Of a stretch of DNA of 64,000 bases, positions 1 to 64,000 are shown in pieces. Source of the DNA: Chlorops oryzae (taxonomy: Eukaryota; Arthropoda; Insecta; Diptera; Chloropidae). The position numbers and the translations under genes were made by a program. Under the pieces are notes generated by a model. That model worked only from the letters and a program-made list of their open reading frames with translations. It searched no databases and was not told the origin of the DNA. The stretch is taken from NCBI GenBank assembly GCA_020466095.1, contig CM035806.1:90886511-90950510 (forward strand), given 5' to 3'. The number at the start of each line of letters is the position of its first letter. The stretch's first letter is position 1.

Positions 1-51
1 ACTTGCTTTTAAGTATTTCGATATTGACAATATTCCCATATGTATGTTTTA

Positions 52-111
52 CTCAGGGATCGGCAATAATCCTATTTTCAGCATTATTTTTATGAATTAT
101 TGCCGAATATA
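52..111. repeat. Outer part of AT-rich repeat, left of mariner-1
   Basis: This stretch begins CAGGGATCGGCAATAATCC and is repeated near-identically at 60233-60290, where it runs straight into GAATATTTCCATTTC. In this copy the same continuation is found only at 1401, after the mariner. So 52-111 and 1401 onward are one repeat split by the transposon. It contains an 11-bp inverted repeat (TCGGCAATAAT at 60-70 and ATTATTGCCGA at 97-107). The outer boundary of the repeat family is not determined. Confidence 0.7.
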
Positions 112-1398
112 TTAGGTGTAGTAAAAAGAAATCCATTATTTTTCCAATAGATGGCGTTATTTATCTGCATCTCGCGTTGTATAAGTCCGATCGTGTTCCG
201 CTAGGGGGCATTAGAAAGATGACAGTTCCTACTAAAAAAGCTTTTTTGACACTTTTTTGATTGATTGATTCAGTTTTGTTTGAGAGCTTGTCAAAGATGG
301 ACATCAGCAAAGAGAAAATTCGCTACATTTTACAGTTTTTCTTCGATAAGGGAGAAAACGCAAGCCAGGCGGCTGAAAATGTGAATAGCGTTTATGGACC
401 TGATACTGTAACAGCCAATCATGCGCAATTTTGCTTTCGTCGATTCCGTTCCGGTAACTTCGATGTCAAGGATGCACCACGCACTGGAAGGCCAATTGTC
501 GAAAATGTCGATAAAATCATGGAAATTATCGAGTCCGACCGTCATGTTAGCACTGTTTCGATTGCAAAAGAGCTAAAGATTGCACAAAAAACTGTTTGGA
601 ACCATTTGAATAAGGCTGGATACACAAAGAAGCTCGATGTATGGGTGCCACACGAGTTAACGCAAAAAACCTCATAGACCGAATTTCCATTTGCGAATCG
701 CTGCTGAACCGCAACAAAATCGACCCATTTCTGAAGCGGTTGGTGACTGGTGATGAAAAGTGGGTCACTTACGACAACGTCAAGCGAAAACGGTCGTGGT
801 CGAAACACGGTGAACCGGCGGAAACGGTGGCCAAGCCAGGATTGACGGCCAGGAAGGTTTTGCTGTGTGTTTGGTGGGATTGGCAGGGAATTAACTACTA
901 TGAGCTGCGCCCATACGGCAAAACTCTTAACTCGGAACTCTACTGTCAACAATTGGACCGTCTGAAGGAAGCAATCGCCCATAAGCGGCCAGCTTTGGCC
1001 AATAGGAGAGGAATTGTGTTCCATCAGGACAACGCCAGGCCACACACATCGATAGTGACTCGCCAGAAGCTCCGGGAGTTTGGTTGGGAGGTTCTTCTGC
1101 ATCCACCTTATAGTCCGGACCTGGCACCAAGTGATTACCATCTGTTCCTGTCCATGGCGAACAATTTTGCTGGTGAAACATTCGCTTCAAGAGAGGCTTC
1201 TGAAATTCGACTGTCTCAATTTTTTGCTAATAGGAACGAGGGCTTCTATGAGAGAGGCATAATGAAATTACCTTTAAAATGGCAACAAGTTATCGAACAA
1301 AACGGCGCATATTTGACCTAAATCGGGTCATTCTAACTATCTTAAATAAAGCCCTCAATTTAATGCAAAAATAATGGATTTCTTTTTACTACACCTAA
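112..1398 (+). mobile_element. mariner element, copy 1 (mariner-1)
   Basis: A 1287-bp Tc1/mariner element. It has perfect 32-bp terminal inverted repeats at 112-143 and 1367-1398, starting TTAGGTGTAGTAAAAAG. It is flanked by the TA target duplication at 110-111 and 1399-1400. An empty version of the same target is seen at 60283-60300, which confirms both ends. The internal transposase is of the DD34D type but is inactivated. A second copy with the same ends is at 24458-25739. Confidence 0.97.
261..1321 (+). pseudogene. mariner-1 transposase, frameshifted and start-less
   Basis: This was a mariner transposase, the enzyme that cuts the element at its inverted repeats and pastes it at TA dinucleotides. 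An N-terminal paired helix-turn-helix DNA-binding half lies in one frame (261-677), followed by WVPHELT. The catalytic half is in another frame (641-1321): TGDEKW (first Asp near 752), HQDNARPH (second Asp) and YSPDLAPSDYHLF (third Asp), with exactly 34 residues between the last two. Two lesions are visible against copy 2. The ATG is ATT at 264-266, and one A is missing from the A-run at 664-669, which shifts the frame. The RGI-MKL-P motif near the C-terminus is intact here but shortened in copy 2. The protein resembles the mellifera-type mariners; that subfamily call is from memory of motifs only. Confidence 0.95.
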
Positions 1399-1428
1399 TA
1401 TGAATATTTCCATTTCTTTTTACATATA

Positions 1429-2309
1429 ATTATGGATTAAAGAAAATTCAAAAATTTCAAATTTAACATTTTCGATTTGTTTGATATTGTTAAATTCAAA
1501 TTCTGAAAATATGAATTGACATATAGTCAATAATAATAAAATTTAAAATTTGGACTACTAAAAAATACCCAAAATTTAAATGTGAGAGTTACTGAATATT
1601 GGACAATCAAAAATTTTTATTTCGAAATTTTGGAATATTCAGGCACTCAAAAATCAGATCTTTGAAATTTTGGATTATTTGAAAAATCAGCAATCATTTA
1701 AAAAAAATTTGTTATTGTTTTAATAATCAAGAATTTCAAATCAAAAATTCGTGGAATAAATTTATAAATATAGCATTTCTGGTTTCTGTTACCTAGATGC
1801 AGAAATGAGTTCAAGAAGAATTAACAGTCAATCGTGGGCATGAAAGGGTTAATAGCAAGATAACTATCAGTTCCAATTTGCCTGTTTGCAAAATAATTAT
1901 TGGTTGACTCGGTCGCATTTGGTTTTGTTATTTGTCATAAGCATGTTAATTTGAAACCAGAAATGCTATATTTATAAATTTATTCCACGAATTTTTGATC
2001 TGAAATTCTTGATTATTAAAACAATAACAAATTTTTTAAAAATGATTGCTGATTTTTTAAATAATCCAAAATTTCAAAGATCTAATTTTTGAGTGCCTGA
2101 ATATTCCAAAATTTCGAAATAAAAATTTTTGATTGTCCAATATTCAATAACTCTCACATTTAAATTTTGGGTTTTTTTAGTAGTCCAAATCTTAAAATTT
2201 ATTATTATTGACTATATGTCAATTCATATTTTCAGAATTTGAATTTAACAATATCACACAAATCGAAAATTTTAAATTTGAAATTTTGGAATTTTCATTA
2301 ATCCATAAT
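1429..2309. repeat. Long fold-back: two ~358-bp inverted arms with a 166-bp loop
   Basis: The left arm 1429-1786 and right arm 1953-2309 are reverse complements with few mismatches. The loop 1787-1952 is unique in the window. The innermost arm ends are GCATTTCTGGTTTC and its complement. Both arms are extremely AT-rich with no coding potential. One arm plus its outer flank recurs as a single copy at 60233-60628. This suggests a dispersed repeat that exists both as a monomer and as a head-to-head dimer. Terminal target duplications of the whole unit were not found. Confidence 0.88.
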
Positions 2310-2673
2310 CATCAAATGAAAATCTCTGAATGCACTATAATCTGAAAATCAAAATCTAAAATTTTTTCTCTCAAAACCGTGATATATATTAGTTTTTTTT
2401 TTTTATATACAGTTTCTTGTTTCATCAGAAGCGACTAAATAATTGTTTTTTTTTTTTTTTTTTTTTGTTTAAATGCTTACAGACGTACAGGTGCGTGTCT
2501 TAAATAGAACTCTGGATCAGAATCTCGGACTTGCAAATTTTGAATATAGCATACTCTTAGGCACTAAGAAAACTCCGTAGAAAAAAGCGTTAATTTTAGA
2601 AAGAATAGCAAATATTGAGAGCAACTGTCAGAACACACCAAAAGTTGGAGGAAGGAATAGCGCAGCAGGTTTA
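2310..2673. other. AT-rich spacer with T homopolymers, no gene
   Basis: The stretch holds long T runs around 2393-2403 and 2444-2466. It then leads into sequence upstream of the coiled-coil reading frame at 2674. No open frame or RNA gene was recognised. The part from about 2490 may be the 5' part of the same LINE-like fragment. Confidence 0.5.
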
Positions 2674-3183
2674 ATGATGCAATTGGGATCTGGTGCAACA
2701 AAGCCTACGCATAAGGACACATCACCGGAAGAATTTCAAAAAGACCTTGGTTTTTCCAGAGTAGGTTATATGAATATCGCAGATCTGATGATGCATATGC
2801 AGAAGTCAATGCCCGAATTACTGGATGAGAAACTTCAGAATATTCCAACAAAACAAGACTTAGAAGGAATCACAAATGATATAGGGAAACTAAACCAAAA
2901 AGTTGATGATCTTGCAGAAGAGAACGCGTACCTTAAATCCGAGCTACAGAAAGTGAAAACTGAGAGCGAAAAATTTGCAGGAGTGGTTAAACTACTAGTG
3001 GAAACATCAAAGCGGAGCTCCTTAATATTCAAGGGATAAGACAGCGGAAAGTGGCCAGTTGATGCAGTAAGGAACCTTTGTAACGAAGTACTGCAGTTGA
3101 ATAATGTATGGCCGACTTCAGCCAGAGAGCTATATGCCAGAAATGGGAAAACGTGTGTCGTCGCTAATTTCCAATCGGAAGAC
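2674..3183 (+). pseudogene. ORF1-like coiled-coil protein of a LINE-type retrotransposon, truncated
   Basis: The reading frame runs from 2674 to a TAA at 3037-3039, giving 121 residues. Its C-terminal half is heptad-rich (KLNQKVDDLAEENAYLKSEL), i.e. a coiled coil. Reading on past the stop, the same general pattern resumes (SARELYARNGKTCVVANF), which resembles the RNA-binding region after the coiled coil in LINE ORF1 proteins. If so, the stop is a lesion. The frame is cut at 3183 by the copia LTR. The family is not identified. A gag-like protein of another element is an alternative. Confidence 0.45.
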
Positions 3184-3401
3184 TGTTGATGTGTAAAAGA
3201 GTACAACACTCATATTAATGTCGTCATTTTATTTTTCTCGCATGTCGATACCCGCAGTTACGAATAATAATCGCATGTCGATACCCTGAGTTAAGATCAA
3301 TCGATTGTTCAGTTCAAAAGTTGTGAGCAATAAATAGTTAGTCGAGAAAGTCGTTTCTTGTTTTTGTATTCGGATAATTAAAACTAAAAAGAAACTCAAC
3401 A
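3184..3401 (+). mobile_element. 5' LTR of a copia element
   Basis: The 218-bp segment begins TGTTGATGTG and ends CTCAACA, giving the usual TG...CA termini. It is followed three bases later by a copia-type primer binding site and then by a copia gag frame. It carries an AATAAA-like signal around 3330. No matching 3' LTR was found in the window, so the element is incomplete on the right. Confidence 0.8.
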
Positions 3402-3403
3402 TA

Positions 3404-3417
3404 GGTTATGGGAACAG
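3404..3417 (+). promoter_or_regulatory. Primer binding site, initiator-Met tRNA type
   Basis: GGTTATGGGAACAG lies just inside the LTR. Copia-group elements prime minus-strand DNA from an internal half-molecule of tRNA-iMet with a site very like GGTTATGGGCCCAG. This site differs from that form at two positions. Confidence 0.75.
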
Positions 3418-3444
3418 CGCGACTAAACGGGAATAATTTAAAAT

Positions 3445-3987
3445 ATGAATTTTAATATGGAGAAACTTGATTTAAACAATTATGACACATGGTGTCTACA
3501 AATGAGAAGTGTTCTCGTGCATCAAGAGCTTTGGTCTGTCGTGTCCGGTGATGAAATTAAGACAGAGGAGAATGAAGCACAATGGCTTCTTAAAAATAAT
3601 AAAACAGTAGCAATTATAATGTTATGTATTAAGCCATCAAACTTAAACAGTATAAGAACGTGTAATACTGCGACAGAAGCATGGAAAATTCTTAAGGATT
3701 TACATCAACCAAGGGGACCAGTAAGGCAAATAGCGTTATTCAAACGGCTTTTAAGTTTGCGAATGAGCGAGACAGACAGCGTCCAGCAACACATATCTGC
3801 GTTCTTCAAAATAGTCGATGAACAAGCTGAAGTCAATATTTCTATTATAGAAGAACTTTTGTCAATTATGCTGTTGGCGAGCTTACCAAAAAGCTATGAG
3901 AACTTGGTCGTAGCACTGGAGGCAAGGGATGAACTGCCAAAGCTTAATGTTCTAAAAATTAAGTTATGTGAAGAGGATCAAAGACGG
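3445..3987 (+). pseudogene. gag: copia Gag, N-terminal part (interrupted by BEL-1)
   Basis: This is the Gag part of a Ty1/copia polyprotein, which forms the intracellular virus-like particle. The frame opens MNFNMEKLDLNNYDTW, matching the start of copia Gag (the DUF4219/UBN2 region), and continues through LYDLHQPRG-like and LLASLPKSYENLV motifs typical of the family. It reads without a stop to the BEL-1 target duplication (GACGG, 3983-3987). The continuation is at 12210: the codon CGG at 3985-3987 is followed in frame by AAA TTG at 12210. Confidence 0.9.
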
Positions 3988-4521
3988 TGTTGAGGTGAGG
4001 GAAAGTAAGAAAGGGACGTACCTGTGGTTCTCCGGAGTGCTGCTTGACTTCGGACTGCTGTCCGGCTGAGGTGATGGTTCTGCGGCGGTTTTGTGAGTTG
4101 AATTGCACGACGCGAAAATTCGTTTTTTTTTCAATTGATTTGATAATAAAAATAAACTTGCCTTCTTGGCGATTTACGAAAAGAAAAAAAAGGAAAATAC
4201 AAACTTAAAGTAGCCTTCTTGGCTAGTTCTTACATTGAGTTTACTTTTTATTTAGTCACTAAAATGGTATTTTATTTATTTTTTTTTTTTTTTTTGGTTT
4301 TGGGTTTTTTTTGTTTTTGCACGAATGTACGATTAGAAAATTTGTTGTTTTTTTTGTTTTTACGATACGGAGCGGTAGAGCGCGCGTTCGCCAAGCCGGC
4401 CGAAAAAGAGTGACGAACCGTCGCTGGATTTCGAGCTGTTGAGCCAGAGAGAGAGCAAGGTTTCGTTAAAAAGTTCTGATTAATGGCTCGTCTCCATTGC
4501 GGCTACGGCGAAAACCGAACA
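3988..4521 (-). repeat. BEL-1 3' LTR (left copy on the plus strand)
   Basis: 534 bp with TGTT...AACA ends, paired with 11671-12204. The adjacent inner sequence on the minus strand (CAAGGCGGGCAGTA) is the candidate polypurine tract. On the plus strand it contains T/G homopolymer runs around 4279-4345. Confidence 0.95.
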
Positions 4522-4559
4522 TACTGCCCGCCTTGCGCTACGCAATAGATATTTCTTGC

Positions 4560-5333
4560 TTACCTGCGCCTACTGTACAGGAACTCCCGGAACTCCTGCA
4601 TCACCTCCTGGACGAGGGCCCGGTCCGCAGCTGTGGGGGCCGGCCGCTCCCAGTCGGATGGTGGAGATAGGGACGCACGGTTGAAGCGGATGGGCAAGGG
4701 GGCAAACCGGACATTCGCAGCATTTCTCCGAGCGCGACTTCTTAGGCCTGCAGGTCTGGTTGGCGAAGGACGACGAATCAGTGGCGGCGACGGCGATCGT
4801 ACGGGTGTTAATGTCCGATGCAGATGGCGGGGCCGATTTCTGCCCGTGGAGTTAGCCCGACGGTGGGATGGGCTTCGCTCGTTGGTCGACCACTGGTGCC
4901 CACGACGGGGTGTATTACCGCCTTCTGACCGGTGGCGTGGATTTGAGTGATTCCGGCGCCGGCGCGATCGATGCCGACGACCTGGGACCACTGAACCTTC
5001 CGCATCCCGAGCCCTTCGGGGCTGCCACGGGCCGGGTTCAGGAGGCGACGGCGATCGAAACCGTTAGTGGATTAAAGTGTGATGCTCTTCGTCACATATT
5101 TTGCATCCGTGTTGCTTTGGGCAGTCCTTCCGCAGATGCAGTGGGGATAGACAGCGGAAACAGCATTTTTGCTGCTGGATCGTCAGCAACCGCTTCTCAA
5201 CGGCCCAGCGGCGGAAGCGGCGACAGCGACTCAGACCGTGGGCCCTATCGCATACCACACATGCCCGTCGTCCTTCCATGGCACTCTGAAATGAATAGGA
5301 GACACGGATGAGCAGATGCGACATGATAAACAA
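4560..5333 (-). pseudogene. BEL-1 extra 3' ORF: three zinc knuckles and an arginine-rich tail
   Basis: An additional ORF downstream of integrase. The likely start is the Met at 5279 (MEGRRAC). The N-terminal ~65 residues hold three Cys/His clusters (CVVCDRAHGLSRC, CCFRCLSPLHLRKDC, CKICDEEHHTLIH), the same arrangement as the BEL nucleocapsid in gag. A TAA at 5064-5066 interrupts the frame. The same frame then stays open to 4560 and encodes an Arg/Pro/Ser-rich region ending FLYSRRR. The ORF is about 240 residues if read through. A nucleic-acid-binding role is inferred from composition. It begins ~100 bp after the integrase stop at 5379 and is in the same orientation. The protein is not recognised as a named family. 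A captured second copy of the gag zinc-knuckle region is the simplest source. Confidence 0.65.
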
Positions 5334-5378
5334 AGAGAGGGGGAGGGGAGAGTGTTGCGAAGGGATGAGGACGACTAG

Positions 5379-6410
5379 TCATAAGGTTTCTGGCAATTCG
5401 ACCGGAAACAGACAGAGCTTTGTAATCGGCCTTGTGATGATACCAAATTGTGTTTTTACGTCGACAATGCGCACAAGACCATCATCCCCCGGGTGGACTT
5501 GAACGATCCTTCCTTTTCTCCATTCAAATGGGGGCAGCTGAGCATCCAGGAGGACGACGAAATCGCCAACCTTTAAATTCGGCTGCGGCATCTTCCATTT
5601 ATCTCTCTTATGTAGATTAAGGAGATATTCCAATTTCCACCGTTGAGCGAATCGGTGATGTAGAATTTTCACTTTCTCCCATCGCGTAGTGAGCGGCAAA
5701 TCAGCGTGTGATTCTTCAGGCCAAGCGGTAAATGGAGCTCCTCGGAGGAAGTGCCCAGGTGTCAGTGCCAATAGGTCTGACGGATCATCTGACATTGGCG
5801 TGAGCGGACGCGAGTTCAAGACTCCTTCGATTCGTGCCAATAACGTGGCGAATTCTTCAAACGAGAATTTGTGCGGACCAGCTACCTTGACGAAGTGGAT
5901 CTTGAAGCTTTTGACCGCCGCCTCCCATAATCCGCCCATATGAGGTGCGTGGGGCGGGATCAGATGCCATTCGAACCCTTGCAGGGAATATTTCCGTTGG
6001 AGGTCGTCAACAGCACTCGAAACGAATTTAGCGAGTTCGGCGTCTAAAGCATTTTTGGCGCCAATGAAATTCCGGCCGTTGTCGGAGAAAATTCTCTTAG
6101 GGAGTCCCCGGCGTCCTATGAACCGATCGAATGCGGCCCGGAAAGACATAGTGGACAACTCCGAGCATAATTCGAGGTGAACTGCTTTAGTGGCGAAACA
6201 CACAAACACGCTGACGTAGCCCTTGAGATATGGTGCCGTCCGATGGGTGGAAGTTTTGATGTCAAACGGTCCGGCAAAGTCGACGCCGGTATGCGTAAAC
6301 GGTAGCGACAACGTTGATCTTTCAGCTGGCAGAGCGGCCATCATCTGAGTCTTGACTCGTTGCTTATGGATGGTGCACGTATGACAGCGAGTGATGCAGC
6401 TCTTTATTTT
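5379..6410 (-). pseudogene. pol: BEL-1 integrase
   Basis: This is the integrase that joins element DNA to the host chromosome. The zinc-binding HHCC part (LHGGAQ..., then CITRCHTC) straddles the nonsense codon at 6411-6413. The catalytic core shows GVDFAGP (Asp), FSDNGRNF (Asp) and GLWEAAVK (Glu). A basic C-terminal region with GDFVVLLD and KGRIVQVHPG follows; this small beta-barrel is typical of BEL/Pao integrases. The frame is the same as the upstream RT/RNase H frame and ends at 5379. Without the upstream TGA it would be the C-terminus of one polyprotein. Confidence 0.95.
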
Positions 6411-8545
6411 TCATTTTAATCGCGCGATGTAAAAATTCTGTCGCACCATGCGAAACATGAGTTGAGCGCCGCCGTGCAGGAGCGTTTTGTGTGCGAAGTC
6501 CAAATACAAGCGGCAAAACGTGGAGGCGGCAGGTATGATAATCGGATATCTCTCATCTATCGTAAGATCTGCATGAATAAGCCGGCCATTGACGCGCAGC
6601 AGCCCATCATCGTCAAGCATAGGATTCAGCGATAACAGCTCGCTCTTCTTTCCGAGTGGTTTTCCTTCACTGAGATCCTGATACTCGAGTGGATAATGAA
6701 ATGTTTGTGAAAATAAAATTAAACGGTTTCTCACCATCGTCAGCTCATCTTGCGACAGTATAAGTGTGTTGGGACTTGGGACCATCTCTCTTCGCGCTTG
6801 TCTGTAGAAACGCATTACGTAGCCGATGACTCGAAGCGCTCGATCATACGATGAAAATCTGGCGAGAACGTCTTCCGATTCTGTAATGACGGTGAATACG
6901 GCCGCCTTCCGCTCTTCAAGAGTTGTAGATGATGGGGGTTCAAACTGGGGCCATTTCTCTGGCGATTCTACGAGCCATGACGGTCCTTGCCACCAAAGCG
7001 AATTTTCACAGAGATCCTGAGCTAGCATCCCTCGGGTACCCAAATCAGCTGGATTGTCTCGCGATCGCACATGGCGCCATGGAGTGTTGCCAACGTTGGT
7101 CAGAATTTCGGAAATTCGATTGGCGACGTAAGTTTTCCATGCATTCGGAGGACGTTTCAGCCATGCCAGCACGATCGAGGCGTCTGACCATAGAACCGTT
7201 TGATGTTCCTGAATATGAAGCTGAGCGTTGATCGATTTTACTAGTCTGGACAGAAGAACGGCGGCGCAGAGCTCGAGGCGCGGTAGGCTGACAGTTTGCA
7301 ACGGAGCCACCTTAGATTTCGCCGTAAGCAAGTGAGCATAAACTTGGTTGGGACTCTCGATGCGGAGGTAGAGTGCTGCACAATATGCTCGCTCCGAAGC
7401 ATCGCAGAATCCGTGGAGCTGAACTGTGACCGTAGGATCGTAGTGCACCCATCTCGGAATTTGAATTTGCTCGATGAATGCCAAATCAATGACGAAAGCA
7501 TTCCAGCGTTCCAAAGCCTCACTCGACACCCGCTGATCCCATTCAGTGCCTTCGAGCCACAGCTGTTGCATAAGAACCTTGGCGCGGATGATGATCGGCG
7601 TAAGCCATCCTGCTGGGTCGAATAGTTTTGCGATATCAGACAAAATTTGTCGCTTGGTCGTCGACGATGCAGCAGAATGAGCGCTCAACTTGTATGAGAA
7701 ACGATCAGCAATGGCATTCCAGCGGATCCCCAACATTTTTGCGTCGCTGGCAGACTTGAATTTCAAAAATTCGGCATCCAGCAGGTGTGAAGATGCGACA
7801 TCCTTTAATAATTCGGCATGATTCGCGGTCATCTTCTTCAACGGAAATCCCGCCGAGCCGAGCGTGCTAATGAGTTGCGTTTTTGCTGTACATGCCGCTT
7901 CGAGTGTATGGCCGCCTGATAGGACGTCGTCGACGTACGTTTCATTCTTCAAAATGAATGCTGCTTGAGGAGCGTCGTGCGCCGAGTCGTTTACTAATTG
8001 ATGAAGCGTTCGAATGGCCAAATATGGAGCACAGTTGACTCCAAACGTCACGGTTTTCAATTCGTAATCCTTTACCGGTCCAGTCTCTTCCTCGCGAAAT
8101 AGGATGCGTTGAAAGGCTCGATCCTCTTCATGCACCTGTATCTGTCGATACATCTTCTCTATGTCGCCGTTAAACACGAATCGATAGAGCCTCCAGTTGA
8201 GCAAAAGGATGACCAAATCCGCTTGGAGCACCGGTCCGACATGAAGCACATCGTTCAACGACAAGGATGACGAGGTTTTCTGTGACGCGTTGAAAACAAC
8301 GCGCACTTTGGCGGAGGTACTCTCTGGCTTCATCACTGCATGATGGGGAAGATAAAAAGAAAGGAAATTATTTTCGTGTATAATTTCAGAATTGGAGCAT
8401 GGCTCCATGTGATCATATTGTAGATACTCTGCTAACACGGAATTATAAGTGTCGCGCATAAGAGGCTGCTTCGCAAGTCTTCTCTCCAGGCTCTGGTATT
8501 GCGTCAGCGCTCCGAATCGCGATGCACCTAAGCGTAATAAAATTC
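6411..8545 (-). pseudogene. pol: BEL-1 reverse transcriptase and RNase H
   Basis: Reverse transcriptase copies the element RNA into DNA and RNase H degrades the template. The RT region shows FNASQKTSSSLSLNDVLHVG, the fingers/palm start typical of BEL/Pao, and the YVDD catalytic box (YVDDVLSGG). RNase H shows FCDASERAYCAAL, LPRLELCAA, LWSDAS and RDNPADLGTRG, so all four acidic positions are present. The frame ends at TGA 6411-6413 inside the integrase zinc-binding region. At its 5' side (about 8530-8545) the upstream gag-pro frame ends and this one takes over. LGASRFGAL and LERRLAKQPLM, typical of the RT entry, are in the new frame, so a one-base indel lies there. Confidence 0.95.
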
Positions 8546-10618
8546 GACCTTAAATGGTAGACGTACGACATATCTACCTTCGGAATTCTTAACGGTGGTT
8601 TGAGCATAAAGCTCTTCACAATAAACGTCCTCTGAAAGAGGCGGAGGGGAATGTGGAACCTCTTCTTGTTCCCAAAACGATTTGAGTAGCTCGGAGAGCG
8701 ACTCATGGTTGTCTCCGGAGGAGACCTGCGTCGTAAACGCTTCGGTGGATTCGCTGGCGATGGCCCCACTCAAATACCACCCGAACACTGAATTTTGTGC
8801 TACGAGACTCCCTCCGACATTCATTCTGACTCCAGGTCGTAGTAATTTAGGCATAATATCGGAGCCGATGACCATATCGATGCGGCCTGGATTCATGAAG
8901 TGGGGGTCGGCGAGCTCAAGCGATGAAAACTCTTGGGGATCCATGTTGGAGACCCGTTTGGCTGGAAGCCAATTTGTCAACTTTGGTAACACCACGGCGT
9001 CGATCTGATCCTCGAACGTAGAACGAGGCGATGCGAGCATGATGGAACACTCTTTTTTTGCAACTTGGGTGCACTGCCCGCCCATACCGGATACGTTGCA
9101 CACTTTGGGCGTAGTTGGAAGATTCAATTGGAGCTGCATCCGTTCCGTAATAAACGTCCTTTGAGATCCTTGGTCGAGAAGGGCTCGCACTAAAAAGCGC
9201 TCTCCTTGATGCAATATGTGTGTGAGCGCGGTCGGCAACAGTACTTGCGTCTGGCTAATCGATACATGCGCATGTGCTTGCGAAGTGGATGATCCATCGG
9301 CGGTTACAAAATTCGAAGTCTTCGGTGGCGCGGAAGCCTGCGCCGGATGGCTCGTCGGAGACGGGCCGTCAGCCTGAAGAGGCGTCGGTGTGGTTGAAGA
9401 TCCTTGACCCTTTTGTGTAGCCGTTGGATTCGGAAAATGAAGAAGCGTATGATGCGATTTTCTGCACTTTGCGCAACGGAAGGTACTATTACACTTTGCT
9501 TTTTGATGACCAGTCGAAAGGCAGTTGAGACATCGATGGTGCTGCGAAACAGCTTGGACACGTTCGTCGACCGACATATTGAGAAACACATCACATTGGC
9601 GTAGAGGATGGTTGCCGCGACAGAGGACGCAGACTCCATTGGTCCGCTCTTGGGCGAGAAACACGTTCGTCGAAGGCACTTCGGATTTTACAGCGGGATG
9701 GGGAGCCTCCAATGCATTAAAGCTGGAAAGGCGTTCAACAACTTCATATCGCTTAGTCAAAAAGGCATTCATTTGTGGCCACGTTGGCACCTCTCGATGT
9801 GACGCCAATGACTGTTCCCAATGTGCGATCGTTTGCGCCGGAAGACGCCTGGAACAGAAATGAACGAGCAGGGCATCCAAAATATCCACGACTCCATGAC
9901 TCTTCAGCATCTTGAGGCAATCGTTGACGGTTGTTTGTATGCGCAGGATTCCTTCCGGCGTTTCATCTTGGATAGCAGGCAGGTCGCATAAATTTTTTAA
10001 TTGTTGATCGACGAGGATGCGTTTGTTCTCGTATCGCGCCTTAAGAGCCTCCCACGCATTCGTAAAGTTGTCGCCACACAGTGGATAGCCTTAAACGATA
10101 GCACCCGCGGCTCCCGTCGTCTTGCTGCGAAGATGGTATAACTTTTGCACTGGTGGCAGCCGAGGGTGATTGACGTAAACCGCGGTGAACATGTCTCGAA
10201 ATGCTGGCCATTCACTATAGCCACCAGCAAAAACTTCAGTATCACACGGTGGTACCCTGATGAAATTGTCTTCTCCATGAAAGTCGTTAGGTGGAGGAGT
10301 TACCCGAGTGCTCGTCAGCGGTGGATGCTGGGGGGTGATTTCTCGTAGCATCTCCTGAAGCTTGGCTCTGGCTATCATCTGAAGATCGCGACACTCGTGA
10401 TAACTAATTTCCGCTGAATCGGCCGCCTCTGGACTCCAGGTTCCTTGATCGACCGCTGCTCGATACGTTTGACGCACTTCATTCCAGTCGTACATCAGTT
10501 GTTCGATTTTAATCTCCAACAATTGCTCGCTTTGATTCATTGGATCGCTGTTCATGGCTGCATCGCACATGTTCTTGAGCTCAGCTACCGCGGAGTGAAA
10601 ATGCCGTAAGGGATCCAT
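8528..10618 (-). pseudogene. gag: BEL-1 Gag and aspartic protease
   Basis: Gag starts at the Met at 10618 (MDPLRHFHSAV). The capsid region includes FAGGYSEWPAFRDMF, a hallmark of BEL/Pao Gag (DUF1759). A TAA at 10091-10093 breaks the frame; the same frame reopens and runs to 8528. Two CCHC-like knuckles (CVLCRGNHPLRQC, CLNCLSTGHQKAKC) and a third CRKSHHTLLH cluster follow. After a Pro/Ser/Thr linker comes the retropepsin motif ALLDQGSQRTFI (DUF1758 type) and a flap-like GSDIMPKLL region. The frame is lost near 8530. Gag assembles the particle, and the protease would cut the polyprotein. Confidence 0.94.
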
Positions 10619-11670
10619 ATTGTTTACGGATGTTGATCACGAAACCCGATTCTAACGAGATGACTGTCCGAAGAATTCAATGCAAGCTCGATCAAATTCA
10701 CCGTAAAAATGAGAGCAACTTCAATTATCGCCGGCTTTTGATGTGAACTGGATGCCTGTTTGTGAAAAAGAGATAAAAACCTCGTCCGAAAAGGAACAAT
10801 ACAAATTATAAAACGGCAACCGCAGTGCGTATAGGCGACCAATGCCTACCGTAGCGTACCTCAAATTTATTTACCTTAACCTTCGCAACACTCCACAAAT
10901 TTCCTGCAACCCCAGATTCAATATTAAAAATCCAAACGAGTTAATAAATTTTATTTAAATCAAATTCCAATCTTTCAAAATATCAGTAAAATCAACAGCT
11001 CCAATTTAAGAAATTGCAGTACGCCAAGAGACTTTCAATAGCGATCGACAGAACGACCGAACGACCGAACTTCAAAGCGACGCTTTCAGTTGCCTTGTCA
11101 CTGCGGCGAAAAGCGTAAAAACGAGAACTTGTGCGTGTGTGTGGTTGCAGGCGAACCGCGATTGCAATAGCTGTGGCAAGTTCGGCCGCACAAATTCCAC
11201 TCGATCACGTTGGATGTTCGATGCGACACACTGCGTGGCAACTGACCAGCTCAACAATTGCCCCGTACGAAGTTTGACTAGAAGTACAGGCGCTATTTCA
11301 AAGCAAAGCAATGAAACAAAAAGGAAAAACAACCGCAAGGCCTTGATGCTGGCTGTGTTCGTTCGCAAAAAAAGGGAACGAGAAATCTAACGCTGCTGGC
11401 AGACCCGTTATATGGCTGTTGGGCTGCGATATTCGTTGTGCACAAAAAACCACCACCAAACGAGGCACGGATGTGCGAGCGAGACAGACGATACGAATAT
11501 AAAGAGAAAGGATGAGTCGAAACGGTGATGTGTTTCACGTGCTTGGATCGTGTTGCCCTTGACTTTTCTGTAGGGCAAATAGCGGAAAAGCCTGACGCAC
11601 ACGTGGCGTACTTTCTCCCTTCCTACTAAGATTGTAAGATTGATCCACCGGAGCCGATTCCATCGCCAAA
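10619..11670 (-). other. BEL-1 5' untranslated leader with primer site next to the LTR
   Basis: About 1.05 kb between the gag start and the 5' LTR. No conserved frame was recognised. On the minus strand the first bases after the LTR are TT then TGGCGATGGAATCGG, a site starting with TGG as expected for priming by a tRNA 3' end; the tRNA is not identified. Short tandem GAACGACC units occur at 11049-11070. Confidence 0.7.
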
Positions 11671-12204
11671 TGTTGAGGTGAGGGAAAGTAAGAAAGGGAC
11701 GTACCTGTGGTTCTCCGGAGTGCTGCTTGATTTCGGACTGCTGTCCGGCTGAGGTGATGGTTCTGCGGCGGTTTTGTGAGTTGAATTGCACGACGCGAAA
11801 ATTCTGTTTTTTTTTTCAATTGATTTGATAATAAAAATAAACTTGCCTTCTTGGCGATTTACGAAAAGAAAAAAAAAGGAAAATACAAACTTAAAGTAGC
11901 CTTCTTGGCTAGTTCTTACATTGAGTTTACTTTTTATTTAGTCACTAAAATGGTATTTTATTTATTTTTTTTTTTTTTGGTTTTGGGTTTTTTTTGTTTT
12001 TGCACGAATGTACGATTAGAAAATTTGTTGTTTTTTTTGTTTTTACGATACGGAGCGGTAGAGCGCGCGTTCGCCAAGCCGGCCGAAAAAGAGTGACGAA
12101 CCGTCGCTGGAGTTCGAGCTGTTGAGCCAGAGAGAGAGCAAGGTTTCGTTAAAAAGTTCTGATTAATGGCTCGTCTCCATTGCGGCTACGGCGAAAACCG
12201 AACA
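11671..12204 (-). repeat. BEL-1 5' LTR (right copy on the plus strand)
   Basis: 534 bp, nearly identical to 3988-4521, and followed on the plus strand by the target duplication GACGG (12205-12209). As 5' LTR it should carry the promoter on the minus strand. No clear TATA box was identified with confidence. Confidence 0.95.
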
Positions 12205-12209
12205 GACGG

Positions 12210-12798
12210 AAATTGGACGTTTCGCATAACAGTACAGATGTCACGACAGCGTTTGGTGCGCGTTCGGCTTCGGAGAATAAAGCAAATAGTTCCAATTGGA
12301 ATAACGGTTCCGGCAATTGAAGTAGAAGTGACGAGCAAAATAGAACAAAAGATCAAAACGTCGTACGAAAGAAAAAACGAGCAAATTTGAAATGCTTCAT
12401 TTGCGGAAAAAAGGGGCATTTCGCCGCAGACTGCAAAGTGGAGAAGAAAGAGAAAGATCCGAAATCGTTTGATGTTTTCTCTGCTTCAATACGGCGACAG
12501 CGTAGTGACCGAGAATTTTGCGTCGACAGCGGAGTAACGTCACATATTTGTGTTGATCGCGACATGTTCGTGGAAATAAAGGAACACAATGAAAAGGTTC
12601 AGTTAGCTGGAAAATACAATTTGGAAGCTAAAGGCATTGGTACAGTTAAAGTTAAAACAATTAATTTTGAATTTATATTGAAGAACTGTTTATACGTGCC
12701 GGACATGGAAATGAATTTTATTTTGAAAACGGTTGTGCGACAATCGTAGATTTGAGTGATAATTCGGTTGTACTGAAGGCGTTCAAAAATAACAATTA
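12210..12798 (+). pseudogene. gag-pol: copia Gag zinc knuckle and protease (continuation after BEL-1)
   Basis: This continues the copia polyprotein from 3987. It contains the single knuckle CFICGKKGHFAADC (pattern CX2CX4HX4C) and, about 45 residues later, the retropepsin site FCVDSGVTSHICVD. The family usually has DSGA at the active site; here it is DSGV. A TGA sits at 12318-12320. The frame shifts near 12722, after which ENGCATIVDLSDNSVVL resumes in another frame. The copia sequence stops at about 12798, where gypsy-1 begins. No copia integrase or RT was found further right. Confidence 0.88.
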
Positions 12799-12941
12799 CA
12801 CGGGAAACGCCCAGCGGCCCAGTCTCGGCCGGTAGACTGGAGTGCCCAAAAAGAAGATTTAGAACGGCCAAACCCTGCCCTGGGGAACAGCCACAAACCA
12901 GGAGCAGGAGGAGGGGAGAGCCAGGGTGCAAAGAAGATCCC

Positions 12942-14195
12942 TTGGACAGCCTAGGCACAGAACGACGGGAAGCGCCAGGGAGCCAAGAAGTGCCTCTGGA
13001 CAGTCTGGGAACAAGAAAACTAAGACCAAAATGGGGAAAATCGATAAGAGAGATGCCGACGGAGGAAATCGAAAATGAAATAAAAGAAAAAATGAATATA
13101 GACATTGGTCAGGAGACTAATGCAATGAAACCACGAAAAAAGGGCAAACGAGTGACTTTTAAAGACACAGTTAAAGTGTTTGTATACCCAATATGCGAGA
13201 TGGAAGCTGCCGGTACAAAGGCAAAGTTGGAAAAATGGAAAGAAAACGCAAGACGAATGAAAAGGTTATATATCAATGCATGGCTGATGTTTTTCTTTCT
13301 TCTAAGCAAGCTTCTCCAAATCACGAAACAACTTTTGGCGGTTGAATTCAATGGGCCAAAAGGGGATGAATGCGTTCAATTATCCTGCGAGCAGGCTATC
13401 AACGACGAAATCGGAATAGTAGATTTGCAAGACAAAGAAGAACCGGATTGGATCGCTACAACTGCGACTCGAGAGGACGATGCGCACATCGAAATACCCT
13501 GTAGCCAGGCTATCGACGGCAGCATCACCCTATTGATCGATTCAGGGGCAGAGGCAAGTCTGGTAAAAAGAGAGGTACTGATAGAAGACGTTCCGATAAA
13601 CCGGAAGGATACGAAGTCCTTGAGAGGAGCGTTTGGAGGACATTCGACTACGATTGGATCAATAAAAGTGAAGCACAAGGCAATTCCAGCATTGGAGATG
13701 GTGATGCACGTAGTGCCACGAAATAGCAGCCTGCCAGCAGATGGACTCCTGGGGAGGGATATGCTCTGGAACAGGACTATACTAGATTCAATCAGAAAGG
13801 AGTTGACCTTCAAAGAAAAAGGTAATCTGGTAGCCACAATGCCTCTAAGGATAAGAGGAGAGAAAATCTATACCGCAGAGACGATTAGAATCCCACCAAG
13901 ATCCACGAGGATAGTACGCATAAATACAGGACTACTCACGGAGGAAGAAGTCGTACAGAAAAAACTGTTAGAAGAACATATTTATATTGGAGAAAGCCTC
14001 ACGAAACCCAAAAATGGTATCGGGTTCGTTACAATACTTAACGCGTCGGAAAAGGACACCGAAATAAAAGAAGGAATGGAGGTAAAATATTCGTTAATGA
14101 AGGAGTACGAGATTGTAAGCATTTCAGAAATAAATTCACCCAATAGTAGCCAAGAAGACGAAAGGACGAATCTGCTAATCAATTCCCTAAAATAA
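12942..14195 (+). pseudogene. pol: gypsy-1 Gag/Pol N-terminus with aspartic protease
   Basis: A 417-residue frame ending at TAA 14193-14195. The retropepsin motif LLIDSGAEASLV lies near 13533-13565. A later DGLLGRDMLW matches the second conserved G-R-D motif of gypsy proteases, and GEKIYTAETIRIPPRSTRI is typical of the protease-RT linker. The next frame (14205 onward) is in phase, so the TAA is a nonsense lesion in what was one pol. The first ~90 residues are charged and unlike a capsid. The Met at 12942 is just the first in frame and not a proven start. Confidence 0.88.
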
Positions 14196-16823
14196 GAGGA
14201 GAATTTGAATGAAGAAGAAAGACAGTCCATAATTGCAATTTGCAAGGACTATTCCGATGTAATTCATCTAAAGGGCGATAAATTGAGTTATACAAGTGTG
14301 CTCAAACATGAAATACCCACGGAAGCGGGAAGGGCACCGATAAATATAAGACAATATCGCTTGCCGGAAGCACATAAGGAGGAGATAAATAAGCAGGTGG
14401 GAGAAATGCTGGATCAAGGCATAATTTCTCCAAGCAAATCACCATGGAACGCACCTTTTATCCTGGTCCCAAAGAAAACAGGACCGGACGGGAAAAATAA
14501 ATGGCGACTGGTGGTGGACTTCCGCCAGCTAAACGAAATTACAGTAAAGCAGGTATTCCTGATAACACGAATTGATGAAATACTCGACCAACTGGGTTGT
14601 AGTCGATATTTTACGACCTTGGACCTGGCAAGTGGATACCACCAGGTACTGGTAGATGAGAAAGCTAGAGGAAAAACAGCTTTCAGCACAGGCTTAGGGC
14701 ACTATGAATTCGTGCGAATGCCATTTGGACTCTCAGGAGCGTCAGCGACTTTTCAACGAATTATGAACAGTGTCCTGACTGGTCTACAAGGAGTCGACTG
14801 TTTCGTCTACCTGGACGATATAGTCATTTACGGGAGCAGCCTAGAACAACACAAACTCAGACTCCGAAATGTGCTGCAAGCCCTGCGAGAAAACAAACTT
14901 AAAATTCAGACGGAAAAATGTCAGTTTTTGCGGAAGGAAGTGGTCTATTTGGGTCACAAGTGTTCCGACCAAGGCGTCCGACCAGACCCTGGGAAAGTAG
15001 AATGCGTGGAAAAATTCCCAATTGCCAAAAACAAGAAGGAGTTGCAGTCTTTTTTGGGTTTAGCAAACTATTACAGGAAGTTCATACAAAACGCAGCAGA
15101 ACTCTTGATGCCATTAACATCTCTACTGAGAAAGGACAGCGAATTTGTGTGGACAGAGAAATGCGAGAATGCGGTAGAAAAAATTAAAACGGCAATCACC
15201 AACCCACCACTATTGAAGTACGCAGATTTCAATAAGCCATTCCTGTTAACAACGGATGCAAGTAACGAAGCACTAGGAGCGGTACTCTCACAAGGCGAGC
15301 CGAGCGACGACCAGCCGATCGCGTTCGCAAGCCGAGCATTAAGCGCAACTGAGAAACGATACTCAACAATCGAAAAGGAATTCCTTGCCATTGTGTGGGC
15401 GACAAAAAATTTCCGTTGCTACCTCTTAGGCCGCCCCTTTACGGTTTACACAGACCACAAACCTCTAAAAGGCATAGCAAATCTAAAGGATCAAACATCC
15501 CGATTGGCGAGGTTCCGCCATAAGCTCTCGGAATTTGATTTCGAAATCTATTACAAGGCTGGAAAATATAATTTAAACGCAGACGCAATGAGCCGATTAC
15601 CATATGAAAATAATCTTGTGTCAGTGGTAACAAGAGCACAAACACAGTCAAAAATAGAGCAGAGCGATGAAAATACGGAGACAAAGAAAAGCAGAAATGA
15701 TTCGGAAGATACAAACCCCACAGATCACTCAGAGACAGAGGATTTAGCAGAATTTTTAAGACAGAGAAAGGACATCGAAGAGGTGATTAAAAATTTTCAC
15801 GATGGGCCATTAGGTAGTGACAAGGGAGCTATAAAAACATATTTCCGCATTCGACGGCAGTACAAGTGGAACGGCATGCATAGAGAGATTCGAAATTATA
15901 TAAAAAACTGCGAAAAATGCCAGCGGAATAAATGCTCAAAAGTAGAAAGAATGCCCATGGTACTCACAGACATAGCTCATGGCCCTTTCTATAAAGTTTA
16001 TATGGATATGGTAGGCCCCCTACCGGAAACATCGAGAGGAAACAAATACATCTTAACATTCATAGACGATTTTTCAAAATTTTTCATCTGCACAGCTATT
16101 CCGGATGCAGAGGCGGCAACAGTGGCAAAAGCTTTTTTCAACGAGATAATATCAAAATTCCAGATACCAAAGGTTTTAATCACGGATAACGGCACAAACT
16201 TTACATCGAAATTATTTAAGGAAGTTTGCCAAATTCTTGGAATCAAGAAATCCCAAACTTCACCATACCACCCCCAAGCCAATGGTGCTCTTGAAAGGAG
16301 TCACCGACCTCTTGCGGAATTTCTCCGAAATTTCGTCAATGAGGATGGCACATATTGGGATGAATGGCTGCACCACGCTATGCACGTGCATAACAACACA
16401 GTACATTCATCCACAAAACAAACACCTTGCAAAATTATTTTTGGATTTGAAGCCGATATTCCACTTAACTTAAAAAGAAGACCGGAGCCACTGTACAACA
16501 CAGACGATTTTTCAAAACTATTAAAATACCAAATCCAGCGCACCCATCAGTTAGTACGAGAGAACCAAAAAATAGCTAAAGAAAAATCAAAGCGTTACTA
16601 CGATAAGGGCCCGAAAGTAAGAGAATTTTAGACGGGAGACAAGGTGTGGCTAAAGAATCAAAACAGGAAAAATAAATTCTCCCCGATTTGGGAACGCCCT
16701 TATGTAATCCAGTCAATCCCATCGCCAGTTAACGTTAAATTGAAAATAAAAGGGAGGGAAAAGACCTTCCACCGAAACTTAATAAAGCGACATCATCAAA
16801 AAGAACAACAAACAAAACAATAA
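14196..16823 (+). pseudogene. pol: gypsy-1 reverse transcriptase, RNase H and integrase
   Basis: RT motifs: NKWRLVVDFRQLNEIT, FTTLDLASGYHQV, MPFGLSGASATFQR and the catalytic box FVYLDDIVIYG near 14805. RNase H follows: LLTTDASNEALGAVLSQ, KEFLAIVWA and YTDHKPL. The integrase has the zinc-binding NCEKCQRNK, then YMDMVGPLP (Asp), LITDNGTNF (Asp) and PQANGALERSH (Glu). A TAG at 16629-16631 breaks the frame just before the C-terminal GDKVWLKN domain, which continues in phase to the natural stop at 16821-16823. With the TAA at 14193 there are two nonsense codons. Order and motifs match errantiviruses of the gypsy/17.6 group. Confidence 0.96.
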
Positions 16824-16935
16824 CCCGTGCCTTACGGCAACAAAAAAAAAATGATAATGCAAATATTTAAAAAAAAAAAAAATAATAAAAACCGTCATTT
16901 AGAATACAATAATTAAAACCACCGATATATTTCAT

Positions 16936-17181
16936 ATGCCAACCAAGGCATTTACAAGAAATGCGAATATAGCAGTTCCTCGAGGTAAAGGAAAAATTTT
17001 TTTTTGTGCATGCATTTCACACAATGCCACTTCGATCGGAATCGAACTCCCGTCAGCTAAAAATATTTTTCAAATCGATACAAACCTCAACCACTCAGCA
17101 TGTGTTGCAATAAAAAAATTTAAACCATCAAAAGCGATATACAAGGAAGGTCGAGCGGAACGCAATGTCAAGCAGAATTAA
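16936..17181 (+). CDS. Small unrecognised ORF between gypsy-1 pol and the Ulp1-like ORF
   Basis: An 81-residue frame that overlaps the start of the next ORF by 17 bases. It is lysine-rich with a short Cys-containing segment (FFCACISHN) and matches no family I know. It may be the N-terminal extension of the Ulp1-like protein in a different frame, or non-coding. Confidence 0.2.
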   Translation: MPTKAFTRNANIAVPRGKGKIFFCACISHNATSIGIELPSAKNIFQIDTNLNHSACVAIKKFKPSKAIYKEGRAERNVKQN

Positions 17182-17954
17182 TAAAATAAATTGGAATTTG
17201 GATAGAGTCAATGAGACAAATTGGGTGAACGACGACCATATCAACACCCTGCTGCCATGGTTGATGAGAAAGGCTAACAACAAGAAGATTCACGTATTCG
17301 ACACGCACTTTTATGCATGCGCAACCTCATCAAAGGAAAAGTCACTGCCGGCACAAATACGTTTGAACGGGTTTCTAAAAAGAGTGAACATCTTCGAGTG
17401 CGAGAGCCTAGTGATCCCAGTACACGAGCGAAACCACTGGATGCTGGCAATCGTAACATGGCCAGCGATCTACGTACTGGACTCCCTTAAACCGCACGAT
17501 GCAAAGAAAATCGCGGAAAAAATAAGGTCAATTGTGCAATGGGAGGCGAAACTCGATGCCGCTAATATATCCGGAATGCAGCCAACAACAAAATCTAAAT
17601 GATTGCGGAATATATTTGCTGCGGTTTGCGGAAAAATACCGAGACGTCGTAAGTTTAGAACGAGCCTTTTTGCCCCGAGACGCCTTTGTGGAGGAAAGTA
17701 AAATTTCAAGAAAATTCCTCGACCAATTAATAACAGAGCAAAAGATGACTCGCGCACAATGGAATGAGACGGAGGAAGAGCAAAAGTTCTTGCAGAATGA
17801 AATTCAAAGAATTAGAGCGAATTGTAAACCAGGGAATCGAAAGTACTGTAAAATAATATATAAGACTAAAATATATTCCGTATTTATCTCACGCAAAGGG
17901 GATGTTAGGTATAAACAATTTAAATGCGCAATAACATATCAACATGCAAATTAA
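17165..17954 (+). pseudogene. Ulp1/SENP-like (C48) cysteine protease encoded in gypsy-1, frameshifted
   Basis: The first frame (17165-17602) contains WVNDDHINTLLPWL, the hallmark entry of Ulp1 domains, then VFDTHFYA, then IPVHERNHWMLAIV with His91 (codon 17435-17437) and IYVLDSL with Asp106 (17480-17482). The second frame (from about 17540 to 17954) contains QQQNLNDCGIYLLRF. The Cys codon is at 17604-17606 and the oxyanion-hole Gln sits six residues before it. Together these give the His-Asp-Gln-Cys set of the C48/adenain fold. A one-base indel near 17540-17565 separates His/Asp from Gln/Cys. The frame then runs through a basic tail to 17954. The family cuts ubiquitin-like modifiers or viral precursors; the substrate here is unknown. 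It sits exactly between pol and env on the same strand. Confidence 0.85.
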
Positions 17955-18097
17955 TAATAACAAAAAAAAAATGGTAGAAATAGAGTGTTCTTTTAAGAAT
18001 ATTTTCAAACACATTGTTTTATTTGTCCAACGGGAATAGGTGGAGAATAGTGGAGGAGCCTTTGTGAAAGCGACAAAGGGCGTAGATGTGTGTGCAA

Positions 18098-18121
18098 ATT
18101 CCGTTTTCTTTTTCTTTTCAG
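18098..18121 (+). promoter_or_regulatory. Candidate splice acceptor for gypsy-1 env mRNA
   Basis: A long pyrimidine tract, TTCTTTTTCTTTTCAG, ends at 18121, right before the env reading frame. Errantiviruses make env from a spliced RNA, and a similarly placed acceptor precedes the env remnant of gypsy-2 (ending at 62000). Confidence 0.55.
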
Positions 18122-19616
18122 GAAAAAAGAATCATCTTGGGGTTAATAACAACAGTCACCTACGGACGACTTCAAATAACGCCAGTAGACGAACAAGGAG
18201 GATTTGTAAAGATCCACATAAAAGAAACAGAAATTATAGAGGATTTCTACACCGTGCTACATGTGATACACCCAGCCGAAATCCTGAAGGTCATCAACAC
18301 AATCAACGAGTATGTCGATACGGTAGAAATAAAAAACAGAGAGCTGCTGCTGGCAGAAATTAGAACAATCAGATCAAAACTTAGCTCCATAATACCAAGG
18401 GAGAACGATCGATCTCGAAGAGGACTTCTGAACGCAGTAGGTACGGCCGCCAACTGGCTATTTGGCGTCATGGACGACGACGACCGGAAAGAAATCCTAG
18501 AGCACCTGACATTGGCAGACTAGAATAGCCATAAAGCCATAAAAGGGTTGAACGAACAAATATACATAAACGATTTTTTCAACGAAACAATTTCAACGAT
18601 AAAAAGGACAATGGAAAAGGATCTGGGCATGGTTAACGGAGTATTCACCACAGTAAAAAGGCAAAACGATGAAATCACTAAACACCTCCGTTATCATGAC
18701 CAGATGCAAAAACTAAAAAGTATAGAGGAAAAGGTCAACATCATCCAGGACAGTATATCATCAGAAAAAAACGGGGTGGCGCATCCCAACATACTAACGA
18801 CGGAGGAGATAGAAAGATTCAAAATGGACTATTACAAAGTAAAACTAATCACAGTGCGAGTGATGACATACGTAAAAAAAAGCACTAATAATCGCAGTAA
18901 AAATCCCAAGAAACTTCCGGAAAATAGAAGTAAAATGGTTAACCCCTCTTCCAAACCTGAATCACAAGGAAATAATAGAAAGGGACGAACATATCACAAC
19001 AATAGATAACACAACTTACAGTTTCACGGAAAATGCGGTACGAAAGGAATTGAAAAAGAGTAGAAACTGCGTTTTTCTTAACACATGTAGACTCCAGTAT
19101 AACAACAAAATCTCCATACAATACATAGACGAATCAACACTACTAATAAAAAACGCGAGGCAAACGCAGATCACACACGATTGCGACAAGCGCAACATTA
19201 CACTTAACAAGGACGTACTCATCTCCTTCTCCAATTGCACCATAATCATTCAAGACCAAAATTTTACGAATACTCAGATCATAATGAACGAAAAATATTT
19301 CTACCAAGAAGACGAAAAGAACAATATCAAATTCAACGATACCATCAACTTCGAAGAAATTCAAATAAAAAGTGTTAAAAACCGAAAACTCATTGAAGAA
19401 TTAACATTACACAGAAATATATCATATGGCATAAGCACCACGCTCGTCATAGCAGCAATAATAGGAGTCATATTCCTGTGTGTCTGTCTCCGAAACAAAA
19501 GCGTTAATATCAGAAATAGCGTGGAACTCTCAGAAAGGCAACCACAAAGAAGAACACGTATTCGGACACTTAATAAGCAATTTAGAGAAAAAGCAGCGAA
19601 CGCAACAAACATATAA
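18122..19616 (+). pseudogene. env: gypsy-1 env: fusion-type glycoprotein, broken
   Basis: An errantivirus-type envelope protein, related to baculovirus F fusion proteins. Visible features are a furin-like site RSRR followed by GLLNAVG (the fusion peptide start, near 18411-18435), a heptad-rich middle, a Cys-containing ectodomain, a C-terminal hydrophobic anchor near 19420-19490 and a basic cytoplasmic tail. Two breaks are present: a TAG at 18521-18523 shortly after the fusion peptide, and a frameshift at the A-run near 18871-18881, after which the frame ending at 19616 carries the rest. No signal peptide is seen in the open frame; it may come from an upstream exon by splicing. Confidence 0.85.
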
Positions 19617-20001
19617 AAAAAAAGCAGAAGAAATACCCACAGCAACAAGCGCACATAAGGAAAAACAGCAAGAAGAGGAAAATTTTCACACCCGCATCAG
19701 ACAAGGGTGCGGCGCAAAGAGCCTAACGTCAACATAAATTAAAAGATCCAAAGGCGTATGAAATTATTTATCAATATAATTTTATTATTAATTTTTTTAT
19801 TTTCTTTGCTTTTGAGTTCTATTTACGGTTTTTTTTTTTCCTTTTAATCCCATGGGTCGAGGATAAATCGGTATCGAAAAAAAAATTTTTTTCTTTTCTC
19901 TATCTTCGATCCCAAGGACACACGTGCACGCACGAAACATGCAGACACATGTGCAGAAAAAACAAGTAAGAAAGCTAAAGTCGGTCAAGCCCGACTTTGA
20001 A
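19617..20001. other. 3' tail of gypsy-1 and spacer, no gene
   Basis: The first ~120 bases follow the env stop and may be 3' non-coding sequence of gypsy-1, including a purine-rich GCAAGAAGAGGAAAA near 19669. No LTR could be paired. The remainder is T-rich. A 9-base inverted repeat (AAAGTCGG and CCGACTTT, 19977-19999) lies at the edge of the next element. Confidence 0.4.
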
Positions 20002-20900
20002 ATACCCAGCGTCCCGACATTATGAGTGCACTATGTTTTGCTTCTCTATTTGTGGGCATGGCAGTGGGAAGGCAACATAAATTATTTCCCTACACCTTTC
20101 ATTCGCCTTGGTGACCCTATGTTGCGAATTTGAAGCTTCTACGCCTTTTACTTCGGAAGTTACGAAAAATCTTCATTTGTGGGCGTGGCAGTGGGCGGGC
20201 CGCACAAAATTTTTTCCTACACCTTTCATTCGCCCTGGTGAACCTATGTTGCGAATTTGAAGCTTCTACGCCTTTTACTTCGGAAGTTATGAAATTTCTC
20301 TATTTGTGGGCGTGGCAGTGGGCGGGCTACATAAATTTTTGTTCCTACACCTTTCATTTGCCTTGGTCAACCTATGCTGCCAATTTGAAGCTTCTACGCC
20401 GTTTACTTCGGAAGTTACGATAAGACCTTATTTTTGGGCTTATTTGTGGGCGTGGATCGAGGAGGGCGGCGTCCATTTTTTGCCAAAGAATGTCCCTTTT
20501 CGTAGTTTACCAGCACACCAAATATCAATGGAATGTGTTGAGTGGTTCGCAAGTTACAAGCATTTTATTGAAAACACAATAAATTCATTTGTGGGCGTGG
20601 CAGTGGGCGGATGTCTCCCATTTTTACTTAGGATCATACTCGGATCCCGATATACCTGTGTGCCAAATTTCGACTTGATTGGTCCAGCCGTTTCGGAGAA
20701 GATCCGACCACGGACGGACGGACAGACGGACAGACGGACAGACGGACAGACGGACGGACGGACGGACAGACGGACATGTCTAAATCGATTCAGTTTTTGA
20801 TCCTGATCATTTCTATATATATTTTTCTATATCTCCGGAGCTTAATTCTCCCTGTTACAAGATTTGCACAAAACTAATATACCCCGCTTACGCTGGGTAT
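20002..20900. mobile_element. Non-coding dispersed element with 11-bp TIRs, 127-bp tandem units and GGAC minisatellite
   Basis: The ends ATACCCAGCGT (20002-20012) and ACGCTGGGTAT (20890-20900) are perfect inverted repeats. Inside, units marked by TGAAGCTTCTACGCC recur at 20131, 20258 and 20386, a period of 127-128 bp. Each includes GTGGGCGTGGCAGTGGGCGG. A (GGAC/AGAC)n minisatellite spans about 20709-20777. The general design is familiar from dispersed repeats in fly genomes; I do not assign a family name. No coding capacity is supported. Confidence 0.75.
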
Positions 20901-21659
20901 AAAAACCGAACAAAAAGGGTAAAGAAAAAGCATTTGCAAGCCAAATGCATGCTTGCACATGGTTAATAATCGAAGTAGAATATTTCCAATAATGCATTGT
21001 CGGGTTTATATATTTTTTTGTGTCTTCTACACTGCAATATTTTGACAAATCAGCACAAAACCTCAACCTTCATTAAAGGGGGGAAGGGGTAGTAGCACGA
21101 AGCACAAGTAATATAAAGAATCATGCCCCGTACAAAGCCTATAGAATAACAAACAAAAATCATTCACTTTACATTTCTCAACTCCAAAATATGTGAAAAG
21201 GAAGTCAGCAAAGTCTAATTAAGAATTGTATAAAAAGCATATGCAAATTTTATTCTTAAAAAAAAAAAGAGATTTAATGAAGTGCTTTGGATTATAAAAA
21301 AAAATATATATATATATTTAAGTCTTTTCATTTACACCTGCTATCCAATTTAAGAATATGATTTATGATTTAGAAACTGTAAAAAAAAAAAAAATATATA
21401 TTAATATCAAACAAAGTTTTCGATCCAATGAAAAAAAAAAAATTTAAATAAAGGAAAACAAATATTAAGCATGGTTTGAAAGAAAATATGAATTGAAACC
21501 CATAAAATATTGAATACCTAGTAATTCCATTAAGAAAAAAATTTTTAAGTAAAATATTGTCAATAGCGAAATGTTTAAAAACAATTTGAGCAAACATTAT
21601 AATAGTTTAAGGTAGAAAGTACAATTCTAAATCTTCTTCAAATCACTGAGATCCTACAC
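20901..21659. other. AT-rich stretch without recognisable gene
   Basis: It holds A and T homopolymers and a short TATATA run near 21305-21318. No conserved reading frame, repeat pair or RNA gene was recognised. Confidence 0.5.
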
Positions 21660-21868
21660 CGGAACAACAACAATCAAGACCCAACAACATTTACGGCATC
21701 AGCAACTATCAGCGCAAGCAAGCACAACAACAAGCGAATGATACAATAAGTTCGCCTATTGCAACAACAACAACAATCAAGACACAACAACATTTACGGC
21801 ATCAGCAACTATCAGCGCAAGCAAGCACAACAACAGGCGAATGATACAATAAGTTCGCCTATTGCAAC
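21660..21868 (+). repeat. Two tandem copies of a 103-bp CAACAA-rich unit
   Basis: The block from ACAACATTTACGGCATCAGC to GTTCGCCTATTGCAAC occurs twice with an offset of 103 bases and very few differences. It lies just upstream of a candidate polypurine tract and LTR. CAA-rich 3' regions are common in gypsy elements of the mdg1/412 type, so this may be the 3' end of such an element. Confidence 0.75.
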
Positions 21869-21982
21869 CACAGCAACAGGGTCAAGTACACCAGCACCAA
21901 CACCAGCACTATCAAAAGCAATATCAGACAACAACAGGGTAGCCACAACGATTTTTTAAATAGTCACGATGCTCGTGACTTG

Positions 21983-22942
21983 CGAGGAGGGGAGGGATGT
22001 TGTGAGTCAGAAAACGTCACGACATACGCTAACGTAACACTGCCAGCACTAGCGTCAACGGCACGCTATCAGCGCTAAGCCAAAAGCAGTGCAATAAATA
22101 ATGCAGCATAAACAAATGCAACGGCACCACTTCAACTCGACACCTAACACCTCCAACAACAACAGCACGAGCGAGCATGAAATCGAACGCCTCAACAAAA
22201 CAACAGAAAGAGACACTGTTACCGGAGACGGCAACAACAACAACAGAGTCTTGTAATGACAAACAGACCGCCGATATCAATGTCAACCGAGAATCGATCG
22301 TTCAAGGCCATCGATCGAAAGGGAAAGCAGGCAGACGAAAAGCGAAAGAACACGAGCCGCCGAGTCAGCATGTGGACCACACACAAACAAGGGATGTTTG
22401 CGGCATGCGTTTGCTTGTTCGTATTGCATTTCGTTTTGTACGTCTTTTGTGTGTGCACTTGGCTTGCATTAAACCGTACATATGTCGAATGGGTGATCGG
22501 CATATTTAGCTGATTGTAAATATATGGCACGACGATTAAATAGAAGACAACGGCACTTATGCAATCGCCGAAAAAGCCGAAATGCAGAATAGACGGTGAC
22601 CAAGGGACGCTTGCAGGGAGGTTAGCTGAAGAAGAAACCTATGACGCTAGCAACTATCGATATTGCGAAAGGAGCAATATTTAACTATAAAAGCAAAGTA
22701 CGATGGAGAAAAAGGGACTTATCATCGATTGGCACTCCGAGTATTAAGAGGATCTCAACTTTGGCGCACCTACTTACGAGCCAGGACGACAAAGTGTGGA
22801 TCTCAGAGTAAGCTAGGGAATTAGGGCAGTACAGTAAGCTAGAATAGAACGTTTGAAAAAGACTTTAATAAATGAACAATTATTACAACGAGAAAAGGAG
22901 TGTTTTATTTGGCAAAAAACTGAATCCTTGTTGGCGCTTACA
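21983..22942 (+). mobile_element. Probable 3' end of an LTR retrotransposon: polypurine tract and LTR
   Basis: The purine tract GAGGAGGGGAGGGA (21984-21997) is followed at 21998 by TGTTGTGAGTC, a standard LTR start. Downstream there are AATAAA-type signals (near 22096 and 22867). The right end is tentatively at GCGCTTACA (22942), where sequence turns abruptly into a BEL gag fragment. Only one LTR is present, so the boundary is inferred from that junction. The retrotransposon family is not identified. Confidence 0.55.
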
Positions 22943-23242
22943 GAGGTCCTTTCTCCCCAGCAGACACGCAACAATATCCTTCAGCTGCTCTCGAGCACTA
23001 ACATGGAGATCGCAACATTCATTATAAGTAACTAGAGCACTGGCGGCAACCCCAGCAGTCCATTCGTCATGTGCGAGAGCGCGCCTGTAAGTCTCTTGAA
23101 CACGTTGCCAACAAGAGTCAGTTTCCTCAATTTTAACTTCGATGAGCGACTCAGTTTAATTCAAGGGATTGGAGCGCATAATAACATCGCAGTAGCTCTT
23201 AAGCTGCTCCACCGCGTCATTGAATTGTAAATTGAAAGCCAT
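22943..23242 (-). pseudogene. gag: BEL/Pao Gag N-terminal fragment (BEL-2)
   Basis: Read on the minus strand from the Met at 23242 (MAFNLQFNDAVEQL), the sequence parallels the BEL-1 Gag start. It shares KIEE..., WQRVQETYRRAL and YNECCDLH, matching KIEQ..., WNEVRQTYRAAV and YHECRDLQ in BEL-1. One in-frame TAA lies near 23158. The fragment ends at the junction with the LTR-like block at 22942. The 23243-23480 stretch upstream is probably its leader. No second LTR was found. Confidence 0.75.
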
Positions 23243-23480
23243 TTTGGAAGCGAACATGAAACGGTACCACAGAGCTCAAGCAACGCGATTCCGGAGTGAA
23301 AAAACGGAAAAATATTTAATAATATTTCAGCAAAATTAACGAATATACTCGCCACGCTTGAATTTAATTTTAATAATCGCAAAATTATCGATGGCAATCT
23401 GGATGTACTAGGCTCTGTCGGTTGCGGAAGAGACCGGTCGTAGGGCAAGGTGATGATCGATGTCGTCTGAGCACCTTCAG

Positions 23481-23744
23481 TTAGCCGTGATAAAGAAATA
23501 AACAAACTGGAGAAAATATATGCAACCGTGGCAGCGAATCCTCAATGATTTCTGCGCTAAAAATATTACTCCTTTGATAAGTTCCAATAAAATTCGTTTG
23601 CCAAATTTTTTTTTTAACTCTCACAGCCCTTACAATAGGATGCTGTTCCCCTTCCGCTAGCTGATTAATAGGGATACTTTCCTTTTTATTAAGTCTTTTG
23701 AAGTCCTTAATAGCATTTAGAGCTCTCTGACTTTGATCCGTCAT
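23481..23744 (-). CDS. Small ORF resembling conserved orphan proteins of arthropod mobile elements
   Basis: An 87-residue frame opening MTDQSQRALNAIKDFKRL and followed by HPIVRAVRVKKKIW. The layout, a short helix followed by a beta-rich PIVRA-K-V-K segment, recalls small orphan proteins seen near large arthropod transposons. That is a memory of a pattern, not a demonstrated homology. The C-terminal third looks unrelated and the frame may be truncated there. Confidence 0.3.
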   Translation of the reverse strand: MTDQSQRALNAIKDFKRLNKKESIPINQLAEGEQHPIVRAVRVKKKIWQTNFIGTYQRSNIFSAEIIEDSLPRLHIFSPVCLFLYHG

Positions 23745-23950
23745 ATTTATCTACAAAAATATAAGGATATTATTAATTTAATTGAAAATAATTTTTTTTC
23801 CCTTACCTTTTTTGTGTTTTTGTGCGTCGCAAGATTACTACTATATCAATATCTGTTTGACTTCACTTGTAAGACTGAAAGCGTCAATAGAACAAATTTT
23901 ATTTTTATACCTTCACACTTTCCTCAAACTTCCACACAGTTTCTCATATC

Positions 23951-24420
23951 CCCCTGATTGAGCTGAACTTAAACTTGAAAAATTTTTAAATAAACATCCA
24001 ATGAGGCAAGCTTCAACTTGTTCTGGCTAAAAAATCATGCCTTTTCTTCATCTCAATGATTTCAGTAGCGATAAGTCAACTCCAGCTCTAACCCAACGTT
24101 TACATATTGAACTAATTGTACTATATATGCTTTCCTACCAACCAGTTTCTCACCCACACCATACTCACACATATATGTACTCATTTTTCAAAACATTCAA
24201 TCCCAAATATATTCCCCTGATTGAACTGAACTTGAACTTGAAAAATTTTTGAATAAACATCCAATAAGGCAAGCTTCAACTTGTTCTCGCTAAAAAATCA
24301 TGCCTTACCCTCATCTCAATGACTTCAGTAGCGATAAGTCAACTCCAGCTCTAGCCCAATGTTTACATATTGAACTAATTGAACTATATATGCTCTCCTT
24401 CCGCACAGTTTCTCACCCCT
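23951..24420 (+). repeat. Tandem duplication with 263-bp period
   Basis: The block starting CCCCTGATTGAGCTGAACTT at 23951 recurs from 24214 (CCCCTGATTGAACTGAACTT) with about 90% identity, through CAAGCTTCAACTTGTTCT, GATAAGTCAACTCCAGCTCT and CAGTTTCTCACCC. A partial third unit (CACACAGTTTCTCATAT) precedes the first. Mariner-2 inserted ~35 bases past the end of the second unit. Confidence 0.85.
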
Positions 24421-24457
24421 CACCTTTTCAATGAGGCTCAATGCGAACCTCCTCATA

Positions 24458-25739
24458 TTAGGTGTAGTAAAAAGAAATCCATTATTTTTCCAATAGATGG
24501 CGTTATTTATCTGCATCTCGCGTTGTATAAGTCCGATCGTGTTCCGCTAGGAGGCATTAGAAAGATGACAGTTCCTACTAAAAAAGCTTTTTTGACACTT
24601 TTTTGATTGATGGATTCAGTTTTGTTTGAGAGCTTGTCAAAGATGGACATCAGCAAAGAGAAAATTCGCTACATTTTACAGTTTTTCTTCGATAAGGGAG
24701 AAAACGCAAGCCAGGCGGCTGAAAATGTGAATAGCGTTTATGGACCTAATACTGTAACAGCCAATCATGCGCAATTTTGGTTTCGTTGATTCCGTTCCGG
24801 TAACTTCGATGTCAAGGATGCACCACGCACTGGAAGGCCAATTGTCGAAAATGTCGATAAAATCATGGAAATTATCGAGTCCGACCGTCATGTTAGCACT
24901 GTTTCGATTGCAAAAGAGCTAAAGATTGCACAAAAAACCGTTTGGAACCATTTGAATAAGGCTGGATACACAAAGAAGCTCGATGTATGGGTGCCACACG
25001 AGTTAACGCAAAAAAACTTCATAGACCGAATTTCCATCTGCGAATCGCTGCTGAACCGCAACAAAATCGACCCATTTCTGAAGCGGTTGGTGACTGGTGA
25101 TGAAAAGTGGGTCACTTACGACAACGTCAAGCGAAAACGGTCGTGGTCGAAACACGGTGAACCAACGGAAACGGTGGCCAAGCCAGGATTGACGGCCAGG
25201 AAGGTTTTGCTGTGTGTTTGGTGGGATTGGCAGGGAATTATCTACTATGAGCTGCTCCCATACGGCAAAACTCTTAACTTGGAACTCTACTGTCAACAAT
25301 TGGACCGTCTGAAGGAAGCAATCGCCCATAAGCGGCCAGCTTTGGCCAATAGGAGAGGAATTGTGTTCCATCAGGACAACGCCAGGCCACACACATCGAT
25401 AGTGACTCGCCAGAAGCTCCGGGAGTTTGGTTGGGAGGTTCTTCTGCATCCACCTTATAGTCCGGACCTGGCACCAAGTGATTACCATCTGTTCCTGTCC
25501 ATGGCGAACAATTTTGCTGGTGAAACATTCGCTTCAAGAGAGGCTTATGAAATTCGACTGTCTCAATTTTTTGCTAATAGGAACGAGGGCTTCTATGAGA
25601 GAGGCATAATGCCTTTAAAATGGCAACAAGTTATCGAACAAAACGGCGCATATTTGACCTAAATCGGGTCATTCTAACTATCTTAAATAAAGCCCTCAAT
25701 TTAATGCAAAAATAATGGATTTCTTTTTACTACACCTAA
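24458..25739 (+). mobile_element. mariner element, copy 2 (mariner-2)
   Basis: 1282 bp with the same inverted repeats as mariner-1 (starting TTAGGTGTAGTAAAAAG) and TA target duplications at 24456-24457 and 25740-25741. It is about 98% identical to copy 1 by eye. It inserted at an unrelated site, so the two are independent insertions of one family. Confidence 0.97.
24610..25662 (+). pseudogene. mariner-2 transposase with a single nonsense codon
   Basis: The ATG at 24610-24612 (MDSVLFESL) is intact here, unlike in copy 1. The frame is open throughout except for TGA at 24787-24789, where copy 1 has CGA (Arg) within the DNA-binding half. Downstream it continues in the same frame through WVPHELTQKNF, TGDEKW, HQDNARPH and LAPSDYHLF to the stop at 25660. 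Compared with copy 1 it lacks six bases (two codons) in the RGIM-PLKW region near 25611. The C-to-T change plus the small deletion are the only obvious disabling differences. Confidence 0.96.
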
Positions 25740-25741
25740 TA

Positions 25742-25985
25742 TAAACCTCCAAAAATTTCCAAAGACCTAAATGTGTGTCATCTCATACAAACTTCCTAAA
25801 TTTCCAAAGACCTAAATGTGTGTCATCTCATACAAACCAACCAAAATTTTCTAGGATTTAAATGTGCGTCTTTTCATACAAACCAACCAAAATTTTCTAG
25901 GACTTAAATGTGCGTCTTTTCATACAAACCAACCAAAATTTTCTAGGACTTCAATGTGCGTCTTTTTCCGATTTTCCATACAAAA
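25742..25985 (+). repeat. Tandem array, 45-46 bp period, about five units
   Basis: CATACAAAC recurs at 25784, 25829, 25875 and 25921 with a degenerate further copy at 25977. Each unit contains the block CCAAAATTTTCTAGGACTTA or a variant and GTGCGTCTTTT. The array abuts the right end of mariner-2. Confidence 0.85.
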
Positions 25986-26179
25986 AAAAATTGCACACGC
26001 AGAAAGAACATATCCTTTTACTCAATTTGACTGACTAAAAGGTCTAACCTAACTCTGAGACATATCCTTATGATGATTTGCATTTAAAATTTGTCTCGCG
26101 ATCGATATGCTCTCCTATATGATATGTAAACAAGATTTCAACAGAGCTACTACATGATTGATCCACAGCCACTTTTATC

Positions 26180-26395
26180 GCGAGAGAGCTTTAAGAATAA
26201 TCCAATAATCGTCATTGAAACATCGCATCAAAATGAACGTATTAAGACTGGTGCTCTTGATATTCGTATAGTGTTTAAAACAAGTTAAGACGTTAAAGTA
26301 AACACTTCTGCATACTGTGTTCAAATACACGATCGATTTTTTTCCTATAAACCAACGACTGGTGGCATTGTAAAGCATATGTAATATAAATCATA
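26180..26395 (+). pseudogene. Degenerate fragment, possibly a Polinton-like structural gene
   Basis: One frame reads VIETSHQNERIKTGALDIRI and, after one stop, NTSAYCVQIHDRFFSYKPTTGG. The beta-rich IET-x-R-I and AYC-x-x-x-D pattern is one I associate with orphan proteins in arthropod Polinton-like clusters. It lies next to other such genes. The function is not known and the frame is broken. Confidence 0.3.
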
Positions 26396-26501
26396 AGTTT
26401 ACATAGATAATTATTTAGTTCATTCTAAGACTTTGAATGAAAAGGATCGTTGTCATCATCGTCGTCGTCGTTTAAAACATCATGCAGAGATATTTTAAAC
26501 A

Positions 26502-27054
26502 ATGCTAAAATTTGCTGTTTTCGATTGTCAAGGATTTCAAAGCATAAATAGCCAGTTTATTTTCAAGGAAGTAGCTTTTTGCTTCAATGAAAAGAATTAT
26601 ATTCATTTTCTTATAAATTCACAATTTAGTTTTCGACTATTAGATGATAATGAAAAAAAATCTGTTTTTTTGGCTACAAAACTATTATCATATGCTGGAT
26701 CGGGACTCTGGTGTCTTCACTTTAGGTGAGGTGAAAAAATATTTCAAATTTCTTCTCAAGGTTTATCAAATCTATGTTAAAGGCGAGTAAAAAGCATTGT
26801 GGGCGAAGGAACTGCTACAGGATTGTCTTATTTCTGAAATAAGAGAAATTGATTGTACTCATTCGTTGAAAGAAATAAATCGTTCATACAATTTTGATGC
26901 AGAAGTAAAATGCTATTATCATTCTAAGGAGAAGAGTAGAAAAAATAAGAAATATGCCTGTGCACTAAGAAACTCTATTGCTTTAACAAAATATATTAAT
27001 GATCAATCAACAATGTCCACATGGCCATCATCGATATCGTGGACTAGTGTATAA
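26502..27054 (+). pseudogene. Broken conserved orphan gene of the Polinton-like cluster
   Basis: It opens MLKFAVFDCQGFQSINSQFI (26502), then stops or shifts near 26727. It continues in a second frame through KGE*KALWAKELLQDC, with a TAA near 26788, to 27054. Proteins with this layout (FDIQGF at the start, a KGEEK-x-W segment and a late Cys-rich CAL-N-x-x-LTKYI segment) occur in arthropod mobile DNA. I cannot name the function; a nuclease-like fold is one guess. It is convergent with the minus-strand capsid-type genes. Confidence 0.35.
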
Positions 27055-27146
27055 ATTTAATATTCTGTACACCCTCTACAAAAAATTTTTAAAAATAAAA
27101 CTTATATGCACACATTTCACTTTCGTTATTGTTTTTGTTTTATTCT

Positions 27147-27981
27147 TTACGAACATATCCCTCCTACTAAATTGCAAGCAGTAAATTTTTCATCATTCTC
27201 AAATGCAACAAGAATATAGCGAGGGCGCTCAATTTGTGTTCCAACTTTTATATTCCATGTATGATTTTGACCTTTTAGAAGCTCTGGATAAAGATGTGAT
27301 TCCCATGTTCCAAATGCAATGGGTAGAGGAGTATCATCTTTGATAGTGGTATAGATTTTAAGTTTTGCTTCATCGGATAACTGAATGTGTGGAACTTTCC
27401 ATGATACATTCTGCAACTGTAAGTTGAAGGCCTGAGTTTTTTCAACCGCATCTGTGGTAAAGAAAGCCTTACTATCCGATCTAGAGCGCAATAAGATAAG
27501 CTCATGTTTAGAATTTATTATTATTTTATTAAAGTCTTCGGCAAAACCCATAACCATTTTAAGTGGGACACAAAAATTGAAATGTCCACTAGCTGGTTGA
27601 ATTTTTTCGTCTAGCGTCCAACCAGCGTTTTCCAACATTGTGCTGGCATTAATGTTCAAGATTTTTAATTTTAGTGGTTTGACCTAAGCATCGTGTTCGA
27701 TCAATTTCAATGCTATTCAACTCATAACGTATTTCCTCGAATAAATGTGCAACAGCATTATTTCGAAATTTAACTCCTTTTGGTACTGCTCTCGCTTCTT
27801 CAATTGTAATTAAGCCTTCAATGTACAAAAAGCTTTCATGGGGCAGAATGTAAACATCTTGATTTTGAATTGCAATACGTATTTCATCATTGTTACCAAA
27901 AGATTGTAAATATGGTTGATATGTATGATATTCCTTCTTTGTAATGGCATCATAGAAGACAGGCTGTGCCTTTATTTTCAA
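27147..27981 (-). pseudogene. Polinton-like structural protein, likely capsid type, frameshifted
   Basis: The N-terminal frame 27981-27649 reads MKIKAQPVFYDAITKKEYHT, then NQDVYILPHESFLYIEG and EIRYELNSIEIDRTR. A frameshift near 27655 leads to the second frame 27659-27147, with NAGWTLDEKI, HFNFCVPLKMVMGF, KHELILLRS, FGTWESHLYP and KVGTQIERPRYILVAF. In intact relatives these form one protein rich in beta strands. I take it to be the jelly-roll capsid of a Polinton/Maverick-like element. That function is inferred from context (integrase and protein-primed polymerase nearby), not from a motif. The C-terminus is cut at 27147. Confidence 0.6.
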
Positions 27982-28219
27982 TATCTGAATATGTTTGAAT
28001 TGTTTTATTAGTCTTCAATATATATCCTAATGATTGTAAAAAGTTTTTATTTTCAACGCTGAGGAATTTTTTGTGTTTAAATGATTTTCTTAATTTTCGT
28101 TTAGCCACAGCAGCAGCAGCAGTAACAGTTGATGTGTAACGTTTAAGAGCTGTAATCAAACTGGCAGAAGGATCGTCTTTTGCAATATATTTATTATATA
28201 TAATCATAGTTTTATCCAA
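27950..28219 (-). CDS. Small lysine-rich ORF in the Polinton-like cluster
   Basis: 89 residues. It has a basic middle (AVAKRKLRKSFKHKKF) and a VENKNFLQSLGY motif, a short ENKxFLxSLG signature I have seen in the small gene between the two beta-rich genes of such clusters. It overlaps the downstream gene by 32 bases and the upstream gene by 8, consistent with compact virus-like gene packing. The role is unknown. Confidence 0.45.
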   Translation of the reverse strand: MDKTMIIYNKYIAKDDPSASLITALKRYTSTVTAAAAVAKRKLRKSFKHKKFLSVENKNFLQSLGYILKTNKTIQTYSDIENKGTACLL

Positions 28220-28736
28220 AAGGTTTCAAGTGCAAGCGTAATGTTATCGTCTCTCCTCGAAAATTTATTAATGTGCCGTTTTCGTTGACAAGACTTACTT
28301 CGATTGAACTTATCTCTTTGACGGTCACAGGTAAAAAGATCACATTGTTTGGAGTTATGTCTATTTTATATCCAGGCTCAACATTTATAGAGAACTCGTG
28401 TAAGGTGTGTGCCGGTACACTATTTAAATACGAGCCTACCACAATATTGCACTTAATACGAACAAGTTTTCGTTTCGAAAATCCTAATAATGATCCGATG
28501 CTTTGCTCTTTATCACAGAAAATTGTGTCGTGTGAAGAAAAAGCTTTTATTGTATTATTATTTGCATATATTTCTAGTGAAGCACCAGGAGTATGTCTTT
28601 CAAGAGTTTCATACTCTTCGATAATATATTTCGCAATGTCATCAAATTCATATGAACCAATAGGAAGCACAATTTTTTCATCACTAATTTGAAAAATATT
28701 ATTGGTTTCTTCAACATGCGGCACTGAGAAAATCAA
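28212..28736 (-). CDS. Polinton-like minor structural protein (candidate), intact frame
   Basis: 174 residues without interruption, starting MIFSVPHVEETNNIF. Motifs are LPIGSYEFDDIAKYI, SIGSLLGF, NIVVGSYLNSVPAHTLHEF, PNNVIFLPVTVKEI and FRGETITLRLH. The order and the GSYE-x-x-DI and HT-x-HEF signatures match a conserved arthropod element protein that accompanies the capsid-type gene. A penton or minor-capsid role is plausible but not shown. It is the best preserved gene of the cluster and the first in its minus-strand run. Confidence 0.55.
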   Translation of the reverse strand: MIFSVPHVEETNNIFQISDEKIVLPIGSYEFDDIAKYIIEEYETLERHTPGASLEIYANNNTIKAFSSHDTIFCDKEQSIGSLLGFSKRKLVRIKCNIVVGSYLNSVPAHTLHEFSINVEPGYKIDITPNNVIFLPVTVKEISSIEVSLVNENGTLINFRGETITLRLHLKPFG

Positions 28737-28882
28737 TCAGCCCACAAACATAGTCTCGGTTAAGCTCTATGGGAGGAAAATGGTTTGCCGTGAGAATTGA
28801 TGAATTTCAACTCAAAGTTAATGTTCTTGAAATCTTGAATAAGAAAATTAAACCGAACCAATTAAGAAAATTAAACTTCTCT

Positions 28883-29302
28883 TTATAGTATATCGTCTTT
28901 ATTAATCCATGAGTTGTGATGAGATGAAAATAGCAGCCACTTTACATACACTTTATTATCTCGTTTCTTAATAACTTTTTCTACTAAATATGTATGAGGA
29001 TAACGTGATTTTAACAGATCTTACTTATAGAAAGCACCTTTGACAATATTACCCTGATAGTCCTCTAGTGTGTAGGTTTATGGATTGGTATTTTGAATTT
29101 TGTTTATTTTAAAGATTTCCGTTGTCCAATTGGGGGTGTAACCCTTCTCAAACATATGTTTATATTTGCTTATTCGTACCAAATCGTTCACATGAAATAT
29201 TTGTTTATCGTAGATTTTAAGACGATTGTTAGCTGTTTGTAAAATTAATGCTTCATTCGAAGAATCAACATCATTTGATGAAATTTTTAGAGTTCTATGC
29301 AC
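28883..29302 (-). pseudogene. Polinton-like integrase C-terminus with chromodomain
   Basis: The minus-strand frame begins around 29302 and contains NDLVRISKYKHMFEKGYTPN and WTTEIFKI, the small beta-barrel that follows the integrase core. After a TAA at 29078-29080 the same frame reads TYTLEDYQG. After another TAA near 28999 it reads YLVEKVIKKRDNKVYVKWL and HNSWINKDDIL, a chromodomain. It ends at 28883. Chromodomain integrases are typical of Polintons and some gypsy elements. The clustered capsid-type genes and polymerase B favour Polinton. The catalytic core is absent, replaced by the 165-bp repeat array. Confidence 0.75.
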
Positions 29303-29312
29303 TATGCACTTT

Positions 29313-29602
29313 GCGCCCCTATTTGAATTAGGAGCTCACCCCCAAATCCGACTTAGCTATTCTTCGCATTACCACATAGTAAAAAGACTATGAAAAAATT
29401 TTTTATAAACAAGATATGACTGAAAACATTTGTTGCTCAACGACTTTAGCGAGATTCTGCAAAAAAAATTATATTTGCGCCCCTATTTCAATTAGGAGCC
29501 CACCCTAAAATCCGACTAAGCTATTCTCCGAATTACTACATAAAAAAAGACTATGAAAAAATTTGTTATAAACAAAATATGACTGAAAACATTTGTTGCT
29601 CA
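29313..29602 (+). repeat. 165-bp tandem repeat, units 1 and 2 (unit 2 split by hAT-1)
   Basis: GCGCCCCTATTT begins units at 29313 and 29477 and again at 33225. Unit 2 stops at GTTGCTCA (29595-29602) and resumes at 33178 after hAT-1. Its two parts (126 + 39 bases, counting the duplicated site once) add up to 165, matching the spacing of unit 1. Confidence 0.9.
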
Positions 29603-29619
29603 AAGGGACCATAACTGTT

Positions 29620-30050
29620 ATAAGTTATATTTTAAAAATTACAATTTAAGTGTTATTTTAAGAGTTTTATTATTTTAATCAAAAGTTAACATTTATTTTT
29701 TGAGTTTTATTTTTTACTCAGAAGATAAAACTTATTCTTAGAGTTTTATTTTTTGATCAGGATATAACAATTAATTTTTGACTTTTATTTTTTACTCAGA
29801 AGATAAAACTTATTCTTAGAGTTTTATTTTTTGATCAGGATATAACAATTAATTTTTGACTTTTGTTTTTTACTCAGAAGATAAAACTCATTCTAAGAGT
29901 TTTAATTGTTACTCAGAAAATAAAAATTGCTTTTATAGATTTATTTTTTGCTTAGAAGATAAAATTTTTTTTTAGAGTTTTATTTTTTACTCAAAAAATA
30001 AAAATTAGTTTTTGAGTTATTTTTTTTTACTAAGAAAAATAAAAATTCTG
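29620..30050 (+). repeat. hAT-1 left subterminal repeat array
   Basis: Blocks of TTTTTACTCAGAAGATAAAA and GAGTTTTATTTTTTGATCAGG recur at ~55-75 bp spacing. The reverse complement of the same blocks occupies 32830-33165. Subterminal repeats in hAT elements are binding sites for the transposase. That role is inferred here. Confidence 0.85.
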
Positions 30051-30192
30051 TCATATATTACCACTTTAATCCAGATAAGGCCTGATGCTATGTATAGCTA
30101 ATAGCGTGCTATGACTTATCATTTTACAAGTTTTTAGCCTTCCAAAAATATTGCTATTTTGCGGGCTCAGTATTTTTCCTTTGATAAATAAA

Positions 30193-32677
30193 ATGGGACG
30201 AAAACGCGACATTTTTGTAAGAGAGTTTTTTATATTTTGCGACACGAAAAATTCGTGGGAATGCAAAATATGCAAGGCACAATTTCAAGGAAATTATTTA
30301 TCCAATTTAAAAAGGCACTTGCAAGAAAAACACAATGAATTTTACCAAAGAGAATTGGAGCAACAACAAATGGATGAAGTTGTACCAAAAAAAAAAAAAG
30401 AAAGTTTTTTGTGAACTTTTCTGAACGTGATGTAAAAGAGGCTTGCGTGGAACTAGTCACTGTAGAGAAAATGCCTTTTTTAATACTGGACTCCAAGTCG
30501 TTTAAGACTCTTACCGAGCAGATTTTTGCTGGCCTGAATATGAATCCAGTAAAATCAAATAACGTCATGTCGTTGATAACTGAAAAGTATGATGTAATAA
30601 AAACAAGCATTCAAAATATACTGAAAGGAAAATAGTTTGTTTAAAAATGGACACCGCCACTAGACAAAATCGATCAGTTTTAGGCGTAAATGTTCAATAC
30701 TACAATGACAAGCAAATATGTGTACAAACGCTGGCATTGATTGAGCTAACCAAAAAACACACCGCGATAAATTTTAGTACTGAAGTGCATGCTATTTTGG
30801 ATGACTTTGGTATTGCGAAAAACCAAATATATTGCATAACGACAGACAATGGCAGGAATATAGTTAAAGCTGTAGAGGTGCTCAGCGATAGTTCGGAAGA
30901 GATTTGTGAACATGCAATGGGCAATGAAGAGTTGCTCAGAGATGTTAAAATTCATGCCGTTGAATCAATTAAATGCGCTGCGCACACTTTGCAGCTGGCC
31001 GTCAAGGATTTCTTGCGGCAGATCGATTCTTTGAGTATCATTAAAAAAGCACGGGAAATTGTTAAAACATTAAGGACTCTCTCTTACAGGTAAGCACTAA
31101 GATAGTTCAAATATCATATACACTAGCAATCATATAAATAGGTACATATTTTTTTTTTTCTTAATTAATGTCTATTTTCTTAAAAATTAGACGCTGGAAA
31201 CTCTAGTTTCTTTAAGTTATTTTATGCACCAGACTCTCTCCTTTGAAAAGATGAAGAAGAGGAATGCCAAAACTTGACAGTTATTTTCCTTTTCTAATAT
31301 TTCCCGAAATGTACTCAAAAACAAGCTTTTGAAAGTGACTCAATAGAATAGGTACAAAGGATTAAAAATAAAAATAACAACTCAATTGCTTTATTAGAAC
31401 AAAAATGTCATCCAGACAATAAAAATTAATGCAAATCTGAATACTTTTAATAATGAGTACTTCCTCCATGGTTCTAAATAACCTCATAAATCCTCTGAGG
31501 AATTTTCAAGAAAATAGACAGTAATTAATACAGAAAATGTGTACCTACTCATATGATTGCTAGTGTACTTACAAGTTTATAATTTTTATACCCAACACAC
31601 TATGTGGCCAAGGAACATCGCATTTGTTCGCCTGAATGTTGTTTTAATATATATTAATATTTACCTGCGTTTTTAAGGTATGAAATTTCCACTCAAGGGC
31701 TTCCGCAGCAGGAAATAGATACTGCAACGCGATGGAGTTCTACATACGGCATGCTTGATAAGCTTTTTAAATGTCGCGACTTTTGTGGGGAACATTTAAA
31801 CGAGGCATCCAATTTGACGCCATTAGAATGGGACACTATTCAGCATTTGACTGCAACTCTGATGCCAGTTTTCGTGGCAACAAACCGGCTTCAAAGTGAA
31901 CAGCTCTATTTAATCGATTTCTTTAAATTATGGTTGGAGTTAACAATAAATATCAAATCTTTAACGGCTTTGGAAAGCAGCATTTTATTTCAATGCCTTA
32001 AAAAACGAGAATCAGCTTTGATGGAAAATAAGGAGGTGATTTCTGCAGTGTATTTGGATCCAAGACTACGAAGGGTCATAAACCAAAACCCGATAAACCT
32101 GATTTATGCCAGACGCCATTTAAAGCAATTGATGAACCAAATTCTGACAGTTAGACAAAAACCACTTCCGGTTTGCCACATAATTTTTTTTACGGACATA
32201 TGCATTTTTCTAATCTTATGGTTTTTGATAGAGTGATGTACAAACTCCGAAATTTACTTCGGTTTTTCCAGTCGCTTCATGTTTTAAGTTAACGGATGTA
32301 TCTGCTCCGAATGAATCGATTACAAGTTCATCATTAAAAGAATATTTAAAGTCAATTGAAAAAGGATCAAGTGATGAAGAACCGTATGATGATGAACAGG
32401 AGGAAATTAAAAAGGCCAAATGCGAAATCGACAACTACAATCCAAAACCTATAGATGTTGACATCGATATCATGCAGTATTGGGAAGAAAAAAATTTATT
32501 TATCCCTATTTATATCAATTGGCAAAAGTCGTGCATGCTGTGCCTGCTACCCAGGTTTCTCTAGAGAGAGCATTCTCTGCTTTAAAACTTGTTTTAACAG
32601 ATCTGCGTTCAAATTTATCAGCATTCCCAGTCCAAAAACTCCTTTTTGTAAAATTAAATAAAAAACAATTCGATTAA
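30193..32677 (+). pseudogene. hAT-1 transposase with at least one intron, decayed
   Basis: The start MGRKRDIF is at 30193. A BED-type zinc finger follows (CKICKAQF, then HLQEKH). A frameshift occurs in the A-run near 30388-30400, and a TAG at 30633-30635. The RNase H-like core in the next frames has KMDTATRQNRSVLGV, CITTDNGRNIVKAV and KCAAHTLQLAV. An intron 31090-31677 is well supported: the donor GTAAGC and acceptor TTTTAAG join SY-R-YEIS in frame. Exon 2 continues through TRWSSTYGMLDKL, MPVFVATNRLQSE and VYLDPRLR. A second short intron probably ends near 32233. The C-terminal dimerisation domain (VPATQVSLERAFSALK) ends at 32677, with one more frameshift near 32485 in an A-run. Confidence 0.9.
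31090..31677 (+). other. Intron of the hAT-1 transposase gene
   Basis: A 588-bp intron with GTAAGC donor and AG acceptor. Joining 31089 to 31678 restores an Arg codon (AG+G) and an uninterrupted hAT frame across the junction. No gene was seen inside it. Confidence 0.8.
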
Positions 32678-33177
32678 ACTTTTTATACAAGTTTTTTTCC
32701 ACTAAGGTCGAGAAAATTTTGCATAGAAATTTTTATACTTTTACATTGAGCTTTAGGCATGACTTTTCTAAAAGTTTTCACACAAAGTTCATTGACAAAA
32801 AATATTTGCATAATACTTTTATTTTGCGAGTAAATAAAAAAACTTGAAAAATAACTTTTATTCTCTGAGTAAAAAATAAAACTCTAAGAATAATTTTTAT
32901 CTTCTTAGCAAAAAATAAAACTCTAAAATTAATTTTTATTTTCTGAGTTAAAACTAAAACTCTTAGAATAAGTTTTATCTTCTGAGTTCAACATAAAAGT
33001 CGAAAATTAATTGTTATTTCCTGATCAAAAAATAAAACTTGACAAATAATTTTTATTTTATGATCAAAAAATAAAGCTGTTAGAATAACACTCACATACT
33101 AATTTTTAAAATATAATTTATTTCATATTGATTTTTAAAATTCAAAGTTCAAAAATAATTATTATTTAGGGTCCCTG

Positions 33178-33345
33178 GTTGCTCAATGACTTAAGCAAGA
33201 TTCTGCAAAATGAAAATAATTTTGGCGCCCCTATTTGAATTAGGAGCCCACCCCCAAATCCGACATAGCTATTCCCCGTATTACGACATAGTAAAAGACT
33301 ATGAAAAAATTTTGTTTTATGGTCGCATATGTATTTTTTATTTTT
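33178..33345 (+). repeat. 165-bp tandem repeat, rest of unit 2 and unit 3
   Basis: It starts with the second copy of the hAT target site, continues with ATGACTTAAGCAAGATTCTGC (the same phase as in unit 1), and has a further unit start GCGCCCCTATTT at 33225. Confidence 0.88.
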
Positions 33346-34229
33346 ATATTTTAATTTATATTTTCTTAACTTTCTACTTTGTGCTTAAAAAAAATTAAAA
33401 CTGCTGGACAAACTAAACGTTTCCTCATCTTTTCCGATTTTTCAAGCAAATCGTTATAGACCACCACTTTTCTACGATTTCGAAATGACGCGCCTACATA
33501 ATGGCCGCAAGATGTTGGTGGTCTTCTCTAGACATCCGGTCCTGAATAGTCAACGAAACCAGCCATTTTGTATAAGGTTCCAGTAGTAAGGTTTCTTACG
33601 AAGCGTGGAAATTTTTCCAATAGTATTGACGATGTTTCGAATCTCTCAAATGCGATGATTTTCCTTGTTTTAAACAAAAAATAAATTTTGGCCGTTGTTA
33701 AATAAAAATGTCCGATAACACTTAACAAAAAACAAAATGTCGGGTTTTAGACTTAATTGTGGTCGCTGATTGCAAAAATGGCATCCGTTTACCTTTCCAA
33801 ATAACAGTTTTTGAGATATACGTAAGAACTATGTTTTGTGGTTACTTTATGAGCTTTTGCCATAGAACTCAAAAACTGCCCGCCTTAATAACAAAGATTT
33901 ATTAGTCTAAGGCAGAAAACTCTGCCCTTTACAACGGTATATCATTTGTTGCAATCAGTGTCTTAGTTTTTGAGTTATAGACATTTGAACTTGCAAAAGC
34001 TTGATTTTTAAGGTTTTTTTTTACTTTGCTAAAGTTCATGTTGCTTAAATATAATTTGATCGTATATGGATTTTTATGAGATTTTGGATCCATGTAGGGA
34101 AATGATCTTGCTCTTACCAAGTTTTGAAATTTTCAAAGTTTCCATACAAGTACCCTTGCGACCTGGACATGGTCTAGCTTTCTTTGGTATAGGTAATACC
34201 ATCAATAGCAGTAACTTGAAAATTTTCCG
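33346..34229. other. Spacer within the Polinton-like region, no gene recognised
   Basis: Moderately AT-rich, with only short frames (for example 33528-33728 minus) that match nothing I know. It lies between the tandem repeats and the truncated polymerase, where the C-terminal polymerase domains and the integrase core of a Polinton would be expected. It may be decayed remnants of these. Confidence 0.4.
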
Positions 34230-36414
34230 CTAAGTCGGATTGTGTCGGAAATGGAAATCGTGTATGGAAATACACCTTTTACGTGTAAATAAAATTTTTT
34301 CATCCTCATCGTGAAATTCTGTACTCAACATATTAAAACGGTCTTTCTCCAGATTTCGAGCTAAGGTGTCTAGGCTGGCTGGTAGAAATCTAAATGAGTC
34401 CAGAAACCGTATTTCCGCATGTGGTTTATCTTTATATGTAAAGTGTTTTGCCAATGAAATATACTTTTCCTTATTGAGTGCGACTACACTAATAGAACCA
34501 GGTAAAAAAATTAGTTTTTTAACAAATAAATGGCATTCATATGCCGAAAAGTGATGGAAAAAAATGGGTATAAAACGACTAATTTGAAATTCTAGATTGC
34601 ATTTAGAGTGTGCTGCTCCTCGAAATTCTCCTGTTAAATGGCAATGATCTCTAACTTTTGTATCATTAACGTCTAGTGGTAGCTCGTAAATGTGACAATT
34701 TGTTGCATTATCAAAAGAAATCTGTTGGCTTCTGGAAAGCGGATTCATTTCTTTGAATAGAAAAACATTGTTTTCCAACAATGGTACCCAATCCTCATAA
34801 ATTCTTTTGACGAATACCTCGGCTGAATTTTCATCATATTTATTCACTTGGAGATACATATGAAATATATCTTCACTGGAATCGAAACTACATTTAATAA
34901 AATAACTAAAGGCAATGGGTTTGTGTGTCTGAACTTTTGTTACATTTTCTGATTCTTGTTCATTTGTTGGAAGTAGCATGCATTCAAAGTCTGCATATAC
35001 TACAAAAGGAACATTTAATTATTTTTTATAATTCTTAAACTTAGGAATATCATTTTCACCTTTTACTGGTAACTCTGTTACCGTTCGGTTGCAGTACTTT
35101 AAATGTTTCTCCAGGGTTTCACTCCTCTGAAAGAACTGCAAACAAAAGTTACAAATATGAATTGTGTGACGGTGTTTACCACTTTGTGTACTCAATAATC
35201 TGAAAAAAGAAGAGGACAAATTTTTGTTTGTAAGTAAAAATTATGAAAATTGTTTCTACATCAATATCTATTATATTAATTTTCTTCTTTTTCAAAAGAA
35301 GCAGGTTTAAATGTATTGTCTTCAAAGTGTTTGTCTTATAGTATGGTCCAATAATGTGGCCTTTTTCCTCTTGAAACCCAAAAACATTACCAATGATCAG
35401 AGGATTATGGTCTCCAAAAATTGCTACATCCTTCACAAAAAGAGGAAAACTTAGCCCATCAAAGTTTAAAATGATGTTATCCTTGTTGAGAGCAATGAAG
35501 TTTTCCTCTATGTTGACTTTATATGCGGAGCATCTTGTTGAGTTGACAGTAAAATTGTAAAAAGCTGATATAATTGACCATTTGAAGCAGTATGGGTCAA
35601 TGTTTTGCACATATATTACAGCTTTGAGGCTAGAACTAAAGGAGTTTGTACATATGATGAGCTTCGGATCGGTCTATATTGATTGACGTTAATTTCAAGC
35701 CACAATATTTTTGAGAGTGCCCAGCCGCTATCCTTCTCCTGAAACTCTTCCATCCGTTAACATATTTTAACTATGTCTTTAGAGTATATCTCTTGAATAT
35801 TGGCTACACTCTGAGCTATTGCCATTGTTGTTTGAAACGACTTTTGACTAATATCAGTTGTTTCTTCTCCGTCAATGATTTTAAATTTGATATACTCGCA
35901 AAAGAGCTCCATATTAAATTTCAATAGCTTGTGTTTAACAAGAGTTTGCTGTAAAAGCCTCTTGACGTGCGGTTCAACATTTTTGACAAAAATTCAACGG
36001 TATCAAATCGCCAACGTTTCTGTTTTCAATTTGAAAACATTCTATACGATTCCTACACAATGTTCTCACCTTCTTAACATTCTCGTTTAGGAGCGTTGAC
36101 GTTTTCGCTTTATGGCTTGATTTCCGCAAATGTTTAGACCAGTTGCATATTTTTATCCACTCGTGGCAATCTACACATTTTCTTAGCTTCAAAAATATTT
36201 TTGGTTTGTTCGTTGTGATTGTTGATGTTGTTGTTGTTGGTATTGAACCATGTTTTGCAGCTTTATGATGAATCAAACTAGTTTTTAACAAAAACTCCTT
36301 ATCACACACGTAAAACTTCACTTTTACTCCTTCATAATTCAACAAAATATATCGCGTTAAGTTGCGTTTATACTTAAAAATTTTACTAGAAATATTACAC
36401 GTAAATGCACTCAT
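34230..36414 (-). pseudogene. Protein-primed DNA polymerase B of a Polinton-like element, broken and truncated
   Basis: Read right to left. 36414-35974 is an N-terminal region with a C2H2-like finger (CDKEFLLKTSLIHHKAAKH) and a CVDCHEW-x-SKH segment. 35610-35176 contains NIDPYCFKWSI, a standard entry motif of this polymerase family. 35219-35019 holds a second finger (CNFCLQFF-x-LEKHLKYC). 34979-34230 contains CHLTGEFRGAAHSKCNL, FIPIFFHHFSAYECHLF and IRFLDSFRFLPASLDTLARN, which are exonuclease-domain motifs of DNA_pol_B_2. Several stops and frameshifts separate the pieces. The polymerase palm domain (with its catalytic aspartates) is missing. Protein-primed PolB copies linear DNA with terminal proteins and marks Polintons and related viruses. 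Confidence 0.85.
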
Positions 36415-36889
36415 TTAAAAAACATTTTAGTAGCTTCAGAAGAGCTCTGTTCTGCTCAGTGAAAAAAAATTTTCTGATTTGATCCTCCGAGTGGGCTCCG
36501 TTTTATACTTAACTATGACTCACACATATCCGTTTAACCTGATAAGAAAATTTGGTTATCTAATTATTTGACCACAACTTCCAACCACAGTCGTTAAAAA
36601 AAGGGAACCCATCCGGTCGAGCGTGGGAAACTATTATAAAAGATCTCTCACAATGATAGCGATGTTGTATTGTCTTAAATTTTCTAAACATCACTTTATC
36701 ATATTCTCCTGCATCGTATTTGAAATGCATCAAAAGATCTCTATTGCAGAATAAGGGATCCTATTCTTCTTTTAACACCTGTTCTCTTAACACCTGTTTT
36801 CCCATCGGTCTTGATAAACTAGTTTTTTAACTTCTCCACACACATACACACACACACACATTTTAATTTTTTGTCACACATTTTTTCCT
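36415..36889. other. Upstream of the polymerase; CA microsatellite, no gene
   Basis: No reading frame was recognised. A (CA)n run lies at about 36837-36861, directly before the minisatellite. The ACACCTGTT motif occurs twice near 36774-36798. Confidence 0.5.
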
Positions 36890-37330
36890 GCCCAACATTT
36901 TCTCCTCATTTTCTTTGCACCACATTTTCTTGCTCCACTTGTTTTGAACCAGATCTTCTTGCACCACTTTTTCTTGCGCCACTTTTTTTGCTCCACTTTT
37001 TCTTGCACCACTTTTTTGCTCCACTTTTTCTCTTGCTCCACTTTATCTCTTGCTCCACTTTTTTTGAACCACATCTTCTTGCACCACTTTTTCTTGCGCC
37101 ACTTTTTTTGCTACACTTTTTCTTGCACCACTTTTTTGCTCCACTTTTTCTCTTGCTCCACTTTATCTCTTGCTCCACTTTTTTTGAACCACATCTTCTT
37201 GCTCCATTTTTTCTTGCACCACTTTTTTTGCTCCACTTTTTTTTGCCCCACCATTTTGCGCCACTTTTTCTTGCGCCACCATTTTGATCCACTTTTTGCT
37301 CAATTTTGCTCCACTTTTTGCTCCGTTTTC
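36890..37330 (+). repeat. CTTGCTCCACTTTTT minisatellite with 120-bp higher-order period
   Basis: Basic units of 14-18 bp (CTTGCACCACTTTTT, TTGCTCCACTTTTTC and variants) are grouped into a 120-bp unit. The variant marker GAACCACATCTTC (GAACCAGATCTTC in the first) recurs at 36946, 37066 and 37186, exactly 120 apart. Because units lack stop codons, frames of ~130 codons stay open on both strands; these are not genes. Confidence 0.95.
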
Positions 37331-37568
37331 CCTTGAGCTAGAATCGGCTAATCACACATACTTGACTAACGCTTGTCAAAAGAAGATCTTTGATCTTTTA
37401 GCGTTTAGCCTAATGCAAATATCAAAAACTTAGGAGGCATTGCCAAGACGACCTGCATACTCAAAATTAAAAAAAAAAAAATTATTTCTATAAGTTGATT
37501 AGCAAGGATCTATGAAAGATATATCTACAAGAAAAAAATTAACTGAATCTTTCAACAACGAAAAATTA
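37331..37568. other. Short unannotated stretch between minisatellite and LINE fragments
   Basis: No gene or repeat pair was recognised. It includes an A-run at 37469-37481. Confidence 0.4.
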
Positions 37569-37645
37569 TGCTTTTATTGCGGGTCTACAAACAGATGCCA
37601 TGTACACAGATTTCAGTGAAGCTTTTGATTTTGTAAGCCACGTTT
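37569..37645 (+). pseudogene. Tiny LINE reverse transcriptase fragment
   Basis: One plus-strand frame reads GLQTDAMYTDFSEAFDFVSH, the palm A motif of APE-type LINE RT (compare VDVIYTDFSKAFDKV in the minus-strand copy at 42280). Only this short piece is recognisable. Confidence 0.55.
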
Positions 37646-37764
37646 TTTTGCTCTTTAAACAAGACTTACATTGGTCTACCAAACTAGCTTTTAAAGGTTG
37701 GCATCATACTTAAAAAATATAAAACAACACGTAATTTTAAATCGATCTTTGTCAAGCAGTATTA

Positions 37765-38862
37765 TTTTTTATATTTATTTTTAAATATTAATTTATTTCT
37801 TTGAAGAATTGTTCTTACAGACAAATTTCACTTAAATCACAATTATTAAATTTAAACTCAGATAAATTCAATTCAAAGTTACATTACAATACATTTAACC
37901 TTAAATGAAAAGCAGTTATTTAAAAAATACTTAAGCAGATCTCTACGTACATCAAAATCAATACATGCTGAATTAGAGATAGAATTAAAAATTCTTAGTG
38001 TTCTGTAAGCAGTAGCGTTTATGGCATTTTTAGTAAAGCGTATCTCTAGCTAAAAGAAGCTGTTAGAGCGAAGATTTCTAACTGGGACATTGAAACTTAT
38101 AGCAGCTTACGTCATGGGACAATAAATTCTCCTATTGATAACATCAGCAATGATAGATAAAGCATGAATCCATCTCCGTCTTTCAAGAGATTTTAAACCA
38201 GTTAGCAAAGTTTAGAAAGCCCAATGCAAACTTTTGAATGCCATCGAAACGTAAATTTAAAGTAGAGTAACATGGGTAACCCGTGACGGGTTCCATGTAA
38301 AGGATGCATATTCTATTCGTGATCTAACTAAGGCCATATACAAGGACTAATCCGTATTGGGATCAGGAAAGTCAGAGCTATAACGCCGAATAAAGGCGAG
38401 CATAGGATAAGCTTTCGGAACTATGTAATTAATATGGTGCACGAAAGAGAATTTAGCATCAAAGAGTACATTAAGGTCCTTTACCATTTCTTTTCTATTC
38501 AGTAGTGAGTTACATAAGGTATACAGAAAAAAAATAATGTTCTTAGATTTAAAAAAAGTAATAACTGAAAATTTTAAAAGAATAAAAAATAAATGGTTTT
38601 TAGCGCACCGTTCCCTCAAATATCATATCAATTTTAAAGTTCAAAGCATCGAAATTATTGTTAATAATTCGAAAAAATTTTAAGATCATCACCAAAAAGT
38701 AAAGCATTTGAAAACTTAAATACATTTGAGATATTATTAATGAATAAAATGAATGAAATTGGTCCCAATACACTCCCATGAGGCACTCCGGAAGTTTCTC
38801 GAAGAGGACAAGACAGCTCGTAATCAATTTTATTCGAGTGAAATCCCAACAATTCATTTTTT
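37765..38862 (-). pseudogene. LINE copy A: 3' part of reverse transcriptase and 3' UTR
   Basis: Minus strand. Palm B (SGVPHGSVLGPISFILFI) and palm C (NALLFGDDLKIF) lie at 38820-38665. The later RT region reads DLNVLFDAKFSFVHHINYI (38490-38430), typical of Jockey/CR1-like insect LINEs. The 3' UTR ends in an AATAAA-containing A/T-rich tail near 37765-37800. The catalytic box has GDD where related LINEs have ADD. The copy is cut on its 5' side at 38862 by hAT-2 sequence. It matches LINE copy B and lacks the 734-bp MITE found there. Confidence 0.8.
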
Positions 38863-40567
38863 TTAACAAAAAATGCCGAAAAGCCTTGACCATAACTCCT
38901 CCTCACATACCCACAGAAGAACAAGTCAACGAATTGGGAATCAAAAGAGCATCGTACGCAGTAGGTCTGGCGTTAGCAAAGAACTGCAGACCCTGTCAGA
39001 CGGAATTTTCATCAAAGACACTATGAAAGCTGTTTTGGAATGCTTTGCTGATAAGGTAAAAGAATATATTGACCTTGTCGAATCAATACCGTTATCCCGA
39101 TGGACTATAACCCGCAGAATTGAGGAAATCAGCGAATACATTTTGAATGAATTTAAGTCCAGGGTCTTAAGGTCGACATATTTTTCGTTAGCAATTGATG
39201 AAACGACTGATATGAATGATACAGCGCAATTGGCAGTATGCGTGAAAACAATTGATGAAGAATTTTCGGTTTGCGAAGATGTGTTCGGCCTTATACCGCT
39301 TCGTGGACACGTAACAGGTCTTACTCTTTACGCAGCCATTGAAAATGAAATCTTTCCTTGGAGTGGTACCGAAAAATTAAGTTCTATTTGCACCGACGGT
39401 GCCAAAGAAATGGCAGGCGAAGGTAAAGGCTTTGTTGGTCAACTTCGTAAAAACGGAATAAATGTGCCAACTTTGCACTGCATTATACACCAGCAGGTCT
39501 TATTTGCAAAATCCTTGAAAATGTTGGACGTTATCAAAATCGGTACAAAAATTATTAACTGTTTGCGAGGTGGCTTCAACGCTCTCACCGATCGTAAACT
39601 AATTGCGTTCTTGGAAGAAGTCAAAGCAGAACATGGCGATGTTTTGCTCCATACAGAGGCTAGATGGCTTAGTCGGGGAAAATGTATGCGACGCCTTTAT
39701 GATTTGCGGTATGAGATAATTCAATTTTTAAAACTTGAAGGTAGCTGCAAAAACTCTGAAGAGCTTTTAAGTTATTAAGAAAACTACGAGTTTATAGCAG
39801 ACTTGGCTTTTTTGTCCGATATAACAGAAATACTAAATTTTTTTAATCTCAGCTTGCAAGGAAATGAAAAAACTATTTGTAATTTGGTACGAACCGTCCA
39901 TGAAGCGAAGCGAAGACTATGTTTAATATGTACACAATTTCAGTCAAATAATTTTGAAGATTTTCCAAGAACAGCGGAAACCTACAAGACAAGGAATTCC
40001 CTCACCAAGAATGAAAGTCACAAAAAAAATTCTACAGGATTTAGAAGAGTCTTTCCGAATTCATTTTCAAGACTTCAAGAAAGTTGAACATTTAATTGAA
40101 TTGTTTGAAAACCCCATGACTTGTTCGTTGAATGGTCACTCCGAAGGTATTCAGAATGAGCTCATTAAAATGCGCTGCAATATAAGACTTCCTTTTGAAA
40201 ACGGAATAAATTTTTGGAAAAGTCCAAGCGTTCAAAAATATACCGAAATGACCAAAGAGATCTATAAGCTTATGTCCATGTTCGGCTCGACTTATAGTTG
40301 CGAAACTTCCTTTTCGATGTTATATATAATTCAGTCAAAACAACGTAACCGCTTATCAAATAATAGTCTTTAACACCTACTCAGAATTAAATGTTACAAA
40401 CGTGAAATAAATTTGAACGACGTCATGAATTGAAATTGAAACGCTTTTTATTTAAAAATTTTCACTAACGTTTTGTTTTTATTTCATTTTGTTCTAAATT
40501 TTTGACAAGAAAATTATTTCAGTGTAGCGTTTAAATAATATATATGTGGTAGTTTTGCACATCACTG
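38863..40567 (+). mobile_element. hAT element, second family (hAT-2), left end missing
   Basis: The right end is GTAGTTTTGCACATCACTG (ending 40567). In the usual outward-in orientation this reads CAGTGATGTGCAAAACTACC, a good hAT terminal repeat of the Charlie/Tip100 kind. The left terminal repeat and the N-terminal BED region are absent; hAT-2 coding sequence starts directly at the LINE A junction near 38863. No target duplication can therefore be checked. Confidence 0.75.
38873..40373 (+). pseudogene. hAT-2 transposase (ZBED/SCAND3/GTF2IRD2-like), broken
   Basis: Frame pieces in order. NELGIKRASYAVGLALAKN (38930-38990) is in one frame, then a frameshift near 39000. LSDGIFIKDTMK then follows to 39778 in the main frame, with YFSLAIDETTDMND (first Asp), SSICTDGAKEMAG (second Asp), LHCIIHQQVLFAK (Cys-His) and LLHTEARWLSRGKCM. 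A stop at 39776-39778 interrupts it; ENYEFIADLAFLSDI continues in the same frame. A further shift near 39970 leads to LQDLEESFRIHFQDF, and the dimerisation region FGSTYSCETSFSML ends about 40373. The motifs match the hAT lineage that also gave rise to vertebrate GTF2IRD2/ZBED-type proteins. Confidence 0.85.
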
Positions 40568-43279
40568 CTCTATGTACATCAAAATCACTACATGCTGAAT
40601 TAGAGATAGAATTAAAATTTCTTAGTGTTCTGTAAACAGGAGCGTTTATGACATTTTTAGTATAGCGTATCTCTAGCTAAAAGAAGCTGTTAGAGCGAAG
40701 ATTTCTAACTGGGACATTGAAACTTATAGCAGCTTACGTCATTGGACAATAAATTCTCCTATTGATAACATCAGCAATGATAGATAAAGCATGAATCCAT
40801 CTCCTTCTTTCAAGAGCTTTTAAACCAGTTAGCGAAGTTTAAAAAGCCCAATGCAAACTTTTGAATGCCATCGATACGTAAATTTAAAGTAGCGTAACAC
40901 GGGTAACCCGTGACGGGTTCCATGTAAAGGATGCATATTCAATTCGTGATCTAACTAAGGCCATATACAAAGACTGATTCGTATTGGGATCACGAAAGTC
41001 AGAGATATAACGCCGATTAAAGGCGAGCATAGGATAAGCTTTCGGAACTATGTAATTAATATGGTGCACGAAAGAGAACTTAGCATCAAAGAGTACATTA
41101 AGGTCCTTTACCATTTCTTTTCTATTCAGTAGTGAGTTACATAAGGTATACAGAAAAAAAGTAATATTCTTAGATTTAAAAAAAAGTAATAACTGAAAAT
41201 TTTAAAAAATAAAAAATAAAATGGTTTTTAGCGCACCGTTCCCTCAAATATCATATCAATTTTAAAGTTCAAAGCATCGAAATGATTGTTAATAATTGGA
41301 AAAATTTTTAAGATCATCACCAAAAAGTAAAGCAATTTGAAAACTTAAGGGGGGAGTACACTTTGAACGTCCAAAAAGTAAGGCATTTTCGTTAATTTTT
41401 TTAAGCAATAAAACACTCAGGGAGGGCAAATATGTTATAACCCATTTATTACTCATCCTTCGAACTACAATTTGTATTTTTTTGAACTCGATTGGCGTCC
41501 CCCCGTGGCCGGTGCACCAGGTCGCGCGGGCGTCCTCGCGCGGAAGTCGGAAAAAGGCGTGAGAAAATACTCCTTCCCATGTGATCCTGGAACAGAAATC
41601 GAACAAAATCCTGATAAGTAATGAAATTCGGGTTAGAAATACGTATTCCGATTTTTTTTAAATTAATTGTTTTCAAAAGTTGTGGCCTTAGGAAAAAAAG
41701 TCCATTTTTTAACCCTAAAAATGCTTACAAAATCGTGGATTAAAAATCCATTTTTGACAAAATCGAAAATGTGGATACGTATTTTCTAAGCAGAATTTAA
41801 TTCTAAACAAGAAAAACCTAGGCGATATCCAAATTTAATAATAACTGGTTAGAGTTATTTCCCACGCCAGTTTGAAAAGCCCCGTTTCGAGATAAACGCG
41901 TTTAAAGATAAAATTTCATGTATATGTACATGGTACATGTTTATGGAAATCGCTTCGTAAAGCGGTTAGGAATATTCTGGCGGACTTGGAGTCTTTTCTA
42001 AATTAAAGTATACATCCCAAGGAACATTTTAAGCCAAAAAAAAAAAATAAATTTTTTTTGAAAAATCAAAGTGTATCCCCCCTTAAATACATTTGAGATA
42101 TTATTAATGAATAAAATGAACGAAAATGGTCCCAATACACTCCCATGAGGCACTCCGGAAGTTTCTCGAAGAGGACAAGACAGCTCGTAATCAATTTTAT
42201 TCGAGTGAAATCCCAACAATTCTAGTTTATAAATAAGAAGCGCATTGGGTACTTTGTCAAATGCTTTGGAAAAATCTGTATAGATGACATCAACTTGTGA
42301 GTTTTTCATTAACGCCGCTATACAATACTCCGAAAAGATTGTAAGATTTGTAACTGTTAAACGACCAGGCACAAACCCATGCTGGACTGAAGTTACATGA
42401 CTTTTTACTGGGAAAAATATATTTTCTTTGACAGTACCTGCGAACACTTTACTTACAGTCGAAAGTTTTGATATAGGCCGATTGAAAGAAATATCAGATT
42501 TATTACCTGATTCAAAACCCGGATTAATAAATCCAAATTTTCAATCTGAGATAAATAACCCAGATAACAACGATTTATTAAAAATTATCTGCAAAGGCTT
42601 AATAAGCGAGGCACTTCTTAACATAAAGCTACAAAATCCATCAAAGTCAAGTTTTCACGAATTGTTTAATCAAGCAATTCCATTTCCAATATCATTTTCA
42701 GATAGACTAAAGCCACCAAAATTAACATTTGTATTACAGGTGCAAGGATATAAATCCAAAAAATTTTGACTCCGGGTTAGGTAAAAATTGGCCGAGTTTT
42801 GAAGAGAATTAGAGGGTTTATTTTTTAAGAACATGAATGCCAGAAAGTTTCTACTCTTACTTTTTGAATTTATAAATTGCGAGAAATCTTTTGGGTTCGT
42901 TTTAATATTAGTCTTAAGACTAGCAAAATATTTTCTAAAAATAAATTTATTAAACAACTTAAATTCCCTTATATAATAGCCAACATTTTTGCAAGTAAGC
43001 ACCAAGTCCAGAAGCCGACTCAACTGATTAAAGCAAGAGTTTATCTGCAGCAAGACCATATTAGAGAAACTATCAAAAAAATTAGATTCAATACCAGATC
43101 TTACATTTAGTGGATTGAGAGAAGAGTAATAAGAAATCTCCATTCTAAGTTAGAGAGATTGAAATCTCCGAGCACTTAGAAATGATCATGCTTTACATGG
43201 TGCATTGCAATGAAGGAGATGTTCAAAGGCACGTAGGAAACAGAGATAAAAGTTGAATTTCTTTTGCCTTGAATCGACA
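40568..43279 (-). pseudogene. LINE copy B: endonuclease C-terminus, reverse transcriptase and 3' UTR
   Basis: Minus strand, starting at the hAT-2 end (CTCTATGTACATC, same as 37944 in copy A). From 5' to 3': endonuclease end ISVSYVPLNISFIA and VLGDFNLSNLEW (near 43270-43140), a linker with NPKDFSQFINSKSKSRNF, RT QHGFVPGRLTVTNL, palm A DVIYTDFSKAFDKV, palm B SGVPHGSVLGPFSFILFI, then the MITE insertion, palm C remnants, and DLNVLFDAKFSFVHHINYI with LYMALVRSRIEYASFTWNP. Stops and shifts are scattered. It is the same family as copy A and probably the same insertion as the ORF1/endonuclease piece at 44199-45512. Confidence 0.85.
41349..42082. mobile_element. 734-bp MITE with TTAA target duplication (piggyBac-like)
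   Basis: The ends GGGGGGAGTACACTTTGA and TCAAAGTGTATCCCCCC are inverted repeats (one extra base in the left one). TTAA flanks it at 41345-41348 and 42083-42086. The homologous LINE copy A reads ...GAAAACTTAAATACATTTG (38708-38727), the exact empty site. It has no transposase and no conserved frame. The TTAA duplication is characteristic of the piggyBac superfamily. Confidence 0.93.
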
Positions 43280-44198
43280 CACACAGAGAAAACGATACCA
43301 CATCAAATGGAAGAAAAACAACAAGATTTCTTTATGGTTTTTATCCAAGAAGATTTGTCTTATTGAAACCAAAGAGGAAAAACTGATTGTTTATTTTAAC
43401 GAAAAATTAAACGAAAAGTTAAGGCGATAACTTATAATTTTGGTATGAATTTGTGTAAAAAAAAAAAAACAGTTCGGCGGGTTCGATCATTGCTCCTGCG
43501 AGCGTATGTTTTTTTTAAATTTATTTATTTTTTTGTTAAGGAAGTACAAAATTTCACATTAACATTATTTAAAATCTGAGAAATAAAAGAATTAACAAAT
43601 CTTTTTATGCTTGAAAATTTTTAAAAGGAAGGCCGCGACGATTTGGAATGCGCGACATCAAAGCAACTTATTTATTTATTGGTTGGGAACAAACGTACTT
43701 TCTGATCCCCGTATTTTTTTTTTTTTTTTAGAAATTTAATATCGTGTTTATATTCTCCATTTTTCCACAAATTCTTTTGCCTACGGCAGGGTTCGTTCTC
43801 GGACCTTCCAGAAAAAAAAGTCAAGTATCCTGAGATATGCTTTTGGCTTGCTAGATTGACTATATCATATACTTTTTTAAATCATTAAGTCTTGCTTTTG
43901 ATATTAAAAAGGCGTTTTCTTAAAGCGATTGTCTTCCAATAAGGATATCTTACCAAAACGTCATTTTAGAAAAAATTTCACATTGTTTGATTGATGTCTT
44001 CAACTAAAATAATAAGATATTCATATCAAATATATGAGGATATCCGTTAAAATGTTTCAATACGGTTTTCTTTATGCATTCAAAGAGTTCTCTTTATGGA
44101 AAAAGCATACTATTCACATGGTTTGAGGAGATTTCTCTATTAAATCGCTCAATAAGGGGATCTCATAGATTAAATGTGGTCATACTTGTCTGTGTGTA
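43280..44198. mobile_element. Candidate ~920-bp MITE splitting the LINE endonuclease
   Basis: The LINE endonuclease breaks at ...CGACACA (43279) and resumes beyond 44198. The inserted block has imperfect inverted ends: CACACAGAGAAAACGATACC on the left, and CACACAGACAAGTATGACC when the right end is reverse-complemented, with further CACAT...AAAT similarity. No target duplication is clear because the flanks are CA-rich. There is no coding sequence inside. T and A runs lie at 43458-43469 and 43708-43730. Confidence 0.5.
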
Positions 44199-45512
44199 CA
44201 AATTTGATCCAGAATTAAGTCAGAGTTTTGGAAAATCATAAGTTTAGCAACACAGATCCGTTTGAACAAGATAAAAACTCCACCACCATGGCAACGGATC
44301 ATTTAACTTTCACCAGGATCTTAACGAAATAAACTATATAAATTGAGATCAAAAAACTCTTCATTACAGAAATGACTGTTTTACCACATCTCAGTTATAA
44401 CAGTAACATCAAATTCAGAGTGGGAAGTAGCAGAAAAATTTTCGTTAGATATCTTTCTCATTCCACTAATATTTTGATAATAAATCTTTAAAGATGTTGA
44501 CGGGGAATCATAATTGACTTTTAAGCATCCAGAGGCTGACTCCCTTCCTTTGTGAAAAGCCGCAACGGGTGCACTCTATCTTCAGCAGGCCACAATTGAG
44601 TATCTATATTTTATCATAAAATGCAGACGATACAACACGTTTACAATAAATTCTCCTTCGAGATTCAATATTACAGTCTTTCTTAATGAATTTGAAACAA
44701 GAAAGTTGAGCTTTATCATTACGAGTATGCTTAGCAACATAATCTATTCTATAACTTTTAGAAACAGAAGGCTAAAACGACGATAGGTTCAACCACTTCT
44801 TGCGTATTACAAGAGTAAGTTCGTTGCTATTGTTTGATCTACCAATAGTTGTTTTTCTATTGCGATTTTTTCCACCAACAATAACCAAGTCAGAACTTTG
44901 ATTATTATTTGACAACAAAGAGGGAGCATGTTTCGAACCAGTTTTAGTTGCTGCGAACTGCGCCAGAGTACAATGATCATTTCGGATTGGCGAACAAGTA
45001 GAATCAGTGATAAGAAGAGACATTGGAAGTTGATTAAGAGAAGAATTGTTGGTAGAGGGAAGAGAAGGAGCAGTGGTATTTCTCATATTACCACTTGTAG
45101 GTAGTTGTTCTTTAATTGCTGGTGTAGCCTTGCTCACTGCACTCCTTTTTGATGAAGAATTTTCAGAAGCTTCTACTTTAGTCTAAGAGCGAGTAACTTT
45201 AGCATTATATGCAATCCGAGAGCGATTTTTTGATGATCATTGATTATACTTTTTAAAGAAGAATAATTTGTAATTAAGTCCACCGAGCAGGTCTTGCAAT
45301 CATTGGAAACCAGAACCACTTTGGGATTTAAAAAAAAAAATGATTTTTAGTGCATTGCTATCAGTTAAATTAGCACAGGTTGACTGATAATTAGATATAC
45401 AATTAAAACACGACAAATCAACGCTCTCAGTACGACAAGCAACACAGCGAGATGCCATAGCCAATAGATCTCGATCACTGAGTAAGGTGAACTGAACTGA
45501 GTATTGATGCAA
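44199..45512 (-). pseudogene. LINE ORF1 (zinc-finger protein) and endonuclease N-terminus
   Basis: Minus strand. ORF1 begins around 45512-45460 with MASRCVACRTESVDLSC and CISNYQSTCANL, a PHD/FYVE-like Cys-rich finger common in ORF1 of insect APE-type LINEs. A low-complexity Ser/Asn/Thr region follows (45137-44830), then a basic LVIVGGKNRNRKTTIGR and KKWLNLSSF segment. ORF2 starts near 44515 with SLKIYYQNISGMRKIS and FDVTVITEMW, the first motifs of an APE endonuclease (which nicks target DNA), then GGGVFI. Multiple stops are present. It joins copy B across the candidate MITE. Confidence 0.75.
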
Positions 45513-46210
45513 TATGAGGAGTACCCCAAGGTATCAATTTGGATCCGCTACATTTTTTCATCTTCACATTTGACTTGCCGGATATTATTCTTGAAACCCA
45601 AGTACTCATGTTTGCAAATGATGTTAAGCTTTTCAAGACAAATTGTTTCCGATAGTGGCAAACTTCAAGAAAATTTTCAAAGGCTTTCGGAGTCGTGCTA
45701 CTTTTACTTTCTGCCCTTTAGCCTTAATAAATTCAAATTGATGACTTTTAGCGGCAGACAGTCTTTCTTTATGATCTAAAAAATTTTCAACGTTGAATAA
45801 GAAAAAGTATCACATCTTCGGGGTCTTGGCTTTTACTAGAATCTTAGCTTTAGTTTGATTCTCACATTCAAATAATTGTAAATAAATCTACAAGTTTACT
45901 TGGATGTGTTAAGCGTTGGGCGAAGAAGTTCACGGATCTTAATGTTACAAGGCTGTTTTATGCGTCACTTGTAAGACCCATTTTTTGAGTATTATTTGCC
46001 ATCCCGGAGTTCTGAAAGATTTATATGTTGATATATGTATCGGTTTAGAAACCATTTCTGCGGTTTGCGTTGCGTATTGATCACTCTTCGCATCATACTC
46101 AACTTTATGATAGTCGATTCTAATTGATAAACCTTCCGACTATGTCCAGCCGCAGGATTTCTGCAAATGTGGCCTTTCTTCGCAAAGTGATAATAGGATT
46201 TTCGACTCTC
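45505..46210 (+). pseudogene. Second LINE family, reverse transcriptase fragment
   Basis: Plus strand, opposite to the preceding LINE. RT palm B appears as RGVPQGINLDPLHF (45517), palm C as LMFANDVKLF (45606, where ADD is expected), and further on SLNKFKLMTFSG and a degenerate LVRPIFEYYLPSRSSE-like region near 45970-46020. Frames are broken many times. It is not the same family as LINE copies A and B. Confidence 0.65.
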
Positions 46211-47453
46211 ATAATTTGCTGACGCGAGTCCCTTTGTGTGCGCCGAAAAGACTTCCCGTCATTATATCCCAATTAGGTTATAGTGTTGCCAAGTAAAACA
46301 GAAACTATTTGGAGTTGTTTGCAGAGACTTCAACTCATTGCTTGAGGCCAAATATATTTTTGACTCTCCTGAAACTATTAAGCGTAAAATCGTATATCTT
46401 ACAACTCATTTCAGAGTTAAATTGTTTATAATCATGTCGGAGCTGATAAATTGAATTGTCTTGTAGCTAAGTATTATAAACTGTAACCCAATAAAATCTA
46501 CATCAACCTGTGTTTTGCAAGGATACTAGTATTTACAAGTTATACTGGCATTGGATATTAGAAGCCTTCTTTTTCTCTTCGTTTTAACAATAATACAAAT
46601 GCTTTCTAGGATTTAAAAATCGTTTTGGTTTTACTTAGACATTGGTGTTTAAACATTCAAAATTCTCTTTTTAAATCTTCTTCTTGATTTCAGTCAAAAA
46701 CATAAACTATAGATCCATCTTTTACTTCCATTTTGATCATATGGAAAGTTTCGCTTTCGAACGGGGAAACCTAAATAAGGCTTTCGATAAAATGTTCACA
46801 CCCGAGTTCGAACATGCAGGCATAACTTCGATTTGATCTTATGCAAAAATCGGATTTGACTAGGAAAAATGCCGTTGCAGAAGGCCGTTTTTGGTAAATT
46901 GTCTCTTATACCCGAAATTCAAAAGGGACTTGAACGATAGTTTGGTAGTTATGCTGCCTTTCCAGCCATAAACATTCTCTCAAAAAATTGGTCTTGATCG
47001 GTCCATTATTAAGGTTGCTTCCAGTACTAGGGTCGTTAGCGTAGCAAAGACCGATTTTCAGAACTTAAACAAAAGTCAGTATATTATGCCACTTGTGCGT
47101 TTTAAAGGCTGTTGAATTTTCTTGTTAGTGCTCTTGTTTTTTATGCGCCGTTTAGAAATTAATTAAACATATATATCTGTGTCAGGTATTCTAATGTCCG
47201 GCTCGCCTAACTTATATAATAATAAGAGGTTCCTTTGAATATCTCGTGTAGTTAAGAATAGTAGTTCTTAAGTTTTGGCTGTTTTTGTATGAATAAAAAA
47301 TAGTATTTTTCTAGCGCTGGCGCTAGTGCGGCATCATTAGATTTTGCATACGTAGGATCTGAAAGACCAAATTAGACAAACTTTTTCGACATTAATTTTG
47401 CAGCCACCGTTTTAAATCAATAAGAAAATATATATAATATTCAGAACACTTAC
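46211..47453. other. Non-coding; probably intron next to the receptor exon
   Basis: The stretch starts after the LINE fragment. I found no conserved frame, repeat pair or RNA gene in it. It ends at the splice donor of the exon at 47454, and would be intron sequence of that minus-strand gene. Confidence 0.5.
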
Positions 47454-47618
47454 CGGTATATAAGGATTATCGTCTATAGAACTGAGGCTAGTGTGCTCTA
47501 TCTTTTTCATTTGCTGAACTGTTTCCTCAAATCGCTGACTTTCTACATCCACAAGACGAAAAGCAGTTATGTTGACGCCATTGTATTTGAAGTCCTCTAA
47601 GTCAAATGTTTGGATGTC
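47454..47618 (-). CDS. Internal exon of an ionotropic glutamate receptor (kainate-type, amino-terminal domain)
   Basis: Minus strand, 165 bp = 55 codons, phase 0 at both ends. The acceptor CTGCTCATAG lies immediately before 47618 and the donor GTAAGTG immediately after 47454. The translation contains DLEDFKYNGVNITAFRLVD, a well-conserved segment of the amino-terminal (LIVBP-like) domain of insect kainate-type glutamate receptors, followed by a charged helix (QRFEETVQQMKKIEH) and a DDNPYIP end. These receptors are ligand-gated cation channels at synapses. The domain makes subunit contacts and does not bind glutamate itself. No neighbouring exon was found. The exon is intact with good splice sites, so it probably belongs to a live gene with very long introns. 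The exact paralogue is undetermined. Confidence 0.85.
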
Positions 47619-49959
47619 CTATGAGCAGAGGAAAACCATTTTTAGTTGGGTACATTTTCAAATTATCTAAGGCCTAGCAAATTGCACACAACTGCAACAG
47701 TAGAAAAATTTCAGATGACTTTATTGTTTAAAACATCATTGTTCTTTTCCCCAAAGAAAGCAAACGAAGACTTGTTTTTGCCAAGTGTGTTTTTGCCAAG
47801 TGCGTTTTTGCCTAGTACGTGTTTGGCCCAATTCAAAAAAAAATTGTTTCTACTTAAGAGGTCCTAGGCACCAAATAAGTATTGAAACTTCGGTCTTATC
47901 ATCACCGAACTCTTAAAAATCATAACATAAATTATAATACTTAAAGATAACCGTTTATAATATTAATGCACTGTTCCATATCTTCCATTACCACTGTCTA
48001 ACAACAAAAGCAAAAACATAAACAAAAACCATGAACAAAAAAACACATTGATCCGCATCAGAGCTAACTGAAATATTACAGGTACTCTTTGAGTCCCGAC
48101 TCTCTGCCTCAACGCTAAATTTTGCAAGTTAAGAGCAATTCATGCTCTTTCTCATTCTACGAGCTCTACGAAGAGCTTTCAGCAAATCTGAGCACTGTGC
48201 AAGAAAAGGCATCGAAAATAATTGAAGCTGAGGTAATTGAACACAAAAAAGAGGTTATTGTTTGCAGAGCAAGGTGCGTGGCCTGGGAGTGAGCCAACGC
48301 GCTAAAATCAAATATGAGCTGATCGCAGGAACTACAAATCGTCTGTCAATAAGCTCAGAGTGAACGGAATTCGTTCGGCTTCATCGGATGCTATGATCTT
48401 CGGCATACTCGCGAGTCAAAACGATAACTTAAGGAGCATGTTTGAGAGTATTTGCCTCTCCATACCTCCGACTGCGCCGATTGTTAAAGACGTCTTCAGA
48501 TTTTAATCTAGTTCGTCAAAACCCAACGCAGTGGTAACCGTCAAGCTCTACTGAAAATCTGATATTAACGTGACTGTCTACTTTTGCCGTTGCTACGCAA
48601 AGAAATTTGAGAAAAACAGAGAAAAGTGGGAAAAAGGGGTGAGCAATTTGTGACCCGAGCTGCAAAAAATTTATTCGATTCTTTTTCGAAATTCTTTTTC
48701 TCGCTTTTCGTCTTTGCGTTTGTGAAAACTCAATACCTATTCGGGAAAGTCTGCTCTCGAGCGAAAAAACCAAGCGGCGCAGCTCAAACTGCAGCTTTAT
48801 GAAAAGCTTGTTTGAATTTACATGCAAGTGACATACGTCCAACCGTACTGTGCCCTGTTTACTCGACGACCAATCCATAAGCAGCCCTTTTCCAGTCTCA
48901 GCGTCTCTCTGGCTAAAAAACCAGCCACCGGTCAGCAGCAGCAGCATCATAGCCTACCGCCAGCAATTAGTCCAGGCACGTGGTTTTTATCATACATCAA
49001 TTGGTGGCATTGAAAAACTTATCGAAATATCTTGTGCGAAATAAAAGGCAGTCCCTCTGTGTTTGGCGAGATTTTATCGGATAAATCATATTTTTATATT
49101 TGACAGCTAAGTACTCATGTTCGTAAACTTCTTCACAGCGCGGTAAAGTGAAAAATAAGAAAAGTTTACACAATGTATTCACTATCGGTGGCATTGTCAT
49201 GTCGGCCGCCGGCTTATCATGTTCAAACGGAAAATAATCTGCACAAAGTCACTGCTAAGGCTACGCATTTGACTAAATGCTTACTTCACTTATCTCTTTT
49301 CTTACTATTCTCTTGAATTTTTAAAAGTGCTTTGTGTGGTTAGTGAAATAGTGTTTAAAAAGTATTAGTGCAAACTCTGCTACCCTTCTATCATTTCTTC
49401 AATACATCCGAAGGTTTTGTTGTGTGTGGAACAAAATAAGGACACATTCAACGCTTTCCTTTTGATTTATAATGATCTTTATTTAACCGGTTTGTACATT
49501 TTCTTATGGTGTCGGTTATATTACAACTGAACTTTTTTAATTGCAAATATAAAATTTCAACTTAAAAATATGCTTAAAATTACTTAATTGATTCATAATA
49601 GAAGTTGAGCCCACTAGAATTGATGACACAACGGTCGAATTCCGCCGATCCGAGCGCATCACCAGCAAACAAATACCAGCATAAAATTTTTCTGCCATTG
49701 TTAGGTGGTGACTGCGTCAAGCATAATTGGAAACCTCTGTTCCGGATCGACTCAAAAGAAGAATGGAATGTTGGGGAACGCAGGAAGACAAATTAACTGC
49801 AGCATCGGCATTTCCATAAATCTAAATATTCCCACATTGTGACATGAGGCCAGGATTTTTAAAAATTAATTATAATCACGTCCAAGGGATATTTGCCGAG
49901 GTTGCATTCTTGTAAGCTGTTGACTTAAAAGGCACTTGATAAAAGATTCGTCCACAAAA
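47619..49959. other. Non-coding stretch, probably intronic; no gene recognised
   Basis: It contains a three-unit 16-bp repeat (TTTTTGCCAAGTGYG, about 47776-47825) and several short frames. The longest, 48516-48950 minus (144 codons), matches nothing I know, has biased low-complexity segments and lacks splice context. No transposon ends were identified. Confidence 0.45.
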
Positions 49960-50238
49960 ACTAGATTCCAAGCGACGTACAGTTAGGCCTGCCGGCAAGC
50001 AGGCAGCAATAGCGTAATTCGAATCGCACAGTTTTCATAAAAAAATAAAACAAATAAACTGCCAAATAGGGGTCAATGTTTGTCGGCACGACTCCGTCCG
50101 ACTTGGAAAGCCCAGGCAAGAGAGAATTCTGCCGATGTTGCATTCCCACGTTCAGCACATAGGCTGATCGTTTTTCCAAGTCACGTTGGCCCAATTTATG
50201 TGCGCCGTCGCGGCCAGCAAGCCGTCGAGGGCTCAGTC

Positions 50239-50277
50239 GCGTTAGGAAATTGTAAAGGAAAATAAAATTCCTAACGC
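50239..50277. repeat. Hairpin GCGTTAGGAA...TTCCTAACGC
   Basis: A 12-base stem (GCGTTAGGAATT, with one extra A in the left arm) around a 14-base loop, directly before the 98-bp array. It could form a stable RNA or cruciform structure; function unknown. Confidence 0.6.
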
Positions 50278-50328
50278 AGAGAGTCGATTTTTGTTTTTGA
50301 AGCCGCGATGAACTGTCGGTTCACTGGT

Positions 50329-50765
50329 TCTAATTTTGAAAAATTGAAGTTTAAGAGGAAAATTGTGATCGCTTGCGTTCCAAATTTGAAAAAGAAGGAA
50401 AATAAGGACAAGAAAAATTTGGATCACTTGTGTTTGAAAAATTGAAGTTCAAAAGGAAAATTGTTATCGCTTGCGGTCCAAATTTGAAAAAAAAAGAAAA
50501 TAAAGATAAGAAAAATTTTGATCACTTGTGTTTAAAAAATTTGAAGTTTAAAAGGAAAATTGTGATCGCTTGCGTTCCAAATTTGAAAAAAAGAAAAATA
50601 AGGATAAGAAAAATTTTGATCACTTGTGTTTGAAAAATTGAAGTTTAAAAGGAAAATTGTGATCGCTTACGTTCCAAATTTTGAAAAAAAGGAAAATAAG
50701 GATAAGAAAATTTTTGATCACTTGTGTTTTTAAATTGAAAAGAAAATGGAAAATAACGATATGGA
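50329..50765 (+). repeat. Tandem array, 98-99 bp period, about 4.5 units
   Basis: TTGAAGTT recurs at about 50344, 50442, 50541 and 50638. Each unit continues with GGAAAATTGTGATCGCTTGC, TTCCAAATTTGAAAAA and TTTTGATCACTTGTGTTT. Units are ~93% alike. The array lacks the dyad repeats and unique spacers of a CRISPR array. Confidence 0.93.
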
Positions 50766-50849
50766 AAATTGTGACTGCTTGTGGATAAAAGGACAGTCGT
50801 AAAGTTAAAAAAGAGAGAGTTAGAAAAATAAGGGCTACAATTTAGTGAA

Positions 50850-51110
50850 GAACATTGTGAAGTGAGCAAAGGCAGTCCTCACTAAAGGACTGGCTTTGAC
50901 TAAAAAAAAATAAATAAGAATCAGAACTGTGAGCGAAGCAGTCCTCATTAAAGGATTGACTTTGACAAAAAATAAAAAAATAATAATTAAATTGTGAGCG
51001 AAGCAGTCCTCATTAAAGGACTGAGTTTGACAAAAAATAAAAAAGTAATATTTAAATTGTGAGGGAAGCAGTCCTGATTAAAGGACTGACTTTGACAATA
51101 AAAAAAAATA
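50850..51110 (+). repeat. Tandem array, 65-66 bp period, four units
   Basis: GCAGTCCT starts at 50872, 50938, 51003 and 51068. Each unit has GTGAGCGAAGCAGTCCTCAT, TAAAGGACTGACTTTGACAA and an A-rich tail. The unit contains the short dyad AGTCCT...AGGACT. Confidence 0.93.
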
Positions 51111-51241
51111 TATATATATATAATAAAAAATAGTAATAATAGTTCATCACGTTTTATTTGACTCCCAAGCGGAGCCGAGGAAGAATAACGTTCCACCTTT
51201 TCATACAGTAAAAGAGAAAAAAGGAAGGAAGAACGTTACAC

Positions 51242-51253
51242 TGGCGCAGCCGG
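51242..51253 (+). promoter_or_regulatory. Gypsy-type primer binding site
   Basis: TGGCGCAGCCGG directly follows a CA-ending sequence. Errantiviruses of the 17.6/297 group use a tRNA-Ser primer site beginning TGGCGCAGTCGG, one base different. It supports reading the sequence to the right (51254-51645 and 58864 on) as the inside of gypsy-2. Confidence 0.6.
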
Positions 51254-51645
51254 ATTTCCGAACCTGGTCAAATATGATAAGTCTTAAATAATCACTCCAA
51301 ATTGGTGGTTTGTTTATTATTTCATTTGCGAAAAAAAAAATAATAATTGGCACTTAGGTATGACGAACTAAGTGGCCTGTAATAGCGTCAAAGTATTTTT
51401 TTTTTCTTAGTGCATTTTGGTCAACCGGTTGAGTGGATACGTATTCCTTTCTTCTTCAAGGGGTAAAGGAGCGGGTATTCTACTTATCTGGGAAAGTTAT
51501 AAGCGGTTATCGTCTTCAATTTAAACATACTTATATCTATACAAGCTTTTGGTGATCGAAATGTTGAAGTTGGTTATGTAGTAACCTCGCCCATTAAGGC
51601 GTGGCCCTATGTAAGAATTGAACAAGAAAATCACTGCAGGAGCAG
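51254..51645 (+). other. gypsy-2 leader up to the BEL-3 insertion
   Basis: Non-coding for most of its length. Near its end one frame (AWPYVRIEQENHCRSS) continues in phase across the BEL-3 target site into 58864 (SIEEECIEEIRFQN), which may be the beginning of a degenerate gag. The 5-base site AGCAG is at 51641-51645. Confidence 0.4.
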
Positions 51646-52120
51646 TGTTGGGGAACCAACGTGGTTGCAAATAAAAATTCAACTTTTTAAAAACTATAAC
51701 TTAAAATTTATTGAATTTATGCACTTCATGTGCGTGACTTTGTGCAGCGGAACATTGACTGACTTATTATAATAGAAGACAAAGCATTGAAAAAAAAAAA
51801 TGATTCAGTCTGGTGATGCCAGACTGCAGTTTTAAACTTAAGCGAGTCATTCGATTCAAAAGTAAGTAAACAAAGTGCGATTTTATACAAGTCGAAGGTA
51901 AGTTAGTAAAAGATTTCAACTCGAAGGTAAGTTAGTACGTAAGGTTTTATACAATTCAATGGTAGATTAGTAGGTTAGTAGATAAGAGTTTATATAATTC
52001 AAAGGTGAGTTAATTCAGCAATTCAAATTATTGATTTCTTTTCGATTTCATTACCATTTTCTTTTCTGACTTAAAACCAAATAAAATAAATTCGTTGAAG
52101 CATAGAGATCGGACCGAACA
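51646..52120 (-). repeat. BEL-3 3' LTR (left copy on the plus strand)
   Basis: 475 bp, paired with 58385-58858. It contains short tandem-like GAAGGTAAGTTAGTA units near its middle, present in both copies. Confidence 0.95.
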
Positions 52121-53250
52121 TGCCGGCCGCGTTGAACGCCGTAGACTTCAAGATGACAATGTTAAGAGGCCAGTTTGTGGATTGGACGTCGCAGTATTCC
52201 ATTTTTGGTTTCGATGTCGACTACACGGCGTTATGGCGTTATCTGGCCCAGCAATAGCCGTTGCAATGTGACCCAGCAACCACCTTTGGGGTGGCGTATT
52301 GTCCTCGTGCGCCAAGACGAGATCGCCGATTTGGAGATTTCGCTGTGGAATCGTCCATTTCGTCTTGCACTGCAATTCTGAAAGATAATCAATTCGGAAC
52401 GCTGACCAAAATTGTTCCTTGAGTCGACTGATAAGTTGCCATCTTTTTGCATACGTTTGCGTTTGTTGACATGGTTCTTCTGGAATAGCAGTGATAGCAA
52501 TTCTGATCAACAAGTGTCCTGGGGTTAATGCTTCGCCGTCGTTCGGATCCTCTGAGAGTGGTGCGATAGGCCTGGAATTTCAAACTGCTTCTATTTCGAC
52601 CAATACGGTAGAAAGCTCCTCGAACGTAAGATAAGCGTTGGCGACGGTTTTGATCAAAAGGTGTTTGGCAGCTTTCACGGCGGCCTCCCATAGGCCTCCG
52701 AAGTGGGGTGCCCTCGGTGGGATAAAAACAAATTCGATTCCTCTTTCGGCTGTGAAAGCGTTTAACTGATGGCGATTCGTAGCGCTGAAGAACTTTTCCT
52801 GTAGCTTCATTATTTCGGTCCGTGCTCCTTTAAAGTTTGTAGCGTTGTCGCTGTAGATTTTCTGAGGCAGTCCGCGCCGACCAATTAACCTTTTAAGCAC
52901 ACAAATAAAACCATTAGTTGACAGAGCAGACACAGCTTCAATGTGAATAGCTTTTGAAGTGAAGCATACAAATATAGCCACGTAAGTTTTATAGGGTGGC
53001 CGGCCACGAATGCGATAAGAAGTATATATAGGACCACAAAAGTCTACTCCGCATATTACAAACGGCCTAACGTTCTGCAATCTATCTGCAGGTAGATTTC
53101 CGATAATTTGATTTAAGAGTTTAGGCTTGTAACGGAAACAATGTATGCAGCTTCTGACTACTTTCCTAGCGAGTTCTCTGGCGTTAACAACCTACAGTTT
53201 TTGCCTAGACAGACAGACTAATGTTTTTGCTCCTACGTGCAGGTTTGTTA
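52121..53250 (-). pseudogene. pol: BEL-3 integrase
   Basis: The core shows CGVDFCGP (Asp), YSDNATNF (Asp) and GLWEAAVK (Glu) in frame 53080-52580. The C-terminal part is shifted (52513-52148), with GDLVLAHEDNTPP and WLLGHI. The N-terminal zinc-binding region (CFRYKPKL..., CIHCFR) lies upstream near 53170-53100 in a broken frame. At least two frameshifts or stops separate the pieces. The order and motifs match BEL-1 integrase. Confidence 0.9.
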
Positions 53251-55316
53251 GGTGTAGGTGAGTAAAATAAAGCAGCGCGAATGTACTGCGGCGATTCAAG
53301 AGTAATGGAAATTTCATATTGTAATCATCAGGAGCGCTTTGTAGGCGCCCTGCTAAACGAAGTAAAGTGAATTGGCGATAACCATCATTATAGCTTTGAA
53401 GAAATGGTGTCAATTTTTGAAGGCTTGGTTGCAATAGTTTAGATTCTTTTAGTGAATTTATTTCATTGCAAAACTCGTAATGTGGACAGATTCAACGATT
53501 TTCAGGATCGCATATTCCAACTCTTGTACGTCACTAAACTTAACTCGAGTTTCTCTCTTGGTACAAAAACGGTATATAAATTTTACAATCCCCAAAGCTT
53601 TCATGAATGACGAACTACGATGTACTTTATCGATTATTACGTTGGGCTCAGGACTTGTTGCTATAAGAACAGTTTTCAATTTTTTAATTTCTAGTGTCTG
53701 TTTGCCTTTAGACAGTTCTGGACGCTTACTTACTGGTCAGTCTCTTAGAGTTTTTTGTAAGAAAAAATGACCTTCGAACCAGATTGATGCTTTGAGAGTT
53801 TCAGTATCGCATCCTCTTGATACCAAGTCGGCTGGATTTTCTTAAGTTGGTACAGGTCACCATTGTACGCTGTTGCTCCATTCTTGGATATCTGAAACTC
53901 GATTTGCTACATATGTTTTAAGTTGACTTGGATGAGTTTGAATCCAGTATAATGCGATTTCAGAGTCGGTCCAAAATGTTATGCTGTCAACAAAATGTTC
54001 AATACTCAATTTAACAACGTTCCATAGCTTACAGAGAAGGTGCGCAGCACAAAGCTCAAGTCGAGGCAGTGTTTTTGTTTTCAACGGAACTAGTCTAGAT
54101 TTTGCAGTCAACAGTCTAGTGATTACTTTATCGTTATCTATGCTTCGAACATATAAGCAGCAACCATAACCTTTCAGAGAGGCATCACAGAATCCATGTA
54201 GTTGAACCTTTGTAGAGCTACTAGTGTTCACAAATCGTGGAATTTGTTCTGTATGGAGGGAGTTGCGATAGTTTCTTTGAATTTGAACCATAAGAATTTC
54301 ATGCTCTCAGGAATTTCTTCATCCCAATCGAGTTTGAAGAGCCACAGTTCTTGCAAAAGCATTTTGCTTCGAGTTATGATTGGACAAAGTAATCCAAGTG
54401 GATCAAAAAGTTTACTGGTGAATGACAAAAATTTTCGTTTTGTTGCTTTCGACTCATCAAAATCTTTGGAAACATCAAAGTGGAATGTATCCTTTTCTGA
54501 ATCACAAATAACGCCAAGTGCTTTTGTCAATTCATTTTCTCCTAAATTCAATCTTTGTTTGTTCAACGAGTTCAAATGCGGTTTATGATTGGAGAACCAT
54601 TTTGCAAGTTGCATCCCTGCACGATTTAAAATGTTTGAGATTTCGTTTTGTATTAAACTGAGTTCCTGGATAGCGTCTGCTCCAGACAGCATATCATCGA
54701 CATAGAAATCTTCGCGTAAGACTCGTGACCCACGCGGAAATTCACTTTCAAATGTTTGACTAAGCTCGACTTAACATCTGATTGCTAGAAAGGGAGCTTT
54801 AGCTGTACCATACGTAACGGTGTTAAGCTCATACGTTTGTATCGGTAGATTCGGCTCTTTACGCCAAAGTATTAATTGAAATTTTCTGTCGGATTCTTGC
54901 ATTAGTATTTGCATGTACATTTTTGTAATGTCTGCTGTAAGTGAAAATTTACGGCATCTGAAACGCAATAAAATGTCATAAAGCTCTGGCTGGATAGTAG
55001 GTCCACCGACTAATATGCCGTTTAACGATAACTGAGTCGAAGATTTGCTTGATGCATCAAACATGACTCTTAATTTAGTTGTAGTGCTCTCTGGTCTTAA
55101 ACCAACTGATGAGGAATGAAATAGTGTGGCTGATCTAAAGCAACATTCTTTACTAAGGACATGTGTCCCAACGAAATGTATTCTTCCATAGTCATTGTAC
55201 ATGCTTGAGACAGCTGGTGTTCTCAATAGCCTGCGTTCTAACCATAGAAATCTTGGTTTTGCAATATCTATTGATTGGCCAAGCACAGCCGGAGACTGTT
55301 TGAATGGAAGGGACAC
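53251..55316 (-). pseudogene. pol: BEL-3 reverse transcriptase and RNase H
   Basis: RT entry VMFDASSKSSTQLSLNGILV is at 55090-55030 and the YVDD catalytic box (FYVDDMLSGA) near 54700. SKLFDPLGLLCPII at 54440 is a BEL/Pao-specific motif. RNase H has FCDASLKGYGCCLY, LPRLELCAAHLL and FWTDSEIALYW (54200-53930). Stops or shifts occur near 54771, 54228, 53857 and 53458, so the protein is in at least five frame pieces. Confidence 0.92.
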
Positions 55317-55485
55317 TACAAAACGACCGGTAGGTGCGTATGTGGTGTTTGCTTTGATATGTCGTTCACAAAGGTTATGTTCACTGCTTAAGAGTGTGGT
55401 TGTTTTTTTGGAATATCATCTAACTCCCAAAACTTTCGAACCATATCATCTAATGTGTTGGTATTCAAGTTAGGAGGCAAAGTAG

Positions 55486-57299
55486 CTAGATTAAAGTTGG
55501 ACTCAATTTACTAATTTGTATCTTTCTAGAGACCACCCATCCAAGTAGAGTTTTTTGAAGCACAGGCAGATCGTCGCGTAATCTGATTTGGCCTTCTGAC
55601 AGAATATCTAAAAATACTTCAGAACCAATCAATATATAAATTTTTTGACGATTATAAAACCATGGATCGGCAAGGGAAACATGTTCGGGAAATATTCCAT
55701 ATTTTTTCTGACAAATTAACATCTGGTTGATAATTTGTGATTTTCTTAAGCACATAAAATTCAGATTTGAAATCTCTACGCGAGATTTTACGCTTGAAAA
55801 AATCTTTTGGTTGATTGACGGATTACTTTCGCCGATGCCATGGATTTTATCGTTTGTGTTAAATCGATATAACTGTAAACGAGATGCGCAAGCTGCGGAA
55901 ATAAGATTAACTTGAGATCCCGATTCCAAGAGTGCTCTGACAGTAACTGGATTCCTAAAATTATCTTGCATTTCAACCAATGCAGTGGCGGGCAATATTA
56001 CATCTGTGTCGGCTTTTACATGTAATGTCGAAATTTCACCACTGGCGTGATTCAATGAGATTGATTTCTCATCGGTAATTGGATTTTGACTAGAAGGTTT
56101 TGGTTCAGATCGGTGTAACAATGAATGATGTGGCTTTGCACACATTCGGCGATGGGAGCTCTTGCAATTTGCAACAGAATGTCCCCTTTTTAGGCAATTC
56201 AGACAAAGGTGAGTCTGTTTTACAAATTCAAATCGTTTGTCAACTGGAAAATTTTTGAAAGTTGGACACAGGTATATATAGTGCGCTGCCGATTGACATT
56301 GTAGGCATTTCGATGTAGTTTCTTGAGAACATGCTAACGATGACTGGTTAGACGACCGTCCATTTCCTGTATTGTGTTTCGGCGTTTTAGGTTGGGGGGT
56401 TTTTTCGTGTTTTACTTCAAGTGATTGACAGCGTCGTATTAAAACCTTTGCACGGTCACTCCATGAAGGTAATGTGGAGTAGTCTTACTGATCGTTCCAT
56501 TTAGATTTTGTCCCAAAGTCTACTTTTGATAGCATTATATGAATTATTAACGCGTTTGTTACATCTTTTTCGTTTCCAAGTGAAAGAAGAGAATCATAGA
56601 TAGCCGACACTGTGTCTACTGCTTTACGTAAGTCTGAAGCGTTTGGCTTGACCATGCTTGGAATTTCAAATATCTGTGCAATACTGTCAAAAAAAATTAA
56701 ACATTTTTTGTCATGGCGCTCTGCTAACAGGCTTAGAGCTTTTGGGTAGTTTGCTTCAGTTATTTGAAAGGATTTTACCGTGAGCAACGCGTCTCCCGAC
56801 AAGCAGGACAACAAATTATTGAATTTTTCAATCGGAAGAGGAGTGGATTCGTCATGAATCATAGTCTTGAACGATGTTATGAAATTCTTGTATTCTGCAT
56901 ACTTGCCATCAAACCGAGTGAGTTTAAGATGAGAAAGCCTGTTGGCAGGTGCCGAATGTACGGTGCTTTCCATGAAGCTACTTTCGCGAACTCTATTTCT
57001 ACCAATCAGCGTCATGATTTTTGATCTTATACTAAAACATAATTCTTCAACATCGGTCGTTTGTCATCCGTGGGATTTATTTTTTCAATTTCAGTTTGAT
57101 AAGCCATGATCTGCTTTACATATGACGACACTATATCCAACCTGCATTCTAAGTCTATAGGATTCCAATTGGTTGCACTGTCAAGTGTATTTCTAATGCG
57201 AGTAATATTAGCCTTAGCTTGTGCTCGTTGTTGTTTTAATACTATAATCGAGTCTGGTACAGATGCTGCGGCTCCAGGTGCATTATCCTCTACAGGCAT
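55486..57299 (-). pseudogene. gag: BEL-3 Gag and aspartic protease
   Basis: Gag starts at the Met at 57299 (MPVEDNAPGAAASV). A coiled-coil-like N-terminus leads, after a stop at 57027, to KLTRFDGKYAEYKNFITSF (DUF1759) in 57015-56485. Another stop lies at 56485. The zinc region has CLQCQSAAHYIYLC, CLNCLKRGHSVANC and a CAKPHHSLLH cluster. The protease motif is ALLESGSQVNLI: the catalytic Asp of the usual LLDSGS is Glu here. The frame ends at 55486. Confidence 0.92.
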
Positions 57300-58384
57300 T
57301 ATTATTATTATAATTTTTTTTTTTAAATAACTATGATTATTTAAATTGCAGAATAAGAAAGCCTTATAACATCCGCCCCACAAAAAACCAATTTTATTGA
57401 AGTTTTAAAATGGTTTTTTTTTTTTCAAAAAATTTCTTTGTTCTATAAATTGCAAATTTAATAGCGGGGCTGGTAGTTGGCAATACGAAAGGCAAAAAAC
57501 GTAAAAGCGAAAAAGTAAAAAAAAAAAAAATTTTTTTTGTTCGAAATCCCTTATGCACGACCCATTGTAAGAAGTAACAACAATTATGTTTAACTGTTTA
57601 ACCTTGAACGGATCACAAGGAGAATCAACGCGTGGTTTCTTTGTTCTTGAAACTGTACTATTTTTTTGTATTTTCGATTTTTCACTTAAAGGGAAATGCA
57701 TATGAGTAAATTGTGTATTCAATGTAATTTCAAATAAATGAAGTTTGTATAACGCTTTATTCGCTGTTTAAATTTTGGTTTGTAAATTAGAACGATAAAG
57801 TGTACAATACCTTAGACCTCGATGTATGGAAATACTTGCGTCCTATTGATTTAAAGAGGAAGTATAATGTGGTGTCCAATTTCCCACAGTCAACTTTAGC
57901 TTGAACCAATAATGCTGATTTAATTCGTTTAGCGCTTTCAGCCTGTATCACATTGTAGACTTTCCAATGATTACGAATTGATCAAATTATAAATTTCCAC
58001 AATGTAGCGGGTAAATCCAAAAAATGGCGACGTTCGAATACTTCGAATGTTCCACGTAGAAATGCACCGGCAACAGGTACAGCAACAACAACAAGTTTCC
58101 AAAAGGTGATATTTTTCCAATAGAATGTACTAGCAACGAGTACCGCAAGAATAATTTGGCGAAGAATTAAGAATTCTCCATGAGAAATTTACCGGCAAAG
58201 GATACAACAACAATAGTCAATGCTTTAGTACATACATACGTATGTACATATGTGCACTTTAGTCCACGCGATTCTTACACAATTTGATTTTAATGAAACG
58301 ATGCGCGTTTTACTTTTGCGACTTGTTTTCAACGAATTTTATACAATAAAACGAAGTTTTTAACTTTTTGCTCGGGCGCCAAAA
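57300..58384 (-). other. BEL-3 5' leader and primer site
   Basis: About 1.1 kb without conserved frames, between gag and the 5' LTR. On the minus strand the first bases after the LTR are TTT then TGGCGCCCGAGCAAAAAG, a TGG-starting primer site (tRNA not identified). Tandem-like GCACCGGCAACAGGTACAGC and ACTAGCAACGAGTACCGC elements lie near 58060-58150. There are homopolymer runs at 57410-57425 and 57517-57540. Confidence 0.65.
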
Positions 58385-58858
58385 TGTTGGGGAACCAACG
58401 TGGTTGCAAATAAAAATTCAACTTTTTAAAAACTATAACTTAAAATTTATTGAATTTATGCACTTCATGTGCGTGACTTTATGCAACGTAACATTGAGTG
58501 ACTTATTATAATAGAAGACAAAGCATTGAAAAAAAAAATGATTCCGTCTGGTGATGCCAGACTGCAGTTTTAATCTTAAGCGAGTCATTCGATTCAAAAG
58601 TAAGTAAACAAAGTGCGATTTTATACAAGTCGAAGGTAAGTTAGTAAAAGATTTCAATTCGAAGGTAAGTTAGTACGTAAGGTTTTATACAATTCAATGG
58701 TAGATTAGTAGGTTAGTAGATAAGAGTTTATATAATTCAAAGGTAAGTTAATTCAGCAATTCAAATTATTGATTTCTTTTCGATTTAATTACTATTTTCT
58801 TTTCTGACTTAAAACTAAATAAAATAAATTCGTTGAAGCATAGAGATCAGACCGAACA
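58385..58858 (-). repeat. BEL-3 5' LTR (right copy on the plus strand)
   Basis: 474 bp, near-identical to 51646-52120, followed by AGCAG (58859-58863). Confidence 0.95.
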
Positions 58859-58863
58859 AGCAG

Positions 58864-60230
58864 CATAGAAGAGGAATGTATTGAAGAGATACGTTTTCAA
58901 AATTTATAGAACAAAAATAACCCAAAATTAAAAAGGTGCAAAAACTTTCAGAAGGAAACATCGCGATTATACATTCCTAGTTTCCGAGAATTCGCGCGAA
59001 AATTTTAATCTTTCCCGATTTCATTGTTCATAATTTATACGAAGAATTCATTCAAACAAGAGCGATAAAGCGTACGAGCTACACTAGCAGTGTGCTGTCT
59101 CCGCTGCCACTCACTTTTTAGCTTCCCCTTCTGCCTTCAAAAGACAAATCAAGCATGCACATGGCAAGGGTTCGTTAGACTACGCCGCGATCTCTTGAAT
59201 TAAATAAAGAATGAAAACGATCGTTTTAGCTCTGCGAATGTTTTTTTGTGCTGTTGTGTGTTCTTCTAATTTCTGTAAAAAATAAAGCGTACTTATTCTT
59301 TCACGTTTCGATTTCTAAAAAAAAAAAAAATTTAAATATATCTCGAAGTGCTAAGTACAAAAGGAGAAGAAGTGAGAAAATAACATTTCAATGGTTGTCC
59401 GATTTTAACGAAATCACATTCAACACATAAAAAAATTTTTTCGCTTAATCTAACAAGGGTAGCAATAGCAAAGAATTTGGAGGATCATTCACAAAATCTT
59501 CGAAGAGGTTATACCAATAAATTTGTAGATGATTTGTAGTATGACGAGAACTTTTTTTTGTAAAATTTGTTGAATGAATGGTCACAAGAGTAACATATTT
59601 TCCACACGAAAAAGGAAGAAGAATTTTACGGAAGCCAGGCAGTAACAGAATGGGGCACAACCTAATAGAGGAGAAAGTCGAAACAGGGAAAATCGTATTA
59701 ATAAGGTTATGGCAAACAATTTTTATTCAAATAGCACAAGAAGTTTTAATTTGTACAATCAGGAAAACACCCAGTGGCCCCGTCTTGGCCGACAGACCGG
59801 AATGCCCAGACAGAGCAGGCATATTAAGGGCCAACTTAAGTTCTTAATTTGGAAACAACAGAAAACAAAGCAAAAAATTTTATAGAAATAGAGGAATTAG
59901 ACATAAATAGGATGATCTTAGATGATGTAGAGGAAAAACAGAAAGCTATAAATGGCATAAATTTTGAAAGAGAAAAACAGATCACATGTATCAAAACAGA
60001 CAGTAAAAAATAATGTTTATTGGAAACGAAAAACAGGACTCATTTCGACGACAATGTCGTGGTTCAATTTTACAGAAGTGATATACCAATTAGGAACAGG
60101 GAAATTAGAACTTCGAAAATTTTGGAACCATCAAAATCGGATGAACAGGCACATTTAATAACTTATTTTCATTCCCAAAACGTAGAAACACTAATTGAAA
60201 AAACTGCTGAAATTGTAAAAAGTAAAAACC
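58864..60230 (+). pseudogene. gypsy-2 gag/pro remnant
   Basis: The most informative parts are at 59750-60230. GGAAAACACCCAGTGGCCCC at 59762 aligns with the start of gypsy-1 (12801). KNRTHFDDNVVVQFYRSDI near 60022-60085 parallels the gypsy-1 segment KRVTFKDTVKVFVYPICEM (13147-13204). The earlier frame 59578-59847 (VTYFPHEKGRRIL) is probably gag. Sequence from 58864 to 59560 is poorly conserved; it includes an A-run at 59319-59331 and no clear gene. Many stops are present. The piece is interrupted at 60231 by the AT-rich repeat. Confidence 0.6.
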
Positions 60231-60630
60231 AGGGATCGGCAATAATCCTATTTTCAGCATTATTTTTATGAATTAATGCCAAATATATGAATATTTCCAT
60301 TTCTTTTTACATATAATTATGGATTAATGAAAATTAAAAATTTCAAATTTAACATTTTCGATTTGTGTGATATTGTTAAATTCAAATTCTGAAAATATGA
60401 ATTGACATATAGTCAATAATAATAAAATTTAAAATTTGGACTACTAAAAAAACCCAAAGTTTATATGTGAGAGTTATTGAATATTGGACAATCAAAAATT
60501 TTTATTTCGAAATTTTGGAATATTCAGGCACTCAAAAATCAGATCTCTGAAATTTTGGATTATTTGAAAAATCAGCAATCATTTTTTTAAAATTTTTGAT
60601 TGTTTTACTAATCAAGAATTTCAGATCAAA
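60231..60630 (+). repeat. Third copy of the AT-rich repeat (single arm, no mariner)
   Basis: It matches 52-111 joined to 1401-1750, including the uninterrupted AATATATGAATATTTCC that is the empty mariner-1 target. It ends near ATCAGATCAAAATC (60628). It lies within gypsy-2, separating the gag/pro part from a later protease-linker part. Confidence 0.9.
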
Positions 60631-60957
60631 ATCTTTAATACGAAATGTTCAAGTTCAGTGTCAGACGACGCGTTTATAGTATTTCCTTGTGGAAAAAAGT
60701 TTTATAAAAGTCAGATGTGTTGAAAATAGGAACTGATTCAGGAAAAAGCAGATTTGGAGAAAATATAGACATTCAGAAAAACGTAGAGATTATGCATTCA
60801 GAGCTAAGTCAATCAGATTCACTTTAACTCGTCGTTTCCAACATCGATAAGATTTGTATTGCAGAGGCAGTTACGATCAAAGCGAGGGAAGCGAACGTGG
60901 CACCGATTTGCGAGAAATTAGTGTTGGACTATAAGGAAATCGAGAAAAAAGAAACTA
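60631..60957 (+). pseudogene. gypsy-2 protease-RT linker remnant
   Basis: One frame reads SNIDKICIAEAVTIKAREAN near 60835-60895, similar in spacing to GEKIYTAETIRIPPRSTRIV of gypsy-1. A preceding IGTDSGKSRFGENI has a DSG triplet but not the surrounding protease pattern. Stops interrupt the frame. The RT, RNase H and integrase are missing downstream. Confidence 0.4.
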
Positions 60958-61455
60958 ATGATAAAAAAGGAACTATCTAGGGGTGGGGATACAGTGAATA
61001 AAAAGTCGAATGTATTGGAGTATGAGTTCGACGAGGAGTTCGAGAATGAATTTTTTGGTAAAAATAGTAATAAAGAAGTTGAATGCGAGGCCGAGAAAAA
61101 TTCTTGTGGTACAAGAAGATATGGTACTAATGGTAATAAAGAAGTAGTTGAAGCTATTTTGAAAGGAATCCCACCAGATAGAGATAGATATCCCCATGAG
61201 AAGGTCTCAGTTAAAAAAGTAAACCTAAATGAAGAACCAGAAACTAGAGAGTTGACGTGCCACGAGTATTTCAAAAGTCCAAATGTAATGGAAAAGTTTT
61301 TCTCCACAATAAAAGCACTAAATAAAAAATTTGTTGAAGGGCCTGTTCTCAAACAAAGAAAATCTAAATTAAAATTCTTGAAAGTTAATTTAACATATAC
61401 AACGCATTTAAAATATGTAAACAAATTTTTCGCCCATAAATACAACGTGCCGTAG
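60958..61455 (+). CDS. Unrecognised 165-codon ORF inside the gypsy-2 remnant
   Basis: An uninterrupted frame with acidic N-terminal half (EYEFDEEFENEFF) and basic C-terminal half (KQRKSKLKFLKVNL), ending FFAHKYNVP. I know no family with these features. It sits where pol should be, between the protease-linker remnant and env. It could be diverged element sequence, an accessory gene, or part of an unrelated insertion. Its survival amid decayed neighbours is notable, but may be chance. Confidence 0.3.
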   Translation: MIKKELSRGGDTVNKKSNVLEYEFDEEFENEFFGKNSNKEVECEAEKNSCGTRRYGTNGNKEVVEAILKGIPPDRDRYPHEKVSVKKVNLNEEPETRELTCHEYFKSPNVMEKFFSTIKALNKKFVEGPVLKQRKSKLKFLKVNLTYTTHLKYVNKFFAHKYNVP

Positions 61456-62000
61456 GCTTATTCAAAATTAAAAATATTTTCCAAAAACATCTGTTTATCT
61501 CAATTCAATCGAAAGCTGACAGTTTTTATCATTATTGTCACAAAATCTTTCGTTTTAATATCGCTTATTGCGATATCTACATAAGAAATGGCGACGATAA
61601 ACAAATTGTTTTAATCATTTTCGGATTTTTTTTACTGCTTCACCGAATAAAGTTAAAATGTTAAAAAAAAAAAATTTTTTAATTAAAATTAAAAAAAAAG
61701 AACTACTAAAAAAATAGTACTCTGGCAATTCTATACTATGAACTAACCTTTAGCCTAAAATACTGTCTTATCGGTGCATCGAAAAAATGAGCTCTAATAA
61801 TCGGGTAAAAGCAGGATGGGCTTAAGTCCCAGCCGGTATCCTTAAGAACCTGCGAGTGGGTTATTAATCTTTTTCCCTAACCCCAACTCTGCGATGCACC
61901 ACAACAACCGTTGAGTATTTCCTACTAGTATAACTTATTTACCAACAACCTTTCCTGACATATCCGGTTTACCCATTTGCGTAGAATTTTTTAATTCTAG
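61456..62000 (+). other. Non-coding, ends in candidate env splice acceptor
   Basis: The stretch has A/T-rich runs (61650-61700), then less AT-rich sequence around 61800-61930. It ends in TTTTTTAATTCTAG at 62000, a pyrimidine-rich acceptor directly before the env remnant, as in gypsy-1. Confidence 0.45.
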
Positions 62001-62690
62001 GTGTACTGACGTTGCTGGGTAACACCAGGTCGGAGCTATCAATTTCGCGCATTGAAGCAGAAAAAGGCTATGCCGAGATTAGTCTGGGAACCGAAGCAGT
62101 GGTTTGTAAATACAATTACATCGTACACTCATTGAGGCTCGACTATGTTACCAACGTGCTGGAGGCACTCCGCAAATCGCGAAAACACATTGAAAATAAT
62201 GAATAATCTTTCCTTATAAGAGAGGAAATAGAAGATATAGAAAGCATGTTGCATACGCTCCTTCCTAACCGAATGAAACGAGGTCTGCTTAACTTGGGGG
62301 AATCAGCCTTAAAATGGTTGTTCGGAACCTAAGACGATGGCGATAAAGAGAACATCGAAGGTCGTTTTGAAACAATAGGGAAAAATGAACACTAACTCAT
62401 AAATAACATGAACAAGCAGATTCACATTAACTGAGAATTTCAAAAAAATTTGGATGGAGATAGAGTGATAGAGATAGTGATAGAGAAGGACAGAGAGGAG
62501 ATAGCAACCCAACTTCAAGCTCTGGGAAGTGTAAAATCTCAGTTACGGGAACAGAATCTAGGTGTAACTTGTTTATTCAGATTGAAATGACTAAACGATC
62601 AGATCCAGCAAATTCAGCAAAACATAGCCTCGGCCAGATCAGGCTTGATACAACCTCACATCCTGACACCGACCGAAATAAAAAATGTTC
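62001..62690 (+). pseudogene. env: gypsy-2 env remnant, truncated
   Basis: This was an errantivirus-type envelope protein. The N-terminal part is open from 62001 to 62206. In another frame a basic cleavage-like site precedes GLLNLGESALKWLFG, the fusion-peptide region, near 62270-62330. A stop follows at 62329-62331, and more stops and shifts come after. The last recognisable part (HILTPTEIKNVL) parallels NILTTEEIERF in gypsy-1 env and ends near 62690. The anchor and tail are missing. Confidence 0.75.
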
Positions 62691-63071
62691 TGTGTTTTAA
62701 TTGTTTTCTGACCAGACTTTTCTTTCTTTATTTTGTGTATTTTTTAATCGAGCTTCTTGGTCCTTGTTTTTTCTTTTAAATGTAAATAAACATTCCTTTA
62801 TTTCATTTTAACCCAACGTTTCGTCGATCTTTGCCGACATCTTCAGGGGAGATATTTCTTTATTTCTTCGAACTGTAAATGGATCACTTTTTTATATATT
62901 TACTTTAAAATTCTGTTTTAACACACTTACTATTTAATTTGCCATAAAAAGAAGTTAATGTTATCAAAAATTGCATTTAAAACTATTGTTTCGTCCAGAA
63001 TTGTAAAAATAATAAAAATAATCACATAAAATAATTACTATACACCCTAATATCACAGTTTACATACTAAT
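62691..63071. other. Spacer with Penelope-like motif, no gene
   Basis: AT-rich with one GC-containing block at 62811-62855 (see the hammerhead-like entry). The rest shows no frame or repeat. The 8-base target site of the following hAT element is at 63064-63071. Confidence 0.5.
62817..62846 (-). ncRNA. Hammerhead-like core as found in Penelope-like elements
   Basis: On the minus strand the motif reads CTGAAGAT, GTCG, loop GCAAAGAT, CGAC, GAAACG. This has the order of a hammerhead ribozyme core (CUGA-nGA, stem II, GAAA) with a 4-bp stem II. The CUGA box differs from the canonical CUGAUGA. Similar ATCTTCAG...GTTTCG blocks are common at the ends of Penelope-like retroelements, whose terminal repeats carry minimal hammerheads. 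Catalytic activity is not shown. Confidence 0.4.
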
Positions 63072-63908
63072 TAGGGATTCCAATCCCGGGATCCCGGGAT
63101 CCCGGGATCCCGGACGTTTTCTAGTCCCGAAATTCCCGGGATTAGTCTTCGTTAATCCCGGGGCATTTTTGCAATTATTTTTAACTGTCGAGGTAGAAAT
63201 ATCGAAATATAATCAGATGAAAATGCTTTAAGATATAACGTTGCAAGTGGGTGTAATACGTTAGTGAACATAAAAATCTATACGATGGTTATTTTTGTAC
63301 GTTTAGTACATTAAATGCGATAACTACATGTTTTACGTAGCGTGCCATCATTTATCTCTTGTGTAGCCTCACAGTTAGCCGAATGATCTCCGATCAGCTG
63401 CAGTGTTGTTAAATGTAGGTACAATTCCCTCACGACTTTGACAGCTGGGTTTGGTGGTAAACGAAAAAACTGATTAGAAAATAATTTGATTTGTAAGAGA
63501 AAATCGATTTTTGTATTTGAAACCATTAAAATACGCAGTCGCCAGACTATTGTAATTCAGCTATGATAATGCAAATATAAGTAAATAAAATCGTAAGGAT
63601 TTTTGTAGGGAAATATTTGTGTAAGCAAAGGAAAAAGTAGTGATTTTTTGGGGCTGTGTAGGAAATATCAGAAAAAGAATTTAACATCACTGATTCAGCT
63701 GTTATGCTTCAAATAACTGGAATGTTATTAAGTTTTTGTTTTTTTTATTATTGTTAATGTGAAACATAGCTCAAATAAAAAAAATTTAAAAATTTATTCG
63801 TTTTAAGCATTCTTCCTAATCCCGGGACCGATCCCGGGATCCCGGGATTGAAATTTTGGAATCCCGAAATCCCGGGATTGGCATTTTGGCCATTTTTTGG
63901 AATCCCTA
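63072..63908. mobile_element. Non-autonomous hAT element with CCCGGGAT subterminal repeats
   Basis: 837 bp, flanked by an 8-bp target duplication ATACTAAT (63064-63071 and 63909-63916). The ends TAGGGATTCCAA and TTGGAATCCCTA are inverted repeats. Each end is packed with CCCGGGAT units (five or more at 63088-63116 and around 63135-63160; at 63820-63875 on the right), which are themselves palindromic. The core is AT-rich and encodes no transposase; the frame 63311-63526 (minus) is short and unrecognised. TIR start and 8-bp duplication identify the hAT superfamily. Confidence 0.93.
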
Positions 63909-63916
63909 ATACTAAT

Positions 63917-64000
63917 ATCACAAAATCATTGAGTACACTGATTTCGTATTGTCTTTGTCTTCTTTTGTGTTTGTGGCGAGCTCTCCTCTCTGTTGGAATG
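63917..64000. other. Window edge, nothing recognised
   Basis: 84 bases beyond the hAT target duplication with no identifiable feature. Confidence 0.4.

What the first reader, a model, noticed from the sequence alone, without database searches (positions are those of the whole stretch)
17165..17954. Ulp1/SENP-like cysteine protease gene between pol and env of an errantivirus-like gypsy element
The sequence shows WVNDDHINTLL, NHWMLAIV (His), YVLDSL (Asp) and QNLNDCGIYLL (Gln, Cys) in the right order and spacing for a C48 peptidase, on the same strand as and directly between integrase and the env splice acceptor. Errantiviruses normally encode gag, pol and env only. Ulp1-type proteases are known from plant Mutator-like elements, and adenain-type relatives from Polintons and adenoviruses. 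I do not recall them as a standard gene of insect gypsy elements. A gypsy lineage that captured a deSUMOylase or a viral-type precursor protease would be new biology: it could counter SUMO-dependent piRNA silencing or process Env/Gag. Capture and function are inference.
Basis: partly seen in the sequence, partly recalled or inferred. Interest (0 to 1): 0.88.

Follow-up and report, generated by a model that had tools for sequence, protein, structure and literature searches.

The report
SUMO-protease gene inside gypsy retroelements
Gypsy-type retroelements in this genome, among them virus-like ones with an envelope gene, carry a gene for an enzyme of the kind that strips the small protein SUMO off other proteins; it sits in different places and on different strands in different families, and may help the elements escape silencing.

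Summary
Window 17165-17954 encodes an Ulp1/SENP (Peptidase C48) protein between integrase and a Baculo_F-type env. This copy is dead: C48 is frameshifted near 17.55 kb, and gag and the 5' LTR were not found. Relatives elsewhere have C48 as one open frame, one of them (L036) between LTRs identical over 664 bp. Of 150 scored C48 matches (513 candidates) I read 46 besides the presumed host SENP gene; 44 have RT, integrase, PTP or env of a Ty3/gypsy element beside them. There are four main arrangements: gag-pol-C48 without env (A); pol-C48-env (W, the window's); pol-tyrosine phosphatase-env-C48 (B); pol-env with C48 antisense and a predicted intron (C). The proteins share a C-terminal extension, keep the active site in 21 of 23 frames, and show dN/dS 0.12-0.20 between subfamilies. 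By sequence they resemble SENPs, not adenain. Best reading: a long-resident accessory gene for a deSUMOylase. That it counters SUMO-dependent silencing is inference. My paper searches showed no precedent in LTR elements; Ulp1 genes are known in Ginger, Mutator and Crypton DNA transposons. Not done: census of C48-less copies, other species, structure, activity.

The parts
12777..14195 (+). 5' end of the element as preserved: open frame with retroviral aspartyl protease (RVP), ends in an in-frame stop; no gag match found
   Evidence: RVP 1.9e-4; gag proteins of L036 and of family B: no match in the window
14196..16631 (+). pol: reverse transcriptase, RNase H, H2C2 and rve integrase; after a stop the same frame stays open to 16823
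   Evidence: RVT_1 1.9e-33, rve 5.2e-18
17165..17602 (+). C48 (Ulp1/SENP-like) protease gene, 5' piece with Trp, His-Trp and Asp motifs; likely ATG at 17165
   Evidence: (1.4e-10)
17526..17954 (+). C48 protease gene, 3' piece in another frame, with Gln and Cys motifs and the C-terminal extension
18086..18523 (+). env, N-terminal piece (Baculo_F match; furin-like RSRR), ends in an in-frame stop
   Evidence: 2e-7; furin-like site read by eye
18524..19009 (+). env, middle piece, same frame as the N-terminal piece
   Evidence: B env aligns across 18134-18916
18876..19616 (+). env, C-terminal piece in another frame, with a hydrophobic (probable transmembrane) stretch
   Evidence: 39% to family B env; hydrophobic stretch read by eye
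21998..22821 (+). 3' LTR: starts TGTTGTG after polypurine tract GGAGGGGAGGGA; end approximate
   Evidence: short matches to the start and to a later part of the L036 LTR

Best explanation
The ORF is a decayed copy of an accessory gene that several lineages of Ty3/gypsy elements in this genome carry and keep under selection: a small SENP/Ulp1-type cysteine protease (about 275-300 aa; catalytic domain plus a conserved ~100-aa C-terminal extension). SHOWN: domain and catalytic residues; membership of LTR elements with recent insertions; several arrangements; purifying selection; a shared extension that the presumed host SENP lacks. PREDICTED FROM SEQUENCE: the gene is made from its own spliced mRNA, as env is (polypyrimidine-AG sites upstream in A and in two B copies), and in family C from an antisense transcript with a small intron. 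INFERRED: the enzyme removes SUMO from host or element proteins. MOST LIKELY USE, inferred: it blunts SUMO-dependent silencing or restriction of the element (in flies the piRNA silencing factor Panx works through SUMOylation), which helps transcription and retrotransposition; it need not serve env, because family A keeps it without any env. Rough likelihoods: element gene 0.97; SUMO protease 0.7; counter-silencing 0.35.
For: Pfam C48: window 5' piece 1.4e-10; one-frame relatives L024 2.1e-20, L006 3.6e-21, L033 5e-17, L032 1.1e-16, L036 8.8e-16. 44 of 46 copies read besides L001 have RT, INT, PTP or env of a gypsy element beside them (for L039 in the adjoining stretch L044). Recent insertions: LTR identity 100% over 664 bp (W, L036; the match runs to the end of the stretch), 99.7% over 948 bp (A), 99.5% over 754 bp (B). 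dN/dS between subfamilies 0.131 (W), 0.115, 0.172, 0.195 (A), upper bootstrap limits 0.17-0.28; pol of the A pair with 0.115: 0.103. Active site kept in 21 of 23 open frames. Profile of 10 TE proteins against PDB: SENP7 5.6e-34, SENP2 1.1e-28, SENP1 3.9e-28; SENP8 3.5e-5; adenain 1.5. C-terminal extension, A versus errantivirus-like sets: hhalign 96%, E 3e-9; 10 column-shuffled controls at most 1.1%. Tree: TE clade 85/81, errantivirus-like C48s 96/96. Antisense ATG|GTAAG...AG| at the same place in L033 and L039. Panx and SUMO: PMC13195609, abstract seen.
Against: No activity, expression or structure data. Similarity to SENPs is by profile; the window's relative L032 is 19% identical to the presumed host SENP over the alignment, local matches 21-32%. 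C48-like folds also include deubiquitinases, deneddylases and acetyltransferases (recalled). L031 (Asp to Glu, ATG lost) and L038 (Cys to Tyr) have a changed catalytic residue. Copies were found by C48, so how many family members lack it is unknown. TE C48 monophyly rests on 85/81, with a long host branch, and on the extension; several acquisitions are not excluded. Acceptor-like sites were clear in only some copies; in L039 the part after the predicted intron has an ATG of its own.
Confidence: 0.55

Rival explanations
1. The protease works on ubiquitin-like modification of the element's own proteins or of restriction factors in its life cycle (Gag, integrase, Env traffic), by removing SUMO or ubiquitin, rather than on chromatin silencing.
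For: Same enzymology as the best explanation; in family A its constraint is like that of pol (0.115 against 0.103); Ulp1 and OTU in Ginger transposases were proposed to act in transposition itself (PMC2836005, passages seen).
Against: No direct evidence; a separate ORF in changing positions and on either strand is not tied to one structural protein.
Confidence: 0.35
2. An adenain-like maturation protease that processes Gag, Pol or Env precursors.
For: Adenain-type proteases do this in adenoviruses and are thought to in Polintons (recalled). The window gene lies between pol and env.
Against: The profile matches SENPs and not adenain (E 1.5). The window element and family A keep an aspartyl protease domain. 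Env has furin-like sites (read by eye). Family A has C48 but no env match. Antisense in family C.
Confidence: 0.1
3. A passenger: host SENP exons or another transposon inserted once and copied along without function.
For: The window copy is broken; insertion of foreign DNA in retroelements is common (recalled).
Against: dN/dS 0.12-0.20 between subfamilies; C48 proteins only 24-33% identical to L032 still keep the active site; no close similarity to the presumed host SENP; retained in several element lineages.
Confidence: 0.02

Closest known systems
Ginger1 DNA transposons (Bao et al. 2010, PMC2836005; passages seen)
   Same: Gypsy-type integrase associated with an Ulp1 (PF02902) domain; some carry OTU instead
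   Different: Ginger1 is a cut-and-paste DNA transposon with the Ulp1 domain at the transposase C-terminus; here there are RT, RNase H and LTRs, and C48 is a separate ORF. In family B the domain that follows integrase in frame is a tyrosine phosphatase
Ulp1/C48 genes of Mutator-like elements and of oomycete Cryptons (PMC2836005, PMC3212892; passages seen)
   Same: Mobile elements with a C48 peptidase gene or domain, function unproven
   Different: DNA transposons, mostly other hosts; no LTR, RT or env
Insect errantiviruses (gypsy, ZAM and kin; features recalled) and MDG1-group elements with sORF2 (PMC11952523, passages seen)
   Same: LTR, gag, pol with aspartyl protease, RT, RNase H, integrase; env of Baculo_F/Gypsy type; env from spliced RNA (L042 looks like a reinserted spliced env RNA)
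   Different: I recall no C48, PTP or antisense gene for errantiviruses; MDG1-group elements have small accessory ORFs upstream of gag instead (PMC11952523)
SENP/Ulp deSUMOylases (presumed host SENP in L001; SENP1, 2, 6/7)
   Same: C48 domain by profile; His, Asp, Gln, Cys; both Trp of the Gly-Gly tunnel (tunnel recalled)
   Different: TE proteins are short and have a ~100-aa C-terminal extension that the L001 frame lacks
HTLV-1 HBZ (recalled)
   Same: A gene on the antisense strand at the 3' end of a retrovirus, with a spliced start
   Different: Product unrelated; known here from sequence only

Membership tests
Peptidase C48 / Ulp1-SENP (PF02902) | Significant profile match over the catalytic domain | tested here: met
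   over the curated cut-off in the window's 5' piece and in all 8 relatives scanned; the window's 3' piece alone gave no match
Peptidase C48 / Ulp1-SENP (PF02902) | His, Asp, Gln, Cys in order | tested here: met
   21 of 23 open frames; the window copy keeps them on two pieces
Peptidase C48 / Ulp1-SENP (PF02902) | Cleaves SUMO or another ubiquitin-like protein | not testable with these tools
   needs purified enzyme
Adenain-type processing protease | Closest profile similarity to adenoviral proteinase | tested here: not met
   1avp E 1.5 against SENP7 5.6e-34
Errantivirus-like Metaviridae | RT, RNase H, rve integrase, Baculo_F/Gypsy env downstream, LTRs | tested here: met
   window: pol and env met, 3' LTR only; L036: two LTRs; family C env PF07253 5.6e-19
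Errantivirus-like Metaviridae | Phylogenetic placement among named errantiviruses | not tested
   no named reference sequences were fetched
Ginger1 DNA transposon | Terminal inverted repeats, no RT, Ulp1 fused to transposase | tested here: not met
   RT and RNase H present, LTRs found, C48 a separate ORF; inverted repeats not searched for

The most novel reading that the evidence does not exclude
A group of insect endogenous retroviruses evolved a toolkit of host-regulation enzymes - a deSUMOylase, in one family joined by a tyrosine phosphatase fused to integrase - to switch off SUMO-dependent piRNA and heterochromatin silencing and host signalling; in one lineage the deSUMOylase is an antisense-encoded, separately spliced gene, an HBZ-like regulatory layer that I do not know of in Metaviridae.
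Probability: 0.3. Interest if true: 0.95.

Novelty: new variant of a known kind. Interest (0 to 1): 0.85.

Why it matters
Insect retroelements are held down by piRNA-guided silencing that in flies runs through SUMO, yet I know of hardly any element-encoded countermeasure. A selected, recently mobile SUMO-protease-like gene in gypsy elements makes that question directly testable with one purified enzyme and one reporter assay. The gene's different positions, sense and antisense, and the added tyrosine phosphatase suggest that retroelements take up host-interaction genes as large DNA viruses do.

Tried and rejected
Chance motif match: rejected (copies). Host gene or unrelated transposon inserted at this site: rejected, since relatives at other places have it in the same position. 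Ginger-like DNA transposon: rejected (RT and LTRs). Adenain-type: not supported. LTRs around the window copy by self-comparison: not found; the 3' LTR was found through L036. LTR pair of family C copy L033: not found in the stretches fetched. L015's missing integrase was tested as a splice product: the gap does not end at the C48 acceptor-like site, so an ordinary deletion. Relatives in IMG/VR: 24 pattern matches, none confirmed. Protein database: 9 hits with alignment A1 (fungal, plant, metagenomic) and 1 metagenomic with A3, none close; the method needs shared 5-residue words, so taxonomic spread is unknown. Papers: searches listed no paper whose title or abstract start reports Ulp1/C48 or PTP genes in LTR retroelements. 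Of the papers listed I opened five. The two Teratorn papers and PMC5704228, which hold some of the terms, were not opened; others (72 papers, 15 listed; 99 papers, 10 listed) were only partly listed.

Full report
What is in the window. Open frames on the + strand run RVP (12777-14195), RT, RNase H and integrase (14196-16631), C48 (17165-17954, two pieces in different frames), env (18086-19616, an in-frame stop and a frame change). C48 scores 1.4e-10 on its 5' piece; the 3' piece alone has no Pfam match. The element is truncated: the gag proteins of two related families find no match in the window, and no 5' LTR was found. Its 3' LTR begins at 21998 after a polypurine tract, recognised through the LTR of L036. 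So this copy is dead; the question is what its relatives show.

Copies. The own-genome Pfam search scored 150 of 513 candidate C48 places, all 150 above the cut-off; the best, L001 (162.5 bits), I take to be the host SENP gene (inference). I fetched 46 of the other 149, chosen partly by rank and partly for diversity, not at random (L023 holds two). 44 of 46 have RT, INT, PTP or env of a gypsy element in the stretch or, for L039, in the adjoining L044. The exceptions are L003 (98% identical to family A C48, short stretch, an integrase of another element on the other strand) and L027 (96% identical to L026 C48, only a weak env match). By C48 similarity and neighbours: A 19 (with L003), B 13 (with L027), W 8, C 5, E 1.

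Family A: LTR, gag (379-aa frame), pol (one 1067-aa frame), C48 (322-aa frame), LTR, no env match; LTRs 99.7% identical over 948 bp. Family W, the window's: pol-C48-env; the window's two C48 pieces are 94% and 93% identical to L032, which has one open frame; L036 (53% and 45%) lies between LTRs identical over 664 bp. Eight of 8 W copies have integrase just upstream; env follows in the window copy, L036 and L057 (there joined by a deletion), L031 and L032 align to the window up to the start of the env frame, and the other four stretches end earlier. Family B: a classical protein tyrosine phosphatase (PF00102, 7.3e-73 in L024) follows integrase, in one frame with it in L024 and L025, in another frame in L026; then env, then C48. 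PTP was seen in 5 of 13 B places (L018, L024, L025, L026, L034); L020 and L030 have deletions there, and the other stretches are too short or too decayed to tell. B LTRs: 99.5% over 754 bp. E (L037): env then C48, sense. Family C: C48 lies on the opposite strand just past env, tail to tail, in L029, L033/L041, L039/L044, L042 and L043. In L033/L041 the C48 frame (279 aa) and env (529 aa) are both open, about 100 bp apart. Upstream of the antisense frame is ATG|GTAAGC ... TTCTAG|, and L039, about 53% identical in protein, has ATG|GTAAGT ... TTTACAG| at the same place; there an ATG also follows the acceptor, so splicing is not needed to start. L029 could not be read there. An intron on the strand opposite to the genomic RNA survives retrotransposition, so its conservation speaks for a real antisense gene; RNA data are lacking.

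Expression in the sense families. A polypyrimidine tract with CAG stands 136-148 nt before the C48 ATG in three A copies (L006, L017, L019) and about 58 nt before it in two B copies (L034, L040); L026 has a possible one; in the other sense copies looked at I saw no clear one. L042 looks like a reinserted spliced env RNA, since its match to L041 starts at a TTTCAG site.

Selection. Nei-Gojobori dN/dS of C48 between subfamilies: W L032/L031 0.131 (0.08-0.19); A L006/L017 0.115 (0.07-0.17), L017/L021 0.172 (0.12-0.25), L006/L021 0.195 (0.13-0.28); pol A L009/L017 0.103; PTP L024/L034 0.125; env L024/L040 0.109 (the other env and PTP pairs are saturated or too close). Close pairs within families, 7 run: 0.75, 0.81, 1.17, 0.62, 0.42, one of 4.9 on 0.5 synonymous differences, and one undefined, as expected where decay after insertion dominates. 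Distant pairs are saturated: W L032/L036 and both C pairs have no finite dS; three B pairs give 0.17-0.38 with dS above 1.5. The window's 5' piece gives 0.21, 0.19 and 0.29 against L032, L058 and L054, the 3' piece 0.32 (0.11-1.05) against L032; the last two comparisons did not run.

What kind of protease. Ten aligned TE proteins share invariant Trp, His-Trp, Gln and Asp-Cys-Gly; the two Trp are, from memory, those of the SENP Gly-Gly tunnel. The profile finds SENP7, SENP2, SENP1, SENP5, Ulp1, Ulp2 and SENP3 strongly, SENP8 weakly, adenain not. A ~100-aa C-terminal extension, absent from the L001 frame, is shared by A and the errantivirus-like set (hhalign 96%, E 3e-9; 10 shuffled controls at most 1.1%). 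One tree puts the 12 TE proteins together (85/81) and the nine errantivirus-like ones together (96/96), apart from L001, which is a long branch. The integrase tree sets A apart from W, B and C (100/100); the order within W, B and C is open in both kinds of tree, so they do not conflict. C48 branches are longer. One old acquisition followed by relocation, or transfers between element lineages, both fit.

Mechanism. I commit to a deSUMOylase made from a subgenomic mRNA. Its use against SUMO-dependent silencing is the favoured inference: Panx acts in piRNA silencing through SUMO (PMC13195609, abstract and outline), and env-bearing fly elements are expressed in somatic gonadal cells (PMC11952523, passages), where nuclear Piwi silencing acts (recalled). 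Family A shows that env is not needed for the gene's upkeep.

Known or new. Ulp1 in transposons is known from Ginger1, Mutator and Cryptons (PMC2836005 and PMC3212892, passages). For LTR elements my searches listed none; I saw titles and abstract starts, subscription papers are mostly not held, and Repbase Reports were not searched, so priority is not settled.

Limits.

Noticed in passing
L024:1-1974, L034:1951-2799(-), L026:1490-2170, L018, L025: Classical protein tyrosine phosphatase (PF00102, 7.3e-73 in L024; HCSAGVGRTG, WPD) downstream of integrase, in one 658-aa frame with it in L024; dN/dS 0.125 for L024/L034. Best database hit a fish protein (33%), next a Cotesia protein (37%); in a 25-protein tree (22 of the 120 hits listed) the three TE PTPs form a clade in the half that holds Cotesia and Microplitis (bracovirus-type, label recalled) and PTPN9-like proteins, not inside them.
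   Followed up: partly
L033:1450-2616 with L041; L039 with L044; L043; L029; L042: Antisense C48 gene past env with a small predicted intron after its ATG, at the same place in L033 and L039.
   Followed up: partly
L042:408-630: Probable reinsertion of a spliced env RNA: the match to L041 begins at a TTTCAG acceptor.
   Followed up: partly
L006/L009 versus L017: dS is 1.2 in C48 but 0.49 in pol for the same pair of A subfamilies, which suggests recombination between element families.
   Followed up: no
window 19617-21997: 2.4 kb between env and the 3' LTR holds 127-nt (20043-20424) and 103-nt (21663-21868) tandem repeats.
   Followed up: no
window, roughly 12250-12700: Just upstream of the truncated element a zinc-knuckle and protease-like reading (CFICGKKGHFAADC) suggests a Copia fragment; read by eye, not tested by profile.
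   Followed up: no
window 5379-10636 (-), 56485-57063 (-), 24790-25662 (+): BEL/Pao element (Peptidase_A17, DUF1759, DUF5641), a second DUF1759 fragment, and a mariner-type transposase (Transposase_1).
   Followed up: no
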